A stretch of 64,000 bases of DNA from Chloroflexota bacterium (GTDB lineage Bacteria; Chloroflexota; Anaerolineae; Anaerolineales; VGOW01). A program made the translations under genes and the position numbers. The notes under the pieces were generated by a model. It was not told the DNA's origin. It made no database searches and was given only the letters and a program-made list of their open reading frames with translations. Below, in pieces: positions 1-64,000 of this stretch. How positions within the stretch are numbered: position 1 is the stretch's first letter; each line of letters begins with the position of its first letter. The DNA is taken from contig JACRBQ010000075.1 in NCBI GenBank assembly GCA_016213135.1, forward strand, positions 1-64,000, in the 5' to 3' direction.

Positions 1-33
1 AAAGTCCATTGACAAAAGGCCATGCCTGTGCGC

Positions 34-106
34 GTGGGAGCGGGTTGCACCCGCGATGGCATGGAATTGCGGCAGGCCCGCTCGCGGCTACAAGCCGCTC
101 CTACCA
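34..106. repeat. Pair of REP-like palindromic units in inverted orientation (REPIN/BIME-like)
   Basis: gtgggagcgggttgcacccgcgatggc (34-60) and ctcgcggctacaagccgctcctacca (81-106); the reverse complement of the second, tggtaggagcggcttgtagccgcgag, is REP-like and matches the first. Outer arms gacaaaaggccatg (11-24) and catggcctgtc (110-120) are also inverted. Confidence 0.6.
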
Positions 107-169
107 TTTCATGGCCTGTCGCCGACTTTGGAAAGGCCCTCATTTGTTGACCGCACGGGGTTTCAATGG

Positions 170-364
170 CTCAGCCCTGCCGCTATAATGGCGGTTCTGG
201 CGGTCGTGGTCGGCGGGATGGCGGCGCGGGCGTACGCCAGAGAGTGGTGGCCCCGGTTGTCGTTTCGCAAAAGCTATGCCCCGGCGCTGTTGCTGGCCGA
301 GTTGCTGTGTATCTTCTTCCTGGCCCCGACCCAAACGCCACCGTTCATCTACTTTCAGTTTTAG
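170..364 (+). pseudogene. Possible C-terminal remnant of an MBOAT/AlgI-type membrane O-acyltransferase
   Basis: Hydrophobic C-terminus ending ...LLLAELLCIFFLAPTQTPPFIYFQF; a PFIYFQF-type end is typical of AlgI/DltB-like MBOAT proteins. The frame runs through REP-like DNA to the window edge, so truncation versus continuation cannot be decided. Confidence 0.35.
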
Positions 365-419
365 AATCATCGGCGCGAGTGCGCGCCCTTAGCTTCTGCG
401 AGAATGGAACATAGGATTT

Positions 420-3059
420 ATGCGGCGAACTAATGCGTATCGACTAGCGGTGTTGATAGTGGTGGGGATGTGCTTCGCCGGGCTGGCGACTTTGTCGGCC
501 CCGGCCCGTGTGGCTCAGGCGCAGACCGGGGCCAATGGCGCCTGGGGGGAGCCGGTCAACCTCTCCACCTCCGGGTCAGCTTCGCGGCCAGTGTTTACCT
601 CCGCGCCGAACGGCGATCTTCACGTGCTTTGGTGGGACCCGTTCGACGGCGAGAAACACGCCTACTACACCGGCGATCGCTGGTCAAGGCCGGCAACCGC
701 TTTGCCTATTTTGGCTAATCGCGTAGTGGACAACTTGACGGGCAAGGTCATTTTGACGCCTCCTCGCGAGTTGGTTTTGCTGGCTTCGGATTCGGGCTGG
801 GCGCATGCCCTTTGGCTCGATTGGCTGGGCAACCTGTATTACTCTCGAACGCACGGTAGCGACGGCGAATGGTCGGCGGCGGTGAGCCTGGCGGCCACCC
901 CCGCCAAGTGGGATGCCAGGATTGATGATGCAGGGCAGCTTCACCTGGTATTCGTCCGAGCAGTGGATACTGTGGATTTCCCCTCCGGGCTGTACTATCG
1001 CACGTCCAGCGATGAAGGAGGGTCGTGGAATAGCCCGGTGCCGGTATCGCAATCGCTGTATTTCCGCGCCGTGACACCGGCAAACGGCTCTGTGCAAGTG
1101 GCGGTCAATACCAGAGGCACGGTACTAGTGGCCTGGGACGATCCGCGCCTTGAGCAAGCTCTAATCTCTCGGCTGGATCGCGGCGCCGGCGGTTTTGCTC
1201 CTCCGGCGTCAATGACCGTGGACGGCGCGGCTTATGTCATAGCTCGCCGGCCTCGCCTGGCGTCGCTACCGGGCGGCGAGTTCCTTGCGATCTGGGAAAC
1301 GGGGGGCGCTTGTTCACTTTATCAACAGCAGGCCGACACTAGCGGACAGAACTGGTCTGTTCCGATACGCGTGTTTGACACCCTGGGCCAATGCCTGCCG
1401 AAACTTCACACCTTTGCGGCGCCCGACGGGCGCGTGCTGATGACCATCGACGCCGGCACCGGCGATGACACGGGCGCGTTTAGCGCCATACTCGAAGTGT
1501 GGGATGGCCGGCAATGGTCGGCGCCGTTGTCGCCTCAAGTAACCTTCGCCGACACGGCCACTGGCCGCAGCGTATCACTGGGCTGTCTGCGGGCTGCGGT
1601 ACACAAGGATCGCCTGACCGTGATCGGTTGTGACGCGAATGGCGACATTTGGTCTGTAACAAGCCAATTGAGCCTCGCCGACATGATGCCGCTCTTAGCC
1701 CCTCTGTGGGCAGCTCCGATCACCCTCTCTAAAGAGCGGGGCGACGCCGGTTTGCCCGCCGCGGCGGCCGATCTGGATGGCCATTCTCACGTTTTGTGGC
1801 CCGAGGCAGATACGACGGACGGTGTGGCTAATCACATGATGTATGCCCAGACTGATGTAGTGTGGGCCGAGCCTTCCAAGATGTTGAACGCAACCGAAGG
1901 CAGCATGGACTCGGCCTCAATTGCCGTGGATGGAAGCGGGGTGGTACATGCCGTTTGGCGCGGTGGTCTCACCAGTCAGGTGCTGTATAGCTATGCCTTT
2001 GCCGGTGACGCCTTGTCTCCGCAGCGCTGGGCGGAACCGGTACCCCTGCCTGCCCCTCGCCTGTATGGCGAGTCGCCCTCGATAGTAGCTGACAGTGCGG
2101 GCGTTCTGCATGTTATCTACGCCGTGCCCGTCAACGAGGATCGAGGCGTTTATTACTTGTCGTCCTCGGATCAAGGGAAGACATGGACGGCGCCGCAGCA
2201 GGTTTTCGATGCGGTTGGAGCAGGGTGGGCGGCGGTGGTGCAAACCCGGCTAGCCGTAGACGACGCGGCGCGGTTGCATGTGGTGTGGGTGCAGGGAGCG
2301 CTGTCAAATACGGCGTTACCGTTGGGGGTCTATTACTCGCAGTCGGCCGATGGCGGCCAAACGTGGTCTGCGCCCGCCGAAATCGACGGCGAAGGCGCGG
2401 CCTATCCGCGCATCTTGGTCTCGCCGTCCGGGCAAATGCACATGGTGTGGTCGAAATTCGTGGGGCGCCGTGTGGAATTGTGGCACCAGTGGTCGCCCGA
2501 CGGCGGCCAGAACTGGGCCACTGCCGCACAGGTGGTCGGAGTGGAAGACTTTGCGCCCGATGTGGGCCTGGCGGCTGACGACGGTGGTTCGGTATACCTT
2601 GTGGGCGTGCAGAATACACTACAATCTGCGGCGGTTCTTTTCTACATTCGCTGGAATGGTGACGCCTGGGCCGGGCTGGAAAAAGTGCCGTTGATTTATG
2701 ATTTCGATTCTTCCTTGGGGGCAACGGCCATTGTCACCGGCACGGGCAACCTGGGGGTGTTCTACCGGGCACGCGCTGTCACAGAGTCCGGCTACCGGCA
2801 CGTGATTGGCTACCTGGAGCGTGCCTTGGATTCTCCAGTTGCCAAACCGCTGCCTACGTTCACACCGCAGGCGCTACCCGCGACCGATGTGCCAATTACT
2901 CCGTTGCCAACCTTCACACCCGTGCCGACGCCCGAAGTGGGTGCGGCCAAAGCCCAAAGCCGGGGCCCGCTTGCCTGGCTACAGGTAATTGTAATTGCGG
3001 TGGCTATGGTTACTGTGGGTGCGCTGGCGATTCGACGCCTGATGGCGGCTCCCAAATAG
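420..3059 (+). CDS. Secreted, membrane-anchored Asp-box (BNR/sialidase-like) beta-propeller protein
   Basis: Signal peptide; Asp-box motifs SSDEGGSW, SSDQGKTW, SADGGQTW, SPDGGQNW; Pro/Thr-rich linker; C-terminal TM helix with basic tail. Confidence 0.8.
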   Translation: MRRTNAYRLAVLIVVGMCFAGLATLSAPARVAQAQTGANGAWGEPVNLSTSGSASRPVFTSAPNGDLHVLWWDPFDGEKHAYYTGDRWSRPATALPILANRVVDNLTGKVILTPPRELVLLASDSGWAHALWLDWLGNLYYSRTHGSDGEWSAAVSLAATPAKWDARIDDAGQLHLVFVRAVDTVDFPSGLYYRTSSDEGGSWNSPVPVSQSLYFRAVTPANGSVQVAVNTRGTVLVAWDDPRLEQALISRLDRGAGGFAPPASMTVDGAAYVIARRPRLASLPGGEFLAIWETGGACSLYQQQADTSGQNWSVPIRVFDTLGQCLPKLHTFAAPDGRVLMTIDAGTGDDTGAFSAILEVWDGRQWSAPLSPQVTFADTATGRSVSLGCLRAAVHKDRLTVIGCDANGDIWSVTSQLSLADMMPLLAPLWAAPITLSKERGDAGLPAAAADLDGHSHVLWPEADTTDGVANHMMYAQTDVVWAEPSKMLNATEGSMDSASIAVDGSGVVHAVWRGGLTSQVLYSYAFAGDALSPQRWAEPVPLPAPRLYGESPSIVADSAGVLHVIYAVPVNEDRGVYYLSSSDQGKTWTAPQQVFDAVGAGWAAVVQTRLAVDDAARLHVVWVQGALSNTALPLGVYYSQSADGGQTWSAPAEIDGEGAAYPRILVSPSGQMHMVWSKFVGRRVELWHQWSPDGGQNWATAAQVVGVEDFAPDVGLAADDGGSVYLVGVQNTLQSAAVLFYIRWNGDAWAGLEKVPLIYDFDSSLGATAIVTGTGNLGVFYRARAVTESGYRHVIGYLERALDSPVAKPLPTFTPQALPATDVPITPLPTFTPVPTPEVGAAKAQSRGPLAWLQVIVIAVAMVTVGALAIRRLMAAPK

Positions 3060-3084
3060 CCATCTGCCGTCAAGGGGATTACCT

Positions 3085-4710
3085 ATGCATTTTCATCTTC
3101 GACTGTTTATCCTGGCGCTAATTCTTGCCGGCAGTGTATTTGTGGGACCGCGACTGGGTGCGCAGGCCCAGAGTGGTGACGGCGCGTGGTCGAATTTCGA
3201 AAACGCTTCCAACACGCCGACTACATCTTCATGGCCGGCCATTGTAGCCGACACGGCCGGGAATGTGCATTTGTTTTGGGCCGAGGATGCGGACGGAAAA
3301 ACAGACAACCCGGATCTATCCTATGACACAGGACTTGGCCCCGGCATTGACGAGACCGGACGCCGCGTTAACTTGCTGAAAGAATGGGGCGAGTCTCTCT
3401 ATTACACCCGCTGGGATGGCGAGAAGTGGTATCCACCAGTAAATATTCACGTATCGCCGGTATTGCCCAACGGGGTTGTGCTTTATCCCGAAACCACCGT
3501 GGACCCGCAAGGGATGCTGCACGTGATTTGGCTCGGCGCCTGGCATGTGACGGGCACCGTCTTCTACATGCGTGCGCCGGCGGACCAGGCGTTATCACCT
3601 TCGGCATGGAGCCAGGCGAAGGAGGTTGCCGGGCCGGTGGCAGTGAGCGCCGGCTTTGGCCAAGACATAGTGTCCGACTTGAGTGGGGGGCTTCACATCC
3701 TTTACTCGCAGATCGGGATTGAGGGCGATTACGGCGGGGCGTACGTAATAAACTCCTTTGACGGGGGAGACACCTGGTCGTCGCCCGTTCTGTTGTATGC
3801 GACGCCGCCCGATCAAGGCGTAAACTCAGTGCAAATCATTGTGGACAAGGCAGGGCGATTGCACGCCACATGGTCGCACTGGAACCTGACCGGTAATGGG
3901 CAGGAAGTCTACTATGCGCAATCTCGCGATGAAGGGCGCACGTGGAGCAAGCCCTACCCCATCGCTGTTCGACAGCCCGATTGGTATGAAGTGGATTGGT
4001 TGAGCGTAGGGGTGGTGGGCGACGAGGTCCATGCCCTGTGGGAAGGCGGCGTAGGGGCTTACCTTAATGAGCGCATCTCGCACGACGGCGGTTTGACGTG
4101 GGACAAGCCTTACCGGATTCTCAATAACCTTGTCGGAGAAAACGGCTGGGCTGAGATGCTGACCGATAGTGAAGATAACCTTAGTATGACAGTGGTCAAG
4201 CGTGGTTTCGCCAATCCCGTCATACATGGCTTGTGGGCCACGCAATGGACCAATAGCGATTGGGAGACTCCGCTCCTGCTCGGCACGGCGCGCAGTGATT
4301 TCTACGATATTGCCAACCAAGTCATCATGCGCCTGGACGCGCTGGTGATGGTGCGCGGCACTTTCACGGGCAACGGGTTGCGTTACCAGCGCTCTACCAT
4401 TCTCAATGGCAACGAGATATTTGTGGCCCTAAACCAGAACTTCGATGGAGAAATTCATGTGACGCACCGCAAACTGCTCGCGCCCTTCATCGCCCCTCAA
4501 CCCTATCCGACGCCTCAGGCAACGCCCACGCCCACACCGCGGCCGCGTCCGCCCACACCCACGTGGCCGCCGCCCAGTGCATTGTTGCCGGACAGTCCGA
4601 CCGGCGGCACGGATGCTAATCCCGCAAACTACATTCTAATAGCGTTGCTGCCGGTGCTGGTTCTGATCGGCGGCGTTCTCGTCTCTCGCGCCAACACCCG
4701 GCGGCGATAA
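3085..4710 (+). CDS. Second secreted Asp-box (BNR-like) surface protein
   Basis: Signal peptide; Asp-box motifs SFDGGDTW, SRDEGRTW, SHDGGLTW; Pro/Thr-rich stalk; C-terminal TM helix ending RANTRRR. Confidence 0.8.
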   Translation: MHFHLRLFILALILAGSVFVGPRLGAQAQSGDGAWSNFENASNTPTTSSWPAIVADTAGNVHLFWAEDADGKTDNPDLSYDTGLGPGIDETGRRVNLLKEWGESLYYTRWDGEKWYPPVNIHVSPVLPNGVVLYPETTVDPQGMLHVIWLGAWHVTGTVFYMRAPADQALSPSAWSQAKEVAGPVAVSAGFGQDIVSDLSGGLHILYSQIGIEGDYGGAYVINSFDGGDTWSSPVLLYATPPDQGVNSVQIIVDKAGRLHATWSHWNLTGNGQEVYYAQSRDEGRTWSKPYPIAVRQPDWYEVDWLSVGVVGDEVHALWEGGVGAYLNERISHDGGLTWDKPYRILNNLVGENGWAEMLTDSEDNLSMTVVKRGFANPVIHGLWATQWTNSDWETPLLLGTARSDFYDIANQVIMRLDALVMVRGTFTGNGLRYQRSTILNGNEIFVALNQNFDGEIHVTHRKLLAPFIAPQPYPTPQATPTPTPRPRPPTPTWPPPSALLPDSPTGGTDANPANYILIALLPVLVLIGGVLVSRANTRRR

Positions 4711-4732
4711 GGGCAGGCCCTTCCTCATCAAA

Positions 4733-5599
4733 ATGCAAGAACAGCATGTTGCGCCGCATAGGCCTGATTTGTACGCGCCCTACACCCAGGTTGTCATCCA
4801 ACCCAGCCGGGGCTGGAGTTCGCTCGGCTTACGGGATTTGTGGGAATACCGTGAACTTCTTTACTTCATGGTCTGGCGTGAAATTCAGGGCACCTACCGT
4901 CAGACCGCGTTAGGCCTGTCGTGGCTGTTCCTGCGGCCGGTGCTCAACATGGCATTGTTGAGTCTTACATTTGGGTTGCTGGTCAAGGTGTCTTCCAACG
5001 GAGTGCCCTACCCGCTTTTTTCGCTGGCGGCGCTGTTGCCTTGGGGCTATTTCTCGAATGCGGTCATGCGCGCCGCGGGCAGCCTGGTGCAAAACATGCA
5101 CATTATTTCTAAAGTATATTTCCCGCGTTTGGTCGTGCCCATCGCCAGCGCCATCTCCGGGCTGGTGGATCTGTCGGCGGCGTTTGTGGTGTTTTTCGGC
5201 GCGATGATCATTTACCGCCTGCCGCTGAGAGTGGAAATGCTATGGTTGCCGGTATTCGTCATCGTGGCCTTGATTTTCGCTTTGGCGGTCGGGTTATGGC
5301 TGGCTACCTTTTCCGTGCGATATCGCGACGTGTCGTTCGCCGTGAACTTCCTGATACAGGCTCTTATGTACGCTTCGCCGGTAATTTACCCGGTGAGTCT
5401 CGTTCCGGCTTCCGTGCAGTGGCTTTATCGGCTCAACCCGATGGCGGGCGTCATTCAGGGCTTCCGCTGGGCTTTGCTCGGTTCCGAGGCCGCGCCCGGG
5501 CCGGAGTTCCTGGCGGCCATAGGCATCAGCGTGGTGTTGCTGGTCACCGGGGCTTACGTATTTCGCCGCACCGAGCGCACGGTAGTGGACATCCTATGA
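4733..5599 (+). CDS. wzm: ABC-2 type polysaccharide export permease (Wzm-like)
   Basis: Multi-TM protein with YFMVWREIQGTYRQTALGLSWLFLRPVLNM, typical of Wzm/TagG permeases; overlaps the downstream ATPase gene (ATGA). Confidence 0.9.
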   Translation: MQEQHVAPHRPDLYAPYTQVVIQPSRGWSSLGLRDLWEYRELLYFMVWREIQGTYRQTALGLSWLFLRPVLNMALLSLTFGLLVKVSSNGVPYPLFSLAALLPWGYFSNAVMRAAGSLVQNMHIISKVYFPRLVVPIASAISGLVDLSAAFVVFFGAMIIYRLPLRVEMLWLPVFVIVALIFALAVGLWLATFSVRYRDVSFAVNFLIQALMYASPVIYPVSLVPASVQWLYRLNPMAGVIQGFRWALLGSEAAPGPEFLAAIGISVVLLVTGAYVFRRTERTVVDIL

Positions 5600-6843
5600 G
5601 TCAGGCCGCGATTGAGATTGACCGCCTGGGTAAGAGATACCGGATAGGCAAACAAGCGGTGCGCCGGAACGGTCCGGCCGTATTCACCCATGCCGTCGCA
5701 TCGCCGTTCCGTTACCTGCTCAGTTCATTGCGTGAACCGGCGGCAGACGAGGCCGTTTGGGCGCTGCGCAACGCGACCTTTGAGGTGGCGCACGGCGAGG
5801 TCGTGGGCATTATCGGCCGCAATGGGGCGGGCAAGAGCACGTTGCTCAAAATTCTCTCGCGCATTACCGAGCCGACCGAAGGACGCGCAGTGATCAATGG
5901 CCGGGTTGGGTCGCTTCTGGAAGTGGGCACCGGCTTCCACCCCGAATTGACCGGGCGCGAGAATATCTATCTCAGCGGCGCTATCATGGGTATGAAGCGC
6001 CGCGAGATCGATCGCAAGCTGGACGAGATTGTGGCCTTTGCCGACATTGCCAGATTCCTGGATACGCCGGTCAAGCGCTTTTCGAGCGGCATGTACGTGC
6101 GGCTGGCGTTTGCCGTCGCCGCGCATTTGGAGCCGGAGATTCTGCTGGTAGACGAAGTGCTGGCCGTCGGCGACACGGCCTTTCAGAAGAAGTGCCTGGG
6201 CAAGATCGGCGACGTGGCGCGAGAGGGCCGCACAGTGCTGTTCGTGAGCCACAACATGGCGGCGGTGCTGGACTTGTGCCAGACCGTGCACTGGTTGGAT
6301 CGGGGCATGCTCGCCGACACCGGGGCGCCGCTAAAGGTGGTGCAAAACTACCTCAGCTTCGGCCAGGCCAGCAGTGAGATTGACCTGGTGAATCATGCCG
6401 GGCGGCGGGCCGGTTCGAAACAGGTCATGGCAAAAGCCCGCCTTTTGAGTAACGGTGTCCCCGCCGCGTCTTTCAGGAGCGGCGACCCTTTTGAGTTGGA
6501 AGTTGAAGTTACGTGCGGAGAGGCCACATTTCCAGAACTGTCGCTCGGCTTCATACTAAAGGACGGGGTAGGCTTCAACCTCTTCGCAACAAACATGGCC
6601 CAATACGGTCAAGCCGTTGAAAACGCCGAAGGCTGTTTCACGTTGCGGATGAGCATGGATCAACTCCCTTTGTCTCCGGGCGCCTATGGCTTTTCCCTTT
6701 TTCTGGGAAATGGCACCTACGACATTGACGCCGTAGAGAACGCCATTCAATTCGACGTGTTGTGGAATCCTGAGTTGAACCTTTCACTTCCTCAGCCTCA
6801 TTGGGGCCCGCTTTATGTTTCGGTCAAATGGACGGCAGAGTGA
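5596..6843 (+). CDS. wzt: Polysaccharide ABC transporter ATP-binding protein with C-terminal Wzt-type extension
   Basis: The track ORF starts at 5242, but the real start is ATG 5596 (MSQAAIEIDRLGKRYRIG). Walker A GRNGAGKSTLLK, signature RFSSGMYVRLAFA, Walker B ILLVDEVLAVGD; about 150-aa C-terminal beta-rich domain. Confidence 0.92.
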   Translation: MSQAAIEIDRLGKRYRIGKQAVRRNGPAVFTHAVASPFRYLLSSLREPAADEAVWALRNATFEVAHGEVVGIIGRNGAGKSTLLKILSRITEPTEGRAVINGRVGSLLEVGTGFHPELTGRENIYLSGAIMGMKRREIDRKLDEIVAFADIARFLDTPVKRFSSGMYVRLAFAVAAHLEPEILLVDEVLAVGDTAFQKKCLGKIGDVAREGRTVLFVSHNMAAVLDLCQTVHWLDRGMLADTGAPLKVVQNYLSFGQASSEIDLVNHAGRRAGSKQVMAKARLLSNGVPAASFRSGDPFELEVEVTCGEATFPELSLGFILKDGVGFNLFATNMAQYGQAVENAEGCFTLRMSMDQLPLSPGAYGFSLFLGNGTYDIDAVENAIQFDVLWNPELNLSLPQPHWGPLYVSVKWTAE

Positions 6844-6878
6844 CGGCCGGGGCGGAACGTTCGCACAAGGAATGAATT

Positions 6879-7547
6879 ATGGCGGATCGAATCTTGGTAA
6901 TAGCTCCTCATGCCGATGATGAAGTGGTGGGTTGTGGAGGCATGATTGCGCGGCGCGCCCTTGAAGGCCATCACGTACATGTTGTGATAGCCGCTATAGG
7001 GGGACTGAAACACAGACACTTGGAAATTGCTGCGAGCACAGAGCAACGGAAACAAGAGTTGGCGACGGCGGCCGGTATATTGGGAGTTTCGAGGGTCACC
7101 ATATTGTTTGAAGGCATGGACATGCGAATGGATACTGTGCCTCAACTTGACATTGTATCCAGACTAGATGAAATCCTAGATGAACAATACTATGATGAAG
7201 TCTATTTCCCTTATGCCAGTCATAATCATGATCACCAGGAGTTGTTCCGGGCAACATTCGCTGCCATGAGGATGACCACCGGCAGGAGATTACCTCGCCT
7301 AAGTGCGTTGTACGAATATGCATTTGTAGGGTGGACCCCAGGCGAGATTCAGGGCGGCAAAATGTACCTGGATATCGCCGCGCATCTGGATACAAAAGTA
7401 CAAGCCTTCGAGGCCTATGAGTCCCAGATAAGACCCTTTCCACATCCGTGCTCTCCCGAGGCCATTCGAGTGCTTGCGGCAATGCGCGGCGTAGAGTCTG
7501 GATGTGCTGCTTCCGAATTGTTCTATTTGCAGAAGATGGTTGTCTAA
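6879..7547 (+). CDS. PIG-L/LmbE family deacetylase
   Basis: MADRILVIAPHADDEVVGCGGMIAR; the PHxDDE motif is diagnostic of the PIG-L family. Confidence 0.9.
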   Translation: MADRILVIAPHADDEVVGCGGMIARRALEGHHVHVVIAAIGGLKHRHLEIAASTEQRKQELATAAGILGVSRVTILFEGMDMRMDTVPQLDIVSRLDEILDEQYYDEVYFPYASHNHDHQELFRATFAAMRMTTGRRLPRLSALYEYAFVGWTPGEIQGGKMYLDIAAHLDTKVQAFEAYESQIRPFPHPCSPEAIRVLAAMRGVESGCAASELFYLQKMVV

Positions 7548-7660
7548 ACTTTATGGGCACTGTCGATACCGTCGGTTCATCGGGAAGATCGTCAGAAACG
7601 AAGGAACAGTTCCGGAGTCCCTCTATTTAGCGCTCGGCAATACAAAAAAAGGGAGACGAA

Positions 7661-8491
7661 GTGGCCAGTCAATATCGCAAGATCGGAAAGAACGTCCGCA
7701 TTCATGAAACTGCCGAGTTGAATGTAGAATGGCTGGAGATTGGTTCTGGCACAATCATAGGGGCGGGGGTCCTGATTGAAGGCACAAAGGTTATTATCGG
7801 GCGAGAGGCGTGGCTGGATCGTTATGCATATATCGGAGGTGGTAGCGCTTTCGACCCTTCATCTTTCCTGGTGGCTGGCGACTTCCTGCATATGGGCCGC
7901 CAGAGTCACATAAATACCGCCCGAGGTGTCACTATCGGTGATGAATTCGGCTGTGGTGTCGAGACGAAGGTGTTTGCGCATGGCGCCTATCTATCTGAGC
8001 TCGATGGCTTTCCAGTCAAATTCGCGGGCAATACCATAGGTGACCGTGTATGGTTACCCAATGCATGGGTTAATCCAGGCGTAACCATAGGTTCCGACGT
8101 TGTTGTTGGCGCCCGGTCTCTGGTTACAAGTGATTTGCCCGGCGGGTGTCTGGCTATTGGGATTCCGTGTAAGGTTGTTCGACAGAACTGCTATCCGGCC
8201 AAATTAACGGTAGAAGAGAAGAAAGAAATTCTGGAGAGAATTGTTGCTGAAGCCCTAGAGATTGCATTGGCTAAAGGGGTGGGCAACGAAGCTACTACCT
8301 GTGAAATAGTAGCGGATTGTGCATCCTTGCTTGTTAGCGAGACTGTTTTCGATCTTGAAGGCAGGAGGATTACCGGCAAGGTCGCACCTTGGACGGAAAT
8401 CATTAAGAATCAATTGAGGCGGCATGGCATACGCTTCAAATATGGCGCCGTGGAAGGTGTTTACGTCAGCTGGGAGGAATCCGGATATTGA
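7661..8491 (+). CDS. Left-handed beta-helix (hexapeptide) acyltransferase
   Basis: Hexapeptide repeats such as IGSGTIIGAGVLIEGTKVIIG and NPGVTIGSDVVVGARSLVTSDLPGGCLAIGIPCKVV. Confidence 0.85.
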   Translation: MASQYRKIGKNVRIHETAELNVEWLEIGSGTIIGAGVLIEGTKVIIGREAWLDRYAYIGGGSAFDPSSFLVAGDFLHMGRQSHINTARGVTIGDEFGCGVETKVFAHGAYLSELDGFPVKFAGNTIGDRVWLPNAWVNPGVTIGSDVVVGARSLVTSDLPGGCLAIGIPCKVVRQNCYPAKLTVEEKKEILERIVAEALEIALAKGVGNEATTCEIVADCASLLVSETVFDLEGRRITGKVAPWTEIIKNQLRRHGIRFKYGAVEGVYVSWEESGY

Positions 8492-8507
8492 CACCTCGCC
8501 CAGTAGC

Positions 8508-9806
8508 ATGAACATTTTTTTGCTGATTAGCCGTTTTGACGAGCACGGAGGCTCGGAGGAGCCGCTGACCGTTCTTGCCGTTGAACTGAAACGTCTCGGC
8601 CACCAGGTTACGGTTGTCAACCAGTATCCGCCTGCGCCTGATAACCAATATCGCCGACGCCTGGTTAGAAATGGTGTCCTGTTATGCTATTGGCCCGACT
8701 GGTTGATGGGACTGGCGAGCGAGTGGGTTAAACGTGATCGGCTAGTCCGTTTCATTGCTGCGGTCGCGGCGCCCTTGGTCTATGTTTTGTCCGCCGTCGC
8801 AAGCGCGATTTCGGGCCGTAACTTTGTGCGAACCAGGCAAGGGGCGCAGGGCCGTGTAACACGCGTAGTGCAAAAAATGATCCATCGAAACTGGGCCGAT
8901 ATGCTTCTGTTGCTTTTGCTGGACGGGCTGAGGGTGGTGAGGCGGCCTACTATTATTCATATGTTCAGGCCGGAACTGGCGCCGGTTTTGACTTGGGCAA
9001 GAGCGCGCCGACTGTCATCAATTTACTACGAATTGGGTATTCCCGGCGCAGTCGGTGATGAGGCTATCTGGAAGAAGCGTTCAGCTCATTTGAATCAGGC
9101 TACCCTGGTCATGGCCTTGACTGAAGCGACCCGTGATGCGCTGAAAGCTGTCGCCGAGATTCAACGCCCTATAGTCGTAGTTCCGCCCTTTGTAGCTGAT
9201 GCGCCGACTGTTGTAGAAATTCGTGCGATAGAACAGCATGAGTATGCCAGATTAACCTGCGTTACGCGATTTATGATTTGGAAAGGCGTCGAGTACCTCC
9301 TCCGGGCAGTGCAGTTGTTAGTGCAAGAGCACCGAAAGGTCAGACTGGTTATCGCGGGCGGGGGTGAGTTGTTTGACGTCCTCAGGGCACGGGTGGAAAG
9401 CCTGGGCCTGTCGCAGGTGGTTCAATTTGCCGGCGTTATCCCCCGCGATGAGATCCCAAAGCTGATGTCTGAAACCGACATCTTCGTGTTGCCCTCTCTG
9501 GCCGAAGCCCTAAGTATCGCGACTATGGAGGCAATGGCATTTGGCAAGCCGGTGGTGGCGACCGCCGTTGGTGGAGTCCCCGAGCTTGTTGACAACGACG
9601 TTACCGGAATTCTGGTAAAGGCCGGAGACGAAAAGGCATTGGCTATGGCGCTGATGCGCCTCGTTGATAGTCCTTCCTTACGCTCCCAAATGGGCCTTGC
9701 CGGGAGGCGAAGGTTTGAGACCAAAGGCTATACCGTCCATGCCTTCGTGAACCGAATGTTTGATGCTTATGGGCAAGCCATGCGTTTGACAGCCGAAGGG
9801 CAGTAG
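8508..9806 (+). CDS. Glycosyltransferase family 4
   Basis: Likely start ATG 8508 (MNIFLLISRFDEHGGSEEPLTVLA); GT4 C-terminal motif VLPSLAEALSIATMEAMAFGKPVVATAVGGVPELV. Confidence 0.85.
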   Translation: MNIFLLISRFDEHGGSEEPLTVLAVELKRLGHQVTVVNQYPPAPDNQYRRRLVRNGVLLCYWPDWLMGLASEWVKRDRLVRFIAAVAAPLVYVLSAVASAISGRNFVRTRQGAQGRVTRVVQKMIHRNWADMLLLLLLDGLRVVRRPTIIHMFRPELAPVLTWARARRLSSIYYELGIPGAVGDEAIWKKRSAHLNQATLVMALTEATRDALKAVAEIQRPIVVVPPFVADAPTVVEIRAIEQHEYARLTCVTRFMIWKGVEYLLRAVQLLVQEHRKVRLVIAGGGELFDVLRARVESLGLSQVVQFAGVIPRDEIPKLMSETDIFVLPSLAEALSIATMEAMAFGKPVVATAVGGVPELVDNDVTGILVKAGDEKALAMALMRLVDSPSLRSQMGLAGRRRFETKGYTVHAFVNRMFDAYGQAMRLTAEGQ

Positions 9807-9860
9807 CATTTACCGGCTCTCCGAGCGCAGAGGACAAACAGACATGTTTGTCGGAATTGA

Positions 9861-11459
9861 ATGACTGATCTTCGCCGTCGCCCCTGGTGGGAATGGTTAG
9901 GTGTGGCCGCCCTGGCGGCACTAGCCCTGGGGTTTGGCTTGTATGCCACCCGCAACGGCAGCGACATCATGCCCGATGCCGTGGCTTACATGAACCTGGC
10001 CGACAACTTTCGCGCCGGACGGGGTTTTGTGTTGGACGTGAACACACCCGACAGCACCGACGATGCCCGGGTGGTGTTCACCGTGGCCCCAGCTTACACT
10101 GTGGCGATTGCGATTCTCGGCTGGCTCGGCCTGGGTGCAGAACAAGCGGCGCGGTGGGTGTCGGTGCTCAGCTTCGGCGCCGTGATAGTTCCCACTTATT
10201 GGCTGGGCAGGCGGGCAGGGGGCTGGCTGGCCGGCGGTCTGGCAGCTTTGTTCACCTCCGTGTTTTCAACGCTGACCTGGCTGGCCACGCAATATCGCGC
10301 CGATGCGCTCTTCATGTTCTGGTTTGTACTGGCAACTGCGGCTTGCGTGGAGGCCGCGCTGGCGCAGGAACGTCGGCGTCATATTTGGTGGCTGAGTCTG
10401 ATGGCGTTTAGCACGGCCTTTGCCATCCTTGCTCGCTATGCCGGCTTGATGTTGGTGGGCGGCGGTCTGCTCGGCCTCGTGCTATTTGATCGCCCGGCGC
10501 GGCGGTGGCGGTCAGTCGTGTGGTTTGCATCTTTAGTCGGGGTGATGGTTGGCCCATGGCTGATCACGTCGTGGCTGACTACGGGCTATCTCACCGGGCG
10601 TCCACACTTCTTTCCCGGTGTGGTAACCGGCCCGGAAAACCTTGTGGTTGCTCTCCAGACGTTCAAGCCCTTTGTACCCGAACCACGATTGGGGTTGCGC
10701 GAAGGCAACGCACTGGGAATCGCGGCGGGGTTGGCGCTATTGATGGCAGTAGTCTGGACGGGCATCGGCTTGTTGCGCCGACGTGAGTGGTTGTTCGACC
10801 GTTGGCGGGAGCGCCGGTGGATGGCGCCGGTGGCAACGGTATTGCTATTCGCCGCGATCTACTTTGCTCCGTTTGTCCACTGGGGCTATACGCTGATGAT
10901 CAGCTACTACGATTGGCCCCGCTATCTCTCACCGGCGTTTCCGTTGCTCTTTGTCGTCGCGGCGTGGCTGTTGGGGGATGCACTACGGGCCGCTTCGGCG
11001 CAAGGCAGCGATCGCTGGCGGACGTTGGCCGGAGGTGTGATCGTGGCCGGTGTCTGCTGGAGCTATCTCCTGCCCACCCTGGGCTACGCGGCCGGCGGCG
11101 CTGATTATCAAGGATATGCTTCTCCCCCGTGGCGTCGCTCCACCAGCCTGCCGCAGTTGGCGGAACTGCTCACGCCGGAAGACGTGGTCTTCAGTGAACA
11201 ACCTTACGCCATTCTCTATTGGCTCCGGCGGCCGGCTAAGGCTCTTCAGACCTTCCCGGATTTGGAGCGGGTGGTTCAGTCAACGGCTCGCACAAGTTAT
11301 CTCGTTATCTTCAAGGGCGCGTTGAGCAGCGCCGATCCACTTAACCCGGTGATTGGGATTGAGGAAGTCAAGCGCTACGGCGTTTCGCATCCCAATCTTC
11401 GATCGGTGATGTCCACCGACGAGATGGACGTTTACCGGATCGCGCTATTGGCTCCCTGA
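9861..11459 (+). CDS. Polytopic GT-C type glycosyltransferase (GT39/ArnT-like)
   Basis: Multiple TM helices, N-terminal extracellular acidic loop (PDAVAYMNLADNFRAGRGF). Confidence 0.7.
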   Translation: MTDLRRRPWWEWLGVAALAALALGFGLYATRNGSDIMPDAVAYMNLADNFRAGRGFVLDVNTPDSTDDARVVFTVAPAYTVAIAILGWLGLGAEQAARWVSVLSFGAVIVPTYWLGRRAGGWLAGGLAALFTSVFSTLTWLATQYRADALFMFWFVLATAACVEAALAQERRRHIWWLSLMAFSTAFAILARYAGLMLVGGGLLGLVLFDRPARRWRSVVWFASLVGVMVGPWLITSWLTTGYLTGRPHFFPGVVTGPENLVVALQTFKPFVPEPRLGLREGNALGIAAGLALLMAVVWTGIGLLRRREWLFDRWRERRWMAPVATVLLFAAIYFAPFVHWGYTLMISYYDWPRYLSPAFPLLFVVAAWLLGDALRAASAQGSDRWRTLAGGVIVAGVCWSYLLPTLGYAAGGADYQGYASPPWRRSTSLPQLAELLTPEDVVFSEQPYAILYWLRRPAKALQTFPDLERVVQSTARTSYLVIFKGALSSADPLNPVIGIEEVKRYGVSHPNLRSVMSTDEMDVYRIALLAP

Positions 11460-11474
11460 TAGCAGAAACCCCAG

Positions 11475-12611
11475 ATGGCCGAAATCGCCGTTATCATTCC
11501 CGCCTATAACCACGCGCACTATCTGCGGCAGTCCATTCAGAGCGTGTTGGATCAAACGTTCACCGACTGGGAACTGGCCGTGGTGGACGACGGTTCCACC
11601 GACGACACTCCCGCGCTCATGGCCTCGCTGCGCGACCCGCGCCTCCGCTGGGTGCGCCAGCCTAACGCCGGCTTGTCGGCGGCTCGCAACACCGGCCTGC
11701 GTGAAACTCGCGCCCCGCTCGTCACCTTTTTGGATGCCGACGACTGGTTCTTGCCGAACAAACTGGAATTGCTCCACGGATATTTGCGGGATCACGGGGA
11801 TGTGGGACTGGTGGCCGGGGGGATGCGCCTGGCTGATCCCGATGGGCGCATGGTGGCCGATGTGGTAGCCGCCTCACCAGATTTGGCGTTGCCTGCCATG
11901 CTCTACAACAACCCTGTCCCCGTGGGCGGCGTGTTATTGCGCCGCCAGTGGCTCGACCGCGTGGGTGTGTTCGACGAAGGCATGAGAGCCTGCGAAGACT
12001 GGGACCTGTGGCTGCGGATGCTGCTGGCAGGTTGCCGCTTTGGTTGGGTGCCAAGGCCGGTGCTGGCTTATCGCACCCATCCGAACCAGATGAGCCGCGA
12101 GTCGGACCGCATGCGCACCGCCGCGCTCACCACACTGGACAAATTCTTCAAGCAGCCGAACGTGCCCGAGTCACTTCGGCAAATCAAGGACAAGGTTTAC
12201 TCGGTGACGTTTATCAACGCCGCTGGAAGGGCCTATCGGGCGGGCGACGCGGCGGCGGCGCGATTCGATTTGGAGGAAGCTGTGCGCTTGTGTCCGGCAT
12301 GGGCCGCCGAGGAGCGAGAGCCATTGGTGGGCATGTTGCTTTCGTGGGCCGACACCCTCGACACCGAGGGGATGGTTGCCTATCTTACGTATGTCTACGA
12401 TAATCTGCCGGCTTGCCTCGCTGCGCTTCGCAGCCGCAGGCATTTGGAGATCGGCAAAATCCATCTTTCCCGCGCATTCCTCGCGCAGGCCAACGGCCAA
12501 CGCCAGCAAGCACGGACGCACGCCATGCGCGGGGTTTTGCAGGACCCGCGGTGGCTCGCCAACCGTGGCGTTCTCTCCATCCTCCTAACCCCAACTCACC
12601 GGACTCCCTGA
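11475..12611 (+). CDS. Glycosyltransferase family 2
   Basis: VIIPAYNHAHYLRQSIQSVLDQTF...VVDDGSTDDTPAL...LDADDWFLPNKL. Confidence 0.9.
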   Translation: MAEIAVIIPAYNHAHYLRQSIQSVLDQTFTDWELAVVDDGSTDDTPALMASLRDPRLRWVRQPNAGLSAARNTGLRETRAPLVTFLDADDWFLPNKLELLHGYLRDHGDVGLVAGGMRLADPDGRMVADVVAASPDLALPAMLYNNPVPVGGVLLRRQWLDRVGVFDEGMRACEDWDLWLRMLLAGCRFGWVPRPVLAYRTHPNQMSRESDRMRTAALTTLDKFFKQPNVPESLRQIKDKVYSVTFINAAGRAYRAGDAAAARFDLEEAVRLCPAWAAEEREPLVGMLLSWADTLDTEGMVAYLTYVYDNLPACLAALRSRRHLEIGKIHLSRAFLAQANGQRQQARTHAMRGVLQDPRWLANRGVLSILLTPTHRTP

Positions 12612-12648
12612 CCATCGTTGGGGTAGAACTTCACCCAATATTCTTTCT

Positions 12649-14667
12649 ATGTGCGGCATTTGCGGCATACTCGACCGGCGCGGCAGCCTGTCTCACGTTT
12701 TTGAAATGAACCAAACCCAGCGCCATCGCGGGCCGGATGACGAGGGGTACGCGTTTATCAACACGGCGGATGGCGCGGTGGTGTCGCTGGCCGGGCCGGA
12801 TTCGCCTCGCGAGCTGGCGCTGCCAGCCCACCGCGATGTCGCGCCCGACGGCGCCGATCTGGCGCTGGGCAACCGGCGGCTGGCCATTGTGGACGTGTCG
12901 CCCGGCGGCCACATGCCCATGTCGGCGCAGAGCGGGCAGGTGTGGATCACCTACAATGGCGAGATTTACAACTACGTCGAACTCCGTGAGACGTTGAAAA
13001 CGCTCGGCCATGAATTTTCCACCGACAGCGACACCGAAGTAATTCTGGCCGCATATGCCCAGTGGGGTGTAGATTGTTTGCCGCATTTCAACGGCATGTT
13101 TGCTTTTGCCTTGTGGGATGGGCCTCGCCACCGGCTGTTTTGCGCCCGCGACCGGTTCGGCGTCAAGCCGTTCTATTACCGGTGGAACAGCGGCCGGTTC
13201 GTGTTTGCCTCCGAAATCAAATCGCTGCTCAAGCATCCGTCGGTGCCCTGTCTGCCCAACGACCAGTCAGTATTTTATTTTCTGAGCGCCGGCATTACGG
13301 ACCACGACGACCAGACTTTCTTCAGCGGCGTCAACTCCCTGTTGGCAGGCCACACCCTCACGTTGGATGTGGCCTCAATGCAATTGGAAACCCGCAAGTG
13401 GTGGGATTTTGAAATCAACCCCGAACTGCGGGGCCGGTCGGAGGCTGCCTCGCTAGCCAACGCCGAGCACTTCGCCGAGCTGCTGGGGGATGCAATCCGG
13501 CTGAGGCTCCGGAGCGATGTGCCCATTGGATCGTGTCTGAGCGGCGGTTTGGATTCGTCCACCATCGTCTGCCTTGCCAACCGCCATATGTTCGACGAGT
13601 CGGTCGTCTCGCGCAGGCTTATCGGCGACCGGCAAAAGACTTTCACCGCCGCCTATGCCGAGCCGGAATTTGACGAGCGCACATGGAGCCAACTGGTGAT
13701 CCGGAAAACCGGCGCGGAAGAGAATCTGGTGTTTCCCACCGCGCAGGGCTTGTGGTCGGAAATTGAAACCATGGCCTGGCACATGGATGAGCCGGTTGGC
13801 TCCACCAGCATCTTTGCCCAATGGAACGTGATGCGGCTGGCGCGCCGGCGCGGCGTGACGGTGCTGCTCGACGGGCAGGGGGGCGATGAACTGCTGGGGG
13901 GCTACTTCAGCTATTTTCCGCACTATCTCAGCCAGGTGCGGCAGCAGGCCGGTGCGCCGGCCATGATGCGGGCCGCGTGGCAACTGTCACGCGTGGGCGG
14001 CTCGCCTGTGGTGCAGTTACTGCTGCAAAACGGCACGTATCGCCTGCCGTGGAGATTGCAGCGGACACTCCGGCGGCGGACTTTCGAGACCGGGTCGGGT
14101 GTGCAGGGCTGGCAATTTTCCGAGGAGTTTTTGCGCCGGTTTGCCGACCGGGCCTGGAAACCGCCGTCGGCTGTGGATGCCGACGGCCTGGCCGGTATAC
14201 TGTACCAGGATGTGACGACGACCAGCCTGCCGAAGCTGCTGCGCTACGAAGACCGAAACTCGATGGCGTTTTCGGTGGAGAGCCGTTTGCCATTTTTGGA
14301 TTACCGGTTGGTGCAATGGGTGTTTTCGCTGCCGCTCGATGAGCGCATCCGCAACGGATGGAGCAAGTGGATCATGCGCGCGTCGTTGGGCGGCGTGCTG
14401 CCCGAAGAGATCCGCTGGCGGCGCACCAAGTTGGGATTTGCCACGCCGGAGCAGCGGTGGTTCCGCGAGGGCGCCGGCCACATCCGCGGCTGGCTCGCGG
14501 GCGGCGATACCGAACTGGTGGCCCCGTATATCAAATCCGGGGTTTTGCGCCAACTGCGCGAGTTGTCCGACGATGCGCTCGTGGCCGCGCCGGGAGTCTG
14601 GCGGCTGGTGAATCTGATGGTGTGGCTCAAACTGTTTATCGGCTCTGGCTCCCCGGAGAGTCGGTGA
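12649..14667 (+). CDS. asnB: Asparagine synthase (glutamine-hydrolyzing) homologue, copy 1
   Basis: N-terminal MCGICGI (Cys2 nucleophile), RHRGPDDEG, ATP-PPase SCLSGGLDSSTIV. Confidence 0.93.
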   Translation: MCGICGILDRRGSLSHVFEMNQTQRHRGPDDEGYAFINTADGAVVSLAGPDSPRELALPAHRDVAPDGADLALGNRRLAIVDVSPGGHMPMSAQSGQVWITYNGEIYNYVELRETLKTLGHEFSTDSDTEVILAAYAQWGVDCLPHFNGMFAFALWDGPRHRLFCARDRFGVKPFYYRWNSGRFVFASEIKSLLKHPSVPCLPNDQSVFYFLSAGITDHDDQTFFSGVNSLLAGHTLTLDVASMQLETRKWWDFEINPELRGRSEAASLANAEHFAELLGDAIRLRLRSDVPIGSCLSGGLDSSTIVCLANRHMFDESVVSRRLIGDRQKTFTAAYAEPEFDERTWSQLVIRKTGAEENLVFPTAQGLWSEIETMAWHMDEPVGSTSIFAQWNVMRLARRRGVTVLLDGQGGDELLGGYFSYFPHYLSQVRQQAGAPAMMRAAWQLSRVGGSPVVQLLLQNGTYRLPWRLQRTLRRRTFETGSGVQGWQFSEEFLRRFADRAWKPPSAVDADGLAGILYQDVTTTSLPKLLRYEDRNSMAFSVESRLPFLDYRLVQWVFSLPLDERIRNGWSKWIMRASLGGVLPEEIRWRRTKLGFATPEQRWFREGAGHIRGWLAGGDTELVAPYIKSGVLRQLRELSDDALVAAPGVWRLVNLMVWLKLFIGSGSPESR

Positions 14668-14683
14668 GGAGTCCGCGAATCTC

Positions 14684-15688
14684 ATGAAAATTGGCGTGTT
14701 TGTTGGCGAAGAGGGTAACTGGACGTTTCTGCGCGAGATCTATGATGATCTGGTGGCGCGTTACCCCGTGGAGGTTTTCAAGAAGCGCGAATACGACGTG
14801 CCCCTGTTTTACGGGCGGCTGAACCGCTGGGCGCATACGGACGGCATCGGCTCGGTGCTGCGGCGGAACGACGTGAGCTACTTTGAGTGGGCCAGCGAGT
14901 TGCTGGTGCCGGCCAGCCAGTTGCCAAAGCGGCACAAGATTGTGACGCGGCTGCACTCGTACGAGATCTATGCCTGGGCGCCGAAGGTGAATTGGGATCA
15001 CGTGGACGGGGTGATATTGGTGAGCCAGGCGATGAAGCGCAAGTTTGTGGCGTTGTACCCGGCGCAGGCGCACAAGGTGACGGTAGTCTACTACGGCAAA
15101 CCGTTGGACACGTTCGGGTACACACAGCGGGAGTTCGACTTCAGCCTCGGCATGTTGTGCGGCATCCACCCGATCAAGCGAATCTACGAGGTGATATTGG
15201 CCGCGCATGCGTTGCGCGGCCGCGGCTACCAGCCACATTTGCACATCGGCGGCGGCCGCATCCATGGGCCGCCCAGCGACGAATACTTTTTCGCGGTGCA
15301 CCGGTTGGTGGAGATGTTGAAGCTGGAGGATGCCGTGACGTTTCACGGCCACGTGACGAACCCGGCGCAGTGGCTTAAAGGGATTGACGTGTTCATCTCC
15401 AACAGTTACTGGGAGGGGCAACAGAACGCGCTGCTGGAGGCGATGGCAACCGGCTGCTACTGCCTGTCGCACAACTGGGATGGGGCCGACGAGGTGGTGC
15501 CCGAAGAGAATCTGTACATTGCCAACGGCGAGCTTTGCGACAAGATCGTGCGATACGCGGAGATGCCGGCCGTGGAGAGGGAACGGCAGCGGGCGAAAAC
15601 GCGGGCCATAGCGGAGGAGAAGTTCGACATTCGCAACACCTGCGCCGGCATCCGCACAATGCTGGAGGCGGTGGCGCAGGGCGGATGA
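14684..15688 (+). CDS. Glycosyltransferase family 4, tandem paralogue A
   Basis: GT4 C-terminal domain (FISNSYWEGQQNALLEAMATGCYCLSHNWDGADEVV); highly similar to the next gene. Confidence 0.85.
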   Translation: MKIGVFVGEEGNWTFLREIYDDLVARYPVEVFKKREYDVPLFYGRLNRWAHTDGIGSVLRRNDVSYFEWASELLVPASQLPKRHKIVTRLHSYEIYAWAPKVNWDHVDGVILVSQAMKRKFVALYPAQAHKVTVVYYGKPLDTFGYTQREFDFSLGMLCGIHPIKRIYEVILAAHALRGRGYQPHLHIGGGRIHGPPSDEYFFAVHRLVEMLKLEDAVTFHGHVTNPAQWLKGIDVFISNSYWEGQQNALLEAMATGCYCLSHNWDGADEVVPEENLYIANGELCDKIVRYAEMPAVERERQRAKTRAIAEEKFDIRNTCAGIRTMLEAVAQGG

Positions 15689-15715
15689 ACGACATGCTTG
15701 GGGCGCGGAAGTGAC

Positions 15716-16765
15716 ATGCTGAAAATTGGCGTGTTTGTCGGCGAAGAGGGTAACTGGACGTTCTTGCGCGAGATCTACGATGATCTGGTGGCGCGCTACC
15801 CTGTGGAGGTTTATCAGAAGCGCGAATATGACGTGCCGCTGTTGTATGGAAGGCTCAACCGCTGGGCGTACCGGGAGGGGATTCGCTCGGTGCTGCGGCG
15901 GAACGACGTGAGCTACTTTGAGTGGGCCAGCGAGCTGCTGGCGCCTGCCAGCCAGTTGCCCAGGCGGCACAAGATTGTGACGCGGCTGCACTCGTACGAG
16001 ATTTATGCCTGGGCGCCAAAGGTGAACTGGGATCACGTGGACGGGGTGATACTGGTGAGCCAGGCGATGAAGCGCAAGTTTGAAGCGCTGTACCCGGCGC
16101 AGGCGCACAAGGCGACGGTGGTCTACTACGGCAAGCCGCTGGACACGTTCCGGTACACACGGCGGGCGTTCGACTTCAGCCTGGGGATGTTGTGCGGCAT
16201 CCACCCGATCAAACGAATCTACGAGGTGATACTGGCGGTGCACGAACTGCGCGCGCAGGGGTATCGGCCGCATTTGCACATTGGCGGGGCGCGCATTTAC
16301 GTTGCCCCCGGCAGCAGATACTGGTTCGCCGTGCACCGGCTGGTGGAGATGCTGAAGCTGGAGGATGCCGTGACGTTTCACGGCCACGTGACGAACCCGG
16401 CCCAGTGGCTGCGGGGGATCGATGTGTTCATCTCCAACAGTTACTGGGAGGGGCAACAGCACGCGCTGCTGGAGGCGATGGCTACCGGCTGCTACTGCCT
16501 GTCGCACAATTGGGATGGGGCCGACGAAATGGTGCCGGAAGAGAATCTATTCATGGCGGAAAGTGAGCTGTGCCAGAAGATCGTGTGCTACGCGGAGCTG
16601 CCGGCAGAGGAGAAGGAACGGCAGCGGGCGAAGATGCGGGCCATAGCGGAGGAGAAGTTCGACATCCGCGACACCTGCGCCGGCATCCGTGCAGTGCTGG
16701 AGGGAGTGGCGCAGGGCAGTCGGGGCGCACGGCCGTCCGCCGGTATGGGAGCGGCGTTGCCGTGA
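15716..16765 (+). CDS. Glycosyltransferase family 4, tandem paralogue B
   Basis: Start ATG 15716 (MLKIGVFVGEEGNWTFLREIYDDLVARYPVEV); near-identical along most of its length to 14684-15688. Confidence 0.85.
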   Translation: MLKIGVFVGEEGNWTFLREIYDDLVARYPVEVYQKREYDVPLLYGRLNRWAYREGIRSVLRRNDVSYFEWASELLAPASQLPRRHKIVTRLHSYEIYAWAPKVNWDHVDGVILVSQAMKRKFEALYPAQAHKATVVYYGKPLDTFRYTRRAFDFSLGMLCGIHPIKRIYEVILAVHELRAQGYRPHLHIGGARIYVAPGSRYWFAVHRLVEMLKLEDAVTFHGHVTNPAQWLRGIDVFISNSYWEGQQHALLEAMATGCYCLSHNWDGADEMVPEENLFMAESELCQKIVCYAELPAEEKERQRAKMRAIAEEKFDIRDTCAGIRAVLEGVAQGSRGARPSAGMGAALP

Positions 16766-18036
16766 GAATCGGGTATCTGATGCAGGCCGACTCGGTGGAT
16801 ATGTCCGAAGTATCCGGCCCGCAAGTGCACGTGCAGTCGGTGGTGCGCGGGCTGGAGCGGCGCGGCCACAAAGTGCGGCTGCTTTCCATTCAGCAAGGAC
16901 AAATTCAGTGGTGCGACGATCTGCTGTGCTGGCACGCGGCCCGATTCGGCTTCAGCCGGTCGCTGTTGTTCCGCGCGGTCGAAAGTGTGCTGCGCGGTCT
17001 GCAGAGCCGCCTGCGCTTGCCGTTCTTCCGTTTCTTCGACAGCCTCCGCTTCGCCGATGCCTGCACGCTGGCGCTGGCCGATGCCGATGTTTTGTACGAG
17101 CGGTACGGGCTGATGAACTACGGCGGTCTGCTGGCCGCCCGGCGGCTCGGCGTGCCGCTCGTATTGGAGGTGAACGGCGACATGGTGGATGAGTACGGGC
17201 AAAAAGGGATTCACCTGCCGCGCCTCCAATGGGTGTTCATTCACGTGATTTCCCGGCTGATGTTTGCTTCGGCCTCGCACATTGTGTCGGTGGGCGAGAA
17301 GCTCACCGAGAAACTCGTGTCGCGCTGGCACGCCCGGCCCGATAAAATCAGCCTCATTGTGAACGGGACGGATTACGATCTTTTTGCCGCGCCCCGTGAC
17401 GCCGACGCGGTGCGGACGCGCTTTGGTTTGCGGGCTATGCCCACTGTGGTTTATGTGGGCGGTTTCTTTCAATGGCACGGGCTGGATATGCTGTTGCAAG
17501 CCGTTCACGATCTTCAGGCTCATGGCGTGGATGCGCAACTGGTTCTCATCGGCGACGGGCCGGAGCGCGAGCGCATGGGGGGACGGGCGGCGGCGTTGGG
17601 GCTGGGGGAGCGCGTCGTTTTCACCGGCCTCATCACACAGGCCGCCGTGGCCGACATCCTGGCTGTGGCTGACATTGCCGCTGCGCCTTACCAGAACTGG
17701 ACGGAAACGACCGGCATGAAAATCTTCGACTACATGGCGTCGGGCAAGGCCATCGTGGCTACCTCGTTTGACGGGCAGCATACCCTGCTGGAGCATTTGC
17801 GGTCGGGCTTTCTGATTCAGCCGGGCAGCCAGAGGCAATTGACCGATGCCATTGAAACCCTGCTGCGCGGCGACGACCTTCGGGCGCAGTTGGGGCGCAA
17901 CGCCCAGGCGAAGATACTGCACAACTTCACGTGGGATCACACCGCCGCCAAAATCGAAGCCGTGTGCAACGGCGCGATCGGGCTGCGGCGCGCGCCGGGC
18001 GCGGAACCCGCCCAACCGGCAGGGGAGCGCAGCTAA
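16762..18036 (+). CDS. Glycosyltransferase family 4
   Basis: Start GTG 16762 overlapping the previous stop (MRIGYLMQADSVDMSEVSGPQVHV...); AAPYQNWTETTGMKIFDYMASGKAIVATSF. Confidence 0.85.
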   Translation: MRIGYLMQADSVDMSEVSGPQVHVQSVVRGLERRGHKVRLLSIQQGQIQWCDDLLCWHAARFGFSRSLLFRAVESVLRGLQSRLRLPFFRFFDSLRFADACTLALADADVLYERYGLMNYGGLLAARRLGVPLVLEVNGDMVDEYGQKGIHLPRLQWVFIHVISRLMFASASHIVSVGEKLTEKLVSRWHARPDKISLIVNGTDYDLFAAPRDADAVRTRFGLRAMPTVVYVGGFFQWHGLDMLLQAVHDLQAHGVDAQLVLIGDGPERERMGGRAAALGLGERVVFTGLITQAAVADILAVADIAAAPYQNWTETTGMKIFDYMASGKAIVATSFDGQHTLLEHLRSGFLIQPGSQRQLTDAIETLLRGDDLRAQLGRNAQAKILHNFTWDHTAAKIEAVCNGAIGLRRAPGAEPAQPAGERS

Positions 18037-18039
18037 GCC

Positions 18040-19968
18040 ATGTGCGGCATTGCGGGACGGGTCAATTTCAATTCCGAGCCGGTGTCGGCGGCGCTGGTGG
18101 AAGCCATGTGCAATGCCATTGCCCATCGCGGCCCCGACGATTACGGCGTGTATGCCAAAGGCCCTGTGGGGTTGGGCAACCGCCGCTTGAGCATCATCGA
18201 TCTGGCCGGGGGCCACCAGCCCATTGGCAATGAAGATGGCACGGTGTGGATCGTCTTCAACGGCGAAATCTACAACTTTCCCGAACTGCGCGACGACCTG
18301 TTGAAGCGGGGGCATCAACTCAAGAGCCACTCCGACACCGAAGTGGTGGTGCACCTTTACGAGGAGTACGGCGTGGACTGCCTGAGCCGCCTCAACGGCA
18401 TGTTCGCCTTCGCCCTGTGGGACGAGCGCAAGCAGCAGTTGTTTTTGGCCCGCGACCGGGTGGGCAAAAAGCCGTTGATGTATGCGCTCACTCAGAACGC
18501 CATCAGCTTCGGTTCGGAGATCAGCGCCGTGTTGCAGGATGCCTCGGTGCCGCGCGAGATTGACTTGCAGGCGCTCGATTTGTATCTCACCCTGTTATAC
18601 GTGCCCGGCCCGTGGACCATGTTCAAGGCCATTCGCAAACTTCAGCCGGGGCATTACCTGCTGTGGCGCAACGGTCAGACTCGCGTTGAGCGATACTGGG
18701 ACGTGTCCTTCACGCCGCGCGCGAATGTCTCCGAGGCCGATGCCGTTGCCGACATCCGCGAGTTGCTGGAAGACAGCGTGCGCCGCCGGTTGATGAGCGA
18801 GGTGCCGCTGGGGGCCTTTTTGAGCGGCGGGCTGGACTCGAGCACTGTTGTGGCGCTGATGACTCGGTTGACCGGCGGGCCGGTGAAAACGTTTTCCATC
18901 GGCTTCGACGACGACGCTTACGGCGAATTGCCATACGCGCGCGAGGTGGCCCAAACTTACAACACCGAACACCACGAATTGCGCGTGCAGCCGGACATGG
19001 TGGACGTGTTGCCCAGGCTGGTGCGCCACTACGGCGAACCCTATGGCGATCACTCGGCGGTGGCGACGTATTACGTATCGCAGTTGGCGCGGCAATTCGT
19101 CAAAGTGGTGCTCAGCGGCGACGGCGGCGATGAAGTGTTCGGCGGCTATCCATGGTATGTCGAGGCCCCGCGCCACGGCGAACTGGGCCGGGCCTACGTG
19201 CGGGCGGGCGCGCAGGCCATGCGGGCCGGGTGGCAATTGCGCCAACTCCGCCCGATGTTGGGGGCCATCAAGGGCGCCGGCCTCGGCCTGTGGACGACGG
19301 TGCAGGGCTGGCAGCATCCGCCCCGCGCCTTCGAGCGGCTGACGACGTATTACACGCCGGACGAGCGGCGGCAGTTGTACAGGCCGGAGGTGTACGCGGC
19401 CCTTTCGGCCAGCGGCAACGGCGGCAGCCTGGTGCGCTCGGTGATGCACCGCCAGAACGGCGGCCAATTCATGAACCAGATGTTTTATGCCGATCATCAC
19501 CTTTACTTGCCCGACGACATCTTGGTGAAGGTGGACATCGCCAGCATGGCAAACTCGCTCGAGGCCCGTTGCCCGTTTTTGGATTACCGGCTGGTGGAGT
19601 TGGCCGCGTCGTTGCCTCCCGAAATGAAGGTGCAGGGCACGGCCACCAAACGCATCCTGCGCCGGGCGGTGGCCGATCTGGTGCCCGAGAGCGTGTTGAA
19701 CCGCCCCAAGGTGGGTTTTGGCCTGCCGATTGATCGTTGGATGCGGGAAGACCTTTACACCATGGCCCGCGATCTGCTGCTCGATGGCCGTGCGCGCATT
19801 GCCGAATACTTCGACGGCGCGCACGTCGAAACTCTGCTCACCGAGCACAAGAACGGGCAAAACCGTCACGGCAGCCGTTTGTGGTTGTTGCTCTTTTTTG
19901 AGCTATGGAGTCGCACGGCGCTCGCGCCGGTCGCGGCTTCCGATCAGCAAGGCCATGTTTTTCCATGA
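18040..19968 (+). CDS. asnB: Asparagine synthase (glutamine-hydrolyzing) homologue, copy 2
   Basis: MCGIAGRVNF, AHRGPDDYG, AFLSGGLDSSTVVALM. Confidence 0.93.
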   Translation: MCGIAGRVNFNSEPVSAALVEAMCNAIAHRGPDDYGVYAKGPVGLGNRRLSIIDLAGGHQPIGNEDGTVWIVFNGEIYNFPELRDDLLKRGHQLKSHSDTEVVVHLYEEYGVDCLSRLNGMFAFALWDERKQQLFLARDRVGKKPLMYALTQNAISFGSEISAVLQDASVPREIDLQALDLYLTLLYVPGPWTMFKAIRKLQPGHYLLWRNGQTRVERYWDVSFTPRANVSEADAVADIRELLEDSVRRRLMSEVPLGAFLSGGLDSSTVVALMTRLTGGPVKTFSIGFDDDAYGELPYAREVAQTYNTEHHELRVQPDMVDVLPRLVRHYGEPYGDHSAVATYYVSQLARQFVKVVLSGDGGDEVFGGYPWYVEAPRHGELGRAYVRAGAQAMRAGWQLRQLRPMLGAIKGAGLGLWTTVQGWQHPPRAFERLTTYYTPDERRQLYRPEVYAALSASGNGGSLVRSVMHRQNGGQFMNQMFYADHHLYLPDDILVKVDIASMANSLEARCPFLDYRLVELAASLPPEMKVQGTATKRILRRAVADLVPESVLNRPKVGFGLPIDRWMREDLYTMARDLLLDGRARIAEYFDGAHVETLLTEHKNGQNRHGSRLWLLLFFELWSRTALAPVAASDQQGHVFP

Positions 19969-21164
19969 CAGCTAACTCTTCAAGCGTATCCGTGGTCATA
20001 GCCGCCTACAATCAAGGGCGCTATTTGGCGGGGGCGCTTCGCAGCGCCATCAACCAGACCCGCCCGCCGCTGGAAATCATCGTGGTGGACGACGGTTCCA
20101 CCGACGATACGGCAGCGGTTGTCGGGAGCTTCGGTGATGCCGTGCATTACATCTGGCAGGAGAATCAGGGCCTGGCCGGCGCGCGCAACACAGCGATTCG
20201 GGCGGCCACCAGCGACTACGTGGCCTTCCTCGACAGCGACGACGAATGGATGCCGCCGTTTCTGGAGCGGATCATGGAGACGGCCGAACGTTGCCCGGAA
20301 GCGGCGGCCTATTATTCCGGCTGGTGCTACGTGGACGCCGACGGCAATCGCCTGCCGCAAGAGGCCCACGCCCGGCTGGTGAAGCAGGATGAAGTCTACT
20401 CTGCCCTGTTGCGCGCCAACTTCATCAACGGCTCCACATTTGTAGTCCGCCGCAGCGTGTTCGAGTCTTCCGGGCTGTTCGATCTCTCGTTCCGAAGATT
20501 GCAGGATTGGGAACTGTGGCTGCGGTTTGCGCAGGACGGTAACCGTTTCGTCGGCCTGCGCGATTGTCTGGTGCTCTATCGCCTTCATGGTAGCAGCCTG
20601 TCCACCGACCTCGTCAGCGGGCAGCGCGCCGCGCTGGCGGCGGCGAACAAACACTTTGGCTTGGACGATGACCGCTGGGACACATGGTCGGCCAACAAGC
20701 GCCGCGCTTATGGCGGCGCCTACCGCTACTGCGCGCTCAAGGCCGTGCTACGGCAAGACGACTGGCGGGCCTGCGCCGATAACCTGCGTCGAGCCATACT
20801 TATAGACCCATCGCTGGCCGGCGACATAGATATGTATTACGAATTGGCGTTGGGCAACCAGCCGCCCGGCTATCGCGGCACACGGTTCCGGCTGAATCTG
20901 GAAGAGAACGCGTCGAGGCTGCTGCAAATGCTGGCCGAAATCTTCGGCCCTTCGGCGCCGCCCGAATTGCAGGCTTTGCGCGGCGAGGCGTTTGACGCGG
21001 CGCACTATACATTACTGCTGGTAGCCTACAACACCGGCAAGTATCACCTTTGCCCGCGATTTATGCGCGAGGCTGTTCGGCACAACCGGGCCATGCTGGC
21101 GCATTCGGGCGCGCTCAGCCTCACCGCCAAATCCTTTGTCCGGCGTGTGCTGCGCGCGGCATGA
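19965..21164 (+). CDS. Glycosyltransferase family 2
   Basis: Start ATG 19965 overlapping the asnB stop; VSVVIAAYNQGRYLAGAL...VVDDGSTDDTAAV...FLDSDDEWMPPFL. Confidence 0.88.
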   Translation: MTANSSSVSVVIAAYNQGRYLAGALRSAINQTRPPLEIIVVDDGSTDDTAAVVGSFGDAVHYIWQENQGLAGARNTAIRAATSDYVAFLDSDDEWMPPFLERIMETAERCPEAAAYYSGWCYVDADGNRLPQEAHARLVKQDEVYSALLRANFINGSTFVVRRSVFESSGLFDLSFRRLQDWELWLRFAQDGNRFVGLRDCLVLYRLHGSSLSTDLVSGQRAALAAANKHFGLDDDRWDTWSANKRRAYGGAYRYCALKAVLRQDDWRACADNLRRAILIDPSLAGDIDMYYELALGNQPPGYRGTRFRLNLEENASRLLQMLAEIFGPSAPPELQALRGEAFDAAHYTLLLVAYNTGKYHLCPRFMREAVRHNRAMLAHSGALSLTAKSFVRRVLRAA

Positions 21165-22408
21165 AGCTGCTCTTCGTCTCGGCCTTTTACCCGCCGCGCG
21201 AAATCGGCGGCTGGGAACAACTGACTCAGGAAATGGTGGACGGCCTCCGTCGGCGCGGCCACGACGTGCGCGTGCTCACCAGCGTCTTCGGCGGGGGCGG
21301 ATCGTTGCCTTCCGAAACTCACGTGAGCCGCACGCTGCGGTTGGATAATGATCAATACCGTTATCGCCCGTGGCACTTTTTTCTGCGCCGTCCGGTGGAC
21401 GCTTCCCACAACCGCGCCACCCTGATGAGCCACTTACGGCAGTTTGCCCCGCAAGCCGTGATGTTCCATTCGATGTGGAACCTGAGCCGCCAACTGCCGT
21501 GGCTGGCCGAGCAAACCCTGCCGGGCCGTGTGGCCTATTACGTGGCCGATTATTGGCCGTGTGAGCCGGGCGTGGATGAAGCGTACTGGGTTGCCCAGCA
21601 GGAGCGGGCTGCCCTGCGGGGCTGGCGGCGGGCCGCCGCCCGGTGGCCGTTGCGCGCGCTGCAAGCGGAGCGCGCCCGCTACCGGTTGGCGTTTGAGAAT
21701 CTGATTTACGTGAGCCGCGCCGTACAACAACAACTGCTGGAGCGCGGATGCCAACCCGCACTCAAAGGGCGCGTGATCCACAACGGCGTTGACCTCAACG
21801 TATTCTCCCCGGCCGCTTCGGCCCCGGCGGGCGCGGATCGCCATTTGTTGTTCGCGGGCAGCCTGGCCCCGCACAAAGGATTGCTCACGGTGCTGGAGGC
21901 GCTGCGCCGGCTCAATCAGGATTCGGCGTTGGAGCCGATTAAGTTGCGGGTGGCCGGGAGCGGCCACGAGGATCACCTGCGGCAGATTGAAGAGACGGTG
22001 CAGGGATTGGGATTGGGCGGCCAGGTCACATTGCTGGGGCGGGTGGCGCGGGCCGAGATGCCGGGGCTGTACCGCAAGGCTTACGCGCTGGTGTTCCCAT
22101 CCATTTGGCCCGAGCCGCTGGCGCGCGCCACGCAGGAGGCCATGGCGTGCAGCCTCCCGGTCGTGGCCACGCCCACCGGCGGCACCGCCGAATTGATTGA
22201 GAGCGAAGTGAACGGGCTGACCTTCAGCCCCGAAAACGCGGCCGAGCTTGCGGCTCAACTCAAGCGCCTGTGGCTCAACCCGGCGTTCGCCGCCGAGTTG
22301 GGCCAAGCGGCCCGGCGCACCGTCGAAGCGCGGTTCGACATCCAACTCACCGTGAGCAACATTGAAGCCTATTGCGCCGAGCTGGCGCGATCTCATGGCC
22401 GTTCGTAA
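21161..22408 (+). CDS. Glycosyltransferase family 4
   Basis: Start ATG 21161 (MKLLFVSAFYPPREIGGWEQLTQEMVDGLRRRGHDV); FPSIWPEPLARATQEAMACSLPVVATPTGGTAELI. Confidence 0.9.
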   Translation: MKLLFVSAFYPPREIGGWEQLTQEMVDGLRRRGHDVRVLTSVFGGGGSLPSETHVSRTLRLDNDQYRYRPWHFFLRRPVDASHNRATLMSHLRQFAPQAVMFHSMWNLSRQLPWLAEQTLPGRVAYYVADYWPCEPGVDEAYWVAQQERAALRGWRRAAARWPLRALQAERARYRLAFENLIYVSRAVQQQLLERGCQPALKGRVIHNGVDLNVFSPAASAPAGADRHLLFAGSLAPHKGLLTVLEALRRLNQDSALEPIKLRVAGSGHEDHLRQIEETVQGLGLGGQVTLLGRVARAEMPGLYRKAYALVFPSIWPEPLARATQEAMACSLPVVATPTGGTAELIESEVNGLTFSPENAAELAAQLKRLWLNPAFAAELGQAARRTVEARFDIQLTVSNIEAYCAELARSHGRS

Positions 22409-23441
22409 CATTTGCATTTGCGCCGTCGAGTCGCCGTTCGTGCGCGGGGGCGCCGAAATACAGTTGGAGTCGCTGGCCCGCGAACTGGGCCAACGGGGTT
22501 ACAACGTGGCGCGGGTGACGTTGCCGTTTGTGTGGCTGCCCACGCGCGACATTCTCAAGAACTGCCTCATGTGGCGCTGGATCGAATTGGAGCGCTGCAC
22601 GCACGAGCCGATTGACCTGGCCATCTGCTCGAAGTTCCCCACCTATGCCGTGAAGCACCCGAGCAAAGTGACGTGGCTTATTCACCAGTTTCGTCAGGCT
22701 TACGAGTTGCACGGCACGCCGTACAGTTCACTGACCGACAGCCCCGAAGACGAAGCGGTGCGGCAATCCATCATTCGCTTCGACACGCGCACCCTGGCCG
22801 AGTCGCGGGCCATCTTCACCGAATCGCAGCGTGTGGCCGACCGCCTCAAACAATACAATGGTCTCCACGGCAAGGCGTTGTATCATCCGCCGCAACATTG
22901 GGATAGCCACTACCACAAAGAATACGGCGACTATATTTTGTCGGTGGGGCGGCTGGTGGCCCTCAAGCGCGTTGACTTGCTTGTGAGGGCGCTGGCGCAG
23001 CCGGGCGTGTCGGCCCGCGCCGTGATTGTGGGCAACGGCCCGGAGCACGAGCCGTTGCAGGCATTAGCCGCGCAATTGGGCGTGGCCGACCGCGTGACGT
23101 TTTTGAGCGCCAGGTGGGGGCAGGATTTGGTTGACCTTTACGCCGGCGCGCGGGCCGTGTACTATGCGCCCTTTGACGAAGACTACGGGTTGGTGGTGCC
23201 GGAGGCGTTCCGCTCGCGCAAGCCGGTTATCACGACCACCGACTCGGGCGGCCCGCTGGAATTTGTTACGGACAAGGTGACGGGCCGCGTGGTCGAGCCT
23301 GCGCCCGAATATCTCGCCGAAGCCGTGAGCGACGTGGCCGATCACGAGGGCAAATGCGCTGAGTGGGGCGCGGCGGGCTACGAGCGGGTAGCGTTCATTA
23401 GCTGGGACTACGTGGTGGACAATTTAGTGAACGCCGGGTGA
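22395..23441 (+). CDS. Glycosyltransferase family 4
   Basis: Start ATG 22395 (MAVRNICICAVESPFVRGGAEIQLESLARELGQRG); YAPFDEDYGLVVPEAFRSRKPVITTTDSGGPLEFV. Confidence 0.88.
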   Translation: MAVRNICICAVESPFVRGGAEIQLESLARELGQRGYNVARVTLPFVWLPTRDILKNCLMWRWIELERCTHEPIDLAICSKFPTYAVKHPSKVTWLIHQFRQAYELHGTPYSSLTDSPEDEAVRQSIIRFDTRTLAESRAIFTESQRVADRLKQYNGLHGKALYHPPQHWDSHYHKEYGDYILSVGRLVALKRVDLLVRALAQPGVSARAVIVGNGPEHEPLQALAAQLGVADRVTFLSARWGQDLVDLYAGARAVYYAPFDEDYGLVVPEAFRSRKPVITTTDSGGPLEFVTDKVTGRVVEPAPEYLAEAVSDVADHEGKCAEWGAAGYERVAFISWDYVVDNLVNAG

Positions 23442-23448
23442 CTCACAA

Positions 23449-24144
23449 TTGAAGAGCAACTATTCCGTCTCGGTCATTGTTCCGGTGTACAACGAAATAG
23501 CGTTGCTCGCGAGCGCCCTGCGGCGGATCGATTCGTTCCTCGCCGACCGCTTTGCGGATTACGAACTGCTTGTGATTGAAAGCGGCAGCACCGACGGCAC
23601 GGCGGCCTTGTGCGACGAACTGGCGCCCACTCTGCCGCGGCTGCGCGTGATTCACGAAGGCGCAAAAAACGGCTACGGCTCGGCGGTGAAACTTGGCTAT
23701 CGCACCGCCGGAAAAGATCTGGTCTGGGTCATTACTGCCGATCTCCCGTTTCCATTGGAAGCGATTGAGCGGGCGCTGCCCCTGCTGGCTGAGAATGCTT
23801 GCGTATTGAGCTTTCGCTCCAAAGATTCCCGGCCACCGTTCCGGAAGATTCAATCGTTCTTTTACAATCTGCTCGTCAGGACCTTTCTTGACTTGCGGAT
23901 CAGGCACGTCAACTCGGCCTTCAGAGTCTTCAAGCGCGATCTCATCCAATCGCTGCGCCTGCGCTCCGATGGCTGGTTTATAGACGCCGAAGTGCTCTAC
24001 CGCCTGCGCGAACAAAAAACCCATTTTGCTGAAATCCCGGTGGAGCTGATGGAGCGCACGGCCGGGCACTCGACCATCGGGCTGCTCACCCCGGTCCAAT
24101 TGATTTATGACATGTTGGTTTTTCTTCAAAGTGACAAGGCGTAG
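23449..24144 (+). CDS. Glycosyltransferase family 2 (DPM1-like)
   Basis: TTG start; VSVIVPVYNEIALLASALRRIDSFL...ESGSTDGT...KNGYGSAVKLGYRTAGKDLVWVITADLPFPLEAI. Confidence 0.85.
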   Translation: MKSNYSVSVIVPVYNEIALLASALRRIDSFLADRFADYELLVIESGSTDGTAALCDELAPTLPRLRVIHEGAKNGYGSAVKLGYRTAGKDLVWVITADLPFPLEAIERALPLLAENACVLSFRSKDSRPPFRKIQSFFYNLLVRTFLDLRIRHVNSAFRVFKRDLIQSLRLRSDGWFIDAEVLYRLREQKTHFAEIPVELMERTAGHSTIGLLTPVQLIYDMLVFLQSDKA

Positions 24145-24147
24145 CCT

Positions 24148-25113
24148 GTGGGCGCGGAGTCCCCGGGTCGGCGAGGTACGCCGGTGACCGTTGCCCTGGT
24201 CACCGGGGCCGCGGGCTTCGTGGGGCGGCATCTCAGCGCCCACCTGGTTCGGGCGGGTGTAGAAGTTCACGGGTTGGACGTGAGCCTGCCGCCCGCCGGG
24301 TGGCCGTGGCCGTGGCACACGGTCGATGTGCTCAACGCTTCGGCGCTAGGCGCAAGCCTGGACCGGATCAAACCTGACTACGTGTTGCACGTTGCCGCAT
24401 TGTTGCGCAGCCCTGCGCTGGCCGATCTGATGAACGTGAATGTGATCGGCACGGACAACCTGCTCGCGGCGGTGGCGGAATGTTGCCCGCAGGCGCGCGT
24501 GCTGGTCACCGGCTCGTCGGCTGAATACGGTTTGGTGACCGATGGCGAGCTGCCGATCTCCGAAAGTTGCGCCTTGCGCCCGCTGAGTCCCTACGGCGTG
24601 AGCAAGGCAGCGCAAAGCCTGCTGGCGGCGCAGTATGCCGTGCGGCGCGGGCTGGCCGTGGTGCGCACGCGGGCGTTCAATCTCACCGGGCCGGGCGAAC
24701 CGCCCGAGCAAGTTATTTCGGCGATGGCGCGCCAGTTCGCGGAGTTCGAAAGAAGGCAGGGGGAGCACCGGCTCCGCGTCGGCAACCTGAACACCATGCG
24801 CGATTTTTGCGACGCGCGTGATGCGGTGCGGGGCTATTGGCTGGTGGCGCAAAAGGGGGAGCCGGGTGAGGTTTACAACGTGTGCTCGGGCCGCGAGACG
24901 GCCGTTCGCGCGGTTTTGGACAGGCTCGCTGCCCTTACCGGCATTTCACCCCTCGTCCACTCGGAGCCGGGCCGCATGACGCCGTGGGATGTGCCCCGGC
25001 AAGTGGGTGACGGGCGCAAGCTTGAACAGTTGGCCGGCTTCGAGCCTGAGATTCCATGGGACCAGACCCTGTTGGATTTGCTGAACGATTGGCGGCGGAA
25101 ATTGAGTCAATGA
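24148..25113 (+). CDS. NAD(P)-dependent sugar epimerase/reductase (RMD-like extended SDR)
   Basis: Rossmann TGAAGFVGRHL; YxxxK in SPYGVSKAAQ. Confidence 0.8.
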   Translation: MGAESPGRRGTPVTVALVTGAAGFVGRHLSAHLVRAGVEVHGLDVSLPPAGWPWPWHTVDVLNASALGASLDRIKPDYVLHVAALLRSPALADLMNVNVIGTDNLLAAVAECCPQARVLVTGSSAEYGLVTDGELPISESCALRPLSPYGVSKAAQSLLAAQYAVRRGLAVVRTRAFNLTGPGEPPEQVISAMARQFAEFERRQGEHRLRVGNLNTMRDFCDARDAVRGYWLVAQKGEPGEVYNVCSGRETAVRAVLDRLAALTGISPLVHSEPGRMTPWDVPRQVGDGRKLEQLAGFEPEIPWDQTLLDLLNDWRRKLSQ

Positions 25114-26093
25114 TGGCGACGCAAAAAGTGCTAGTCACCGGAGCGGCGGGTTTCATCGGCTCCCATCTGGCTGAGGCGTGCGTGGAACGGGGCTATCGGG
25201 TGACGGCTTTTGTCCACTACAATTCCGCCAACAGTTGGGGCTGGCTCGAAGGCTCACCGCTCAAGAGCGAAATGGAGATTGTGGCCGGCGATGTCCGTGA
25301 TTATGATTCGGTCAGCGCGGCCCTGCATGGCGCCGATACGGTGTTTCATCTGGCCGCGCTCATCGGCATCCCGTATTCGTACGCCTCACCGCTGGCGTAC
25401 GTGCGCACCAACGTCGAAGGGACTTACAACATCCTGCAGGCGGCGCGGATGCTAGAGACGGCGAATGTGGTGGTGACCTCAACCAGCGAAGTCTATGGCA
25501 CTGCTCAAAGCGTGCCGATCAGCGAGACTCACCCCCTGTCGGCGCAATCGCCCTATGCCGCCACAAAAATCGGCGCCGACCAATTGGCGTTGAGCTATGC
25601 CCGCTCGTATGGGCTGCCGGTGAAGATCGCGCGGCCCTTCAACACTTACGGCCCCCGCCAGTCGGCGCGGGCGGTCATCCCAACGGTCATCACGCAGATA
25701 TTGTCGGGCGCGGAGCGCGTGCAGCTCGGCAATTTGCAACCCACTCGCGATCTCACCTTCGTCGCCGACACTGCGGCCGGATTTCTGGCAATTGCCGCCA
25801 GCGCCTCGCTCAATGGCGAAGTGACCCACATCGGCATGAGCGCCGAAATCTCGGTGGGCGACCTGGCGCGGCTGATTGCCCAACTGCTGGAGGCCGACGT
25901 GGAGGTGGAAGAGGACGACCGGCGGGTGCGGCCACCGGCGAGTGAAGTGGAGCGCCTGGTGTGCGACAACCGCAAGATTCTGGAGCGCACATCGTGGCGG
26001 CCCGAGTTCGATCTGGCCTCCGGGCTTGCCCGAACGATTGACTGGTTGCGCAGCAACCTCGATCGCTATAAACCGCACCTCTACAACGTCTGA
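25110..26093 (+). CDS. NAD-dependent 4,6-dehydratase (LegB-like extended SDR)
   Basis: VLVTGAAGFIGSHLAEACVERGYRVTAFVHYNSANSWGWLE; TSTSEVYGTA; SPYAATKIGAD; the YNSxNSWGWL motif is typical of LegB-type dehydratases. Confidence 0.82.
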   Translation: MMATQKVLVTGAAGFIGSHLAEACVERGYRVTAFVHYNSANSWGWLEGSPLKSEMEIVAGDVRDYDSVSAALHGADTVFHLAALIGIPYSYASPLAYVRTNVEGTYNILQAARMLETANVVVTSTSEVYGTAQSVPISETHPLSAQSPYAATKIGADQLALSYARSYGLPVKIARPFNTYGPRQSARAVIPTVITQILSGAERVQLGNLQPTRDLTFVADTAAGFLAIAASASLNGEVTHIGMSAEISVGDLARLIAQLLEADVEVEEDDRRVRPPASEVERLVCDNRKILERTSWRPEFDLASGLARTIDWLRSNLDRYKPHLYNV

Positions 26094-26102
26094 AAGCTAC
26101 CG

Positions 26103-26816
26103 ATGAAAGCTGTGATACTCGCCGGCGGGCTTGGCTCGCGTCTCAAACCGTTTACCCAGGTGATTCCCAAACCCCTTTTGCCCGTCGGCGAAAGCTCGGT
26201 GCTGGAGCTGCAGATTCTCAGCCTCGGCAAGGCCGGGTTCGACGAGATTTTCATCGCCACGAATTACATGGCCGAATACGTGCAGGCCTTTCTCGGTGAT
26301 GGGCGAAAGTACGGCGTACGGCTGACCTTCAGCAAGGAAGAAAAGCCGCTGGGCACGTGCGGCCCGGTGCTGCTGTTGAAAGAACGGCTGACGGAACCGT
26401 TCTTGCTGATGAATGGCGACGTGCTCACCACGCTCGACTTCGGCGAGGCCTATCAGTTCGCGCTCTCGGTGGATGCGAACCTGGTGGTGTTGACAAAGGA
26501 AATCGTAACGCCGTTCAATTTCGGCAAGGTGATTTCCGACGGCGATTACATTCTGGGCGTGGAAGAAAAACCGGATTTGAAGCTGGAGATACTGGCCGGG
26601 ATTTATCTGCTCAAGCCGCCCGTGTTCGAGGTGATCCCCGCCGACACTTACTATGGCATCGACTCGCTCATCAAGGATATGCTGGCTCGCAAAATGAAAG
26701 TGGCCAAGCGACTCATCACAGACTACTGGCTCGACATCGGGCAAATTGACGACTACCACGTGGCGCAGGACGCATACGCCGCCCACTTTACCCACCTGCG
26801 CAGCCAGAAATCGTGA
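26103..26816 (+). CDS. Sugar nucleotidyltransferase
   Basis: MKAVILAGGLGSRLKPFTQVIPKPLLPVGESSVLELQI; NTP_transferase signature. Confidence 0.9.
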   Translation: MKAVILAGGLGSRLKPFTQVIPKPLLPVGESSVLELQILSLGKAGFDEIFIATNYMAEYVQAFLGDGRKYGVRLTFSKEEKPLGTCGPVLLLKERLTEPFLLMNGDVLTTLDFGEAYQFALSVDANLVVLTKEIVTPFNFGKVISDGDYILGVEEKPDLKLEILAGIYLLKPPVFEVIPADTYYGIDSLIKDMLARKMKVAKRLITDYWLDIGQIDDYHVAQDAYAAHFTHLRSQKS

Positions 26817-27559
26817 GCGCCTCAAGGAGCCGCCGAGTGTTCGAAAACTTTCCCAAAGCACGGCCCGACCTGCCCGACAACTACCGGAAGATTTACGAAT
26901 ATCACTACAAGCTCAACCGGCAGGGTGGCTCGGTGGCGACCTCCCTGTCCAAACGCATGGAAGGCTGGATGCACCGGAAAATTGCCGAGGACGTGAGCGG
27001 TAGCGGCCAATCGCTGCTTACGCTGGAAATCGGCGCCGGGACGATGAACCATTTGCCCTACGAGCCGGCATCACGGCCGTACGATGTCATCGAACCGACA
27101 CAGTTCTTTTATGAATCGTCGCCGTTGCCGGCGCAAGTGCGAACGCTGTATAAGGACATTCGGGACATCCCCCCCGGAACAACCTACCAGCGGTTGATTT
27201 CGATTGCCACCTTTGAGCACATTTGCGACCTGCCCGACATGGTAGCCCGCTGCGGATTGCTGCTGGCCGACGGCGGCCAGTTGCGCGTGGGCATACCCAG
27301 CGAGGGCACCCTGCTGTGGCGCATGGGCTGGAGGTTCACCACCGGGCTGGAGTTTCGGCTGAAGTATGGCCTGGACTACTCGGTGCTGCTGCGGCACGAA
27401 CACGTTAATACTGCCGCAGACATAGAGGAGGTGTTGCGCTATTTCTTCGGCTCCGTGTCCGGCAGCGTGTTTGGGGTGAACCGCGCCCTGTCGTTCTATC
27501 AGTTCTTTGCCTGTTCCGCGCCTGTTCTCGACAGGTGCCACGCTCACTTGCGAGCATGA
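26813..27559 (+). CDS. Class I SAM-dependent methyltransferase
   Basis: LLTLEIGAGTMNHLPYEPASRPYDVIEP (motif I region); SIATFEHICDLPDMVARCGLLLADGGQLRVGIPS. Confidence 0.75.
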   Translation: MSASRSRRVFENFPKARPDLPDNYRKIYEYHYKLNRQGGSVATSLSKRMEGWMHRKIAEDVSGSGQSLLTLEIGAGTMNHLPYEPASRPYDVIEPTQFFYESSPLPAQVRTLYKDIRDIPPGTTYQRLISIATFEHICDLPDMVARCGLLLADGGQLRVGIPSEGTLLWRMGWRFTTGLEFRLKYGLDYSVLLRHEHVNTAADIEEVLRYFFGSVSGSVFGVNRALSFYQFFACSAPVLDRCHAHLRA

Positions 27560-29304
27560 ACAGCAAACCCGACTCGGGGACGACCAGCGCTCCGCTTGCG
27601 GCGGCCACGGCGCCTGCCGGCGTTGCCGGTGCTGTTGCCGCAGCGGCTGTTCTGGCGCTGGTCAATCTGGCCGCATATGCCTTCACCTACGCGCCGGTTA
27701 TCTACTCGGACGACTGGAGTACGGTGTTGGCGGAACAGGTTCAAGGGCGCTGGCACTGGTTTATCCAAACTTCCTTCCGGCCGTTTTTCGACATGCCGCT
27801 GATTTTGCAATCGATGCTGCTTGGCATCAACATCCCGGCGTACCACGCGGTGCTGTGGGTGCTGCATCTGTTGCTGGCGTTGCTGGTGTTCGCTATTGCC
27901 CGGCAGATCCCTTGCCTGCGCGCGTGGCCCACCAGCCTGCTGGCGGCGTTGCTTTTTCTTCTGTATCCCACCGACTACACGGTCATGTGGCTGGTCATGA
28001 TGCCCATTTACACCTCCAGAGCATTGGCGTTGGGGATCATCTATCTGCTGATCCGTTTCGCCAAAGGCGGCGGGCGCGCCGGCTACATTGCGGCCATAGT
28101 GCTGCTGCCGCTGTCGCTCGGAATTTATGACGGGCACATCGGGTTGATTGCGGCGTGTTCAGTGCTGCTTGTGATCGCGTTGCCTTCCATGTCGGCGTGG
28201 CGGCGAGCGGCCCTTTTGGTCCCGGTCGCCATTTGTGGCGCGTTTGCCTTGTGGCGGCTCATCGGGCCGCACTTGGCGAACGTTTCGCAAGTGGACGAGT
28301 ACGCGCCCCAAGTTACTGCCTCGCCGGGCGAGCTGCTATCGCGCGTGCTGCTCGGTTACAAAGTCACACTCGTTTGGGGATGGACTGGCGCTGTTGGGCA
28401 ACTGATCCCGGCGCTCGGGAACTCGAAGGCGGCATTGGCGGCAGTGGCCGGCGCGGTCGTCGTCTCCGCCTTTTGCGTCTGGCTCGCGCTCAATTATATC
28501 CAGCGCCGTCAGCCATCCGTGGCGACGTGGGCAATGAGCGAGCGGCGCGCGAGCCTCCGTGCTGCATCGTGGTTGGGGTTGATTGGTTTGATCCTTGTGG
28601 GTGCGGGGTATGTGCCCGTCATCCTGGTATTCATCCCTAACCTTGCCGCCGTAGGCTCCCGCGTCAACTTTTACGCCGGGCTGGGCGGCGTGCTTTTTCT
28701 GCTGTCGTTGGTCGTGGGCGCGAGTGTGCTGGCGGCGCGCGCGCCCCGGCAAGCGCCGTTGTTGTGCGCCGCGACGCTCGCGCCGCTGTTGGCCGTGGGG
28801 CTGGCGGCGCAAATGGCAGTGCAGCGCAGCGCCGCCACGGCCTGGGATGAACAGCGGGCTATCTGGCAGTTGGTGATGCAGCAAGCGCCCAATTTGCGCG
28901 ACCACACGTTTTTGCTGATAGCCTTGCCGGGATACAGCGATCGGCTGGGGTATCAGACCTGGGAGCGCGCGCCGCTGGCCGCGCCCTGGGAAGTCAATGC
29001 CGCTGTGGCGCTCCTGTACAACAACGCCACCCTCAACGGGGGCGTGATCTTCCCCGGCGTAATTGGCGGCACCGAGTCGGTGCTGACCGCTGAGGGAGTG
29101 AAGAGGGTTGCCGCGGGTGCCATTCCCTACGATCAGATGGTGGCCGTGGAATACCACAGGGACACCGGGGCGCTTACGATGTTGGATGAACTTCCGGCTG
29201 ACTGGGTTGCAGGCGCGCAAGGCCCGGTGCTCATTGGGGGCACGGGCCTGGTGGACGCCAACCCACCTGTGGCCCCCCTGCGCTCGCTGCTGGCTGCGCC
29301 ATGA
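27556..29304 (+). CDS. Polytopic membrane protein, possibly GT-C-like
   Basis: Start ATG 27556 overlapping the previous stop; about 10 or more hydrophobic segments; no decisive motif. Confidence 0.6.
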   Translation: MNSKPDSGTTSAPLAAATAPAGVAGAVAAAAVLALVNLAAYAFTYAPVIYSDDWSTVLAEQVQGRWHWFIQTSFRPFFDMPLILQSMLLGINIPAYHAVLWVLHLLLALLVFAIARQIPCLRAWPTSLLAALLFLLYPTDYTVMWLVMMPIYTSRALALGIIYLLIRFAKGGGRAGYIAAIVLLPLSLGIYDGHIGLIAACSVLLVIALPSMSAWRRAALLVPVAICGAFALWRLIGPHLANVSQVDEYAPQVTASPGELLSRVLLGYKVTLVWGWTGAVGQLIPALGNSKAALAAVAGAVVVSAFCVWLALNYIQRRQPSVATWAMSERRASLRAASWLGLIGLILVGAGYVPVILVFIPNLAAVGSRVNFYAGLGGVLFLLSLVVGASVLAARAPRQAPLLCAATLAPLLAVGLAAQMAVQRSAATAWDEQRAIWQLVMQQAPNLRDHTFLLIALPGYSDRLGYQTWERAPLAAPWEVNAAVALLYNNATLNGGVIFPGVIGGTESVLTAEGVKRVAAGAIPYDQMVAVEYHRDTGALTMLDELPADWVAGAQGPVLIGGTGLVDANPPVAPLRSLLAAP

Positions 29305-30047
29305 AACCGCCGGCATTCCCTTTCAAGCGTGATGAAGCCGGGAGAATGATTGCCGACGAGGCGGCCATTGGCGATGCCGTACATCTGGGGAATCACGTTG
29401 CCATTTACCCCCGCGTACGCATCGGCGACCGCAGCGTTATCATGGATGGCGCCGTGCTGGGGCGCGTGCCGTTGTCCAACAGCACCGTCACCCGGCCCAT
29501 CACCTCCGCGTTCTCCGATCTGATCGTCGGCAACGACAGTATCATTGGCTGCAATGCCGTCTTGTACACCGGGTGTACTCTGGGCCGGCAAGTGATGGTG
29601 GGCGATCTCTCTTCCATTCGGGAAGGCTGCACCATAGGCGACGGCGCGGTGATTGGCCGAGGGGTGATGATGCTTTACGACAGTGCCCTTGGCCGCTTCA
29701 GCCGCATACAGGATCAAGCTCATCTGGTGGGCAACATGGTGATTGAGGAGCACGTGTTCATTGGCATGGGCGTCATCACAACCAACGACAACGAAGTCTA
29801 CCTCTCCCGGTTTGGCATCGCGCCGGCGAAGCTGCGCGGCCCCACCATACGCAAATTTGCCGTGATCGGCGCTGGGGCTACCCTGTTGCCGAATATCGAA
29901 ATTGGCGTGGGGGCCTTGGTCGGCGCGGGCGCGGTGGTCACCAAAGACGTTCCGCCGTGGACGGTGGTGGCCGGTTCGCCGGCCCGCCACGTCAAGAACA
30001 TCCCCGACGATTGGCAACGAAGCATTGAACGGCATTTCGGTTTGTAG
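29301..30047 (+). CDS. Left-handed beta-helix acyltransferase (candidate N-acetyltransferase of the FdtC type)
   Basis: Hexapeptide repeats, AVIGAGATLLPNIEIGVGALVGAGAVVTKDVPPWTVVAGSPARHVK; directly upstream of an FdtA-like gene. Confidence 0.82.
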   Translation: MKPPAFPFKRDEAGRMIADEAAIGDAVHLGNHVAIYPRVRIGDRSVIMDGAVLGRVPLSNSTVTRPITSAFSDLIVGNDSIIGCNAVLYTGCTLGRQVMVGDLSSIREGCTIGDGAVIGRGVMMLYDSALGRFSRIQDQAHLVGNMVIEEHVFIGMGVITTNDNEVYLSRFGIAPAKLRGPTIRKFAVIGAGATLLPNIEIGVGALVGAGAVVTKDVPPWTVVAGSPARHVKNIPDDWQRSIERHFGL

Positions 30048-30074
30048 CCCGGCGCACTGTCGCAGGATTGCGCC

Positions 30075-30491
30075 ATGAGCCTTGCCGATTGCAGGCTGAT
30101 CGCGCTGCCCAAAATTGACGATCCGCGCGGAAATCTGACTTTTATCGAGAGCGGCGGGCACATTCCCTTTGAAGTTAAGCGCGTCTTCTACTTATACGAC
30201 GTGCCCACGGGCCAGAACCGTGGCGCGCATGCCCACAGGCGGTTGCAGCAGTTCCTCATCTGCCTCTCCGGCAGCTTCGATGTGATGCTTGATGACGGAC
30301 AGGGCAAATCGGTCGTTCACTTGAATCGCCCGTGGCTCGGGCTGTACATCCCGCCCATGATCTGGGCTTCAGAGGGCAACTTCGACGCCGGGTCTGTATG
30401 CCTGGTGCTGGCCTCCATTCATTACGACGAGTCCGATTACTACCGTGACTATCAGGGCTTCCTCGCCGCCGTGCGCAGCCGGAGCGCATGA
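30075..30491 (+). CDS. FdtA/QdtA-type cupin sugar 3,4-ketoisomerase
   Basis: DPRGNLTFIESGGHIPFEVKRVFYLYDVPTGQNRGAHAHRRLQQFLICLSGSFDVMLDDG; conserved FdtA features. Confidence 0.88.
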   Translation: MSLADCRLIALPKIDDPRGNLTFIESGGHIPFEVKRVFYLYDVPTGQNRGAHAHRRLQQFLICLSGSFDVMLDDGQGKSVVHLNRPWLGLYIPPMIWASEGNFDAGSVCLVLASIHYDESDYYRDYQGFLAAVRSRSA

Positions 30492-30574
30492 GCGCCGGCG
30501 CATTCTGGATCAGACGCGGCGGCCCGTTTCTGCCATCGACACCATGTTTCCCTGCGCTCACTGGTGACTGATCC

Positions 30575-30778
30575 ATGAAACTGCTCACCAGGCTGCACCC
30601 CCTGGGGCGGCGGCTCCGGGCGTGGGCGCAGCCGTTCAAAAGCGTCACGCACCACTACACCCGCCGCACCAAACAAACCTGCGCCGAACTGCAATTGGCC
30701 GACACGGTGAGCGCGCACTTGCAGCGCGAGTCGGCGGCGACATTGGTGGAATTGGGCATGGAGGCCGAGGCGAAGTAG
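30575..30778 (+). CDS. Short hypothetical protein (67 aa)
   Basis: Co-directional ORF fitting the gap between fdtA-like and a GT gene; no recognised motif. Confidence 0.35.
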   Translation: MKLLTRLHPLGRRLRAWAQPFKSVTHHYTRRTKQTCAELQLADTVSAHLQRESAATLVELGMEAEAK

Positions 30779-30791
30779 CGCCGCACTCCTC

Positions 30792-31979
30792 ATGCGAATA
30801 CTGTTTCTCTCTGCCTGGTTTCCGCACCCGGTGGACAACGGCTCAAAAATCCGCATTTCAAACCTGCTGCGCGCGCTGGCTCGCAAGCACGACGTTGATC
30901 TGCTCTCGTTTGTCGATTCCCCGCCCGGGCTGGAGAGCGCGCAGGCGCTGGCTTCGTATTGCCGGCTGGTGGGAACGGTGACCCGAGTGCCCTACCGTCC
31001 GCGCCGCCTGCGGGCGCTGGCCGGCTACTTTTCGCCCACGCCGCGTTCGCTGGTGGATACGCACTCCCCGGAGATGGCGCGGGCGCTCGCAGCGCAAATG
31101 GCCGCCAACCACTACAACCTGGTCATCGCTTCGGAAGTGGGGGTTGCGCCGTATGTGGCCCAATTGCCGTCTGTGCCAAAGGTGTTTGAGGATGTAGAAT
31201 TAGACGCCATCCGCACCCCGGCGGGGTCTTCGTCGAACGGGGTGGCCCGTGGTCGCCAGTGGCTGACGTGGTACAAAACCCGGCGCTACCTCGGCAAGCT
31301 CATTCATCGTTATGCGGCCTGCACCGTGGTATCGCGGCGGGAGTTTGAAAACGTGCGGGAGGCCGCGCCCGGTTTCCAACGAGTGGAGATCATCCCCAAC
31401 GGGGTGGATGTGGCCGCCATGCCGCACAATGGAATCAAGTGCCCGTCCAATGTGCTGATCTTCAACGGCTCGCTGACGTATGATGCCAACTTCGACGCCG
31501 CGCAGTATTTCCTAACCGAAGTGTGGCCGCTGCTGAAACTGAAAGTGCCCGATGTGCGGTTGCAGATCACTGGCCGGGTGGACGGGGTGGATGCCTCGCG
31601 CTTGCTGCGGGATGAGGCGGTTACGCTGACGGGCTATCTGCCCGACATCCATCGCGCCGTGGCCGAGGCTGCTGTGTGCGTGGCCCCGGTGCGTCGCGGC
31701 AGCGGCACGCGGATCAAAATACTGGAAGCGATGGCGCTTGGCACACCCGTGGTATCGACCACCAAAGGGGCAGAGGGGCTGGACGTGATTCACGGAGAGC
31801 ATATTCTCATTGCCGATTCGCCCGCCGACTTTGCAGGGCAGGTGGCGCGGCTGCTTCACGATGAGCCGTTGGGCCGGCATTTGGCTGCCAACGGGCGGCG
31901 GCTGGTGGAACAGAAATACGACTGGGCGGCGCTCGGCGAACAGTTTCGCCGGCTGGTGGACTCGGTGGCAGGAGGTTAG
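30792..31979 (+). CDS. Glycosyltransferase family 4
   Basis: MRILFLSAWFPHPVDNGSKIRISNLLRALARKHDVDLLSF; APVRRGSGTRIKILEAMALGTPVVSTTKGAEGL. Confidence 0.88.
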   Translation: MRILFLSAWFPHPVDNGSKIRISNLLRALARKHDVDLLSFVDSPPGLESAQALASYCRLVGTVTRVPYRPRRLRALAGYFSPTPRSLVDTHSPEMARALAAQMAANHYNLVIASEVGVAPYVAQLPSVPKVFEDVELDAIRTPAGSSSNGVARGRQWLTWYKTRRYLGKLIHRYAACTVVSRREFENVREAAPGFQRVEIIPNGVDVAAMPHNGIKCPSNVLIFNGSLTYDANFDAAQYFLTEVWPLLKLKVPDVRLQITGRVDGVDASRLLRDEAVTLTGYLPDIHRAVAEAAVCVAPVRRGSGTRIKILEAMALGTPVVSTTKGAEGLDVIHGEHILIADSPADFAGQVARLLHDEPLGRHLAANGRRLVEQKYDWAALGEQFRRLVDSVAGG

Positions 31980-33353
31980 ATGGTCAACGCAATTTTGGCT
32001 CGCACGGGGCGCACCCTGCCCGACCTCGCCCGGGTGTGGCTGATCGTGGTCGGGCTGTTGCTGGCGGTGGCCGCCTTGTCGTGGCATCCGTCGGTCAGAT
32101 ACCTGATGCTGCCCGTCGCCGTTCTCATAGTGTGGGTGGTGGCTGCCCACCCCCAGCCTTCGATGGTGGCGCTAGTGGTGGCGGCGATGACGGCGCCGTT
32201 TGCCGTCGGGACAGGCACTCAAACGGCGCTCAACGTGGGCGTGTTGGGGGTGATGTTCTTCACCGGTTTGTGGGTGCTGCAAATGCTGTATAACCGCAAA
32301 ATTGATCTGGTGCCCTCGCGCGCCACGCTGGCATTAATAGCCCTGGTATTTATCGCCGGTCTGTCGTTCCTCTTCAGCTACCTCCCGTGGAATGCGTTTG
32401 CGCAATTGGCGCCACTCAGGGCCCAGCTCGGCGGCCTCGGAATTTTCGCGCTGTCGGCGTGCGCGTTTTTGCTCGCTGCAAACCTGCTGCGTAGCCGAAT
32501 GTGGCTGGAGCGTTTGGTGTGGGTCTTCGTCAGCATCAATGTGGTCTATTTGCTGGGGCGCCTGTTCAAGCCCCTATTCTGGCTCACGTTGGGATGGGCC
32601 CCCGGAGCCAACGGCAGCGCGTTTTGGATCTGGATGGCCGCGTTGCCGGTTGGTCAGGCCCTATTCAATACCGGGTTGTCGCGGGGGAGGCGCTTACTGC
32701 TACTAGGCGCGGGCGCGCTTACGCTTGCGGTTGCGATGATAAAGCAGTTGGATTGGGCATCCGGGTGGCTGCCGCCGCTCATTGCCGTGGGCATTATCGT
32801 GATGCTCCGCTGGCCCCGGCGCACCCTGGTGTTGGCGCCCATTGTTGCGATTGTGTCCTACTTTGCGCTGGCCTCGATCCGCAGCGCAGTCACGAGTGAG
32901 TTCAGCTGGGGAGCGCGTCTGGCGGCGTGGCAAATCGTCCTGCAGATCGCCCAACTCAACCCGTTGCTTGGTTTAGGCCCGTCCAACTATTACTACTACA
33001 CGCCGCTTTACAATATCCTCGGCTATTACGTGCGCTTCAACTCGCACAACAACTACGTCGATCTGATTGCCCAAACCGGGCTGCTGGGCACGGCGGCATT
33101 CTTCTGGTTTGCGGCCGAGTTCTGGCGCGAGGGATGGGGCCTGCGCCATCGCGTGAAATCCGGCTTCTCGCAAGGCTATGTGGCGGCGTGCATGGCCGGA
33201 CTGGTGGCCATGCTGATCACGGGGATGTTGGGCGACTGGTTCCTGCCGTTCGTGTACAACGTCGGAATTAGCGGCTTCCGCGCCAGCATGCTGTTCTGGG
33301 TGTTCCTCGGCGGCATGATCAGCCTCAAGCGCACGGATGTGCCAGAGGCATAG
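31980..33353 (+). CDS. O-antigen ligase/polymerase (Wzy_C / WaaL-like) membrane protein
   Basis: Polytopic; GLGPSNYYYYTPLYNILGYYVRFNSHNNYVDLIAQTGLLG matches the Wzy_C periplasmic-loop pattern (HNNYxxLLxxxGxxG). Confidence 0.85.
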   Translation: MVNAILARTGRTLPDLARVWLIVVGLLLAVAALSWHPSVRYLMLPVAVLIVWVVAAHPQPSMVALVVAAMTAPFAVGTGTQTALNVGVLGVMFFTGLWVLQMLYNRKIDLVPSRATLALIALVFIAGLSFLFSYLPWNAFAQLAPLRAQLGGLGIFALSACAFLLAANLLRSRMWLERLVWVFVSINVVYLLGRLFKPLFWLTLGWAPGANGSAFWIWMAALPVGQALFNTGLSRGRRLLLLGAGALTLAVAMIKQLDWASGWLPPLIAVGIIVMLRWPRRTLVLAPIVAIVSYFALASIRSAVTSEFSWGARLAAWQIVLQIAQLNPLLGLGPSNYYYYTPLYNILGYYVRFNSHNNYVDLIAQTGLLGTAAFFWFAAEFWREGWGLRHRVKSGFSQGYVAACMAGLVAMLITGMLGDWFLPFVYNVGISGFRASMLFWVFLGGMISLKRTDVPEA

Positions 33354-33365
33354 CAAAGGCCCCGC

Positions 33366-34292
33366 ATGAGCCTTAGCCCATCGTTGTCTATTATCACCGT
33401 CAGTTGGAACACGCGTGCCCTGCTGGACCAATGCCTGGCCTCCGTGTTCGCCAACGGGCCCCAATGCGCGTTTGACGTGTGGGTGGTGGACAACGCGTCG
33501 CAAGATCAGAGCGCCGCACTCGTGCGCGATAAATATCCCCGCGTGCGGCTGATCGAGAACGACTCCAATGCCGGCTTTGCCCGGGCCAACAATCAGGCCA
33601 TGGCCCAATCGAACGGCGACTACGTGCTGCTGCTCAATTCCGACACTGTGGCCTTGCCGGGCATGCTGACCGAATTGGTGCAGTGGATGGAAGCCCACCC
33701 GGAAGCGGGAATTGTGGGCGGCACGCTCATGAATCCCGATGGAAGTTTCCAGGCCTCCCACGGCGACTACCCGACCCTCGTTTCTGCATTGCTGAATGTG
33801 GCCGGGCTGGCTCGCGGGTTCTACGGCCCCTATTTCCCGAGTCACGCGCCGGTTGCGTCGCAGGGCGCCATCCCCGCCGACTGGGTGGGCGGGGCGTGCC
33901 TCATGGCGCGGCGGCAGGCGATTGCCGCGGTGGGGCCGCTCGATGAAGGCTACTTCATGTATGCGGAGGAGATGGACTGGTGCTACCGCATGCGTCAAGC
34001 GGGTTGGGGCGTGTTCTCGCTGCCCACGGCCAAATGCGCCCATTGGGGCGGCCAGAGCAGTGCACAGGTCAGCCGCATCACGCCGGCCCGACTCGTGGCC
34101 GCCACGCATCGTTTTATGAAAAAGCATCGCGGCGCCGTTCCTGCGGCCGCATTCCGCGCCGGGGCCGGGGTGTTGGGCATTGCCAAGGCTGCGGTGTTCG
34201 CCGCGCTGGCGCTGGCCCACCATGCGCGGCGCGGCTATTGGCGCGACAAGGCCGTGGCGAATCTTACGCTGGCGCTGGAAGGTTTTCGCTAA
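33366..34292 (+). CDS. Glycosyltransferase family 2 (rhamnosyltransferase-like)
   Basis: LSIITVSWNTRALLDQCLASV...VVDNASQDQS...NAGFARANNQAM...LLLNSDT...GACLMARRQA. Confidence 0.9.
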   Translation: MSLSPSLSIITVSWNTRALLDQCLASVFANGPQCAFDVWVVDNASQDQSAALVRDKYPRVRLIENDSNAGFARANNQAMAQSNGDYVLLLNSDTVALPGMLTELVQWMEAHPEAGIVGGTLMNPDGSFQASHGDYPTLVSALLNVAGLARGFYGPYFPSHAPVASQGAIPADWVGGACLMARRQAIAAVGPLDEGYFMYAEEMDWCYRMRQAGWGVFSLPTAKCAHWGGQSSAQVSRITPARLVAATHRFMKKHRGAVPAAAFRAGAGVLGIAKAAVFAALALAHHARRGYWRDKAVANLTLALEGFR

Positions 34293-34303
34293 GGCCGCTT
34301 CTC

Positions 34304-34846
34304 ATGAGGATATTGCATCTCGGGTGCGGGCAGGCCAAGTTTCCGGGGGCCATCGGCATCGATGTCAACCCCCGGTCACAGGCCGATGTGCTCTACAATT
34401 TGGATCAATGCCCGTACCCGTTCATCGCAAACTCGTTCGATCAGATTCTGTGCGAGCACGTGCTGGAGCATCTTGAGGATGTGATCAAGGTGATGGACGA
34501 ACTGCACCGGCTGGGGCGGCCGGGCGCAAAAGTGGTTGTGCGGGTGCCTCATTTTTCCAGTGTGTACTATTACTCGGACCCCACGCACAAGCACCCGTTC
34601 GGGCGGCATTCGTTCGATTATTTCATCTCGGGGACGCCGGTGCACCAGTTTCACTACTCCGACTCCGAGTACCGATTGGCGCGCGTGGCCTTCCCGCCCC
34701 CGGACGATGCCGGGCCGCTCAAAAGGGCCGTGTTCAAGTTGATCAACCGCTACGGCGATTTTTATGAGCGGCGGCTGGCATTCATTCTGCCGCGGCATCT
34801 CATTGAGTACGAGTTGGAAGTCGTCAAAGATGCAGATCGCTATTGA
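34304..34846 (+). CDS. Class I SAM-dependent methyltransferase
   Basis: Start ATG 34304 inside a longer track ORF (MRILHLGCGQAKFPGAIGIDVNP); SFDQILCEHVLEHLEDVIKVMDELHRLGRPGAKVVVRVPH. Confidence 0.82.
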   Translation: MRILHLGCGQAKFPGAIGIDVNPRSQADVLYNLDQCPYPFIANSFDQILCEHVLEHLEDVIKVMDELHRLGRPGAKVVVRVPHFSSVYYYSDPTHKHPFGRHSFDYFISGTPVHQFHYSDSEYRLARVAFPPPDDAGPLKRAVFKLINRYGDFYERRLAFILPRHLIEYELEVVKDADRY

Positions 34847-35981
34847 TGCGCGGGCCGCTTCCAATACGCAAACGGGCGGGTTCAAAACGTACGCCGAGGG
34901 GTTGTTGGAGGGGTTGGCCGCGCTCGAGTCGCCGCACACGTTTTGGGTATACACCGATCGGCCCTATCAGTTCTCCGCGCGGCGTCCGGCAAACTTCAAC
35001 TTCAGAGTCGTCCCTGCGAACCTCAAGCTCATCGGTGCGGGCTGGCGCGAGCAGGTTGCCATGCCGTTGGATATGGCAAGCAGAGGGGTGGATGTGGCGC
35101 ACTTCCCGTACAACACCGCCCCTTTGTGGGCGCGCGGCAAACGCGTCGTCACCATTCACGATCTGATCCTGTTGCGCGATGGGGCCGCCCCGGCGCGGGC
35201 CTCGGCCACGTTGCACCACCGGCTGATGAACCAATACAACCGGCTGTTCCTGCTGTGGGCCGCCCGCACTGCGAATGCCATCATTACCGATTCTGATTTC
35301 TCTGCCAAAGAAATCGTCCAGCGGTTCCCCCGCACTAACGGGCGCGTGCATGCCATTCCGCTGGCGGCCAATTCAATTTTTTATCGGGCGGAGCGGGCCG
35401 AGGCGGCGGCGTACGTGCAGAGCCAGTGGGGCTTGCCCGCCGATTATGTGCTCGCCCTCGGCTCTGCCGATCCGCGCAAGAACGTAACTGCCTCGGCCCG
35501 CGCTTATGCGGCGCTGCCCGAAGCGGTGAGGCACGGGCGCCGGCTGGTTGTGGTGCTGGCGCATGAGGCTTTGCGGCCGGCGATGGAGCGCCTGCTCACG
35601 GAGCTGGGCATCGCCGGGGAAGCCACCATGTTGGTCAACCAGCCGCGCACAGCCATGCAAAAAATATACGCGGCGGCGGCGGTGTTTGTGTTTCCGACTC
35701 TCTACGAGGGGTTCGGCATGCCGCCGCTGGAAGCCATGGCCTGTGGCACGCCCGTGATCACCTCCAACACCACGTCTATTCCCGAAATAACCGGCCCGGC
35801 CGCATTGCTCGTGGATCCGCAGGAGGTGCGCGCGCTGGCCCGCGCGCTGGAGGCGGTGCTGACTGAGGCTGGGTTGGCCGAAGCCTTGCGCCACAAAGGC
35901 CGCGAGCAAGCGGCGCGTTTTTCGTGGGAGCGCACGGCGCGCGAAACGCTGGCCGTGTATTCGAGCGCGGCGGCGCAGTAG
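34830..35981 (+). CDS. Glycosyltransferase family 4
   Basis: Start ATG 34830 ([29 protein letters not shown]); [33 protein letters not shown]. Confidence 0.9.
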
Positions 35982-35984
35982 CTC

Positions 35985-37193
35985 ATGAATATCCTGTTTC
36001 TCACGCAGGTGTTGCCCTATCCGCTCGATGCCGGGGCTAAGGTGCGCGCTTATTACACGCTGCGCCATTTGGCCGAGCGGCATGGCGTGACGCTGCTGTC
36101 GTTTGTCCGCGACTCGGATTGCGCCGAGTCCATCGAGGCGTTGAAGGCCGTTTGCGCGCGCGTGGAAACCGTGCCCATGCGGCGCTCGCGGCTGCGCGAC
36201 GGCTGGGCGTTGGCGCGGAGCGCAGCGACCGGGGAGCCGTTTTTGATTGCCCGCGATAGCGTGCCGGAGATGTATCGGGCGGTTCGGGGACTCATGGCAC
36301 AACAACGGTATGAGGCCGTCCACACCGATCAGTTGTGGATGGCGCCCTATGCGCTGGCGGCTCGGGCTGAGGCGCGGCGTCACGGGGACAATCCCCGGCT
36401 GGTGCTGGATCAACACAACGCAGTGCATTTGATCCCGCAGCGCATGGCTTTATCGGCAGGCAATGGGTTGACGCGCGCCGGACTCAAGCGCGAGGCGGGG
36501 CGCATGGCCGCCTATGAGGCGCAGTGCTGCGCCCGGTTCGACCGGGTGGTGGCGGTGACGGCTGAAGATCGCGAGGCGCTGTTGGGTTTGTATCGCAACG
36601 GCTTGCGCCCGGCGTCGTTCCCGGTGATTCCTATTTGCATTGAGGCCGACGCGGCAGTTGCGCCCCGGCGCGCCGGGGAGGCGGGGATACTTTTTTTGGG
36701 CGGGATGCATTGGCCGCCCAACGCCGACGGGGTGCGGTGGTTTGCCCGCGAGATGCTGCCGGAGGTGGGACGCCGGGCGCCGGGGGCGACATTTTTTGCC
36801 GTGGGCCGCGACGCCCCGACCGACCTGCCGGCGGGCCTGCCGATTGTTGCGCCGGGCTACGTGGATGACGCGCAGAGTTATTGGGATCGGAGCGGGGTAT
36901 TCGTGGTGCCGCTGCGAGCGGGCGGCGGAATGCGGGTGAAGATTCTGGATGCGTGGAGCAGGGGCGTGCCGGTGGTGTCGACGACCGTTGGCGCTGAAGG
37001 CATTGTGTGCCGCCCCGGCGAAGACATTATGATTGCCGACACGCCGCAGGCTTTTGCCGAAGCGGTGGCGGCGGTGCTGTCGGATGCCGCTTTGCACGAG
37101 CGGCTATCGCGCGAGGGACTGCGGACGGTGCGCGCCAGGTACGATTGGCGCACGGTATATTCAGCCTGGGACGAAATCTATGAATCGACGTAG
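35985..37193 (+). CDS. Glycosyltransferase family 4
   Basis: [77 protein letters not shown]. Confidence 0.88.
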
Positions 37194-38502
37194 CGCACTG
37201 CTCATTATCATCGTGATGGCCGTGGCTGTGCGGCTGGCTTCGGCGCTGACGCTGGGCGACCGCGTGGTGCCGTTACCGGGAATTTTCGATCAGCTGTCGT
37301 ATCAAACTCTGGCAACGCGAGTGCTCGACGGCTACGGCTTTACGTTTGCGGTAGATTGGTGGCCGCTCACCAAAGCGGGCGCGCCCACGGCGCACTGGTC
37401 ATATATCTACACGTTGTTCCTCACGGCCGTTTATTCGGTGTTCGGTGTGCATCCGTTGGTGGCGCGAATGCTGCAGGCAACCGTGGCCGGGGCGATGATG
37501 CCGTGGCTCGTGTGGCGCATCGGGCGGCGGGCGTTTGGCGATAGCGCCGGAATGGTGGGCGCAGCATGGGTGGCGGTATACGGCTATTTGGTTTATTACG
37601 CAGGTGCGCTGATGACCGAGACGTTTTACATTCTGGGCATTCTGTGGATGTTGGATTGCGCCGCGCGCGTGGCCGAGGCGTTGAATGATGACACGGCCAC
37701 GGGCTGGCACTGGCTGGAGCTGGGCGTTGCCATTGGGCTGACCGCGCTGCTGCGGCAGGTGATTTTGGTGTTTGTGCCGGTGCTGTTGCTGTGGCTGGCA
37801 TGGGCTGCGCTGGGGTACGGCAAGAATCTCACCGCCGCCTGCCTGCGGGCCTTGGTCGGCGGGGTGCTGGTTACCGGAGTGGCCACTGCGCTGTTGATCG
37901 CCCCGGCCACGATATACAATTACAGCCGCTTTGGCCGCTTCGTGCTGCTCAACAGCAATGCCGGTTTCGCGTTTTTCTGGGCCAACCATCCGATCTATGG
38001 CGATCACTTTGTGCCGCTTCTGACTTCGGACATGCCGGGCTACGACCAGCTGGTGCCCGCCGAGTTGCGTAGTTTGGACGAGGCTGCGCTCGATAGCGCC
38101 TTGCTCGAGCGTGGTCTGCAATTTGTGCTGGACGATCCGGGCCGGTATCTTCGCCTGTCGATCAGCCGCCTCCCGGTATATTTCATGTTCTGGCCGTCAT
38201 CCGAGTCGGGGTTGCTCAGCAACCTTGTGCGCGTGGCCTCGTTCGGGGTGGCCCTGCCGCTGATTCTGCTGGGCCTCGTGCTCTGGTTGTCCCGGCCGGG
38301 CCGGGGCCGGTCGCTGGCGCTGCTGCTGGCGTTGTTTGCGCTCACCTATAGCGCGGTGCACCTGCTATCGTGGACGCTCATTCGCTATCGCCTGCCGGTC
38401 GATGCAGTGATGCTGATCTTTGCCGGTTACGGGCTATTCTCGCTGTGGGCGCGCTTCGGACTCCCGTGGCCGGCGAACCTGACGTTGCGAAATTTCGAGT
38501 GA
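37180..38502 (+). CDS. Polytopic GT-C type glycosyltransferase (GT39-like)
   Basis: Start ATG 37180 ([27 protein letters not shown]), multiple TM segments. Confidence 0.75.
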   Translation: MNRRSALLIIIVMAVAVRLASALTLGDRVVPLPGIFDQLSYQTLATRVLDGYGFTFAVDWWPLTKAGAPTAHWSYIYTLFLTAVYSVFGVHPLVARMLQATVAGAMMPWLVWRIGRRAFGDSAGMVGAAWVAVYGYLVYYAGALMTETFYILGILWMLDCAARVAEALNDDTATGWHWLELGVAIGLTALLRQVILVFVPVLLLWLAWAALGYGKNLTAACLRALVGGVLVTGVATALLIAPATIYNYSRFGRFVLLNSNAGFAFFWANHPIYGDHFVPLLTSDMPGYDQLVPAELRSLDEAALDSALLERGLQFVLDDPGRYLRLSISRLPVYFMFWPSSESGLLSNLVRVASFGVALPLILLGLVLWLSRPGRGRSLALLLALFALTYSAVHLLSWTLIRYRLPVDAVMLIFAGYGLFSLWARFGLPWPANLTLRNFE

Positions 38503-39734
38503 ACATTCTTTTCGTTTGCCCGTATACGCCTACGCCCATCCGAACTCGCCCATACAATCTGTTGCGCGCGTTGGCGCGGCGTGGTCACTCGGTGACGCTG
38601 GCTACGGTGTGGGAGACTCCCGATGAGCGCCGGGCGTTGGCGGAATGGCGCGAAGCGGGGTTGCAGGTGATTGCTGCGCCGCTGACCAAGCGCCGGTCGT
38701 TGCTGAACGTGCTGCGCACGCTGCCCACGCCCAGACCGGTGCAAGCCCTATACTGCTGGCACCCGGAGCTGTGGGCGCAGATTCGCGAGCGTCTGGCGGT
38801 CGCCCGGTTCGACGTGTGCCACGTGGAGCACCTGCGCGGCAGTGAGTATGCGGTGCAGTTGAAGCAGGTCGGCGCGCCGGTGGTGTGGGATAGCGTAGAC
38901 TGTATTACGATGCTGTTCGAGCGGGCCAGGCGCACCAGCCGGAGTCTGTTTGGCCGCTGGATACCGCGGCTGGAGCTTGCGCGCACGCGCCGCTACGAAG
39001 GCAGGCTGGTGAGGATGTTCCGGCGGGTGCTGGCCACCTCGGCGGAAGACGCAGCGGCTCTGCAGCAACTGGCCCGGGATGGCGGCGCGGGCGGGGGCCC
39101 GGCGGAAGCGGCCTTCGGCAGCGCCGTTGATGTTTTATCCAACGGGGTGGATTTGGACTATTTCCAGTCCCGAGGGGAGACGCGGGCTGCGGAGACGGTT
39201 GTATTCACCGGAAAGATGAGTTATCATGCCAATACTACGGCCGCGTTGTCTCTCGTCAAAGATATCATGCCGCTGGTGTGGCGCAGTCGGCCCGACACCC
39301 GAGTTGAGATCGTGGGCAACTCGCCGCCGCGGGAGCTTGCGGCGCTGGCATCGCGGCTGGCGCCCCGGGTCAGTGTGACCGGGCACGTTGATCACGTCCC
39401 GCCGTACCTGTGCGCGGCCACGGTTGCCGTTGCGCCGATGGCGTATGGGGCGGGGGTTCAAAACAAGATTCTGGAAGCGATGGCTTGCGCCACGCCGGTG
39501 GTGGCGACGCCGCAAGCGACGGCGGCGCTCGAAGTGCGGGCGGGGAGTGATTTGCTGGTAGCCGACTCGAATAGCGGGATGGCGGGCGAAATCCTGCGGC
39601 TGTTGGATGATGCGGCGTTGCGCCACAAGGTGGGGCAGAATGGGCGCGGTTACGTCGTCGAACACCACAATTGGGACCGGATCGCGACTCGATTGGAGGG
39701 CATTTATCAGGACTATGTCGACGCAGCACATTGA
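38499..39734 (+). CDS. Glycosyltransferase family 4
   Basis: Start GTG 38499 (VNILFVCPYTPTPIRTRPYNLLRALARRGHSVTLATV); VAVAPMAYGAGVQNKILEAMACATPVVATPQ. Confidence 0.88.
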   Translation: MNILFVCPYTPTPIRTRPYNLLRALARRGHSVTLATVWETPDERRALAEWREAGLQVIAAPLTKRRSLLNVLRTLPTPRPVQALYCWHPELWAQIRERLAVARFDVCHVEHLRGSEYAVQLKQVGAPVVWDSVDCITMLFERARRTSRSLFGRWIPRLELARTRRYEGRLVRMFRRVLATSAEDAAALQQLARDGGAGGGPAEAAFGSAVDVLSNGVDLDYFQSRGETRAAETVVFTGKMSYHANTTAALSLVKDIMPLVWRSRPDTRVEIVGNSPPRELAALASRLAPRVSVTGHVDHVPPYLCAATVAVAPMAYGAGVQNKILEAMACATPVVATPQATAALEVRAGSDLLVADSNSGMAGEILRLLDDAALRHKVGQNGRGYVVEHHNWDRIATRLEGIYQDYVDAAH

Positions 39735-41217
39735 TGCGGTGGCGGATCTGGGGTTGGAAGTGCAACGGCGACGCAGCGCCGGTCGGCTGTCGTCGCGCGC
39801 GCAGCGTAACCTGTTTATCGCCGGCCTCGTTGTTGCCGACTGTTTGTTGCTGGGGGCGGCGTTCGCTGCGGCTTACATTGTCCGTTTCGACGTCCAGTTG
39901 CCCGTCTTCCAGGTTATCCAGACACCGCAGCGCTTTCTGTACATCGGATTGAGCATCGCGTTGGTTCCGGTGTGGGTGGCGCTGTTCTGGCTGTACGGGC
40001 TGTACGACTGGGAAAAGCTGCTCGGCGGTACACAGGAATATGCCGCCGTGTTTCATGCCTGCGTGGCCGGGGCGGTGCTGATTGCGCTGGGGCAGTTTGC
40101 GATTAAGGATCTCGAAATCGCGCGCGGATGGGTGGGCCTGACGTGCGGGCTGACGTTTGTTTTCGTTTTCTGTGGCCGCTTTTTTTTGCGGCGGCTGGCT
40201 TATGCGGCGCGGCAGCGCGGCTATTTGGTGTCGTCGGCTCTCATCCTCGGGGCCAATGAGGAAGGCCGGTTGCTGGGCGCGCAGTTGCTGGCCTGGCCCA
40301 CCTCTGGTGTAGATGTGGTTGGCTACCTCGACGACGACCTGCCGCCCGGCACGCGCGTGTGCGGCAGTTTGTATTCGCTGGGCCGCCTGGATCGGCTGGA
40401 TGAGTTTGTGAGCAAGTACCAGGTCGAGGAGTTTATTCTGGCCGCCAGCGCCATTGAGCACGATGTGTTGCTGGATATTTTCCGCCGATACGGGATGGCT
40501 CCCGGGGTGCAACTGCGCCTGTCGTCGGGCCTGTTTGAATTGCTGAGCACGGGATTACACATTAAAGAGCTGGCCTCGGTGCCGCTGATCGGGGTTAACC
40601 GCGTGCGCCTCACCGGCACCGATGTGGCCCTGAAGAAACTGCTTGATGTCGGCCTGGCGCTGGCGGCGTTGCTGGCGCTGGCGCCGGTGATGCTGGTAGT
40701 GGCTATTCTGGTGAAGCTGGATTCGTCCGGCCCGGTGCTGTACCGCCGCCAGGTCATGGGGCTGAACGGACGGCAGTTCGGGGCATTGAAATTCCGAACC
40801 ATGCACATCAACGGGGATGCCATTCTGGCCGCCAACCCCGAACTCATGGACGAGCTGGCCACCACGCACAAACTCAAGGGCGACCCGCGTATCACTCGCG
40901 TGGGCTGGGTATTGCGCAAATACAGCCTCGACGAATTGCCGCAACTGTTCAATGTGATTCGGGGCGATATGAGCCTGGTCGGCCCGCGCATGATATCGCC
41001 GCCGGAGTTGAAACAGTACGGGCAGTGGGCCACGAACTTGCTCACCGTGCGCCCCGGCATCACCGGGCTGTGGCAGGTGTCGGGCCGTTCGGACGTGACG
41101 TATGAGGAACGGGTGCGGCTGGATATGTTCTATGTCCGCAACTACAGTATCTGGCTGGATCTACAGCTGATTTTCAGAACTATACCGGTTGTGCTGAGTG
41201 GAAAGGGTGCTTACTAA
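39715..41217 (+). CDS. Polyprenyl-phosphate sugar-1-phosphate transferase (WbaP/WcaJ type)
   Basis: Start ATG 39715 (MSTQHIDAVADLG); N-terminal TM helices, CoA_binding_3-like middle; C-terminal sugar-transferase core KLLDVGLALAALLALAPVMLVVAILVKLDSSGPVLYRRQVMG...DELPQLFNVIRGDMSLVGPR...RPGITGLWQVSGRS. Confidence 0.92.
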   Translation: MSTQHIDAVADLGLEVQRRRSAGRLSSRAQRNLFIAGLVVADCLLLGAAFAAAYIVRFDVQLPVFQVIQTPQRFLYIGLSIALVPVWVALFWLYGLYDWEKLLGGTQEYAAVFHACVAGAVLIALGQFAIKDLEIARGWVGLTCGLTFVFVFCGRFFLRRLAYAARQRGYLVSSALILGANEEGRLLGAQLLAWPTSGVDVVGYLDDDLPPGTRVCGSLYSLGRLDRLDEFVSKYQVEEFILAASAIEHDVLLDIFRRYGMAPGVQLRLSSGLFELLSTGLHIKELASVPLIGVNRVRLTGTDVALKKLLDVGLALAALLALAPVMLVVAILVKLDSSGPVLYRRQVMGLNGRQFGALKFRTMHINGDAILAANPELMDELATTHKLKGDPRITRVGWVLRKYSLDELPQLFNVIRGDMSLVGPRMISPPELKQYGQWATNLLTVRPGITGLWQVSGRSDVTYEERVRLDMFYVRNYSIWLDLQLIFRTIPVVLSGKGAY

Positions 41218-41220
41218 ATA

Positions 41221-42162
41221 ATGAAAGTATTGGTCACCGGCGGGGCAGGGTTTATCGGTTCGCATGTGGTGGATGCGTTCGTTGCCGGCGGGCACGAAGT
41301 GGTGGTGGTGGACGATCTGTCGACGGGCCGGGAGTCGAATTTGAACCCGCGAGCCAGATTCTACAAGTTGGACATCCGCGATGCCAAACTGGCCGACGTG
41401 TTTGAGCGCGAGCAACCGGAAATTGTAGATCACCATGCGGCGCAAATGGACGTGCGCAGGTCGGTGGCCGATCCACTATTTGACGCCGACGTCAACGTGC
41501 GTGGCACGATCAATCTGCTGGAGTGCAGCCGCACCTATGGCGTCCAGAAAGTGGTATACATTTCCACCGGCGGGGCGGTGTATGGCGAACCGGAGTATCT
41601 GCCGTGCGATGAGGATCACCCCATTAACCCGGTGTGTCAGTATGGCGTAAGCAAGCACGTGGCGGAGCATTACCTGTACGTATACAAGGCGCTGTACGGG
41701 CTGGACTACGCCGTGCTGCGATACCCGAATGTGTATGGCCCGCGCCAGAACCCGCACGGCGAGGCAGGAGTGATCGCCATTTTTACCGGCAGAATGATGG
41801 CCGACCAACCCGTCACGATCAACGGCAGCGGCGCACAAGAGCGCGATTTTGTGTATGTGGCCGACTGTGCCAGCGCCAATCTACTGGCCGCCACCATGCC
41901 GGTCTCCGGCATTTTCAATCTTGGTTGTGGCGTGGGCACTACCGTGAACTTGATTTTTTCGGAACTAAAGCATATTATTGTCTACTCGCGCGAGGCGCAG
42001 TACGGCCCGGCAAAACTCGGCGAAACCTCGAAGATCTATCTGGACAGCCGCCGGGCCAGGGCCGCGCTCAATTGGGCGCCCACGGTGGGCTTGCACGATG
42101 GCCTGCAAGCTACGGTGGCATATTTCCGCGAGAATGAGTTGCAGGCCGCACAAGGTATCTGA
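41221..42162 (+). CDS. NAD-dependent epimerase (UDP-glucose 4-epimerase-like)
   Basis: MKVLVTGGAGFIGSHVVDAFVAGGHEVVVVDDLSTGRESNLNP; YISTGGAVYGEPEYLPCDEDHPINPVCQYGVSKHVAEHY. Confidence 0.9.
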   Translation: MKVLVTGGAGFIGSHVVDAFVAGGHEVVVVDDLSTGRESNLNPRARFYKLDIRDAKLADVFEREQPEIVDHHAAQMDVRRSVADPLFDADVNVRGTINLLECSRTYGVQKVVYISTGGAVYGEPEYLPCDEDHPINPVCQYGVSKHVAEHYLYVYKALYGLDYAVLRYPNVYGPRQNPHGEAGVIAIFTGRMMADQPVTINGSGAQERDFVYVADCASANLLAATMPVSGIFNLGCGVGTTVNLIFSELKHIIVYSREAQYGPAKLGETSKIYLDSRRARAALNWAPTVGLHDGLQATVAYFRENELQAAQGI

Positions 42163-42167
42163 AACCA

Positions 42168-43913
42168 ATGGAACTCTATCGTTACTTGGAAGTTGTCCGC
42201 AAATGGATCTGGCTCATTGTGCTGGCTGTGACTCTCGCCTCCGGCACCAGCTTAATCGCCAGCCTGGTGGCCGTGCCGGTGTACAAAACAACCACCACGG
42301 TGATGATCGGGCAGTTCACGCAGGCCGCCAACCCCGTGGCCAGCGACTTTTTTACCGGCCAGCAATTGGCGCAAACATATGTCCAGTTGGTCGCCCGCGA
42401 GCCTATTCTTACGGCAACAATTTCATCGCTGGGGCTTGATCAGGACTGGCAATCATTGCGCGGGCAGGTGGCGGCCACGCTGGTGCAGGGCACCCAGTTG
42501 CTCGAAGTCAGCGTGTTGGACACCTCTCCCCAGCGCGCCAAGGCCATTGCCGATGAAATAGCGCGGCAGTTGATTCTGCAAAGCCCTACCACCCCTTCTG
42601 CCGACGAATTAGACCGGTTAGCCTTTGTCCAGGCTCAACTTCCCGAGTTGGAAAAGAAAATCAAGGATGCGAAAGACAAAATCGTCGAACTGGACCGGGT
42701 CGCCGCCAGCGCCACCAGCGCCAAGCAGATCCAGGACGCCCAGCAACAACAGGCTATTCTTCAGGCCCAGATCAACCAGTGGCAATCCACCTATGCCCAA
42801 CTGACCGCCACTCTCGGCAAGGGCAGCGTCAACTACGTCACCATCATTGAGCCGGCGGTGATTCCCCGCACGCCCATCAGCCCAAAGATCAGCCTTAACG
42901 TGATGTTGGCTGCAGCGATTGGCCTCACGTTATCGGTCGCGGCCGCATTCCTGCTGGAATATCTCGACGACACCATCCGCTCGCCCGAGGAAGTGCGCGC
43001 CCTGATCGGCGCGCCCATCCTCACCACCATCGGCAAAATCGAAGGCGAGGGTTACCCGTCCAAGCTCATCGCTGAATTGGACACGCGTTCGCCGCTGACC
43101 GAGTCGTATCGCGCCTTGCGCACCAACCTGCAATTCCTGGCGCTGGATGCGCCGTTGCGAACCATCCTCGTCACCAGTTCCGGCCCGGGCGAAGGCAAAA
43201 GCGTCACCGCTGCCAACCTGGCCGTCATCATGGCCCGCGCCGGGGTGCCGGTTATTCTGGTGGATGCCGACCTGCGCCGGTCGGTGATTCACAAGATATT
43301 CGGCCTCGAAAACCACACCGGCCTCACCAGTTGGCTCGTCGGCCAAAAGGATGTGCGCGCATTGGCCGGCACCCGCTTCTGGACCGATGCAGCCCCCTCG
43401 TCGTCGGGGCCGCTGGAGTCGTTCGTGCAAACCACGCGGGTGCCCGGTTTGCGCGTGGTCACCAGTGGCCCGCTGCCGCCCAACCCCGCCGAAGTGCTGG
43501 GGTCCACTCGCATGCGCGACTTCCTCGAAGAAGCGACGCAGTTGGCGGAGATTGTCATCGTGGACAGTCCGCCGTGCGTCACGGTGACCGATGCCGCCGT
43601 GCTCAGCCGCTGGACGGATGGCGTGCTGTTGGTATTGGACGGCCAGAACACCCATCGCCAGGCGGCCAAGCGCGCCAAAGAAAACCTGGACGCGGTGAAT
43701 GCCAAAGTGCTTGGCTCGGTTATCAATCGCATTGATGCAAACGCCGGCGGCTACTATGCCTACTATTCGTCGTATTACTACTACGGCGAGAGCGCGAAAC
43801 CGGCCAAGGCGACCAACGGAAAATTCTGGGGCAACCTCGCAAAGCTTTTCAGCAAGACCAAGTTCCCCAGCGTGAAAATTCCGGCGGCCAACGATAAGAC
43901 TCGATCGCAGTAA
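42168..43913 (+). CDS. Polysaccharide co-polymerase / bacterial tyrosine kinase (Wzz + BY-kinase)
   Basis: Wzz-type N-terminus with two TM helices; Walker A SSGPGEGKSVTAANLA, Walker A' VILVDADLRRS; Tyr-rich tail GGYYAYYSSYYYYGES. Confidence 0.93.
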   Translation: MELYRYLEVVRKWIWLIVLAVTLASGTSLIASLVAVPVYKTTTTVMIGQFTQAANPVASDFFTGQQLAQTYVQLVAREPILTATISSLGLDQDWQSLRGQVAATLVQGTQLLEVSVLDTSPQRAKAIADEIARQLILQSPTTPSADELDRLAFVQAQLPELEKKIKDAKDKIVELDRVAASATSAKQIQDAQQQQAILQAQINQWQSTYAQLTATLGKGSVNYVTIIEPAVIPRTPISPKISLNVMLAAAIGLTLSVAAAFLLEYLDDTIRSPEEVRALIGAPILTTIGKIEGEGYPSKLIAELDTRSPLTESYRALRTNLQFLALDAPLRTILVTSSGPGEGKSVTAANLAVIMARAGVPVILVDADLRRSVIHKIFGLENHTGLTSWLVGQKDVRALAGTRFWTDAAPSSSGPLESFVQTTRVPGLRVVTSGPLPPNPAEVLGSTRMRDFLEEATQLAEIVIVDSPPCVTVTDAAVLSRWTDGVLLVLDGQNTHRQAAKRAKENLDAVNAKVLGSVINRIDANAGGYYAYYSSYYYYGESAKPAKATNGKFWGNLAKLFSKTKFPSVKIPAANDKTRSQ

Positions 43914-43932
43914 ATCAACTCCTGCACTCCAC

Positions 43933-43963
43933 CTTCAGGTCCGGCAATCTGCCGGGCCTGAAG
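43933..43963 (+). terminator. Strong hairpin after the BY-kinase gene (terminator-like, no U-tract)
   Basis: CTTCAGGTCCGGCA-ATC-TGCCGGGCCTGAAG, 14-bp stem with one G.U pair, 20 nt after the stop codon. Confidence 0.5.
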
Positions 43964-44268
43964 AATATGCCCTTGGTGTATTCCGGGTTCGCGTCGAACT
44001 TTCCGCCGACATCAGCGAGCCGGGTGTATTGTGTCCGTTGTCTGCAATGGGCCACCCACGCCTCCCCAAACCGCAATTGAACAGGCCCGGCAATTCAATG
44101 GGCAGGCTGAACGCGGGGAAATGCTGAGCCGGCGTCTCCGCCTTATTTGTCGGCCGGCGCTCCCCTGGCATGCGCACAGACATTTGGCGGGATTTGCCAA
44201 GCACACCTGCCAGGACCCTCGGGCCTGACAGGTTTTTGTTGTGAATAGAAGTTGACGGAGAGAACAGC

Positions 44269-47200
44269 GTGAATCAAAAAAGGTCACTGCGATATTTGGC
44301 CGCCATTCTCGGCGTGCTGGGTCTGGTGCTCGGGTCGAACATCGGCGCGTTCATGGATCAGACCACGGCGTTGACGATTGATCGCGCCAGGCTGGATGCC
44401 GCCCGCGCGTGCTGGTATTGCCCGGCGGCGGCCGGGCCGTTCCTGCTCGACGTCGCCAGGGTGAACGGCGGGTTGTTGGCCGGCGCGGTCAGCGGCCTGG
44501 GCGCAGGCCTGCTGGTGGCGTGGGCCATTTGGCACAACAGCGGCAGGCCACAGCCGGCGCGCAAACTCTCGGCCCAACGGCAAGCCTCAGAACTGGCCCG
44601 CCTCGCTCGCGAATTCCAGGAATTGAACGAACCGACCAAGATTATTTTGCGCCTGCACGACGAACTGTTGCAGCTCACGGGCGCGGAATGCGGAACCACT
44701 TTCTCGCTGGAGCTTGACTCCACTGTGGCCCGTGCGGCTTTTCGCGTGGGCGACGCCGACGCCGACGGAAACTTGTGGCCGGTGGAACAGGGCGTGGTGG
44801 CCTCGGCCCACGGCCGGATTGTGGAATACACCGCCGAGGACGTTTCCGCGGAAAAACCCGCGCATCGGGGCATTGGCACGGCGCTCTTAGTGCCGTTGGT
44901 ATTCGAGCGAACCGTGGTGGGCCTCGTCCACCTGCATCACGGGCGGCTGGGGGCTTTTGACGGAGCCATGGTGCGGTTTGTGGAAACGGTGACGGATCAC
45001 GCCGCCGTGGCCCTGCACAACGCCCGCCGTTACGCCGAGCAGGTGCATCGGGTTGATCTGCTCAGTCGGCGCTCGAACCAGTTGCGTATGTTGACCGATG
45101 TGGCCCTAGTCACCCGCGCCGACCGGGCACTGGTCGCCAATTTGGAATCGATTGCCGGCGCCGTGCGTGAAGCCACCGCGGCGAGCGTGGTGCTCGTGGG
45201 GTTGGTGCCGCCGGGCGACACCCAGTTAGAGTACGTGGCCGCCGCCGGGCTGCCTGCCGATTCGCCGTGGCAGTGGCAGCTCATGCAAGTTCGCGTCCAC
45301 GTGGAAACGGCGCGCCGCTGGATGCGCGAGGAAATTCGGCACGACGGCACCTATCTGATCCCTGCTGAAAACGTGGTGGAGGTGGTCCAATCGCTTGGCA
45401 TTCAGCAAGTCGTCACTTCCAACGCTCCCGAGTCCAAGAACCCATCGCCGGGCGCATTGGCGCTCACCCCATTGCTGGATGCGGCAGGAAACGTAGCCGG
45501 AGTTTTCTGCCTGTACAGCGCGCGCGAGTGGCGCGAGCCGCCGGCCCCACAACTGCAAATCGCGGAATCGTTCGCCGCTCAGGCTATGGCCGTAGTGGAC
45601 AACGCGCGGATGCTGTTCGGCGCGCGCGAGCATGCCAACGATACTCAAAATCGCGTCACGCAGTTGGAAGCCTTCAGCGAGGCCACGGCCGTGGCTACCG
45701 GCAGCCTGCGGCTGGAAGAAATCCCGGCTGAGGCGTTGGAGCAATTGCGGCGCATTGTTCCTTACGACGGGGCCGCATTCTGGCGGCGCGATCCCGCAAC
45801 CGACCGGCTGGTGGTGGCCGCCAGCCGTAAACTGCTCAGCGACCCGCAACGCGAAACGACCGAGTCTGCCGAAGCCCGGGACTCGGGCCGGGCTGTCAAT
45901 CCATTGTTTGCAGAAATCATCACCGCGCACAGCACGATCCTTGTCCCCGACCTGAAACAAGACCCGCGCTTCCCCATTCCGGGCATGGTCTATGTGGGCC
46001 GGGCCATGCGGTCGTGGCTGGCCGTGCCCCTGGTGGCACAAGGGCAGGTGATAGCCATTCTCGCGCTGGAAAAAGCCGAGGCCGATTTTTACAATTCCAA
46101 CTTCAGCACCCTGGCGTTGGCCTTTGCCAATCGCGTGGCGGTGTCCTGCGAGAATGCGCGGCTGTACGGCGAAAGCGTCCGCCATGCGCAAGCGGCCGAG
46201 GAGCAATCGCGCCAACTCGGCATCGTCAATCATGTTTCGTTGGAGGTGGGCGCAACTTTGGATCTGCCGCAGGTGCTGGCGGCCGGATTAAAAGAGCTGA
46301 CCGAGGCGCTGAGCGCCGAACAGTCGGTGGCCCTGGTGTTTGACGACGGCGAGCCTGACCGAGTGACGGCCGGGGCGCAATTCCCCGAAACAGGCCCCCG
46401 GGCCGAGGCGCCGTGGACGGTGGCCGGCAACCCGGTTCTGATGCAGTTGCGCGAGGCGCATTCGCCCATTGTGACTGAAGACGCTGACGGCGATAAACTT
46501 GCCAGGGCCGATCACTTCGAGTGGTTGGGGCGGGGCGTCAAGCCGTCGCTGCTGCTGCCGTTGCGGGCGCAGGATACGGCGGTGGGTGTCGTAGGCCTCG
46601 GCTACATCTCGCGAAGCGCCAGGCGCCGGTACACCGAAGAGGATGTGAAACTGGCCGGAGCCATTGCCGACCACATGGCCGCTGCGGCCCACAATGCCCG
46701 GTTATATGGCCGGGCGCAGAAACGCATGCACGAGCTTTCGGCGGCCAACCAGTTCAGCCGGGCCGTGTCGCATATCAACGAACTGAAGGCCCTTTGCAAC
46801 ACAGTTCAAACTCAATTGGGTGGCATGCTCAGCGCCGATCTGGCTTGCCTGGCCGTTTACGACGAGCCGCGAAACCTGCTATCTTTCCCGATGACAATGG
46901 TGAACGGCGCCCACACGGAGGGCGGCGCGCGCGTGCCTGAAGGCCTGGTGGGCTACGTGCTTCAGACTCAACAACCGCTGCAACTTAACGGCAACGTCGC
47001 CAAGACCGCGCGCGACCTGGGCGTGAACAGCTACGGCGCGTGGGGCACGGCCATCTCGGCTAAATGCTTCCTGGGTGTGCCGCTGACGATCAGCGGCCGC
47101 GTGTACGGCGTGCTGGCCGTTGCCAATTCGCAGCGCCCCGACGCCATTGACGGCGGGCACTTGCGAATTCTCTCGGCGGCCGCGCCGGCCATTGCCGCCA

Positions 47201-50200
47201 GTCTGGAAACAATCGCGCAGTTGGATCACGCCCGCCGCGTCGCGCGCGAATCCAGGGAATGGGCGCAAGTGCTGGAGACCATGAGCGATGCCGGCGCGCA
47301 AGTGACCGCTCAATCGCGCAGGTCGGAAGTCGTGGCGGCGGCGCTGGCGCAACTGCCACGGTTTATTTCTGCCGATTCAATCCGGTTGTGGCGGCGCCCC
47401 TTGCCGGACGGGGATTGGGTTTGTGAGGCAGGAACCGCAGCCGCCGAGACGAAGCCGGTAGCCGCCGACAATGCCGTGTTCGCCAGGTTGGCCGACAAAG
47501 CCCTGGCGATCAATGTGGCTGATGCCAACCAGAGCGCGGCGCTCGTTGGCTCCGGCGCGGCAACGGCAGGCATGCGGTCGTGGCTGGGCGTGCCACTGGC
47601 TAATCAGGACGAGGCGGAAGGAGTTTTAACGCTGGAGAAGGCCGAGCCGGCCCATTTCACGGCGTTGCATGAGATGACCGCTCTGGCCTTTGCCCGTCAG
47701 CTGGCTGTAGCCCTGGGCCATGCGCAGGTGTTTGAGCAACAGACTCAGCTCAACGGCGAGTTGCAAACGCGGGCCGACCGGCTGGAGCAATTGAAACGGG
47801 CTTTCGCCGAATTACACGGCTCGTTGTCGGCGGATGACGTGCTTCGCGTCGCGGCGCAGCATTTGGCCGGGGCTGTGCCCTCGTCCGTGTCTGGCGTGGT
47901 GGTGTACCCCGATGCGCCGGGTCAGGGCGCTTTGGCGTACACGAGCGCGTCCGCAACGATTGATCCACGGGAAACCTTGCCGTTGGATAGTTCGCTGACT
48001 CGGCATCTAAGTGAAACACTGGCGCCGCTGGCTGTGGATGACGTGGCCGCGCACGAGGTGGTGAAGCCGGAGCATGTGGCGTGGGTCGCCCCGGATATTC
48101 ATTCGGCGTTGGTGGCGCCGCTGATGGTGGCCGATGTGCTGGCCGGTGTGGCCGTGGTCGGCCGGGCGGCCAACGCCGGGGCGTTTAGTCTCGCGGAAAT
48201 GGATCTGGTGGCGGCGCTGGCCGCGCAAATTTCGGCGGCGCTGGACAATGCGCGGCAGCTCGCCAGCGCGCAGCGCGCACAACGCGAGCAGGAGGCGGTG
48301 GCCCGGTTCGGCGCTGCGGTGGGCCGGGCCACCACCTTCGAGCAATTGCTGCAAACGGTGAAGACTCAATTGCAGCCGACGGTGGGGGACTCGACGGTAG
48401 AGTTGGCGATGGTCGGTGACGGGCAGGACCAAGTGGCCGCCGGTGCGGCGGTTCCCGTTCAACAAATCGCCCGAAGCCGTCGCGCGTTGATCTTCAATCA
48501 ACTGGAACCTGCGACCGAGGCTAACACGAACGGCGATGGCACGACGAACGCCGGTTCGCTAATTGGCGTGCCTTTGGTGATCGACGACAAAGTAATTGGC
48601 GTGCTGACCGTGGCCGATGCGACCCGGCCGATGGCGTTTGATGAGCGGCATGAACGAATGCTGACGGCGTTTGCCGCTCCGCTGGCCGTGGCGGTGGACA
48701 CGGTGCGCAAGTTCGAGCAGAGGCGACGTTTCAGCGACGATTTGAATGAGCAGTTGCGGGAACGCGCGGCGCAGTTGACCGAGTGGCGGGGCAAGCATGG
48801 GCAGATGGAGCACCTTGCCAGGGATTTGGAGAATCGGGTTGCCACGCGGGAAGCCGAGCTGGCAAGTTTACAGCGGCAGTATGCCCAGGCAGCGGATGCC
48901 ACGGCGGCGGCGGAGCGCTACCTGGCGGAGCGCGAAGCGGAGCTGGCAGCTCTGAAGGAGCTGCACGCGCAGGCGCAACGAGGGTCGGAGGCGCTGGAGC
49001 GCCGACTGGCGGACACCGAGTCGGCTTTGGGCGAGGCCCGGCAACAGCACTCGGCAGCGCAGCAATTGGCGCAGGGGTTGGCGCAGGAGTTGGCAGAGCG
49101 CGGGGCGGAGCAAGAGACTGGGACTCGCTTGGCCGCTCTCACCGCAGAGTTGGCGAGTGCGCAGGCCCTGCACGAAGAGGCGCGTAGCGCGTATGCCCGG
49201 CTGCAACAACTAGTGAGCCAACAAATGACGCCAGCCGCGCCGGGGGAGCAACAGACCGATGCGGCGACGGTGCGCGAGCTTTATGAACAGGCGCGGGTGA
49301 ATACCCAATGGCATCGGCAAGCCGCGTCCCTTGCCAAGTCTGCCGAGGACTTTGTGTCGGGGTCTGAGTTGGACAATATGCTCAACCGCGAACTGCTTCT
49401 AGCCAACACCGCGCTGGGCGCTGAATACGGCGCGGTGCTGGTGGCCAACAAGTCGGCGTCGGAGATGCTTTTCCGCGCGGTCTTGGGGCCGGTGGAGTTG
49501 TTGCCGACGGGCGGCAAAGAGGCGCCCCTGGGCGGGCGGCGCGGCCTCGTCGGTGCGGCCATCCGCGAGCGCCGGCCGATCTTTGTTCCCAATCTTGTTG
49601 CCGATGAACGATGGAGGTCGAATCCGCTTCCCGGCAGCGAGGAGTATCTAAGCGGCGCAGTAGCGCCGCTTAGTACCGCCGGGCGCACGCTGGGGGCGTT
49701 GTTGTTCCTGTCCAGGCGAGAGGGCGCGTTTGGGGTGGAGCAATTGCCGTTGATTACGGCCGCCGCCAATCAAGTGGCTGCCTTGCTGCGCAACAGCGAA
49801 TTGCATCAGACTTTCCACGCGCAAGCGCGGGAATTGGAAGGGATGATGGCGCCACCGCCCGAGGCGGCGCCGGCCGCCATCGCCCCAGTGGCAGCTGCTG
49901 CCACCGCGACCCAGGTTGCCGCACCGCTGGCCAGGCCGGAGGTTGCAACCCCCACAGCCCATCCGCTTGCGGCTGCGCCGGCAGTGGCAACCGTATCGTC
50001 GCGCGCACCGGCGCCCGTGGCAAAGCCACAGCCCGTCGCCTCTGCGGCCGCCGGCGCCGGTTGGCTGGCGAAATGGCATGAACTTCCGTCAGCCGCAAAG
50101 GCGATGGCGCTAGTTGCGACCGTTATGGTGGTGGGTGGCGTCGGCGTGGCGTTGCTTGTGGGCGCGGGCGTCGGCGCGCCTCCCCCGGTCACCGGCACGG

Positions 50201-50637
50201 CGGCGTCAACTCAGGCGGTGGCAGTGATCAGCCCTTCCGCCGTTTTACGTCCCACGTTGCAACCCACGTTGCCCTCCACGCAAGTACCCATCGTGGTCAG
50301 CACCGCCACGCCCGAACCCACTCAAACCCAGACCGCAGCGCCTACCGTGCCGCCCACGGCCACGGCCACGTTCACGCCCACCCTCACCGTCGCGCCATTG
50401 CCCACGCTGCCCGAGGGCGTCATCGGTTACGCCGTGGTATCGGTGAAGGAAGGCACCTCGTCGGCCCGGTTGCGCGCCACTCCCGGGGGCGTCGTCATTG
50501 CCGCAGTGCCCAGGGACTCGCGGGTTGAGGTCTTGAAAGGACGGGAGATCGTTGATAATATCAACTGGATTCAAGTCCGGGATGCCACGGGCTTGACCGG
50601 CTGGATCGCTGAAGAATTGCTGGTGTTTCAACCATAA
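44269..50637 (+). CDS. Giant membrane-anchored multi-GAF protein with coiled coil and extracellular SH3b-like C-terminus
   Basis: 2122 aa; two N-terminal TM helices around a CWYC-containing loop; about nine GAF-like repeats by eye (recurring RSWLAVPLVAQGQVIAILALEKAE / FLGVPLTISGRVYGVLAVAN / AVALDNAR patterns); coiled coil about residues 1490-1650; third TM; Pro/Thr stalk; SH3b-like SARLRATPGGVVIAAVPRDSRVEVLKGREIVDNINWIQVRDATGLTGWIAEELL. Confidence 0.85.
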   Translation: MNQKRSLRYLAAILGVLGLVLGSNIGAFMDQTTALTIDRARLDAARACWYCPAAAGPFLLDVARVNGGLLAGAVSGLGAGLLVAWAIWHNSGRPQPARKLSAQRQASELARLAREFQELNEPTKIILRLHDELLQLTGAECGTTFSLELDSTVARAAFRVGDADADGNLWPVEQGVVASAHGRIVEYTAEDVSAEKPAHRGIGTALLVPLVFERTVVGLVHLHHGRLGAFDGAMVRFVETVTDHAAVALHNARRYAEQVHRVDLLSRRSNQLRMLTDVALVTRADRALVANLESIAGAVREATAASVVLVGLVPPGDTQLEYVAAAGLPADSPWQWQLMQVRVHVETARRWMREEIRHDGTYLIPAENVVEVVQSLGIQQVVTSNAPESKNPSPGALALTPLLDAAGNVAGVFCLYSAREWREPPAPQLQIAESFAAQAMAVVDNARMLFGAREHANDTQNRVTQLEAFSEATAVATGSLRLEEIPAEALEQLRRIVPYDGAAFWRRDPATDRLVVAASRKLLSDPQRETTESAEARDSGRAVNPLFAEIITAHSTILVPDLKQDPRFPIPGMVYVGRAMRSWLAVPLVAQGQVIAILALEKAEADFYNSNFSTLALAFANRVAVSCENARLYGESVRHAQAAEEQSRQLGIVNHVSLEVGATLDLPQVLAAGLKELTEALSAEQSVALVFDDGEPDRVTAGAQFPETGPRAEAPWTVAGNPVLMQLREAHSPIVTEDADGDKLARADHFEWLGRGVKPSLLLPLRAQDTAVGVVGLGYISRSARRRYTEEDVKLAGAIADHMAAAAHNARLYGRAQKRMHELSAANQFSRAVSHINELKALCNTVQTQLGGMLSADLACLAVYDEPRNLLSFPMTMVNGAHTEGGARVPEGLVGYVLQTQQPLQLNGNVAKTARDLGVNSYGAWGTAISAKCFLGVPLTISGRVYGVLAVANSQRPDAIDGGHLRILSAAAPAIAASLETIAQLDHARRVARESREWAQVLETMSDAGAQVTAQSRRSEVVAAALAQLPRFISADSIRLWRRPLPDGDWVCEAGTAAAETKPVAADNAVFARLADKALAINVADANQSAALVGSGAATAGMRSWLGVPLANQDEAEGVLTLEKAEPAHFTALHEMTALAFARQLAVALGHAQVFEQQTQLNGELQTRADRLEQLKRAFAELHGSLSADDVLRVAAQHLAGAVPSSVSGVVVYPDAPGQGALAYTSASATIDPRETLPLDSSLTRHLSETLAPLAVDDVAAHEVVKPEHVAWVAPDIHSALVAPLMVADVLAGVAVVGRAANAGAFSLAEMDLVAALAAQISAALDNARQLASAQRAQREQEAVARFGAAVGRATTFEQLLQTVKTQLQPTVGDSTVELAMVGDGQDQVAAGAAVPVQQIARSRRALIFNQLEPATEANTNGDGTTNAGSLIGVPLVIDDKVIGVLTVADATRPMAFDERHERMLTAFAAPLAVAVDTVRKFEQRRRFSDDLNEQLRERAAQLTEWRGKHGQMEHLARDLENRVATREAELASLQRQYAQAADATAAAERYLAEREAELAALKELHAQAQRGSEALERRLADTESALGEARQQHSAAQQLAQGLAQELAERGAEQETGTRLAALTAELASAQALHEEARSAYARLQQLVSQQMTPAAPGEQQTDAATVRELYEQARVNTQWHRQAASLAKSAEDFVSGSELDNMLNRELLLANTALGAEYGAVLVANKSASEMLFRAVLGPVELLPTGGKEAPLGGRRGLVGAAIRERRPIFVPNLVADERWRSNPLPGSEEYLSGAVAPLSTAGRTLGALLFLSRREGAFGVEQLPLITAAANQVAALLRNSELHQTFHAQARELEGMMAPPPEAAPAAIAPVAAAATATQVAAPLARPEVATPTAHPLAAAPAVATVSSRAPAPVAKPQPVASAAAGAGWLAKWHELPSAAKAMALVATVMVVGGVGVALLVGAGVGAPPPVTGTAASTQAVAVISPSAVLRPTLQPTLPSTQVPIVVSTATPEPTQTQTAAPTVPPTATATFTPTLTVAPLPTLPEGVIGYAVVSVKEGTSSARLRATPGGVVIAAVPRDSRVEVLKGREIVDNINWIQVRDATGLTGWIAEELLVFQP

Positions 50638-50688
50638 GTTGCGCGTCGCTCTCACCCGTCGCCTAACTTTGAGGAGTCAAACAGTTCA

Positions 50689-51594
50689 ATGTCTAACGAT
50701 CGTGGCTATTTGGCGCAGCCTGCTTCGGCGCGTGTGACGCGGTGGGGGCTTTACGGCCTGACAGCTCTGGCCATCCTCGGCGTGCTGGCGCGGCTGGGGG
50801 TACGAACTATTGCCATAGCCCAGGAAGTGGCGGCGTACACCGCCACCCCCGAGCCGCCGGTAGCCATTAGCGTTACGCTGGCACCAAAGCTCACGGTCAC
50901 GCGCCCAGGCCCGGTGACGGCCACGCCACAGCCCACCCTGCCTCCCACTCCTGTGCCGCCGGCTGTGCAAACTGCGGTCTACCTTGAGCAGTGCTCGTTG
51001 TACAGCCAGATTCCACAGGATCTGCTCACCCGCGTGGACCGCGACGTGGAACTGCCGCGCGACTACCAGCCGCCCGATTTGGCGTCGGCGCCCCTTAACG
51101 CTCGCAATGCGTACTACGCGACGATATTATTGCGCCAGCCGATTCATCAGCCGTTGCTGGATATGCTCGATGCGATGAACCAGGCTGGGTTACACCCGTG
51201 GGTCATGTCGGGGTTTCGGTCTTATAGCGCTCAGGCCGAGGTGTTCGAAAAATGGACGGTGGAGTACCCGGATCGGGCGTCACAATTGAGCGCGATGCCG
51301 GGGCACAGCGAGCACCAGTTGGGCACGGCCATCGATTTCAGCACGCCGACGATGAACGATCTGTATCAGGATTATTTCCACAAGGGCTTTGCCGCCACGC
51401 CCGAAGGACAATGGCTCACCAGGCAGGCGGCTTACTACGGCTTCACTTTGTCGTACCCGGCATGGGCAGTTGACGTGACCGGATACGAGTGGGAGCCGTG
51501 GCATTTTCGCTACGTTGGCATACTGGCTCAGCAACTGGCGGAGCGCCACATCACGTTAATCGAATACCTCCAGATATGCACCCCTCACCCTTAG
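50689..51594 (+). CDS. VanY-type D-alanyl-D-alanine carboxypeptidase, membrane-anchored, copy 1
   Basis: SGFRSYSAQAEVFEKW...PGHSEHQLGTAIDFS...YEWEPWHFRYVG: M15/VanY zinc and catalytic motifs; N-terminal TM and Pro/Thr stalk. Confidence 0.92.
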   Translation: MSNDRGYLAQPASARVTRWGLYGLTALAILGVLARLGVRTIAIAQEVAAYTATPEPPVAISVTLAPKLTVTRPGPVTATPQPTLPPTPVPPAVQTAVYLEQCSLYSQIPQDLLTRVDRDVELPRDYQPPDLASAPLNARNAYYATILLRQPIHQPLLDMLDAMNQAGLHPWVMSGFRSYSAQAEVFEKWTVEYPDRASQLSAMPGHSEHQLGTAIDFSTPTMNDLYQDYFHKGFAATPEGQWLTRQAAYYGFTLSYPAWAVDVTGYEWEPWHFRYVGILAQQLAERHITLIEYLQICTPHP

Positions 51595-51621
51595 CGCCCC
51601 AGCACCGAATGCGAACAGTGT

Positions 51622-52626
51622 ATGACTGAACCGACACCCGAGGCGATACCGCACCGGCGTCGGCGGCGGCGACGCCCTAAAAACGCCCCTCCGTTTACAA
51701 TTCAGCCGTTGCACATTACAGTAGCCAGCGTGGCCCTGTTGGCGGTCATTATCGGTGTGGCGATTGTTGTTGAAAACAGGCCCGCTTTGCAGGGGCGCGA
51801 AGCGTATGCGCCCCCCAATAACGGGGCCGCGGTAGTTGCCGCGACTAGCACGGCAACCGCTACGGCAACCGCAACCGTTGAGCCGACTGCCACCCACACG
51901 TTGCCGCCGCCCAGCCCCGCGGCGACGTTCACAGCCACCGTGCCCACGCCCACGGCCACGCGGCAGCCCACGCCCACGCCCTCGCCGGTACCGCCCGTTG
52001 TATTGACGGCGATTGCCCGGCAGTGCGCGCAGTATACTGACGTGCAACGGCTGCTGCTGACGCGTGTAGACCGGGATGTGTTATTGCCTCGCGATTACCT
52101 GCCCGAGGATCTTCAAGTGATGCCGCTTAATCCGGGCAACGTGTTCTACGGCTCGGTCCAAATGCGCAAAATCGTTCAGCAGCCGCTGCTCGATATGCTG
52201 GATGCCATGAACCAGGCCGGGCTGAAGACCATCGTAATTTCGGGCTATCGATCCTTTGCCGATCAAACCCTGGCTTATGAGCAGTGGTTGAGGCTGTTTC
52301 CGGATCGGGCGCCCCAATTGAGCGCGGTGCCCGGCCACAGCGAGCACCAGTTGGGCACAGCCATTGACTTCAGCACGCCGTATATGAAGGATCAGTACGG
52401 GGATTACTTTAGCAAGAGTTTTGCCGACACCGCGGAGGGCCTGTGGCTGACCAAGCAAGCGGCCTATTACGGGTTCACATTGTCGTACCCGCAATGGGCT
52501 GAGGATGTCACGGGTTACGAATGGGAACCGTGGCACTTTCGATTCGTGGGGTCATTAGCCCAACAGCTCTTGGAAAACCATGTGACACTGACGGAGTACA
52601 TTCAAAAGTGCAACGGCGGCTCGTGA
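51622..52626 (+). CDS. VanY-type D-alanyl-D-alanine carboxypeptidase, membrane-anchored, copy 2
   Basis: SGYRSFADQTLAYEQW...PGHSEHQLGTAIDFS...YEWEPWHFRFVG; N-terminal TM and Pro/Thr stalk; paralogue of the preceding gene. Confidence 0.92.
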   Translation: MTEPTPEAIPHRRRRRRRPKNAPPFTIQPLHITVASVALLAVIIGVAIVVENRPALQGREAYAPPNNGAAVVAATSTATATATATVEPTATHTLPPPSPAATFTATVPTPTATRQPTPTPSPVPPVVLTAIARQCAQYTDVQRLLLTRVDRDVLLPRDYLPEDLQVMPLNPGNVFYGSVQMRKIVQQPLLDMLDAMNQAGLKTIVISGYRSFADQTLAYEQWLRLFPDRAPQLSAVPGHSEHQLGTAIDFSTPYMKDQYGDYFSKSFADTAEGLWLTKQAAYYGFTLSYPQWAEDVTGYEWEPWHFRFVGSLAQQLLENHVTLTEYIQKCNGGS

Positions 52627-52664
52627 TGGATTACAGCAATAATTCAGCAAGGTGAATCAATTCG

Positions 52665-53234
52665 ATGTATCAGACTCAATCGCAAATAACAATCATGCTC
52701 GTGATCGTCGCCGTGCTGGCCGTTGTGGCCGGCGTGGTCATTGTGCTGGTGACCAGCCCTAAATCGTTGGAGTTGTCCAACCTTGAGCCGGCCCGATCGC
52801 CGACCGCTACCGCTCAATTGGGGACGGCACCCCCGTCTGTGGAGCCGACGGCCGCGCCCGCCGACGCCGACACGCCCACGGCGCGACCGAGCATGACACC
52901 GTTGGCCACGCGCACGCCGCGGCCCCCTTCGGCTACGCCCACGCGCACGCGCATACCGTCGGCCACGCCCACCGCCACCATCACGCCGCTTGCCACGTTG
53001 CCGGCTGATGTCCGCGCCCTGGCTATCATCAATATTACGGATGGCGGTTCGGCTCGATTGCGCGCCGTGCCGGGGGGCGACATCATCGCGGCTATTCCCG
53101 GCGGGGCCACGGTGCAACTTTTGAAGAAGCCCAGCCGTGAGCTCGACGGTATCACGTGGGTGCAGATACGCGATGAAAACGGCGTCGTGGGATGGGTGGC
53201 TTCAGACTTGCTTTTGATTCTGCCATCGCCCTGA
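52665..53234 (+). CDS. Membrane-anchored SH3b-domain protein, copy 1
   Basis: N-terminal TM (IMLVIVAVLAVVAGVVIVLV), Pro/Thr linker, SH3b-like SARLRAVPGGDIIAAIPGGATVQLLKKPSRELDGITWVQIRDENGVVGWVASDLLLIL. Confidence 0.85.
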   Translation: MYQTQSQITIMLVIVAVLAVVAGVVIVLVTSPKSLELSNLEPARSPTATAQLGTAPPSVEPTAAPADADTPTARPSMTPLATRTPRPPSATPTRTRIPSATPTATITPLATLPADVRALAIINITDGGSARLRAVPGGDIIAAIPGGATVQLLKKPSRELDGITWVQIRDENGVVGWVASDLLLILPSP

Positions 53235-53264
53235 TTCACTGCAGCGAGTCCAGATGATTGCCAT

Positions 53265-53369
53265 TGGGAGCCGTGGCACTTTCGATACGCGGGGTCATTG
53301 GCCCAACAGCTTTTGGAAAACCATGTGACACTAACGGCGTACATTCAAATGTGCAGCGGCGGTTCGTGA
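53265..53369 (+). pseudogene. Truncated vanY C-terminal remnant (34 codons plus stop)
   Basis: Reads WEPWHFRYAGSLAQQLLENHVTLTAYIQMCSGGS*, near-identical to the last 34 codons of 51622-52626. Confidence 0.9.
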
Positions 53370-53408
53370 CGGGATTGCAGCGTTAGTTCAGCAAGGTGAA
53401 TCAATTCG

Positions 53409-53894
53409 ATGTATCAGACTCAATTGCAGATAAGAGCAGTGATCGTGGTCGTCGCCGTGCTGGCCGTTGTGGCCGGCGTGGTCATTGTCCTGGTAACCAG
53501 CCCTAAATCGTTGGAACTGTCCGACCTTCAGCCAGCCAGGTCGCAGACTGCAACAGCTCAATCGGGCACGCCGGCCCCGGCCACCGACACGCCCGCAGCG
53601 CCGCCAACCATCAAACCGTTGGCCACACCCAACGTCACCGTCACGCCGTTTGCCACGTTGCCGGCTGATGTCCGCGCTCTGGCTATCATCAACCTTACAG
53701 ATGGCGCTTCGGCTCGATTGCGCGCCGTGCCGGGAGGCGACATCATCGAGGCCATTCCGGGTGGCGCCACCGTGCAACTATTGAAGCAGCCCAGCCGCGT
53801 GCTCGATGGCCTCACGTGGGTGCAGATACGCGATGAAAACGGCGTCGCGGGGTGGGTGGCGACACATTTGCTTGTGATTCTGCCATCACCCTGA
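53409..53894 (+). CDS. Membrane-anchored SH3b-domain protein, copy 2 (shorter linker)
   Basis: Paralogue of 52665-53234; the 28-aa length difference lies in the Pro/Thr linker. Confidence 0.85.
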   Translation: MYQTQLQIRAVIVVVAVLAVVAGVVIVLVTSPKSLELSDLQPARSQTATAQSGTPAPATDTPAAPPTIKPLATPNVTVTPFATLPADVRALAIINLTDGASARLRAVPGGDIIEAIPGGATVQLLKQPSRVLDGLTWVQIRDENGVAGWVATHLLVILPSP

Positions 53895-53913
53895 TTCACT
53901 TCAGCGAGTCCAG

Positions 53914-55503
53914 ATGATATCCATCATCATCCCGGCGCTCAATGCAGCCGGCACGCTGGATCAGTGCCTTGAGGCTCTGGACCGCCAAACGGTTGGCCGG
54001 GATTGTTACGAAGTCATCGTCGTCGACGACGGTTCCACGGATGCTACTGCGCTGGTGGCGCGCGCCCACGGCGCGCGTTGCCTGCAGCTCCCCCACGCCG
54101 GCCCGGCCATTGCCCGCAACCGTGGGGTGGCTCAGGCGCAGGGCCGCCTCGTCCTTTTTACCGATGCCGATTGCATGCCCGCCTCCGATTGGGTGGAGCA
54201 GATGCGGGCCGCATTTGACGACGACGAAGTGATGGGCGCCAGGGGCGTATACCGCACGCGCCAGCGCGGGCTGGTTCCCCGGTTCGTCCAGCAGGAATAC
54301 CAGGACAAATACGATCACACGGCGCGGCAGACTGCGGTGGATTTCATTGACACCTATTCCGCGGGTTACCGGCGCGCGGTGTTTGTTGAGAACGGCGGTT
54401 TCGAAGAGGCCTTTCCGATTCCGTCGGTGGAAGACCAGGAACTGTCGTTCCGGCTGGCCGAGAAGGGATACCGCTTGACGTTTGCCTCGCGCGCTGCGGT
54501 GTTTCACCTGCACGACGCCACGCCCGGCGACTACATCCGGCGCAAATTCTGGATCGGCTACTGGAAGGCGTTCCTGCTTCGGTGGCACCCCGAAAAGACG
54601 CTGGCCGATTCTCATACGCCGCTGACGCAGCGCGTTCAATTGGCTGCTTTTGCGCTGGCCTTCGGCCTGGGCGCGCTGGGTTGGTTGTTGGAACCCGTTC
54701 GCCTGGGAGCATGGTGGGTGGCCGCGGTGGGGCTGGGCGTGTTCTTCGTTTCTGCGCTGCCATTTGTGGTGAGAATCGTCCGCCGTGATGCGCCGGTCGC
54801 CGCCATTGCCCCGGCCATGCTGGTCTGCCGCGCGGCGGCGCTGGGGGCGGGTTTGGCGGCCGGGATGGTGGGGCTGAGTGCGCGCCCATCGCCGCGAAAG
54901 CCGGCGCTGTCGTGGAGCGCACGGGCTATCAAGCGTGCCATGGACGTCATCGGCGCTGCGCTGGCGCTGGTAGTCTCGGCGCCCGCGCTAGTGCTTTTGT
55001 CGGCGCTGATAAAACTGGACTCGCCCGGGCCGGTGTTTTTTTTGCAAGAGAGAGTCGGCCTAAACGGGCGCAAGTTCCGCATCGTCAAGCTGCGATCGAT
55101 GGTGCAGGGGGCCGACAAAATGGTGAAGCCGGGTGTAGGCCCGGGTCCGGGTGGCAAGCGCCCCGAGGATCCGCGAGTGACGCGCATCGGCAGGTTCCTC
55201 CGCCGGTGGAGTCTGGATGAAGTTCCTCAATTCTGGAATGTGCTGGTGGGCGAGATGAGCCTGGTGGGGCCGCGCCCCGAAGAGGCGCAAGTGGTGGCCG
55301 GGTATTCGGATTGGCACCGGCGGCGGTTGGCCGTGAAGCCGGGGCTGAGCGGGCCGATGCAGGTCAATGGCCGCGGCCAGTTGTCGTTGGATGAGCGTGT
55401 GCGCCTGGAGTTGGAATACATTGAGCATTACACGCTGTGGAAGGACATTGCCATTTTGTTGCGCACCATCCCGGTAGTGATTGCCGGGCAGGGCGCTTAT
55501 TGA
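53914..55503 (+). CDS. Fusion of GT2 glycosyltransferase and polyprenyl-phosphate sugar transferase
   Basis: N-terminus ISIIIPALNAAGTLDQCLEAL...VVDDGSTDATALV...FTDADCMPASDWV; C-terminus RAMDVIGAALALVVSAPALVLLSALIKLDSPGPVFFLQERVGLNGRKFRIVKLRSM...DEVPQFWNVLVGEMSLVGPRPEE...KPGLSGPMQVNGRG. Confidence 0.92.
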   Translation: MISIIIPALNAAGTLDQCLEALDRQTVGRDCYEVIVVDDGSTDATALVARAHGARCLQLPHAGPAIARNRGVAQAQGRLVLFTDADCMPASDWVEQMRAAFDDDEVMGARGVYRTRQRGLVPRFVQQEYQDKYDHTARQTAVDFIDTYSAGYRRAVFVENGGFEEAFPIPSVEDQELSFRLAEKGYRLTFASRAAVFHLHDATPGDYIRRKFWIGYWKAFLLRWHPEKTLADSHTPLTQRVQLAAFALAFGLGALGWLLEPVRLGAWWVAAVGLGVFFVSALPFVVRIVRRDAPVAAIAPAMLVCRAAALGAGLAAGMVGLSARPSPRKPALSWSARAIKRAMDVIGAALALVVSAPALVLLSALIKLDSPGPVFFLQERVGLNGRKFRIVKLRSMVQGADKMVKPGVGPGPGGKRPEDPRVTRIGRFLRRWSLDEVPQFWNVLVGEMSLVGPRPEEAQVVAGYSDWHRRRLAVKPGLSGPMQVNGRGQLSLDERVRLELEYIEHYTLWKDIAILLRTIPVVIAGQGAY

Positions 55504-55551
55504 GTTTCGATCTGACCTGGAATCGCCAGACAGGTCTTCGCATTGGCAAAC

Positions 55552-55583
55552 AAAAACGCCGACGAGTTCTCGTCGGCGTTTTT
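55552..55583. terminator. Bidirectional intrinsic terminator
   Basis: AAAAACGCCGACGAG-TT-CTCGTCGGCGTTTTT, a perfect 15-bp inverted repeat with T-tracts on both sides, between convergent units. Confidence 0.92.
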
Positions 55584-55587
55584 GTTT

Positions 55588-55993
55588 TGGTGGAGATGGC
55601 GGGACTCGAACCCGCGTCCGAATGAATCGACAACAGATGTCTACAAGCTTAGTCGGCCTATTTATCCTTAGCGTCTGATCCCCGTGCCGACAGGGATATC
55701 AGAGCGCCGTGCTCCTGAGACCCGAGAGTCCCGCTTTCACCGAGTTAGGGGCATGGCCCGGTGGCACTCCGGCTTTTGTGTCACCTGCTGGCCGCGCGGT
55801 CGGAGGCGCTCGGGGCAAGTGGGCCCTGGTTCACAGGGTCAGGCTAGTCGTTCGCCGGGATTAGGCGGCGAGCGGAAGAGCCGCGTAAGCATGGGTGCGG
55901 TTGGCACTTAAGCTTGTACTCTGATTTATCGAGTTCGGAGTCTCTCGGCTTGCAATCTGATGCCAGCCTCATCCGTCGAAGCCTGTCATCCCC
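55588..55993 (-). ncRNA. ssrA: Transfer-messenger RNA (tmRNA)
   Basis: Minus strand 5' GGGGATGACAGGCTTCGACGG... and 3' ...GGACGCGGGTTCGAGTCCCGCCATCTCCACCA (encoded CCA); acceptor stem GGGGATG/CATCTCC pairs over 7 bp; T-arm present; resume ORF at 55905-55861 encodes ANRTHAYAALPLAA then TAA. Confidence 0.97.
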
Positions 55994-56026
55994 AGATTGT
56001 GCCACTATTTTACCATACACTGGCCG

Positions 56027-56827
56027 CTACCAGTTGCCGTCGGGAAACGTGGAGATGCCGGCGGGCTGGCCGATGCGCTTGTACATGGTTACGCCGGTGA
56101 AAGGCTCGCCCAAAATGCCGTCGTGGATCGCCCAACTGCGGCCCCGAATGCTGTGCGCGGCTTCGGCCATGCGAAACGGTGTGGAACCGTCGAGCCGGGG
56201 AGGTAAATCGCCGCCCGGCGAAAACCGCGTGTTCAGGCTTAGCATCCAGCGTAGCCCCTGCTGGTAGGCAAAGCCGTTTCGCTCAAAGATCACAGCGTTG
56301 TGATAGAACAACGGCTCCACAAAATACATGGAGTGGCCCAGCCGTTGCACAAAGGCCTCGAAGGCCTCGGTCAACGGCGTCAGCGCGCGCAGGCCTTTGT
56401 GGATTTGCCCCGGCGCCAGTCCGGCTTGCATGGCGGCCACTTCCGCCGCCACGTTGCGCTTGAACACGCCAAAGTGTGTTCTGCCGCCGTCCGGCATCTT
56501 GTCCACATTGAATCGCGGACTTTGCGGGTCGTTGAGAACCGTGAGCAGGACGTGAATCTGCTGGTTGAGGGTGTCGGTGAGATGGAAGTAGAGCAGGGGG
56601 TCGGGCGCGCCAACCTCATGGAACAGGGCGATCTCCACGGTGTTGGAGTTTTCCTTGCCCGTCCAATGGAGTAATAGCCGGCCGGCCGGATCCATAAACT
56701 CGCTCGAAATGTGGAACCGCTCGCGCAGGGCAGGGGGCACCAGCACCCGCATATACTCCAAGCGCTCCGCGTGGGGCAGCGCATTCAACCCGGCGACCGT
56801 TTGCGCGCGGCCTTCGCCCGTTGTCAT
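56027..56827 (-). CDS. Uncharacterised protein translationally coupled to smpB
   Basis: 266 aa; start overlaps the smpB stop by 4 nt; no recognised motif. Confidence 0.75.
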   Translation of the reverse strand: MTTGEGRAQTVAGLNALPHAERLEYMRVLVPPALRERFHISSEFMDPAGRLLLHWTGKENSNTVEIALFHEVGAPDPLLYFHLTDTLNQQIHVLLTVLNDPQSPRFNVDKMPDGGRTHFGVFKRNVAAEVAAMQAGLAPGQIHKGLRALTPLTEAFEAFVQRLGHSMYFVEPLFYHNAVIFERNGFAYQQGLRWMLSLNTRFSPGGDLPPRLDGSTPFRMAEAAHSIRGRSWAIHDGILGEPFTGVTMYKRIGQPAGISTFPDGNW

Positions 56828-57285
56828 CGCCGGCCCCTTTGGCCCAGCGCGCGGGCCATCTCCCGCTCGCTGTCGCGCTCGGCCATGGCCTGCCGCTTGT
56901 CGTGCAACTGCTTGCCCTTGGCCAGGGCAATGGTCACTTTGGCGCGTCCCTTGCTCTGGTGGATGTCCAGAGGGACGATGGTATAGCCTTTGAGCTTGAC
57001 CTTATCCAGCAGTTTGCCGATTTCCCGGCGGTGAAGTAGAAGCTTCCTCGCTCGCAACGGATCGTGGTTCTCCCGCGCCGCGGGATCGTACGGGCTGATG
57101 TGGGCATTGATCAGCCACACGGCATTGGCCTCCACCCGCACGTAGGCCTCGCGCAGTTGCACCTTTCCCGCGCGGATCGACTTGATCTCGCTGCCTCGCA
57201 GGACGATGCCGGCTTCGAACTGGTCTTCGATATAGTAGTCGTGCGCGGCTTTACGGTTCGAAGCCAGGGGTTTTTCGTCGGCCAT
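56824..57285 (-). CDS. smpB: SsrA-binding protein SmpB
   Basis: ASNRKAAHDYYIEDQFEAGIVLRGSEIKSIRAGKVQLREAYVRV...KLLLHRREIGKL...GRAKVTIALAKGKQLHDKRQ. Confidence 0.97.
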   Translation of the reverse strand: MADEKPLASNRKAAHDYYIEDQFEAGIVLRGSEIKSIRAGKVQLREAYVRVEANAVWLINAHISPYDPAARENHDPLRARKLLLHRREIGKLLDKVKLKGYTIVPLDIHQSKGRAKVTIALAKGKQLHDKRQAMAERDSEREMARALGQRGRR

Positions 57286-57286
57286 G

Positions 57287-58456
57287 TTACGGAAGAGACT
57301 CCAAATAAGTAATCGCTCGGGCCAGTTCGGGATCGGAGCCGTCCGTTCCCGGCTGTAATTCTATATCGGGTTCGAGGCCCACACCACCGTCGATGGCGGT
57401 ATGGTCTGGAGTATACCAGCGCGCGTTCGTGACGTGCACAGAGGAATTATCCGATAGAGTGAACACCAATTGCACCGACCCCTTGCCGTACGTCTGTTGC
57501 CCAATCAGCGGGCCGCGCCCACGGTCGCGCAATGCGCCCGCCAGAATCTCGGCCGCGCTGGCGGTTCCGTGATTCACCAGAATGACGAGCTTCATATCGG
57601 CCAGCGGCCCGGATGCCGGGGCGGTGAAGGTCTTCTCGTCCTCGCCGCGCCGCTTTTCGTGCATGATCACGCCGCCGTCGAGGAATAGCCCGGCGGTGTC
57701 GATGGCCGACTGCAGCAGGCCGCCGCCGTTGCCGCGCAGGTCGAGTATCAGCATGGTTGCGCCTTGCGACTTTAGGTCCTGTGCGGTCTGCCTCACTTCG
57801 GACGGAGTCTTTTCGCTGAACCGGCTGATGGTCACCAGTCCAATCGTCGGATGTTGTTTGAGCAGACTACCGGTGACCGAGGGCAGTTCGATCGCTTCGC
57901 GTATCAACGTGAAGTGCAACGCATTGGCGTTGCCGCCTCGCCGCACCGCGATGGTTACTTTGCTGCCGACCGGGCCGCGTATCCGGGCTGATATGTCGTC
58001 GGGCGATTCGCCGCGCTCCACGGGCGCCCCGCTTATCTCGATCAGCAAGTCGCCGCTCTGCACCCCGGCGCGGGCTGCCGGCAGGTCCGGGTAGACCGTG
58101 AGCACAACGTCTCCCGCCTCGTTGCGGTTGAGCACCACGCCGATGCCGCCGAATTCGCCCGCCAACGATTGCGACTCGAGTTCCTGTGCCGGCGGCTCCA
58201 GAAACACCGTGTAGGGGTCGCCCACGGCGGACACCAACCCGCGCACCGCGCCGTACTGCAATTGGGCGCCCGGCGGCAACTGGCCCAGGTATATTGTTTC
58301 GAGCAACGACCGAGACTCTGTCAGCAACGGGTAATTGTCCTCGCGGCGCTCGGCGATCGCTCTGGTGAAATAGCCGGACGCGAATGCGCCCGCCGTCATC
58401 AGAACCGCAATCAAGATATAGAGGGTAACATCCAGGCGCGAGTTTTTTTGGCGCAT
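57287..58456 (-). CDS. S41 family C-terminal processing peptidase with PDZ domain
   Basis: Start ATG 58456 (MRQKNSRLDVTLYILIAVLMTAGAFASGYF); PDZ GGIGVVLNRNEAGDVVLTVYPDLPAARAGVQSGDLLIEISG; catalytic VNHGTASAAEILAGALRDRGRGPLIGQQTYGKGSVQ. Confidence 0.93.
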   Translation of the reverse strand: MRQKNSRLDVTLYILIAVLMTAGAFASGYFTRAIAERREDNYPLLTESRSLLETIYLGQLPPGAQLQYGAVRGLVSAVGDPYTVFLEPPAQELESQSLAGEFGGIGVVLNRNEAGDVVLTVYPDLPAARAGVQSGDLLIEISGAPVERGESPDDISARIRGPVGSKVTIAVRRGGNANALHFTLIREAIELPSVTGSLLKQHPTIGLVTISRFSEKTPSEVRQTAQDLKSQGATMLILDLRGNGGGLLQSAIDTAGLFLDGGVIMHEKRRGEDEKTFTAPASGPLADMKLVILVNHGTASAAEILAGALRDRGRGPLIGQQTYGKGSVQLVFTLSDNSSVHVTNARWYTPDHTAIDGGVGLEPDIELQPGTDGSDPELARAITYLESLP

Positions 58457-58457
58457 A

Positions 58458-59624
58458 TCACCGCCAAATACTGCTGTACGAGTGCTCGCCCACCACGCGC
58501 TTGCCCTCCGCAAAGCGCTGGGGTCTGTAGATTGAAATATCAACAGTTTTGGCCCGGCCATCCAATATCAATTCGCTCATGCAAAGCCCCACCGCGGGCG
58601 AAATCTTGAATCCCGTGCCGCTGAAGCCGCAGTCCAAATAGAAACCGTCGGGGCCGGCCGGGCCGAGCATCGGGTGCTGGTCGGGGGTGATGCCATCGTA
58701 GCCGCCGTGGGCGCTGTGCAAGTGAGCGGCTTCCATCACGGGCATTCGCTGACAGATGCGCTCGATGGCCCGTTCGACAAAGCCGGCCCGGGCGTGGTCG
58801 GTGTCGCCCTCCGGCGATTCGCCGATCGGGTTGCCGTCCTCCAATCCGACCAGCGTCAACCTGCCTTCGGGGCGGAAGTACATTTGCTTGGCATCGTCAA
58901 TGACCGCAGGATGGGTTGACCCGATCTCGCGGGGCAGGCCGATGAACATGGTGTCGTGACGCCAGGTGTCGTAGGGCAAATCCAACCCGGCCAGGCGGTT
59001 GAGTGCGCCCGCCCACGCGCCCGCCGCGTTGACCACCACCGGGGCGGCGAAATTTCCCTGAGTGGTCTCAACCCCGGTGACTCTGCCGCCTGTGACCACT
59101 ATCTCTGTCACCGCGCAATCCTGGACGAGTTGCGCGCCCAGCGCGCGCGCCGCGTTGAGAAAGGCGCTGGCCGTACTGGTCGGGTCGGCGTAGCCCGATT
59201 CCGGCTCGTAAGCCGCAAGCTCGATGTCGTCCGTCTTGAAATGCGGGGCCAGGCGGCGAACGTCATCTGCGCCGATGAGCAGGCTGGGGATGCCAATCTG
59301 CTGGTGCATGGCGACGTTGGCGCGCAGGTCGTCGGTGTGCTCGGGGCCGACCAGCTCGATGAAGCCCGTGCGCGTGAACCCGCAGTCGCCGCCGACGATC
59401 TGCCCCCAGTCCCGGAAATATGGAAAAGAGGCCCAGGCCAGTTCCGCATCCTGCTTCACGTCGTAATGCATGCGCACCAGCCCGCTCGAACGCCCGGTTG
59501 CGCCCGCGGCGACGAATTTCTTTTCCAGCACAATAACCGTGGCGCCGCGCCGTGCCAGATGAGAGGCCAGGCTGGCGCCGTGCACCCCCGCGCCGATAAT
59601 GATGATGTCTGCCGTGTGAGTCAT
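58458..59624 (-). CDS. FAD-dependent oxidoreductase (DAO/sarcosine oxidase-like family)
   Basis: DIIIIGAGVHGASLASHLARRGATVIVLEK (GxGxxG); C-terminal DGFYLDCGFSGTGFKISPAVGLCMSELI. Confidence 0.9.
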   Translation of the reverse strand: MTHTADIIIIGAGVHGASLASHLARRGATVIVLEKKFVAAGATGRSSGLVRMHYDVKQDAELAWASFPYFRDWGQIVGGDCGFTRTGFIELVGPEHTDDLRANVAMHQQIGIPSLLIGADDVRRLAPHFKTDDIELAAYEPESGYADPTSTASAFLNAARALGAQLVQDCAVTEIVVTGGRVTGVETTQGNFAAPVVVNAAGAWAGALNRLAGLDLPYDTWRHDTMFIGLPREIGSTHPAVIDDAKQMYFRPEGRLTLVGLEDGNPIGESPEGDTDHARAGFVERAIERICQRMPVMEAAHLHSAHGGYDGITPDQHPMLGPAGPDGFYLDCGFSGTGFKISPAVGLCMSELILDGRAKTVDISIYRPQRFAEGKRVVGEHSYSSIWR

Positions 59625-59666
59625 GGGAAGCCCATCCTTTCTTTTGCTATAAGCAGTCGGGTTTGG

Positions 59667-60680
59667 CTATACAACCACCACTGGCGTGCCCGGGCCGGTA
59701 GCCAGTGGCTGGTCGACGGAGGCCGAGGGAAGCGTCCACCGGTAGAGCCACCGGGCGTCCAGTGGGGCCGCATTGATGCAGCCGTGGCTCCACGGTCGGC
59801 CGTAGTCGTTGTGCCAATAGGTGCCGTGGATGGCGATGCCGCCGTTGAAGTAGCACACCCAGGGCACGCCGGGCAGGTCGTAGGCGTCGTCCGCAGCGCC
59901 ATCTCCGGCGGCCATGTGCCGCGAGGGCCGCTTGCGGTCGATGACGTAGTTGCCGAGCGGGGTGCGAAAGTCTTTCACGGTTCCCCCGGGGCCGGCGAAT
60001 TTGCCGCCGGAAGAAATGCGCGCACTGTACACGGGCCGGCCGTTTTCCAGCGCCGTGAGCGCTTGGGCGGTAGTGTCAATTTCGATTCGCTTGTCGGCAA
60101 TGTCCGGGGCAATGGGCGCGAACTCGGACGCCGGGATGAGGCGCAGCGCGCGGGCCGGGGCGTAGTAGGTTGAATTGAATCGATCGTCCCACAGCTCGTA
60201 CCACGCCTGCCCGGATGAGTCGCGAACGAGTCGCTGTACCCAATGGATGGAGCTGTAGTAGAGGCGATAAAGGACGTGGGATGACAATTGCGGCTGCGTG
60301 TAGACATCAACAAAAGGGATGGTCACTTGACCGGGGTGGGGGGCCGCAACGTCGACCGGCCGGTTGGGCTGGTCTTGAACCGGCTGGACGTTGGATGAAT
60401 GAATATACCCGTCACTCGTCTGATACCACGTCGGGTTTTGTGTGCCCGATTCGCGGCTTTGCGTTTTTGCATATATCGGCTCGATGGCTTGATAGCCGAT
60501 GAGTCGGACCGTGCGCCCAAACACCGAGGGCCGGCTGTAGACGGTGACGTAGACAAACAGCGCGCGTCCGTAGAAGATCGGTTTATCTGGATCGCCTGTC
60601 GGGTTTAGTTTGGTAGCCGAGCCGATCAGGCCAATGGATGCCAGTCGGAGGAACTCACGACGCGAGATGCGCGTAGGCAT
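59667..60680 (-). CDS. Tat-exported L,D-transpeptidase (YkuD domain)
   Basis: Start ATG 60680 (MPTRISRREFLRLASIGLIG, Tat SRRxFL); YkuD motif HGTYWHNDYGRPWSHGCINAAPLDARWLY. Confidence 0.92.
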   Translation of the reverse strand: MPTRISRREFLRLASIGLIGSATKLNPTGDPDKPIFYGRALFVYVTVYSRPSVFGRTVRLIGYQAIEPIYAKTQSRESGTQNPTWYQTSDGYIHSSNVQPVQDQPNRPVDVAAPHPGQVTIPFVDVYTQPQLSSHVLYRLYYSSIHWVQRLVRDSSGQAWYELWDDRFNSTYYAPARALRLIPASEFAPIAPDIADKRIEIDTTAQALTALENGRPVYSARISSGGKFAGPGGTVKDFRTPLGNYVIDRKRPSRHMAAGDGAADDAYDLPGVPWVCYFNGGIAIHGTYWHNDYGRPWSHGCINAAPLDARWLYRWTLPSASVDQPLATGPGTPVVVV

Positions 60681-60763
60681 TAACCCCTTCATAAACCCAA
60701 ATCCGCTTGAATAATTCCTACAAAGGAACACCAACCAGATCAAGGTGTAATCAACATTTATAC

Positions 60764-61040
60764 CTACCCCGATTTATCAGACGAGATAACGTCCTTCACC
60801 AACGGGGCGCTTACGTCGCGTTTGAACGTCTTTATCTTGACCAAATGAATGGTAACCCCCACCGCAACGCTCAACAAGATAAGGCGGCCCCACCAGGCTG
60901 TTACGACAAACAACGTAGTAAAGCCAATCGTGAGCCACAACACTATAAGCGAAAGGGTCTTTTCCCGGAGCGGAAGACCTCGGCCTTCTCGATAGTTCTT
61001 GATGTATTCTCCAAACCACTGATTATTCAGGAGCCAATAA
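60764..61040 (-). pseudogene. DUF454 (YbaN-like) membrane protein, C-terminal part, disrupted by IS
   Basis: Minus frame YWLLNNQWFGEYIKNYREGRGLPLREKTLSLIVLWLTIGFTTLFVVTAWWGRLILLSVAVGVTIHLVKIKTF; joins in frame with 63002-62850 when the IS and one TSD copy are removed. Confidence 0.88.
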
Positions 61041-62849
61041 TGACTCCACTGCAAAAAGGGTAGCCAACCCTCCTCAAAACGGCAAAAGTTTAATATAATG
61101 GGCGCATGTTCAGAAAAAACACCAAACACCAGCAACCCGCGCTGATCAGCGCCGCCAGCGAACTGCCCGAAAAGCAACGCACCCGACTTGCGAATTCGTG
61201 GGCAGGCACATTCTATCGTGAATTCTTCCGCCGCCTCAACGAGGAAGCCTTTGCGGTTCTGTACTCCGACCTCCCCTCGCGCCCGAACGTGGCGGTGAAT
61301 GTGCTGATCGGCTTGGAAGCGCTGAAAGCAGGCTTTGGCTGGAGCGACCAGGAACTGTACGAGCACTTTTGCTACGACCTGCAAGTGCGCTACGCCTTGG
61401 GATACGACCGACTGGGCGATGGCGACTTTGAAATCCGCTCGCTGTACTATTTTCGAGAACGCCTGGGCAAATACAATGCCGAGCAAGGCATCAACCTGCT
61501 GGAAAAAGCCTTCGAGCAAATCACCGATGCCCAAATCGTGGACTTGAAAATTCGCACTGGCATGCAGCGTATGGACTCGACCCAAATCGCCAGCAACATC
61601 GTCTCGGCCAGCCGCCTGCAACTCCTGGTGGAAGCCGTGCAACGGGTCGAGTGCCTCCTGAATGAATCGGATCGAACCCGCCTGACAGAAACCTTTGCGC
61701 CCTACACCAAAGACAGCGCCGGGCATTACACCTACCGCGTGAAAGGCAAGGAAGCCGTGCAGGAACACCTGCAGAAGATTGGACAAACCATCCATGCGCT
61801 TTTGCAGGATTTGAAAAGTGGCTACGCTGCCGAGACTGCCTATCAGGTTCTGGAACGCATCTTCGCTGAAAACTTTCACCTACTGGACAGTGGCGTGCGT
61901 GCCAAAGAGAACACCGAGATTACCTCCTCCTGCCTGCAATCGGTGGATGACCTCGAAGCCACTTATCGCACCAAAGGCACAGGGCATTACAAAGGTTACG
62001 TCGCCAACATTACAGAAACCTGTGACCCTGAGAATGAGATCCAACTCATTACCAAAGTGCAGGTGGCTCCCAACAACGTGGACGACAGCCAACTGCTGGC
62101 CGAAGCCCTGCCCAACCTGAAAGAGCGCACCGCAGTGGATACCCTGGTGACCGATGGCGGCTTTGGCGGCGAAGCCAGTGACAACGCCTTGCAAGACCAA
62201 AACGTCACGCTCATTCAGACCGCCATTCGCGGCGCACAGCCAGACCCCAACAAATTCAGCCTCTCCGACTTTGGCATCCAGCAGGATGAAAAGGGCGATC
62301 CCGCCACGCTGACCTGCCCGCAGGGGCAAACGGTTCCCGTCGTTCCCGGACGCACGACGGGCTGGCAGGCTCGCTTCGACCCCGCCCTCTGTTCCAATTG
62401 CCCGTTCCAACTGGATGGACATTGTCGCACCCAACCGCAAAAGCGCGACCCGCGTTACCTGTTGACCTTCACCACGCCGGAAATTCGGAGCGCCAAACGG
62501 CGCCAAGACTATCTGGCGCACACAGGCGTCAGCCACAATTTGCGCTCGGCCGTGGAAGCCACTGTGCGTTCGGTGAAACATCCCTTCCCAGCAGGCCAGC
62601 TGCCCGTGCGCGGGAAATTCCGCATTGCCTGCCTGATGATTGCATCCGCCACCATCACCAACGTGCGGCGCATCCAACGCTACCTGATGGCAAAAATGAA
62701 GCAAGTGGAAGCCACAAAAAGCCCGCAAGGCGAGGCGGCAATCGCCGCTGTGGTTTCTTTTTTTGTTTTTTCGGTGCGCTGGCTATGGTCGCGGCTGGTT
62801 TTCAGACCGAAATTTGGTTACTAAAGAACGGCTTTTTGCAGTGGAGTCA
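61041..62849 (+). mobile_element. IS1182-like insertion sequence, 1809 bp
   Basis: Terminal inverted repeats TGACTCCACTGCAAAAAG at both ends (left TGACTCCACTGCAAAAAGGG, right reverse complement TGACTCCACTGCAAAAAGCC); 4-bp target duplication ATAA at 61037-61040 and 62850-62853; one intact transposase ORF. Confidence 0.93.
61106..62824 (+). CDS. IS1182-type DDE transposase
   Basis: N-terminal DUF772-like region (LYSDLPSRPNVAVNVLIGLEALKAGFGWSDQELYEHFCYDLQVRYALG), DSTQIASNI, VTDGGFGG, C-terminal VEATVRSVKHPFPAGQLPVRG (DDE_Tnp_1-like), Cys cluster CSNCPFQLDGHC. Confidence 0.92.
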   Translation: MFRKNTKHQQPALISAASELPEKQRTRLANSWAGTFYREFFRRLNEEAFAVLYSDLPSRPNVAVNVLIGLEALKAGFGWSDQELYEHFCYDLQVRYALGYDRLGDGDFEIRSLYYFRERLGKYNAEQGINLLEKAFEQITDAQIVDLKIRTGMQRMDSTQIASNIVSASRLQLLVEAVQRVECLLNESDRTRLTETFAPYTKDSAGHYTYRVKGKEAVQEHLQKIGQTIHALLQDLKSGYAAETAYQVLERIFAENFHLLDSGVRAKENTEITSSCLQSVDDLEATYRTKGTGHYKGYVANITETCDPENEIQLITKVQVAPNNVDDSQLLAEALPNLKERTAVDTLVTDGGFGGEASDNALQDQNVTLIQTAIRGAQPDPNKFSLSDFGIQQDEKGDPATLTCPQGQTVPVVPGRTTGWQARFDPALCSNCPFQLDGHCRTQPQKRDPRYLLTFTTPEIRSAKRRQDYLAHTGVSHNLRSAVEATVRSVKHPFPAGQLPVRGKFRIACLMIASATITNVRRIQRYLMAKMKQVEATKSPQGEAAIAAVVSFFVFSVRWLWSRLVFRPKFGY

Positions 62850-63002
62850 ATAATAGAATCGTTCTGAACTCCGAGCATAGCAAATAGCGGCCAGCAGCAA
62901 GAAGGGAGTGGTAGGCAGCACGGGCACGAATATACCCAAAATACCCAACGCCACACAAACTGTACCGCAAGCAATCAAAAGGACTCTGATAAGCTTCTTC
63001 AC
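62850..63002 (-). pseudogene. DUF454 (YbaN-like) membrane protein, N-terminal part, disrupted by IS
   Basis: Minus frame (GTG 63002) VKKLIRVLLIACGTVCVALGILGIFVPVLPTTPFLLLAAICYARSSERFYY; typical DUF454 N-terminus LGLLGIFLPVLPTTPFLLLAA..RSS.RFY. Confidence 0.9.
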
Positions 63003-63153
63003 TTGCCTCTTTCCGTTTGCCTTGAGTTGCAGCGAAGGCCGTCCGATATCAGAGCAGGGCGCAAGCGCAAACGGCCCCGGCAACGCTCATCAGCCTACGA
63101 TCGCTTTCCCACGTTACCACGAACTAACTTTGCAGCAGGGCGTAAGTATATCA

Positions 63154-63182
63154 TTGACAGCCGTGAGGCCTTGGTGTATCAT
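63154..63182 (+). promoter_or_regulatory. Sigma70-type promoter of the integrase gene
   Basis: TTGACA (63154-63159), 17-nt spacer, TATCAT (63177-63182). Confidence 0.6.
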
Positions 63183-63185
63183 CAT

Positions 63186-63219
63186 TGTGATAGTGATAAG
63201 TTATCTTATACATATCACA
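63186..63219. promoter_or_regulatory. 34-bp dyad-symmetric element (operator or Xer/dif-like recombination site)
   Basis: TGTGATAgtgATAAGttatCTTATacaTATCACA; both arm pairs share the same centre (63202.5); contains GATAGTGATAA-GTTATC-TTATACATATC. Confidence 0.6.
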
Positions 63220-63234
63220 TAACCGGAGCCATCA

Positions 63235-64000
63235 ATGCCTTCGTCTTCCCTGCAACAGGCCGCCGAGCGTTATCTAAGCCTTGTGAGCGATAGCCGCAGC
63301 GCCAATACACATCGCACCTATGCCCAGGCCATCGCCAAGTTCCTCAAGATGTTAGAGAAGCGCGGCATCAACCCGGCTACGGCGGCTGTGGCTGCGCTCA
63401 CTGTGGACACTGCGGGCTGGTACGTGACCCTGCTCAAGCCATACGCCCCGGCAACGGAAGCCCTTTTCCTAACTGCGCTCCTCGGCTTTTACGAATACCT
63501 GGTCGCCGAGGAAAACTCAGCCATCAACCTCACCCAAATCAAATCCATGCTCAAGCGCCGCCAGCGAAAGACCACACCGCGATTGCCCCAATTTCCGCGA
63601 GAGCAAATTGAATTGGTTATGGATTATGTCAATCAAAAGGCTGCCTCACCAGCAGAGGACGAACGGGCGCACTTGCGGGGGCTGCGTGACCGCGCCTTCG
63701 TCTTCACCCTCGCCGATACCGGCCTCCGCATTTCCGAAGCGTGCCGCCTCACGCGGGGCCACATCGATTGGACGGAGTCGCGGGCTATTGTCACCATAAA
63801 AGGCGGGCGCGAAAGCGTAGTGCGGTTTTCGGCGCGGGCGCTGGCTGCCATAAAAACGTACCTGAGCGCCCGCGCTCAACTGGACGGCGCTACGGGCCGA
63901 TCGCTAGCTTCACTACCCATCTTCTCCCGACACGACGACGGCGCAGGTTCCAAAGTGCTGCGACTGAACACTATCGGCGCGAGGCAAATTGTAAATCGGG
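63235..64000 (+). CDS. Tyrosine recombinase/integrase (XerC/D-like), truncated by the window end
   Basis: Open frame from ATG 63235 to the edge, absent from the ORF track because there is no stop: MPSSSLQQAAERYLSLVSDSRSANTHRTYAQAIAKFLKMLEKRG...LRDRAFVFTLADTGLRISEACRLTRGHIDWTESRAIVTIKGGRESVVRF (catalytic Arg in TGLRISE, Lys in IKGG). Confidence 0.92.
   Translation, partial: MPSSSLQQAAERYLSLVSDSRSANTHRTYAQAIAKFLKMLEKRGINPATAAVAALTVDTAGWYVTLLKPYAPATEALFLTALLGFYEYLVAEENSAINLTQIKSMLKRRQRKTTPRLPQFPREQIELVMDYVNQKAASPAEDERAHLRGLRDRAFVFTLADTGLRISEACRLTRGHIDWTESRAIVTIKGGRESVVRFSARALAAIKTYLSARAQLDGATGRSLASLPIFSRHDDGAGSKVLRLNTIGARQIVNR

Follow-up and report, generated by a model that had tools for sequence, protein, structure and literature searches.

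In Streptomyces, the histidine kinase CvnA8 is bound and stimulated by CvnF8, a GAF protein without a kinase, and accessories of the CvnF type accompany kinases that have no outside sensor (PMC13343842). A different arrangement is found in SpkD of Synechocystis, a receptor of unknown signal in which a kinase is followed by a transmembrane (TM) segment and an SH3b domain (PMC1262709, PMC2176072). Crosstalk between RetS and GacS is a case of one receptor modulating another kinase (PMC12148439).

Here, we describe a giant transmembrane protein from a Chloroflexota bacterium of the order Anaerolineales that resembles each of these systems in part. As in the CvnF-type proteins of Actinomycetota, its GAF domains come without a kinase or other catalytic output; the provision of sensory input to a sensorless kinase is, for the giant, only proposed. 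CvnF differs in having only one GAF, in being encoded together with its kinase and in its demonstrated binding to it (PMC13343842); for the giant, such binding is a conjecture. As in the SpkD-type cyanobacterial proteins, a cytoplasmic signalling part is followed by a TM and then by SH3b, but in SpkD this part is a Ser/Thr kinase and a GAF array is missing (PMC1262709, PMC2176072). The likeness to RetS/GacS would lie in the modulation of another kinase; RetS is itself a sensor kinase, which the giant is not (PMC12148439). Our literature search, which covered open-licence papers, found no description of the giant's architecture and nothing on giant or multi-GAF proteins in Chloroflexota, including the giant kinases of the order. 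GAF receptors and SH3b-tailed membrane proteins are already known; the giant combines them and does not constitute a new category.

Results

A giant GAF protein without a catalytic output domain

The window, i.e. the whole stretch of 64,000 nt that was analysed (contig JACRBQ010000075.1, assembly GCA_016213135.1), lies in a 3.8-Mb genome of 147 contigs. The gene of the giant, the string downstream of it and the BY-kinase/Wzz gene before it are on the forward strand. A gene with a GTG start (44269-50637) encodes a protein of 2122 aa, for which the earlier note on this DNA, made from the letters alone, had described two N-terminal TMs, about nine GAFs, a coiled coil, a third TM, a stalk and an SH3b domain. 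This layout was borne out, and all six open reading frames listed in that note were found where it had placed them. Pfam detected seven to nine stretches each of GAF_2, GAF and GAF_3, together with a C-terminal SH3_3, and a GAF model built here resolved exactly nine GAFs, each with an i-E of ~1e-15 or better. They are preceded by a hairpin (44296-44529) comprising TM1 (aa 10-28), a loop with a CxxC motif (aa 48-51) and TM2 (aa 69-87), as identified by hydropathy and by alignment with a second member of the family, from the genome SJ819. A coiled coil of 227 aa (aa 1477-1703; 48697-49377), recognized by Pfam matches of coiled-coil type, separates the eighth GAF from the ninth, after which come a linker, TM3 (aa 1946-1964; 50104-50160), a Pro/Thr-rich, presumably extracytoplasmic stalk defined by its composition (50161-50448) and the SH3b domain (50458-50622).

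The N-terminal hairpin, the coiled coil and the linker-TM-stalk-SH3b tail are the only non-GAF stretches longer than 60 aa. Searches with Pfam and NCBIfam and inspection of every non-GAF stretch revealed no HisKA/DHp phospho-acceptor domain in the window giant, and no HATPase catalytic domain was found with Pfam, nor was one present in the SJ819 relative. With both HisKA and HATPase missing, the giant is not a sensor histidine kinase. In agreement with the earlier note, Pfam and NCBIfam also showed no other kinase, GGDEF, HD-GYP or phosphatase domain. Since all long non-GAF stretches are accounted for, a hidden catalytic domain would have no place in the protein, and at the sensitivity of Pfam and NCBIfam such an output domain is excluded. 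A simple pattern search found no cyclic-nucleotide NKFDE-type motif in the GAFs of either giant, and a phmmer search of the PDB returned no matches. An AF2 model of the N-terminal 470 aa (pLDDT 59, from a two-row alignment) was too poor for use.

Topology was predicted from charge bias. The numbers of K+R within 15 residues, for the window and SJ819 proteins respectively, are 3 and 2 before TM1, 3 and 6 after TM2, 2 and 3 before TM3, and 0 and 1 after TM3. By this rule of thumb, the GAFs of both giants would be inside and the TM1-TM2 loop and the SH3b tail outside, with TM3, also located by hydropathy, running from inside to outside. The charge bias thus supports the extracellular SH3b that had been suggested previously.

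GAF-by-GAF correspondence with giant histidine kinases

End fragments of the giant were used as genome-search queries. In 60 relatives, the C-terminal 455 aa recovered many ORFs of 2000-2700 aa, and those that were read out (L026-L045; e.g. L026:3386-9856 and L029:7282-14784) encode giant histidine kinases. By inspection, many of these ORFs lie just behind an OmpR-type response-regulator gene and are followed by one for an alpha/beta-hydrolase. Three of these kinases, analysed with Pfam, contain 9-11 GAFs and, after these, PAS, HisKA and HATPase, and the family type GAF(8-12)-PAS-HisKA-HATPase is widespread across this Anaerolineales-type order. A kinase of this parent type (2156 aa; contig C67, L026), recognized with Pfam, is kept in the source genome of the window. 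Eighteen parent-type kinases have a single N-terminal TM (none was detected in two of them) and no outside domain.

The giant aligns to the kinases along its GAF array; its last GAF (from ~1687) pairs with the last GAF of the kinases, at 31-36% in the best cases, and the similarity stops at the start of their PAS-HisKA-HATPase part. The GAFs of the giant were assigned to positions in the kinase by two methods, a maximum-likelihood (ML) tree of 80 GAFs and position-specific HMMs for which 18 kinases served as training set. Both gave the order 4-5-7-8-x-7-8-x-last, where x is an extra GAF found, for example, in the kinase of the same-genus genome G002 (its GAFs 9/10). In this assignment GAF1 (44641-45015) and GAF2 (45142-45594) correspond to kinase GAF4 and GAF5; a first cassette contains GAF3 (45721-46146), GAF4 (46273-46686) and GAF5 (46792-47205), matching kinase GAF7, GAF8 and x, and a second repeats the same order with GAF6 (47329-47715), GAF7 (47839-48243) and GAF8 (48289-48696). 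GAF9 (49378-49785) corresponds to the last kinase GAF, the one located directly before PAS-HisKA-HATPase.

The giant therefore keeps the orthologous GAF order of the giant kinase lineage, which speaks to its descent and not to its activity. Relative to the kinase, it is without the N-terminal PAS, GAF1-3, GAF6 and the C-terminal PAS-HisKA-HATPase core. A TM-stalk-SH3b segment stands where this core was, a two-TM hairpin with a predicted outside CxxC loop occupies the N-terminus, and the three-GAF cassette 7-8-x has been multiplied. Both kinds of protein share the same GAF lineages in the same order, the same last GAF and an array of similar size, whereas the kinases have the PAS, HisKA and HATPase outputs, the upstream response-regulator gene and one N-terminal TM, and the window giant has instead two extra TMs, the CxxC loop and the SH3b predicted to be outside. 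At the level of sequence, these comparisons show the giant to be a kinase-less, triple-TM descendant of the order's giant multi-GAF histidine kinase. Of the earlier reading of it, the lack of a recognisable output domain stands; by the GAF mapping it is, however, a kinase-stripped copy of a widespread kinase and not a free-standing invention.

A second, longer member in another family

The MAG Anaerolineales bacterium SJ819, from another family of the order, encodes a relative of 4476 aa (JADZEK010000091.1; L054:429-13859). Its N-terminus is 34% identical to that of the window giant, with both cysteines of the CxxC (48 and 51) in matching positions, and it has 23 GAFs by the GAF model, no kinase and the same TM-stalk-SH3b tail. 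The position-specific HMMs give its GAF order as 4-5-[7-8-x]-[7-8-x]-[8-x]-[7-8-x]-[7-8-x]-[8-x]-[8]-[7-8-x]-last. In the ML tree, the first GAFs of the two giants are sisters (support 100/85), and so are their last GAFs (98/81). The simplest reading of these sequences is a single origin followed by cassette amplification. The SJ819 genome also probably keeps a parent-type kinase, as judged from a 2353-aa multi-GAF frame on contig C34.

Three samples that overlap, drawn from the order (400 genomes), the class (396) and the phylum (400), yielded the full giant N-terminus only in the window genome and in SJ819; nearly all other matches to the N-terminal query start in or near the GAF region. This search scores only the best first-look candidates, and very diverged members may be missed. 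A scan with the two-row N-terminal alignment gave SJ819 as its only match, and 85,000 species genomes, scanned for the full protein by six short exact patterns only, gave none. The giant is absent from the same-genus genomes G002 and G004 (97% completeness). It is thus rare and patchy.

The giant heads a string of envelope genes

Downstream of the giant, and co-directional with it, lie genes for two VanY-type (M15B) D,D-carboxypeptidases, two membrane-anchored stalked SH3b proteins (52665-53234 and 53409-53894) and a GT2 glycosyltransferase fused to a bacterial sugar transferase of the priming type (53914-55503), all assigned with Pfam. The first VanY (50689-51594) has an N-terminal membrane anchor by hydropathy, and the second (51622-52626) is 62% identical to it. 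Their position between the giant and the stand-alone SH3b proteins had been noted before, and Pfam confirmed both as members of the VanY family PF02557 (E 2e-35 and 9e-34). The metal/catalytic motifs HxxGxAxD and ExWH are intact, with GHSEHQLGTAID and EPWH present in both enzymes. They are not of the resistance-type VanY/VanXY, for which the NCBIfam models gave scores far under their cut-offs (80-84 vs 250 bits and lower).

The gaps in this string measure 51, 27, 38, 174 and 19 nt, a spacing that is operon-like (19-51 nt) save for a duplication scar. The 174-nt gap contains a C-terminal remnant of a VanY gene (53259-53369; CHWEPWHFRYAGSLAQQLLENHVTLTAYIQMCSGGS*), overlooked in the earlier note, that is 81% identical to the end of the second VanY. 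In its C-terminal half, the second SH3b protein shares 81% identity with the first, and the 20 nt preceding the start codon are identical in the two SH3b genes. The remnant and these identical 20 nt thus indicate that the VanY-SH3b pair was tandem-duplicated and that a third VanY was then mostly deleted.

Upstream lies a polysaccharide cluster with glycosyltransferases, an O-antigen ligase/polymerase-type protein, a sugar transferase, an epimerase and a BY-kinase/Wzz gene. The latter, which encodes a polysaccharide chain-length protein of the Wzz/BY-kinase type (42168-43913; Pfam, NCBIfam), ends 355 nt before the giant, and because of this gap it is possibly on a separate transcript. The cluster holds two priming-type sugar transferases, the GT2 fusion and another at 39607-41217.

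On contig C151 (L055) of SJ819, VanY, SH3b and GT2/sugar transferase genes recur with order and orientation unchanged; the SJ819 giant is on contig C91. The ends of these contigs share an exact 53-bp overlap in the expected orientation. The 53-bp sequence (L054:1-53, L055:11277-11329) is, however, a dispersed repeat with 44 near-identical matches in this genome, often at contig ends, and the overlap was rejected as proof of contiguity. Adjacency in SJ819 is therefore plausible and consistent with the data, but not established. Conservation of the neighbourhood is supported by the co-occurrence of the giant, VanY, SH3b and GT2/sugar transferase in SJ819 and weakened by the same-genus genomes without the giant.

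In other relatives, VanY genes lie beside GAF histidine kinases (L058:117-9063, L060:2327-5131 and L061), the neighbours being a MASE1-GAF kinase in a same-genus genome and a divergent GAF-PAS kinase in another family. A VanY beside a GAF sensor was seen in three lineages; this adjacency is likely chance, since GAF genes are so abundant (~100 GAF domains in the source genome).

The SH3b tail is a common surface module

The SH3_3 match in the giant scored 22.8 bits with Pfam on the protein, under the 27-bit cut-off, and 29.2 bits, over it, when the same stretch was found as DNA in the genome search; the two small proteins scored 35.4 and 29.3 bits. AF2 modelled the domain as an all-beta SH3-like barrel (core pLDDT ~95; 15-row alignment), consistent with its previous description as SH3b-like. 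The solved structures nearest to the model are SH3 domains of clostridial and other wall/peptidoglycan hydrolases, and the best match, a clostridial protein SH3 (E 9.5e-3, prob 1.00), is modest. In this model the tail has the SH3b (SH3_3) fold, of a putative wall-binding type.

With a small SH3b protein as query, matches were obtained in 85/101 genomes, although these include similarity of the stalk. Among the 20 matches that were read out, many are membrane proteins in which a Pro/Thr stalk leads to a C-terminal SH3b; three of those put through Pfam are DUF389 proteins. Such DUF389 proteins with stalk and SH3b tail (L089, L099, L106) are apparently widespread in the class. They share the TM-Pro/Thr stalk-SH3b type of tail with the giant, but their front is a DUF389 membrane domain whereas that of the giant is made of GAFs. 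The tail is thus a common surface module of Anaerolineae, carried also by unrelated membrane proteins. Consequently it is weak evidence for wall sensing: its presence supports the outside placement and says little about what the SH3b reads. The earlier proposal that the SH3b senses the state of wall or glycan, with the array linking polysaccharide assembly to peptidoglycan remodelling, is a hypothesis.

Discussion

The location of the giant in an operon-like string of envelope enzymes and its predicted outward SH3b suggest that it may convey the state of the envelope to an existing kinase or serve as an envelope tether. Our leading candidate, put forward tentatively, is that the giant modulates a giant histidine kinase in trans as an envelope-coupled accessory receptor. 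In such a model, the outside SH3b and CxxC loop would respond to envelope state, the resulting change would travel along a dimeric GAF rod, and this rod would modulate the kinase via heterotypic GAF contacts. VanY wall trimming and polysaccharide priming from the same gene string would thereby be tuned to the envelope. We rank this reading first because of the CvnF8 and SpkD precedents and because the kinases have no outside domain. It is also suggested by the GAF-by-GAF correspondence with the kinases, the cut at PAS-HisKA-HATPase and the same protein ends in a second family, by the parent-type kinase retained in the window genome and probably in SJ819, and by the predicted outward position of an SH3b with a modelled SH3 fold and the operon-like spacing. 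Against it, the giant and kinase genes of the window genome are on different contigs and not adjacent, the SH3b tail is generic in the class, and there are only two members, with same-genus genomes lacking the giant and no deep conservation. Moreover, the difference between 9 and 23 GAFs is equally compatible with a spacer and with a signalling chain.

This last change in GAF number is the main fact in favour of a role without signalling, which we place next and regard as rather doubtful. Here the GAF array would be a long cytoplasmic dimeric rod that positions the VanYs, the SH3b proteins and the priming enzyme, with the SH3b pinning its membrane end to wall or glycan. The number of cassettes goes from two to about eight (partial ones counted) with both ends kept, which would suit a rod of variable length, as would the lack of an output domain, an SH3 fold nearest to the binding domains of wall hydrolases and partners that are envelope enzymes. 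However, the GAFs retain clear GAF-family scores with no decay to featureless spacers, and a rod could be had more cheaply from a coiled coil alone. Instead of a histidine kinase, the target of the giant might be the upstream BY-kinase/Wzz or the GT2-sugar transferase. This would fit the location of its gene where the glycosyltransferase cluster ends, with the BY-kinase gene before it and the priming transferase after it, and the recurrence of the VanY-SH3b-GT2/sugar transferase order in SJ819; the 355-nt gap to the BY-kinase points the other way, towards separate transcription, and we consider such local regulation unlikely. Least probable of all, to our mind, is that the giant is a broken kinase, fused by chance to a TM-SH3b tail and retained by drift as a decaying paralogue. 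The rarity of the giant, the same-genus genomes without a copy and the instability of a locus with tandem duplications and a gene remnant agree with decay, but ORFs of 6.4 kb and 13.4 kb are intact in two families with the same ends, GAF order and CxxC, and all nine GAFs of the window protein are intact.

If the accessory-receptor reading is taken further, the two giants could represent a class of receptors in which the kinase was stripped, an extracellular tail of wall-binding type was added to give envelope input to a sensorless kinase, and length is tuned by cassettes; we hold this generalization to be speculative and somewhat improbable. The locus offers a traceable conversion of a kinase into a transmembrane accessory, in which the genome still has a parent-type kinase and the point of the cut has been located. 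Duplication of cassettes lengthened the GAF array, which reached 23 GAFs in SJ819. Two questions therefore become testable: whether very long GAF arrays serve ligand logic or length, and how the state of the envelope is coupled to cytoplasmic signalling in Chloroflexota, given that no outside sensor is seen on their giant kinases.

Among proteins with extended arrays of either domain, the 4476-aa protein of SJ819 is perhaps one of the longest GAF arrays, and a 1147-aa protein encoded at L063:5044-8487 contains six SH3b-type stretches.
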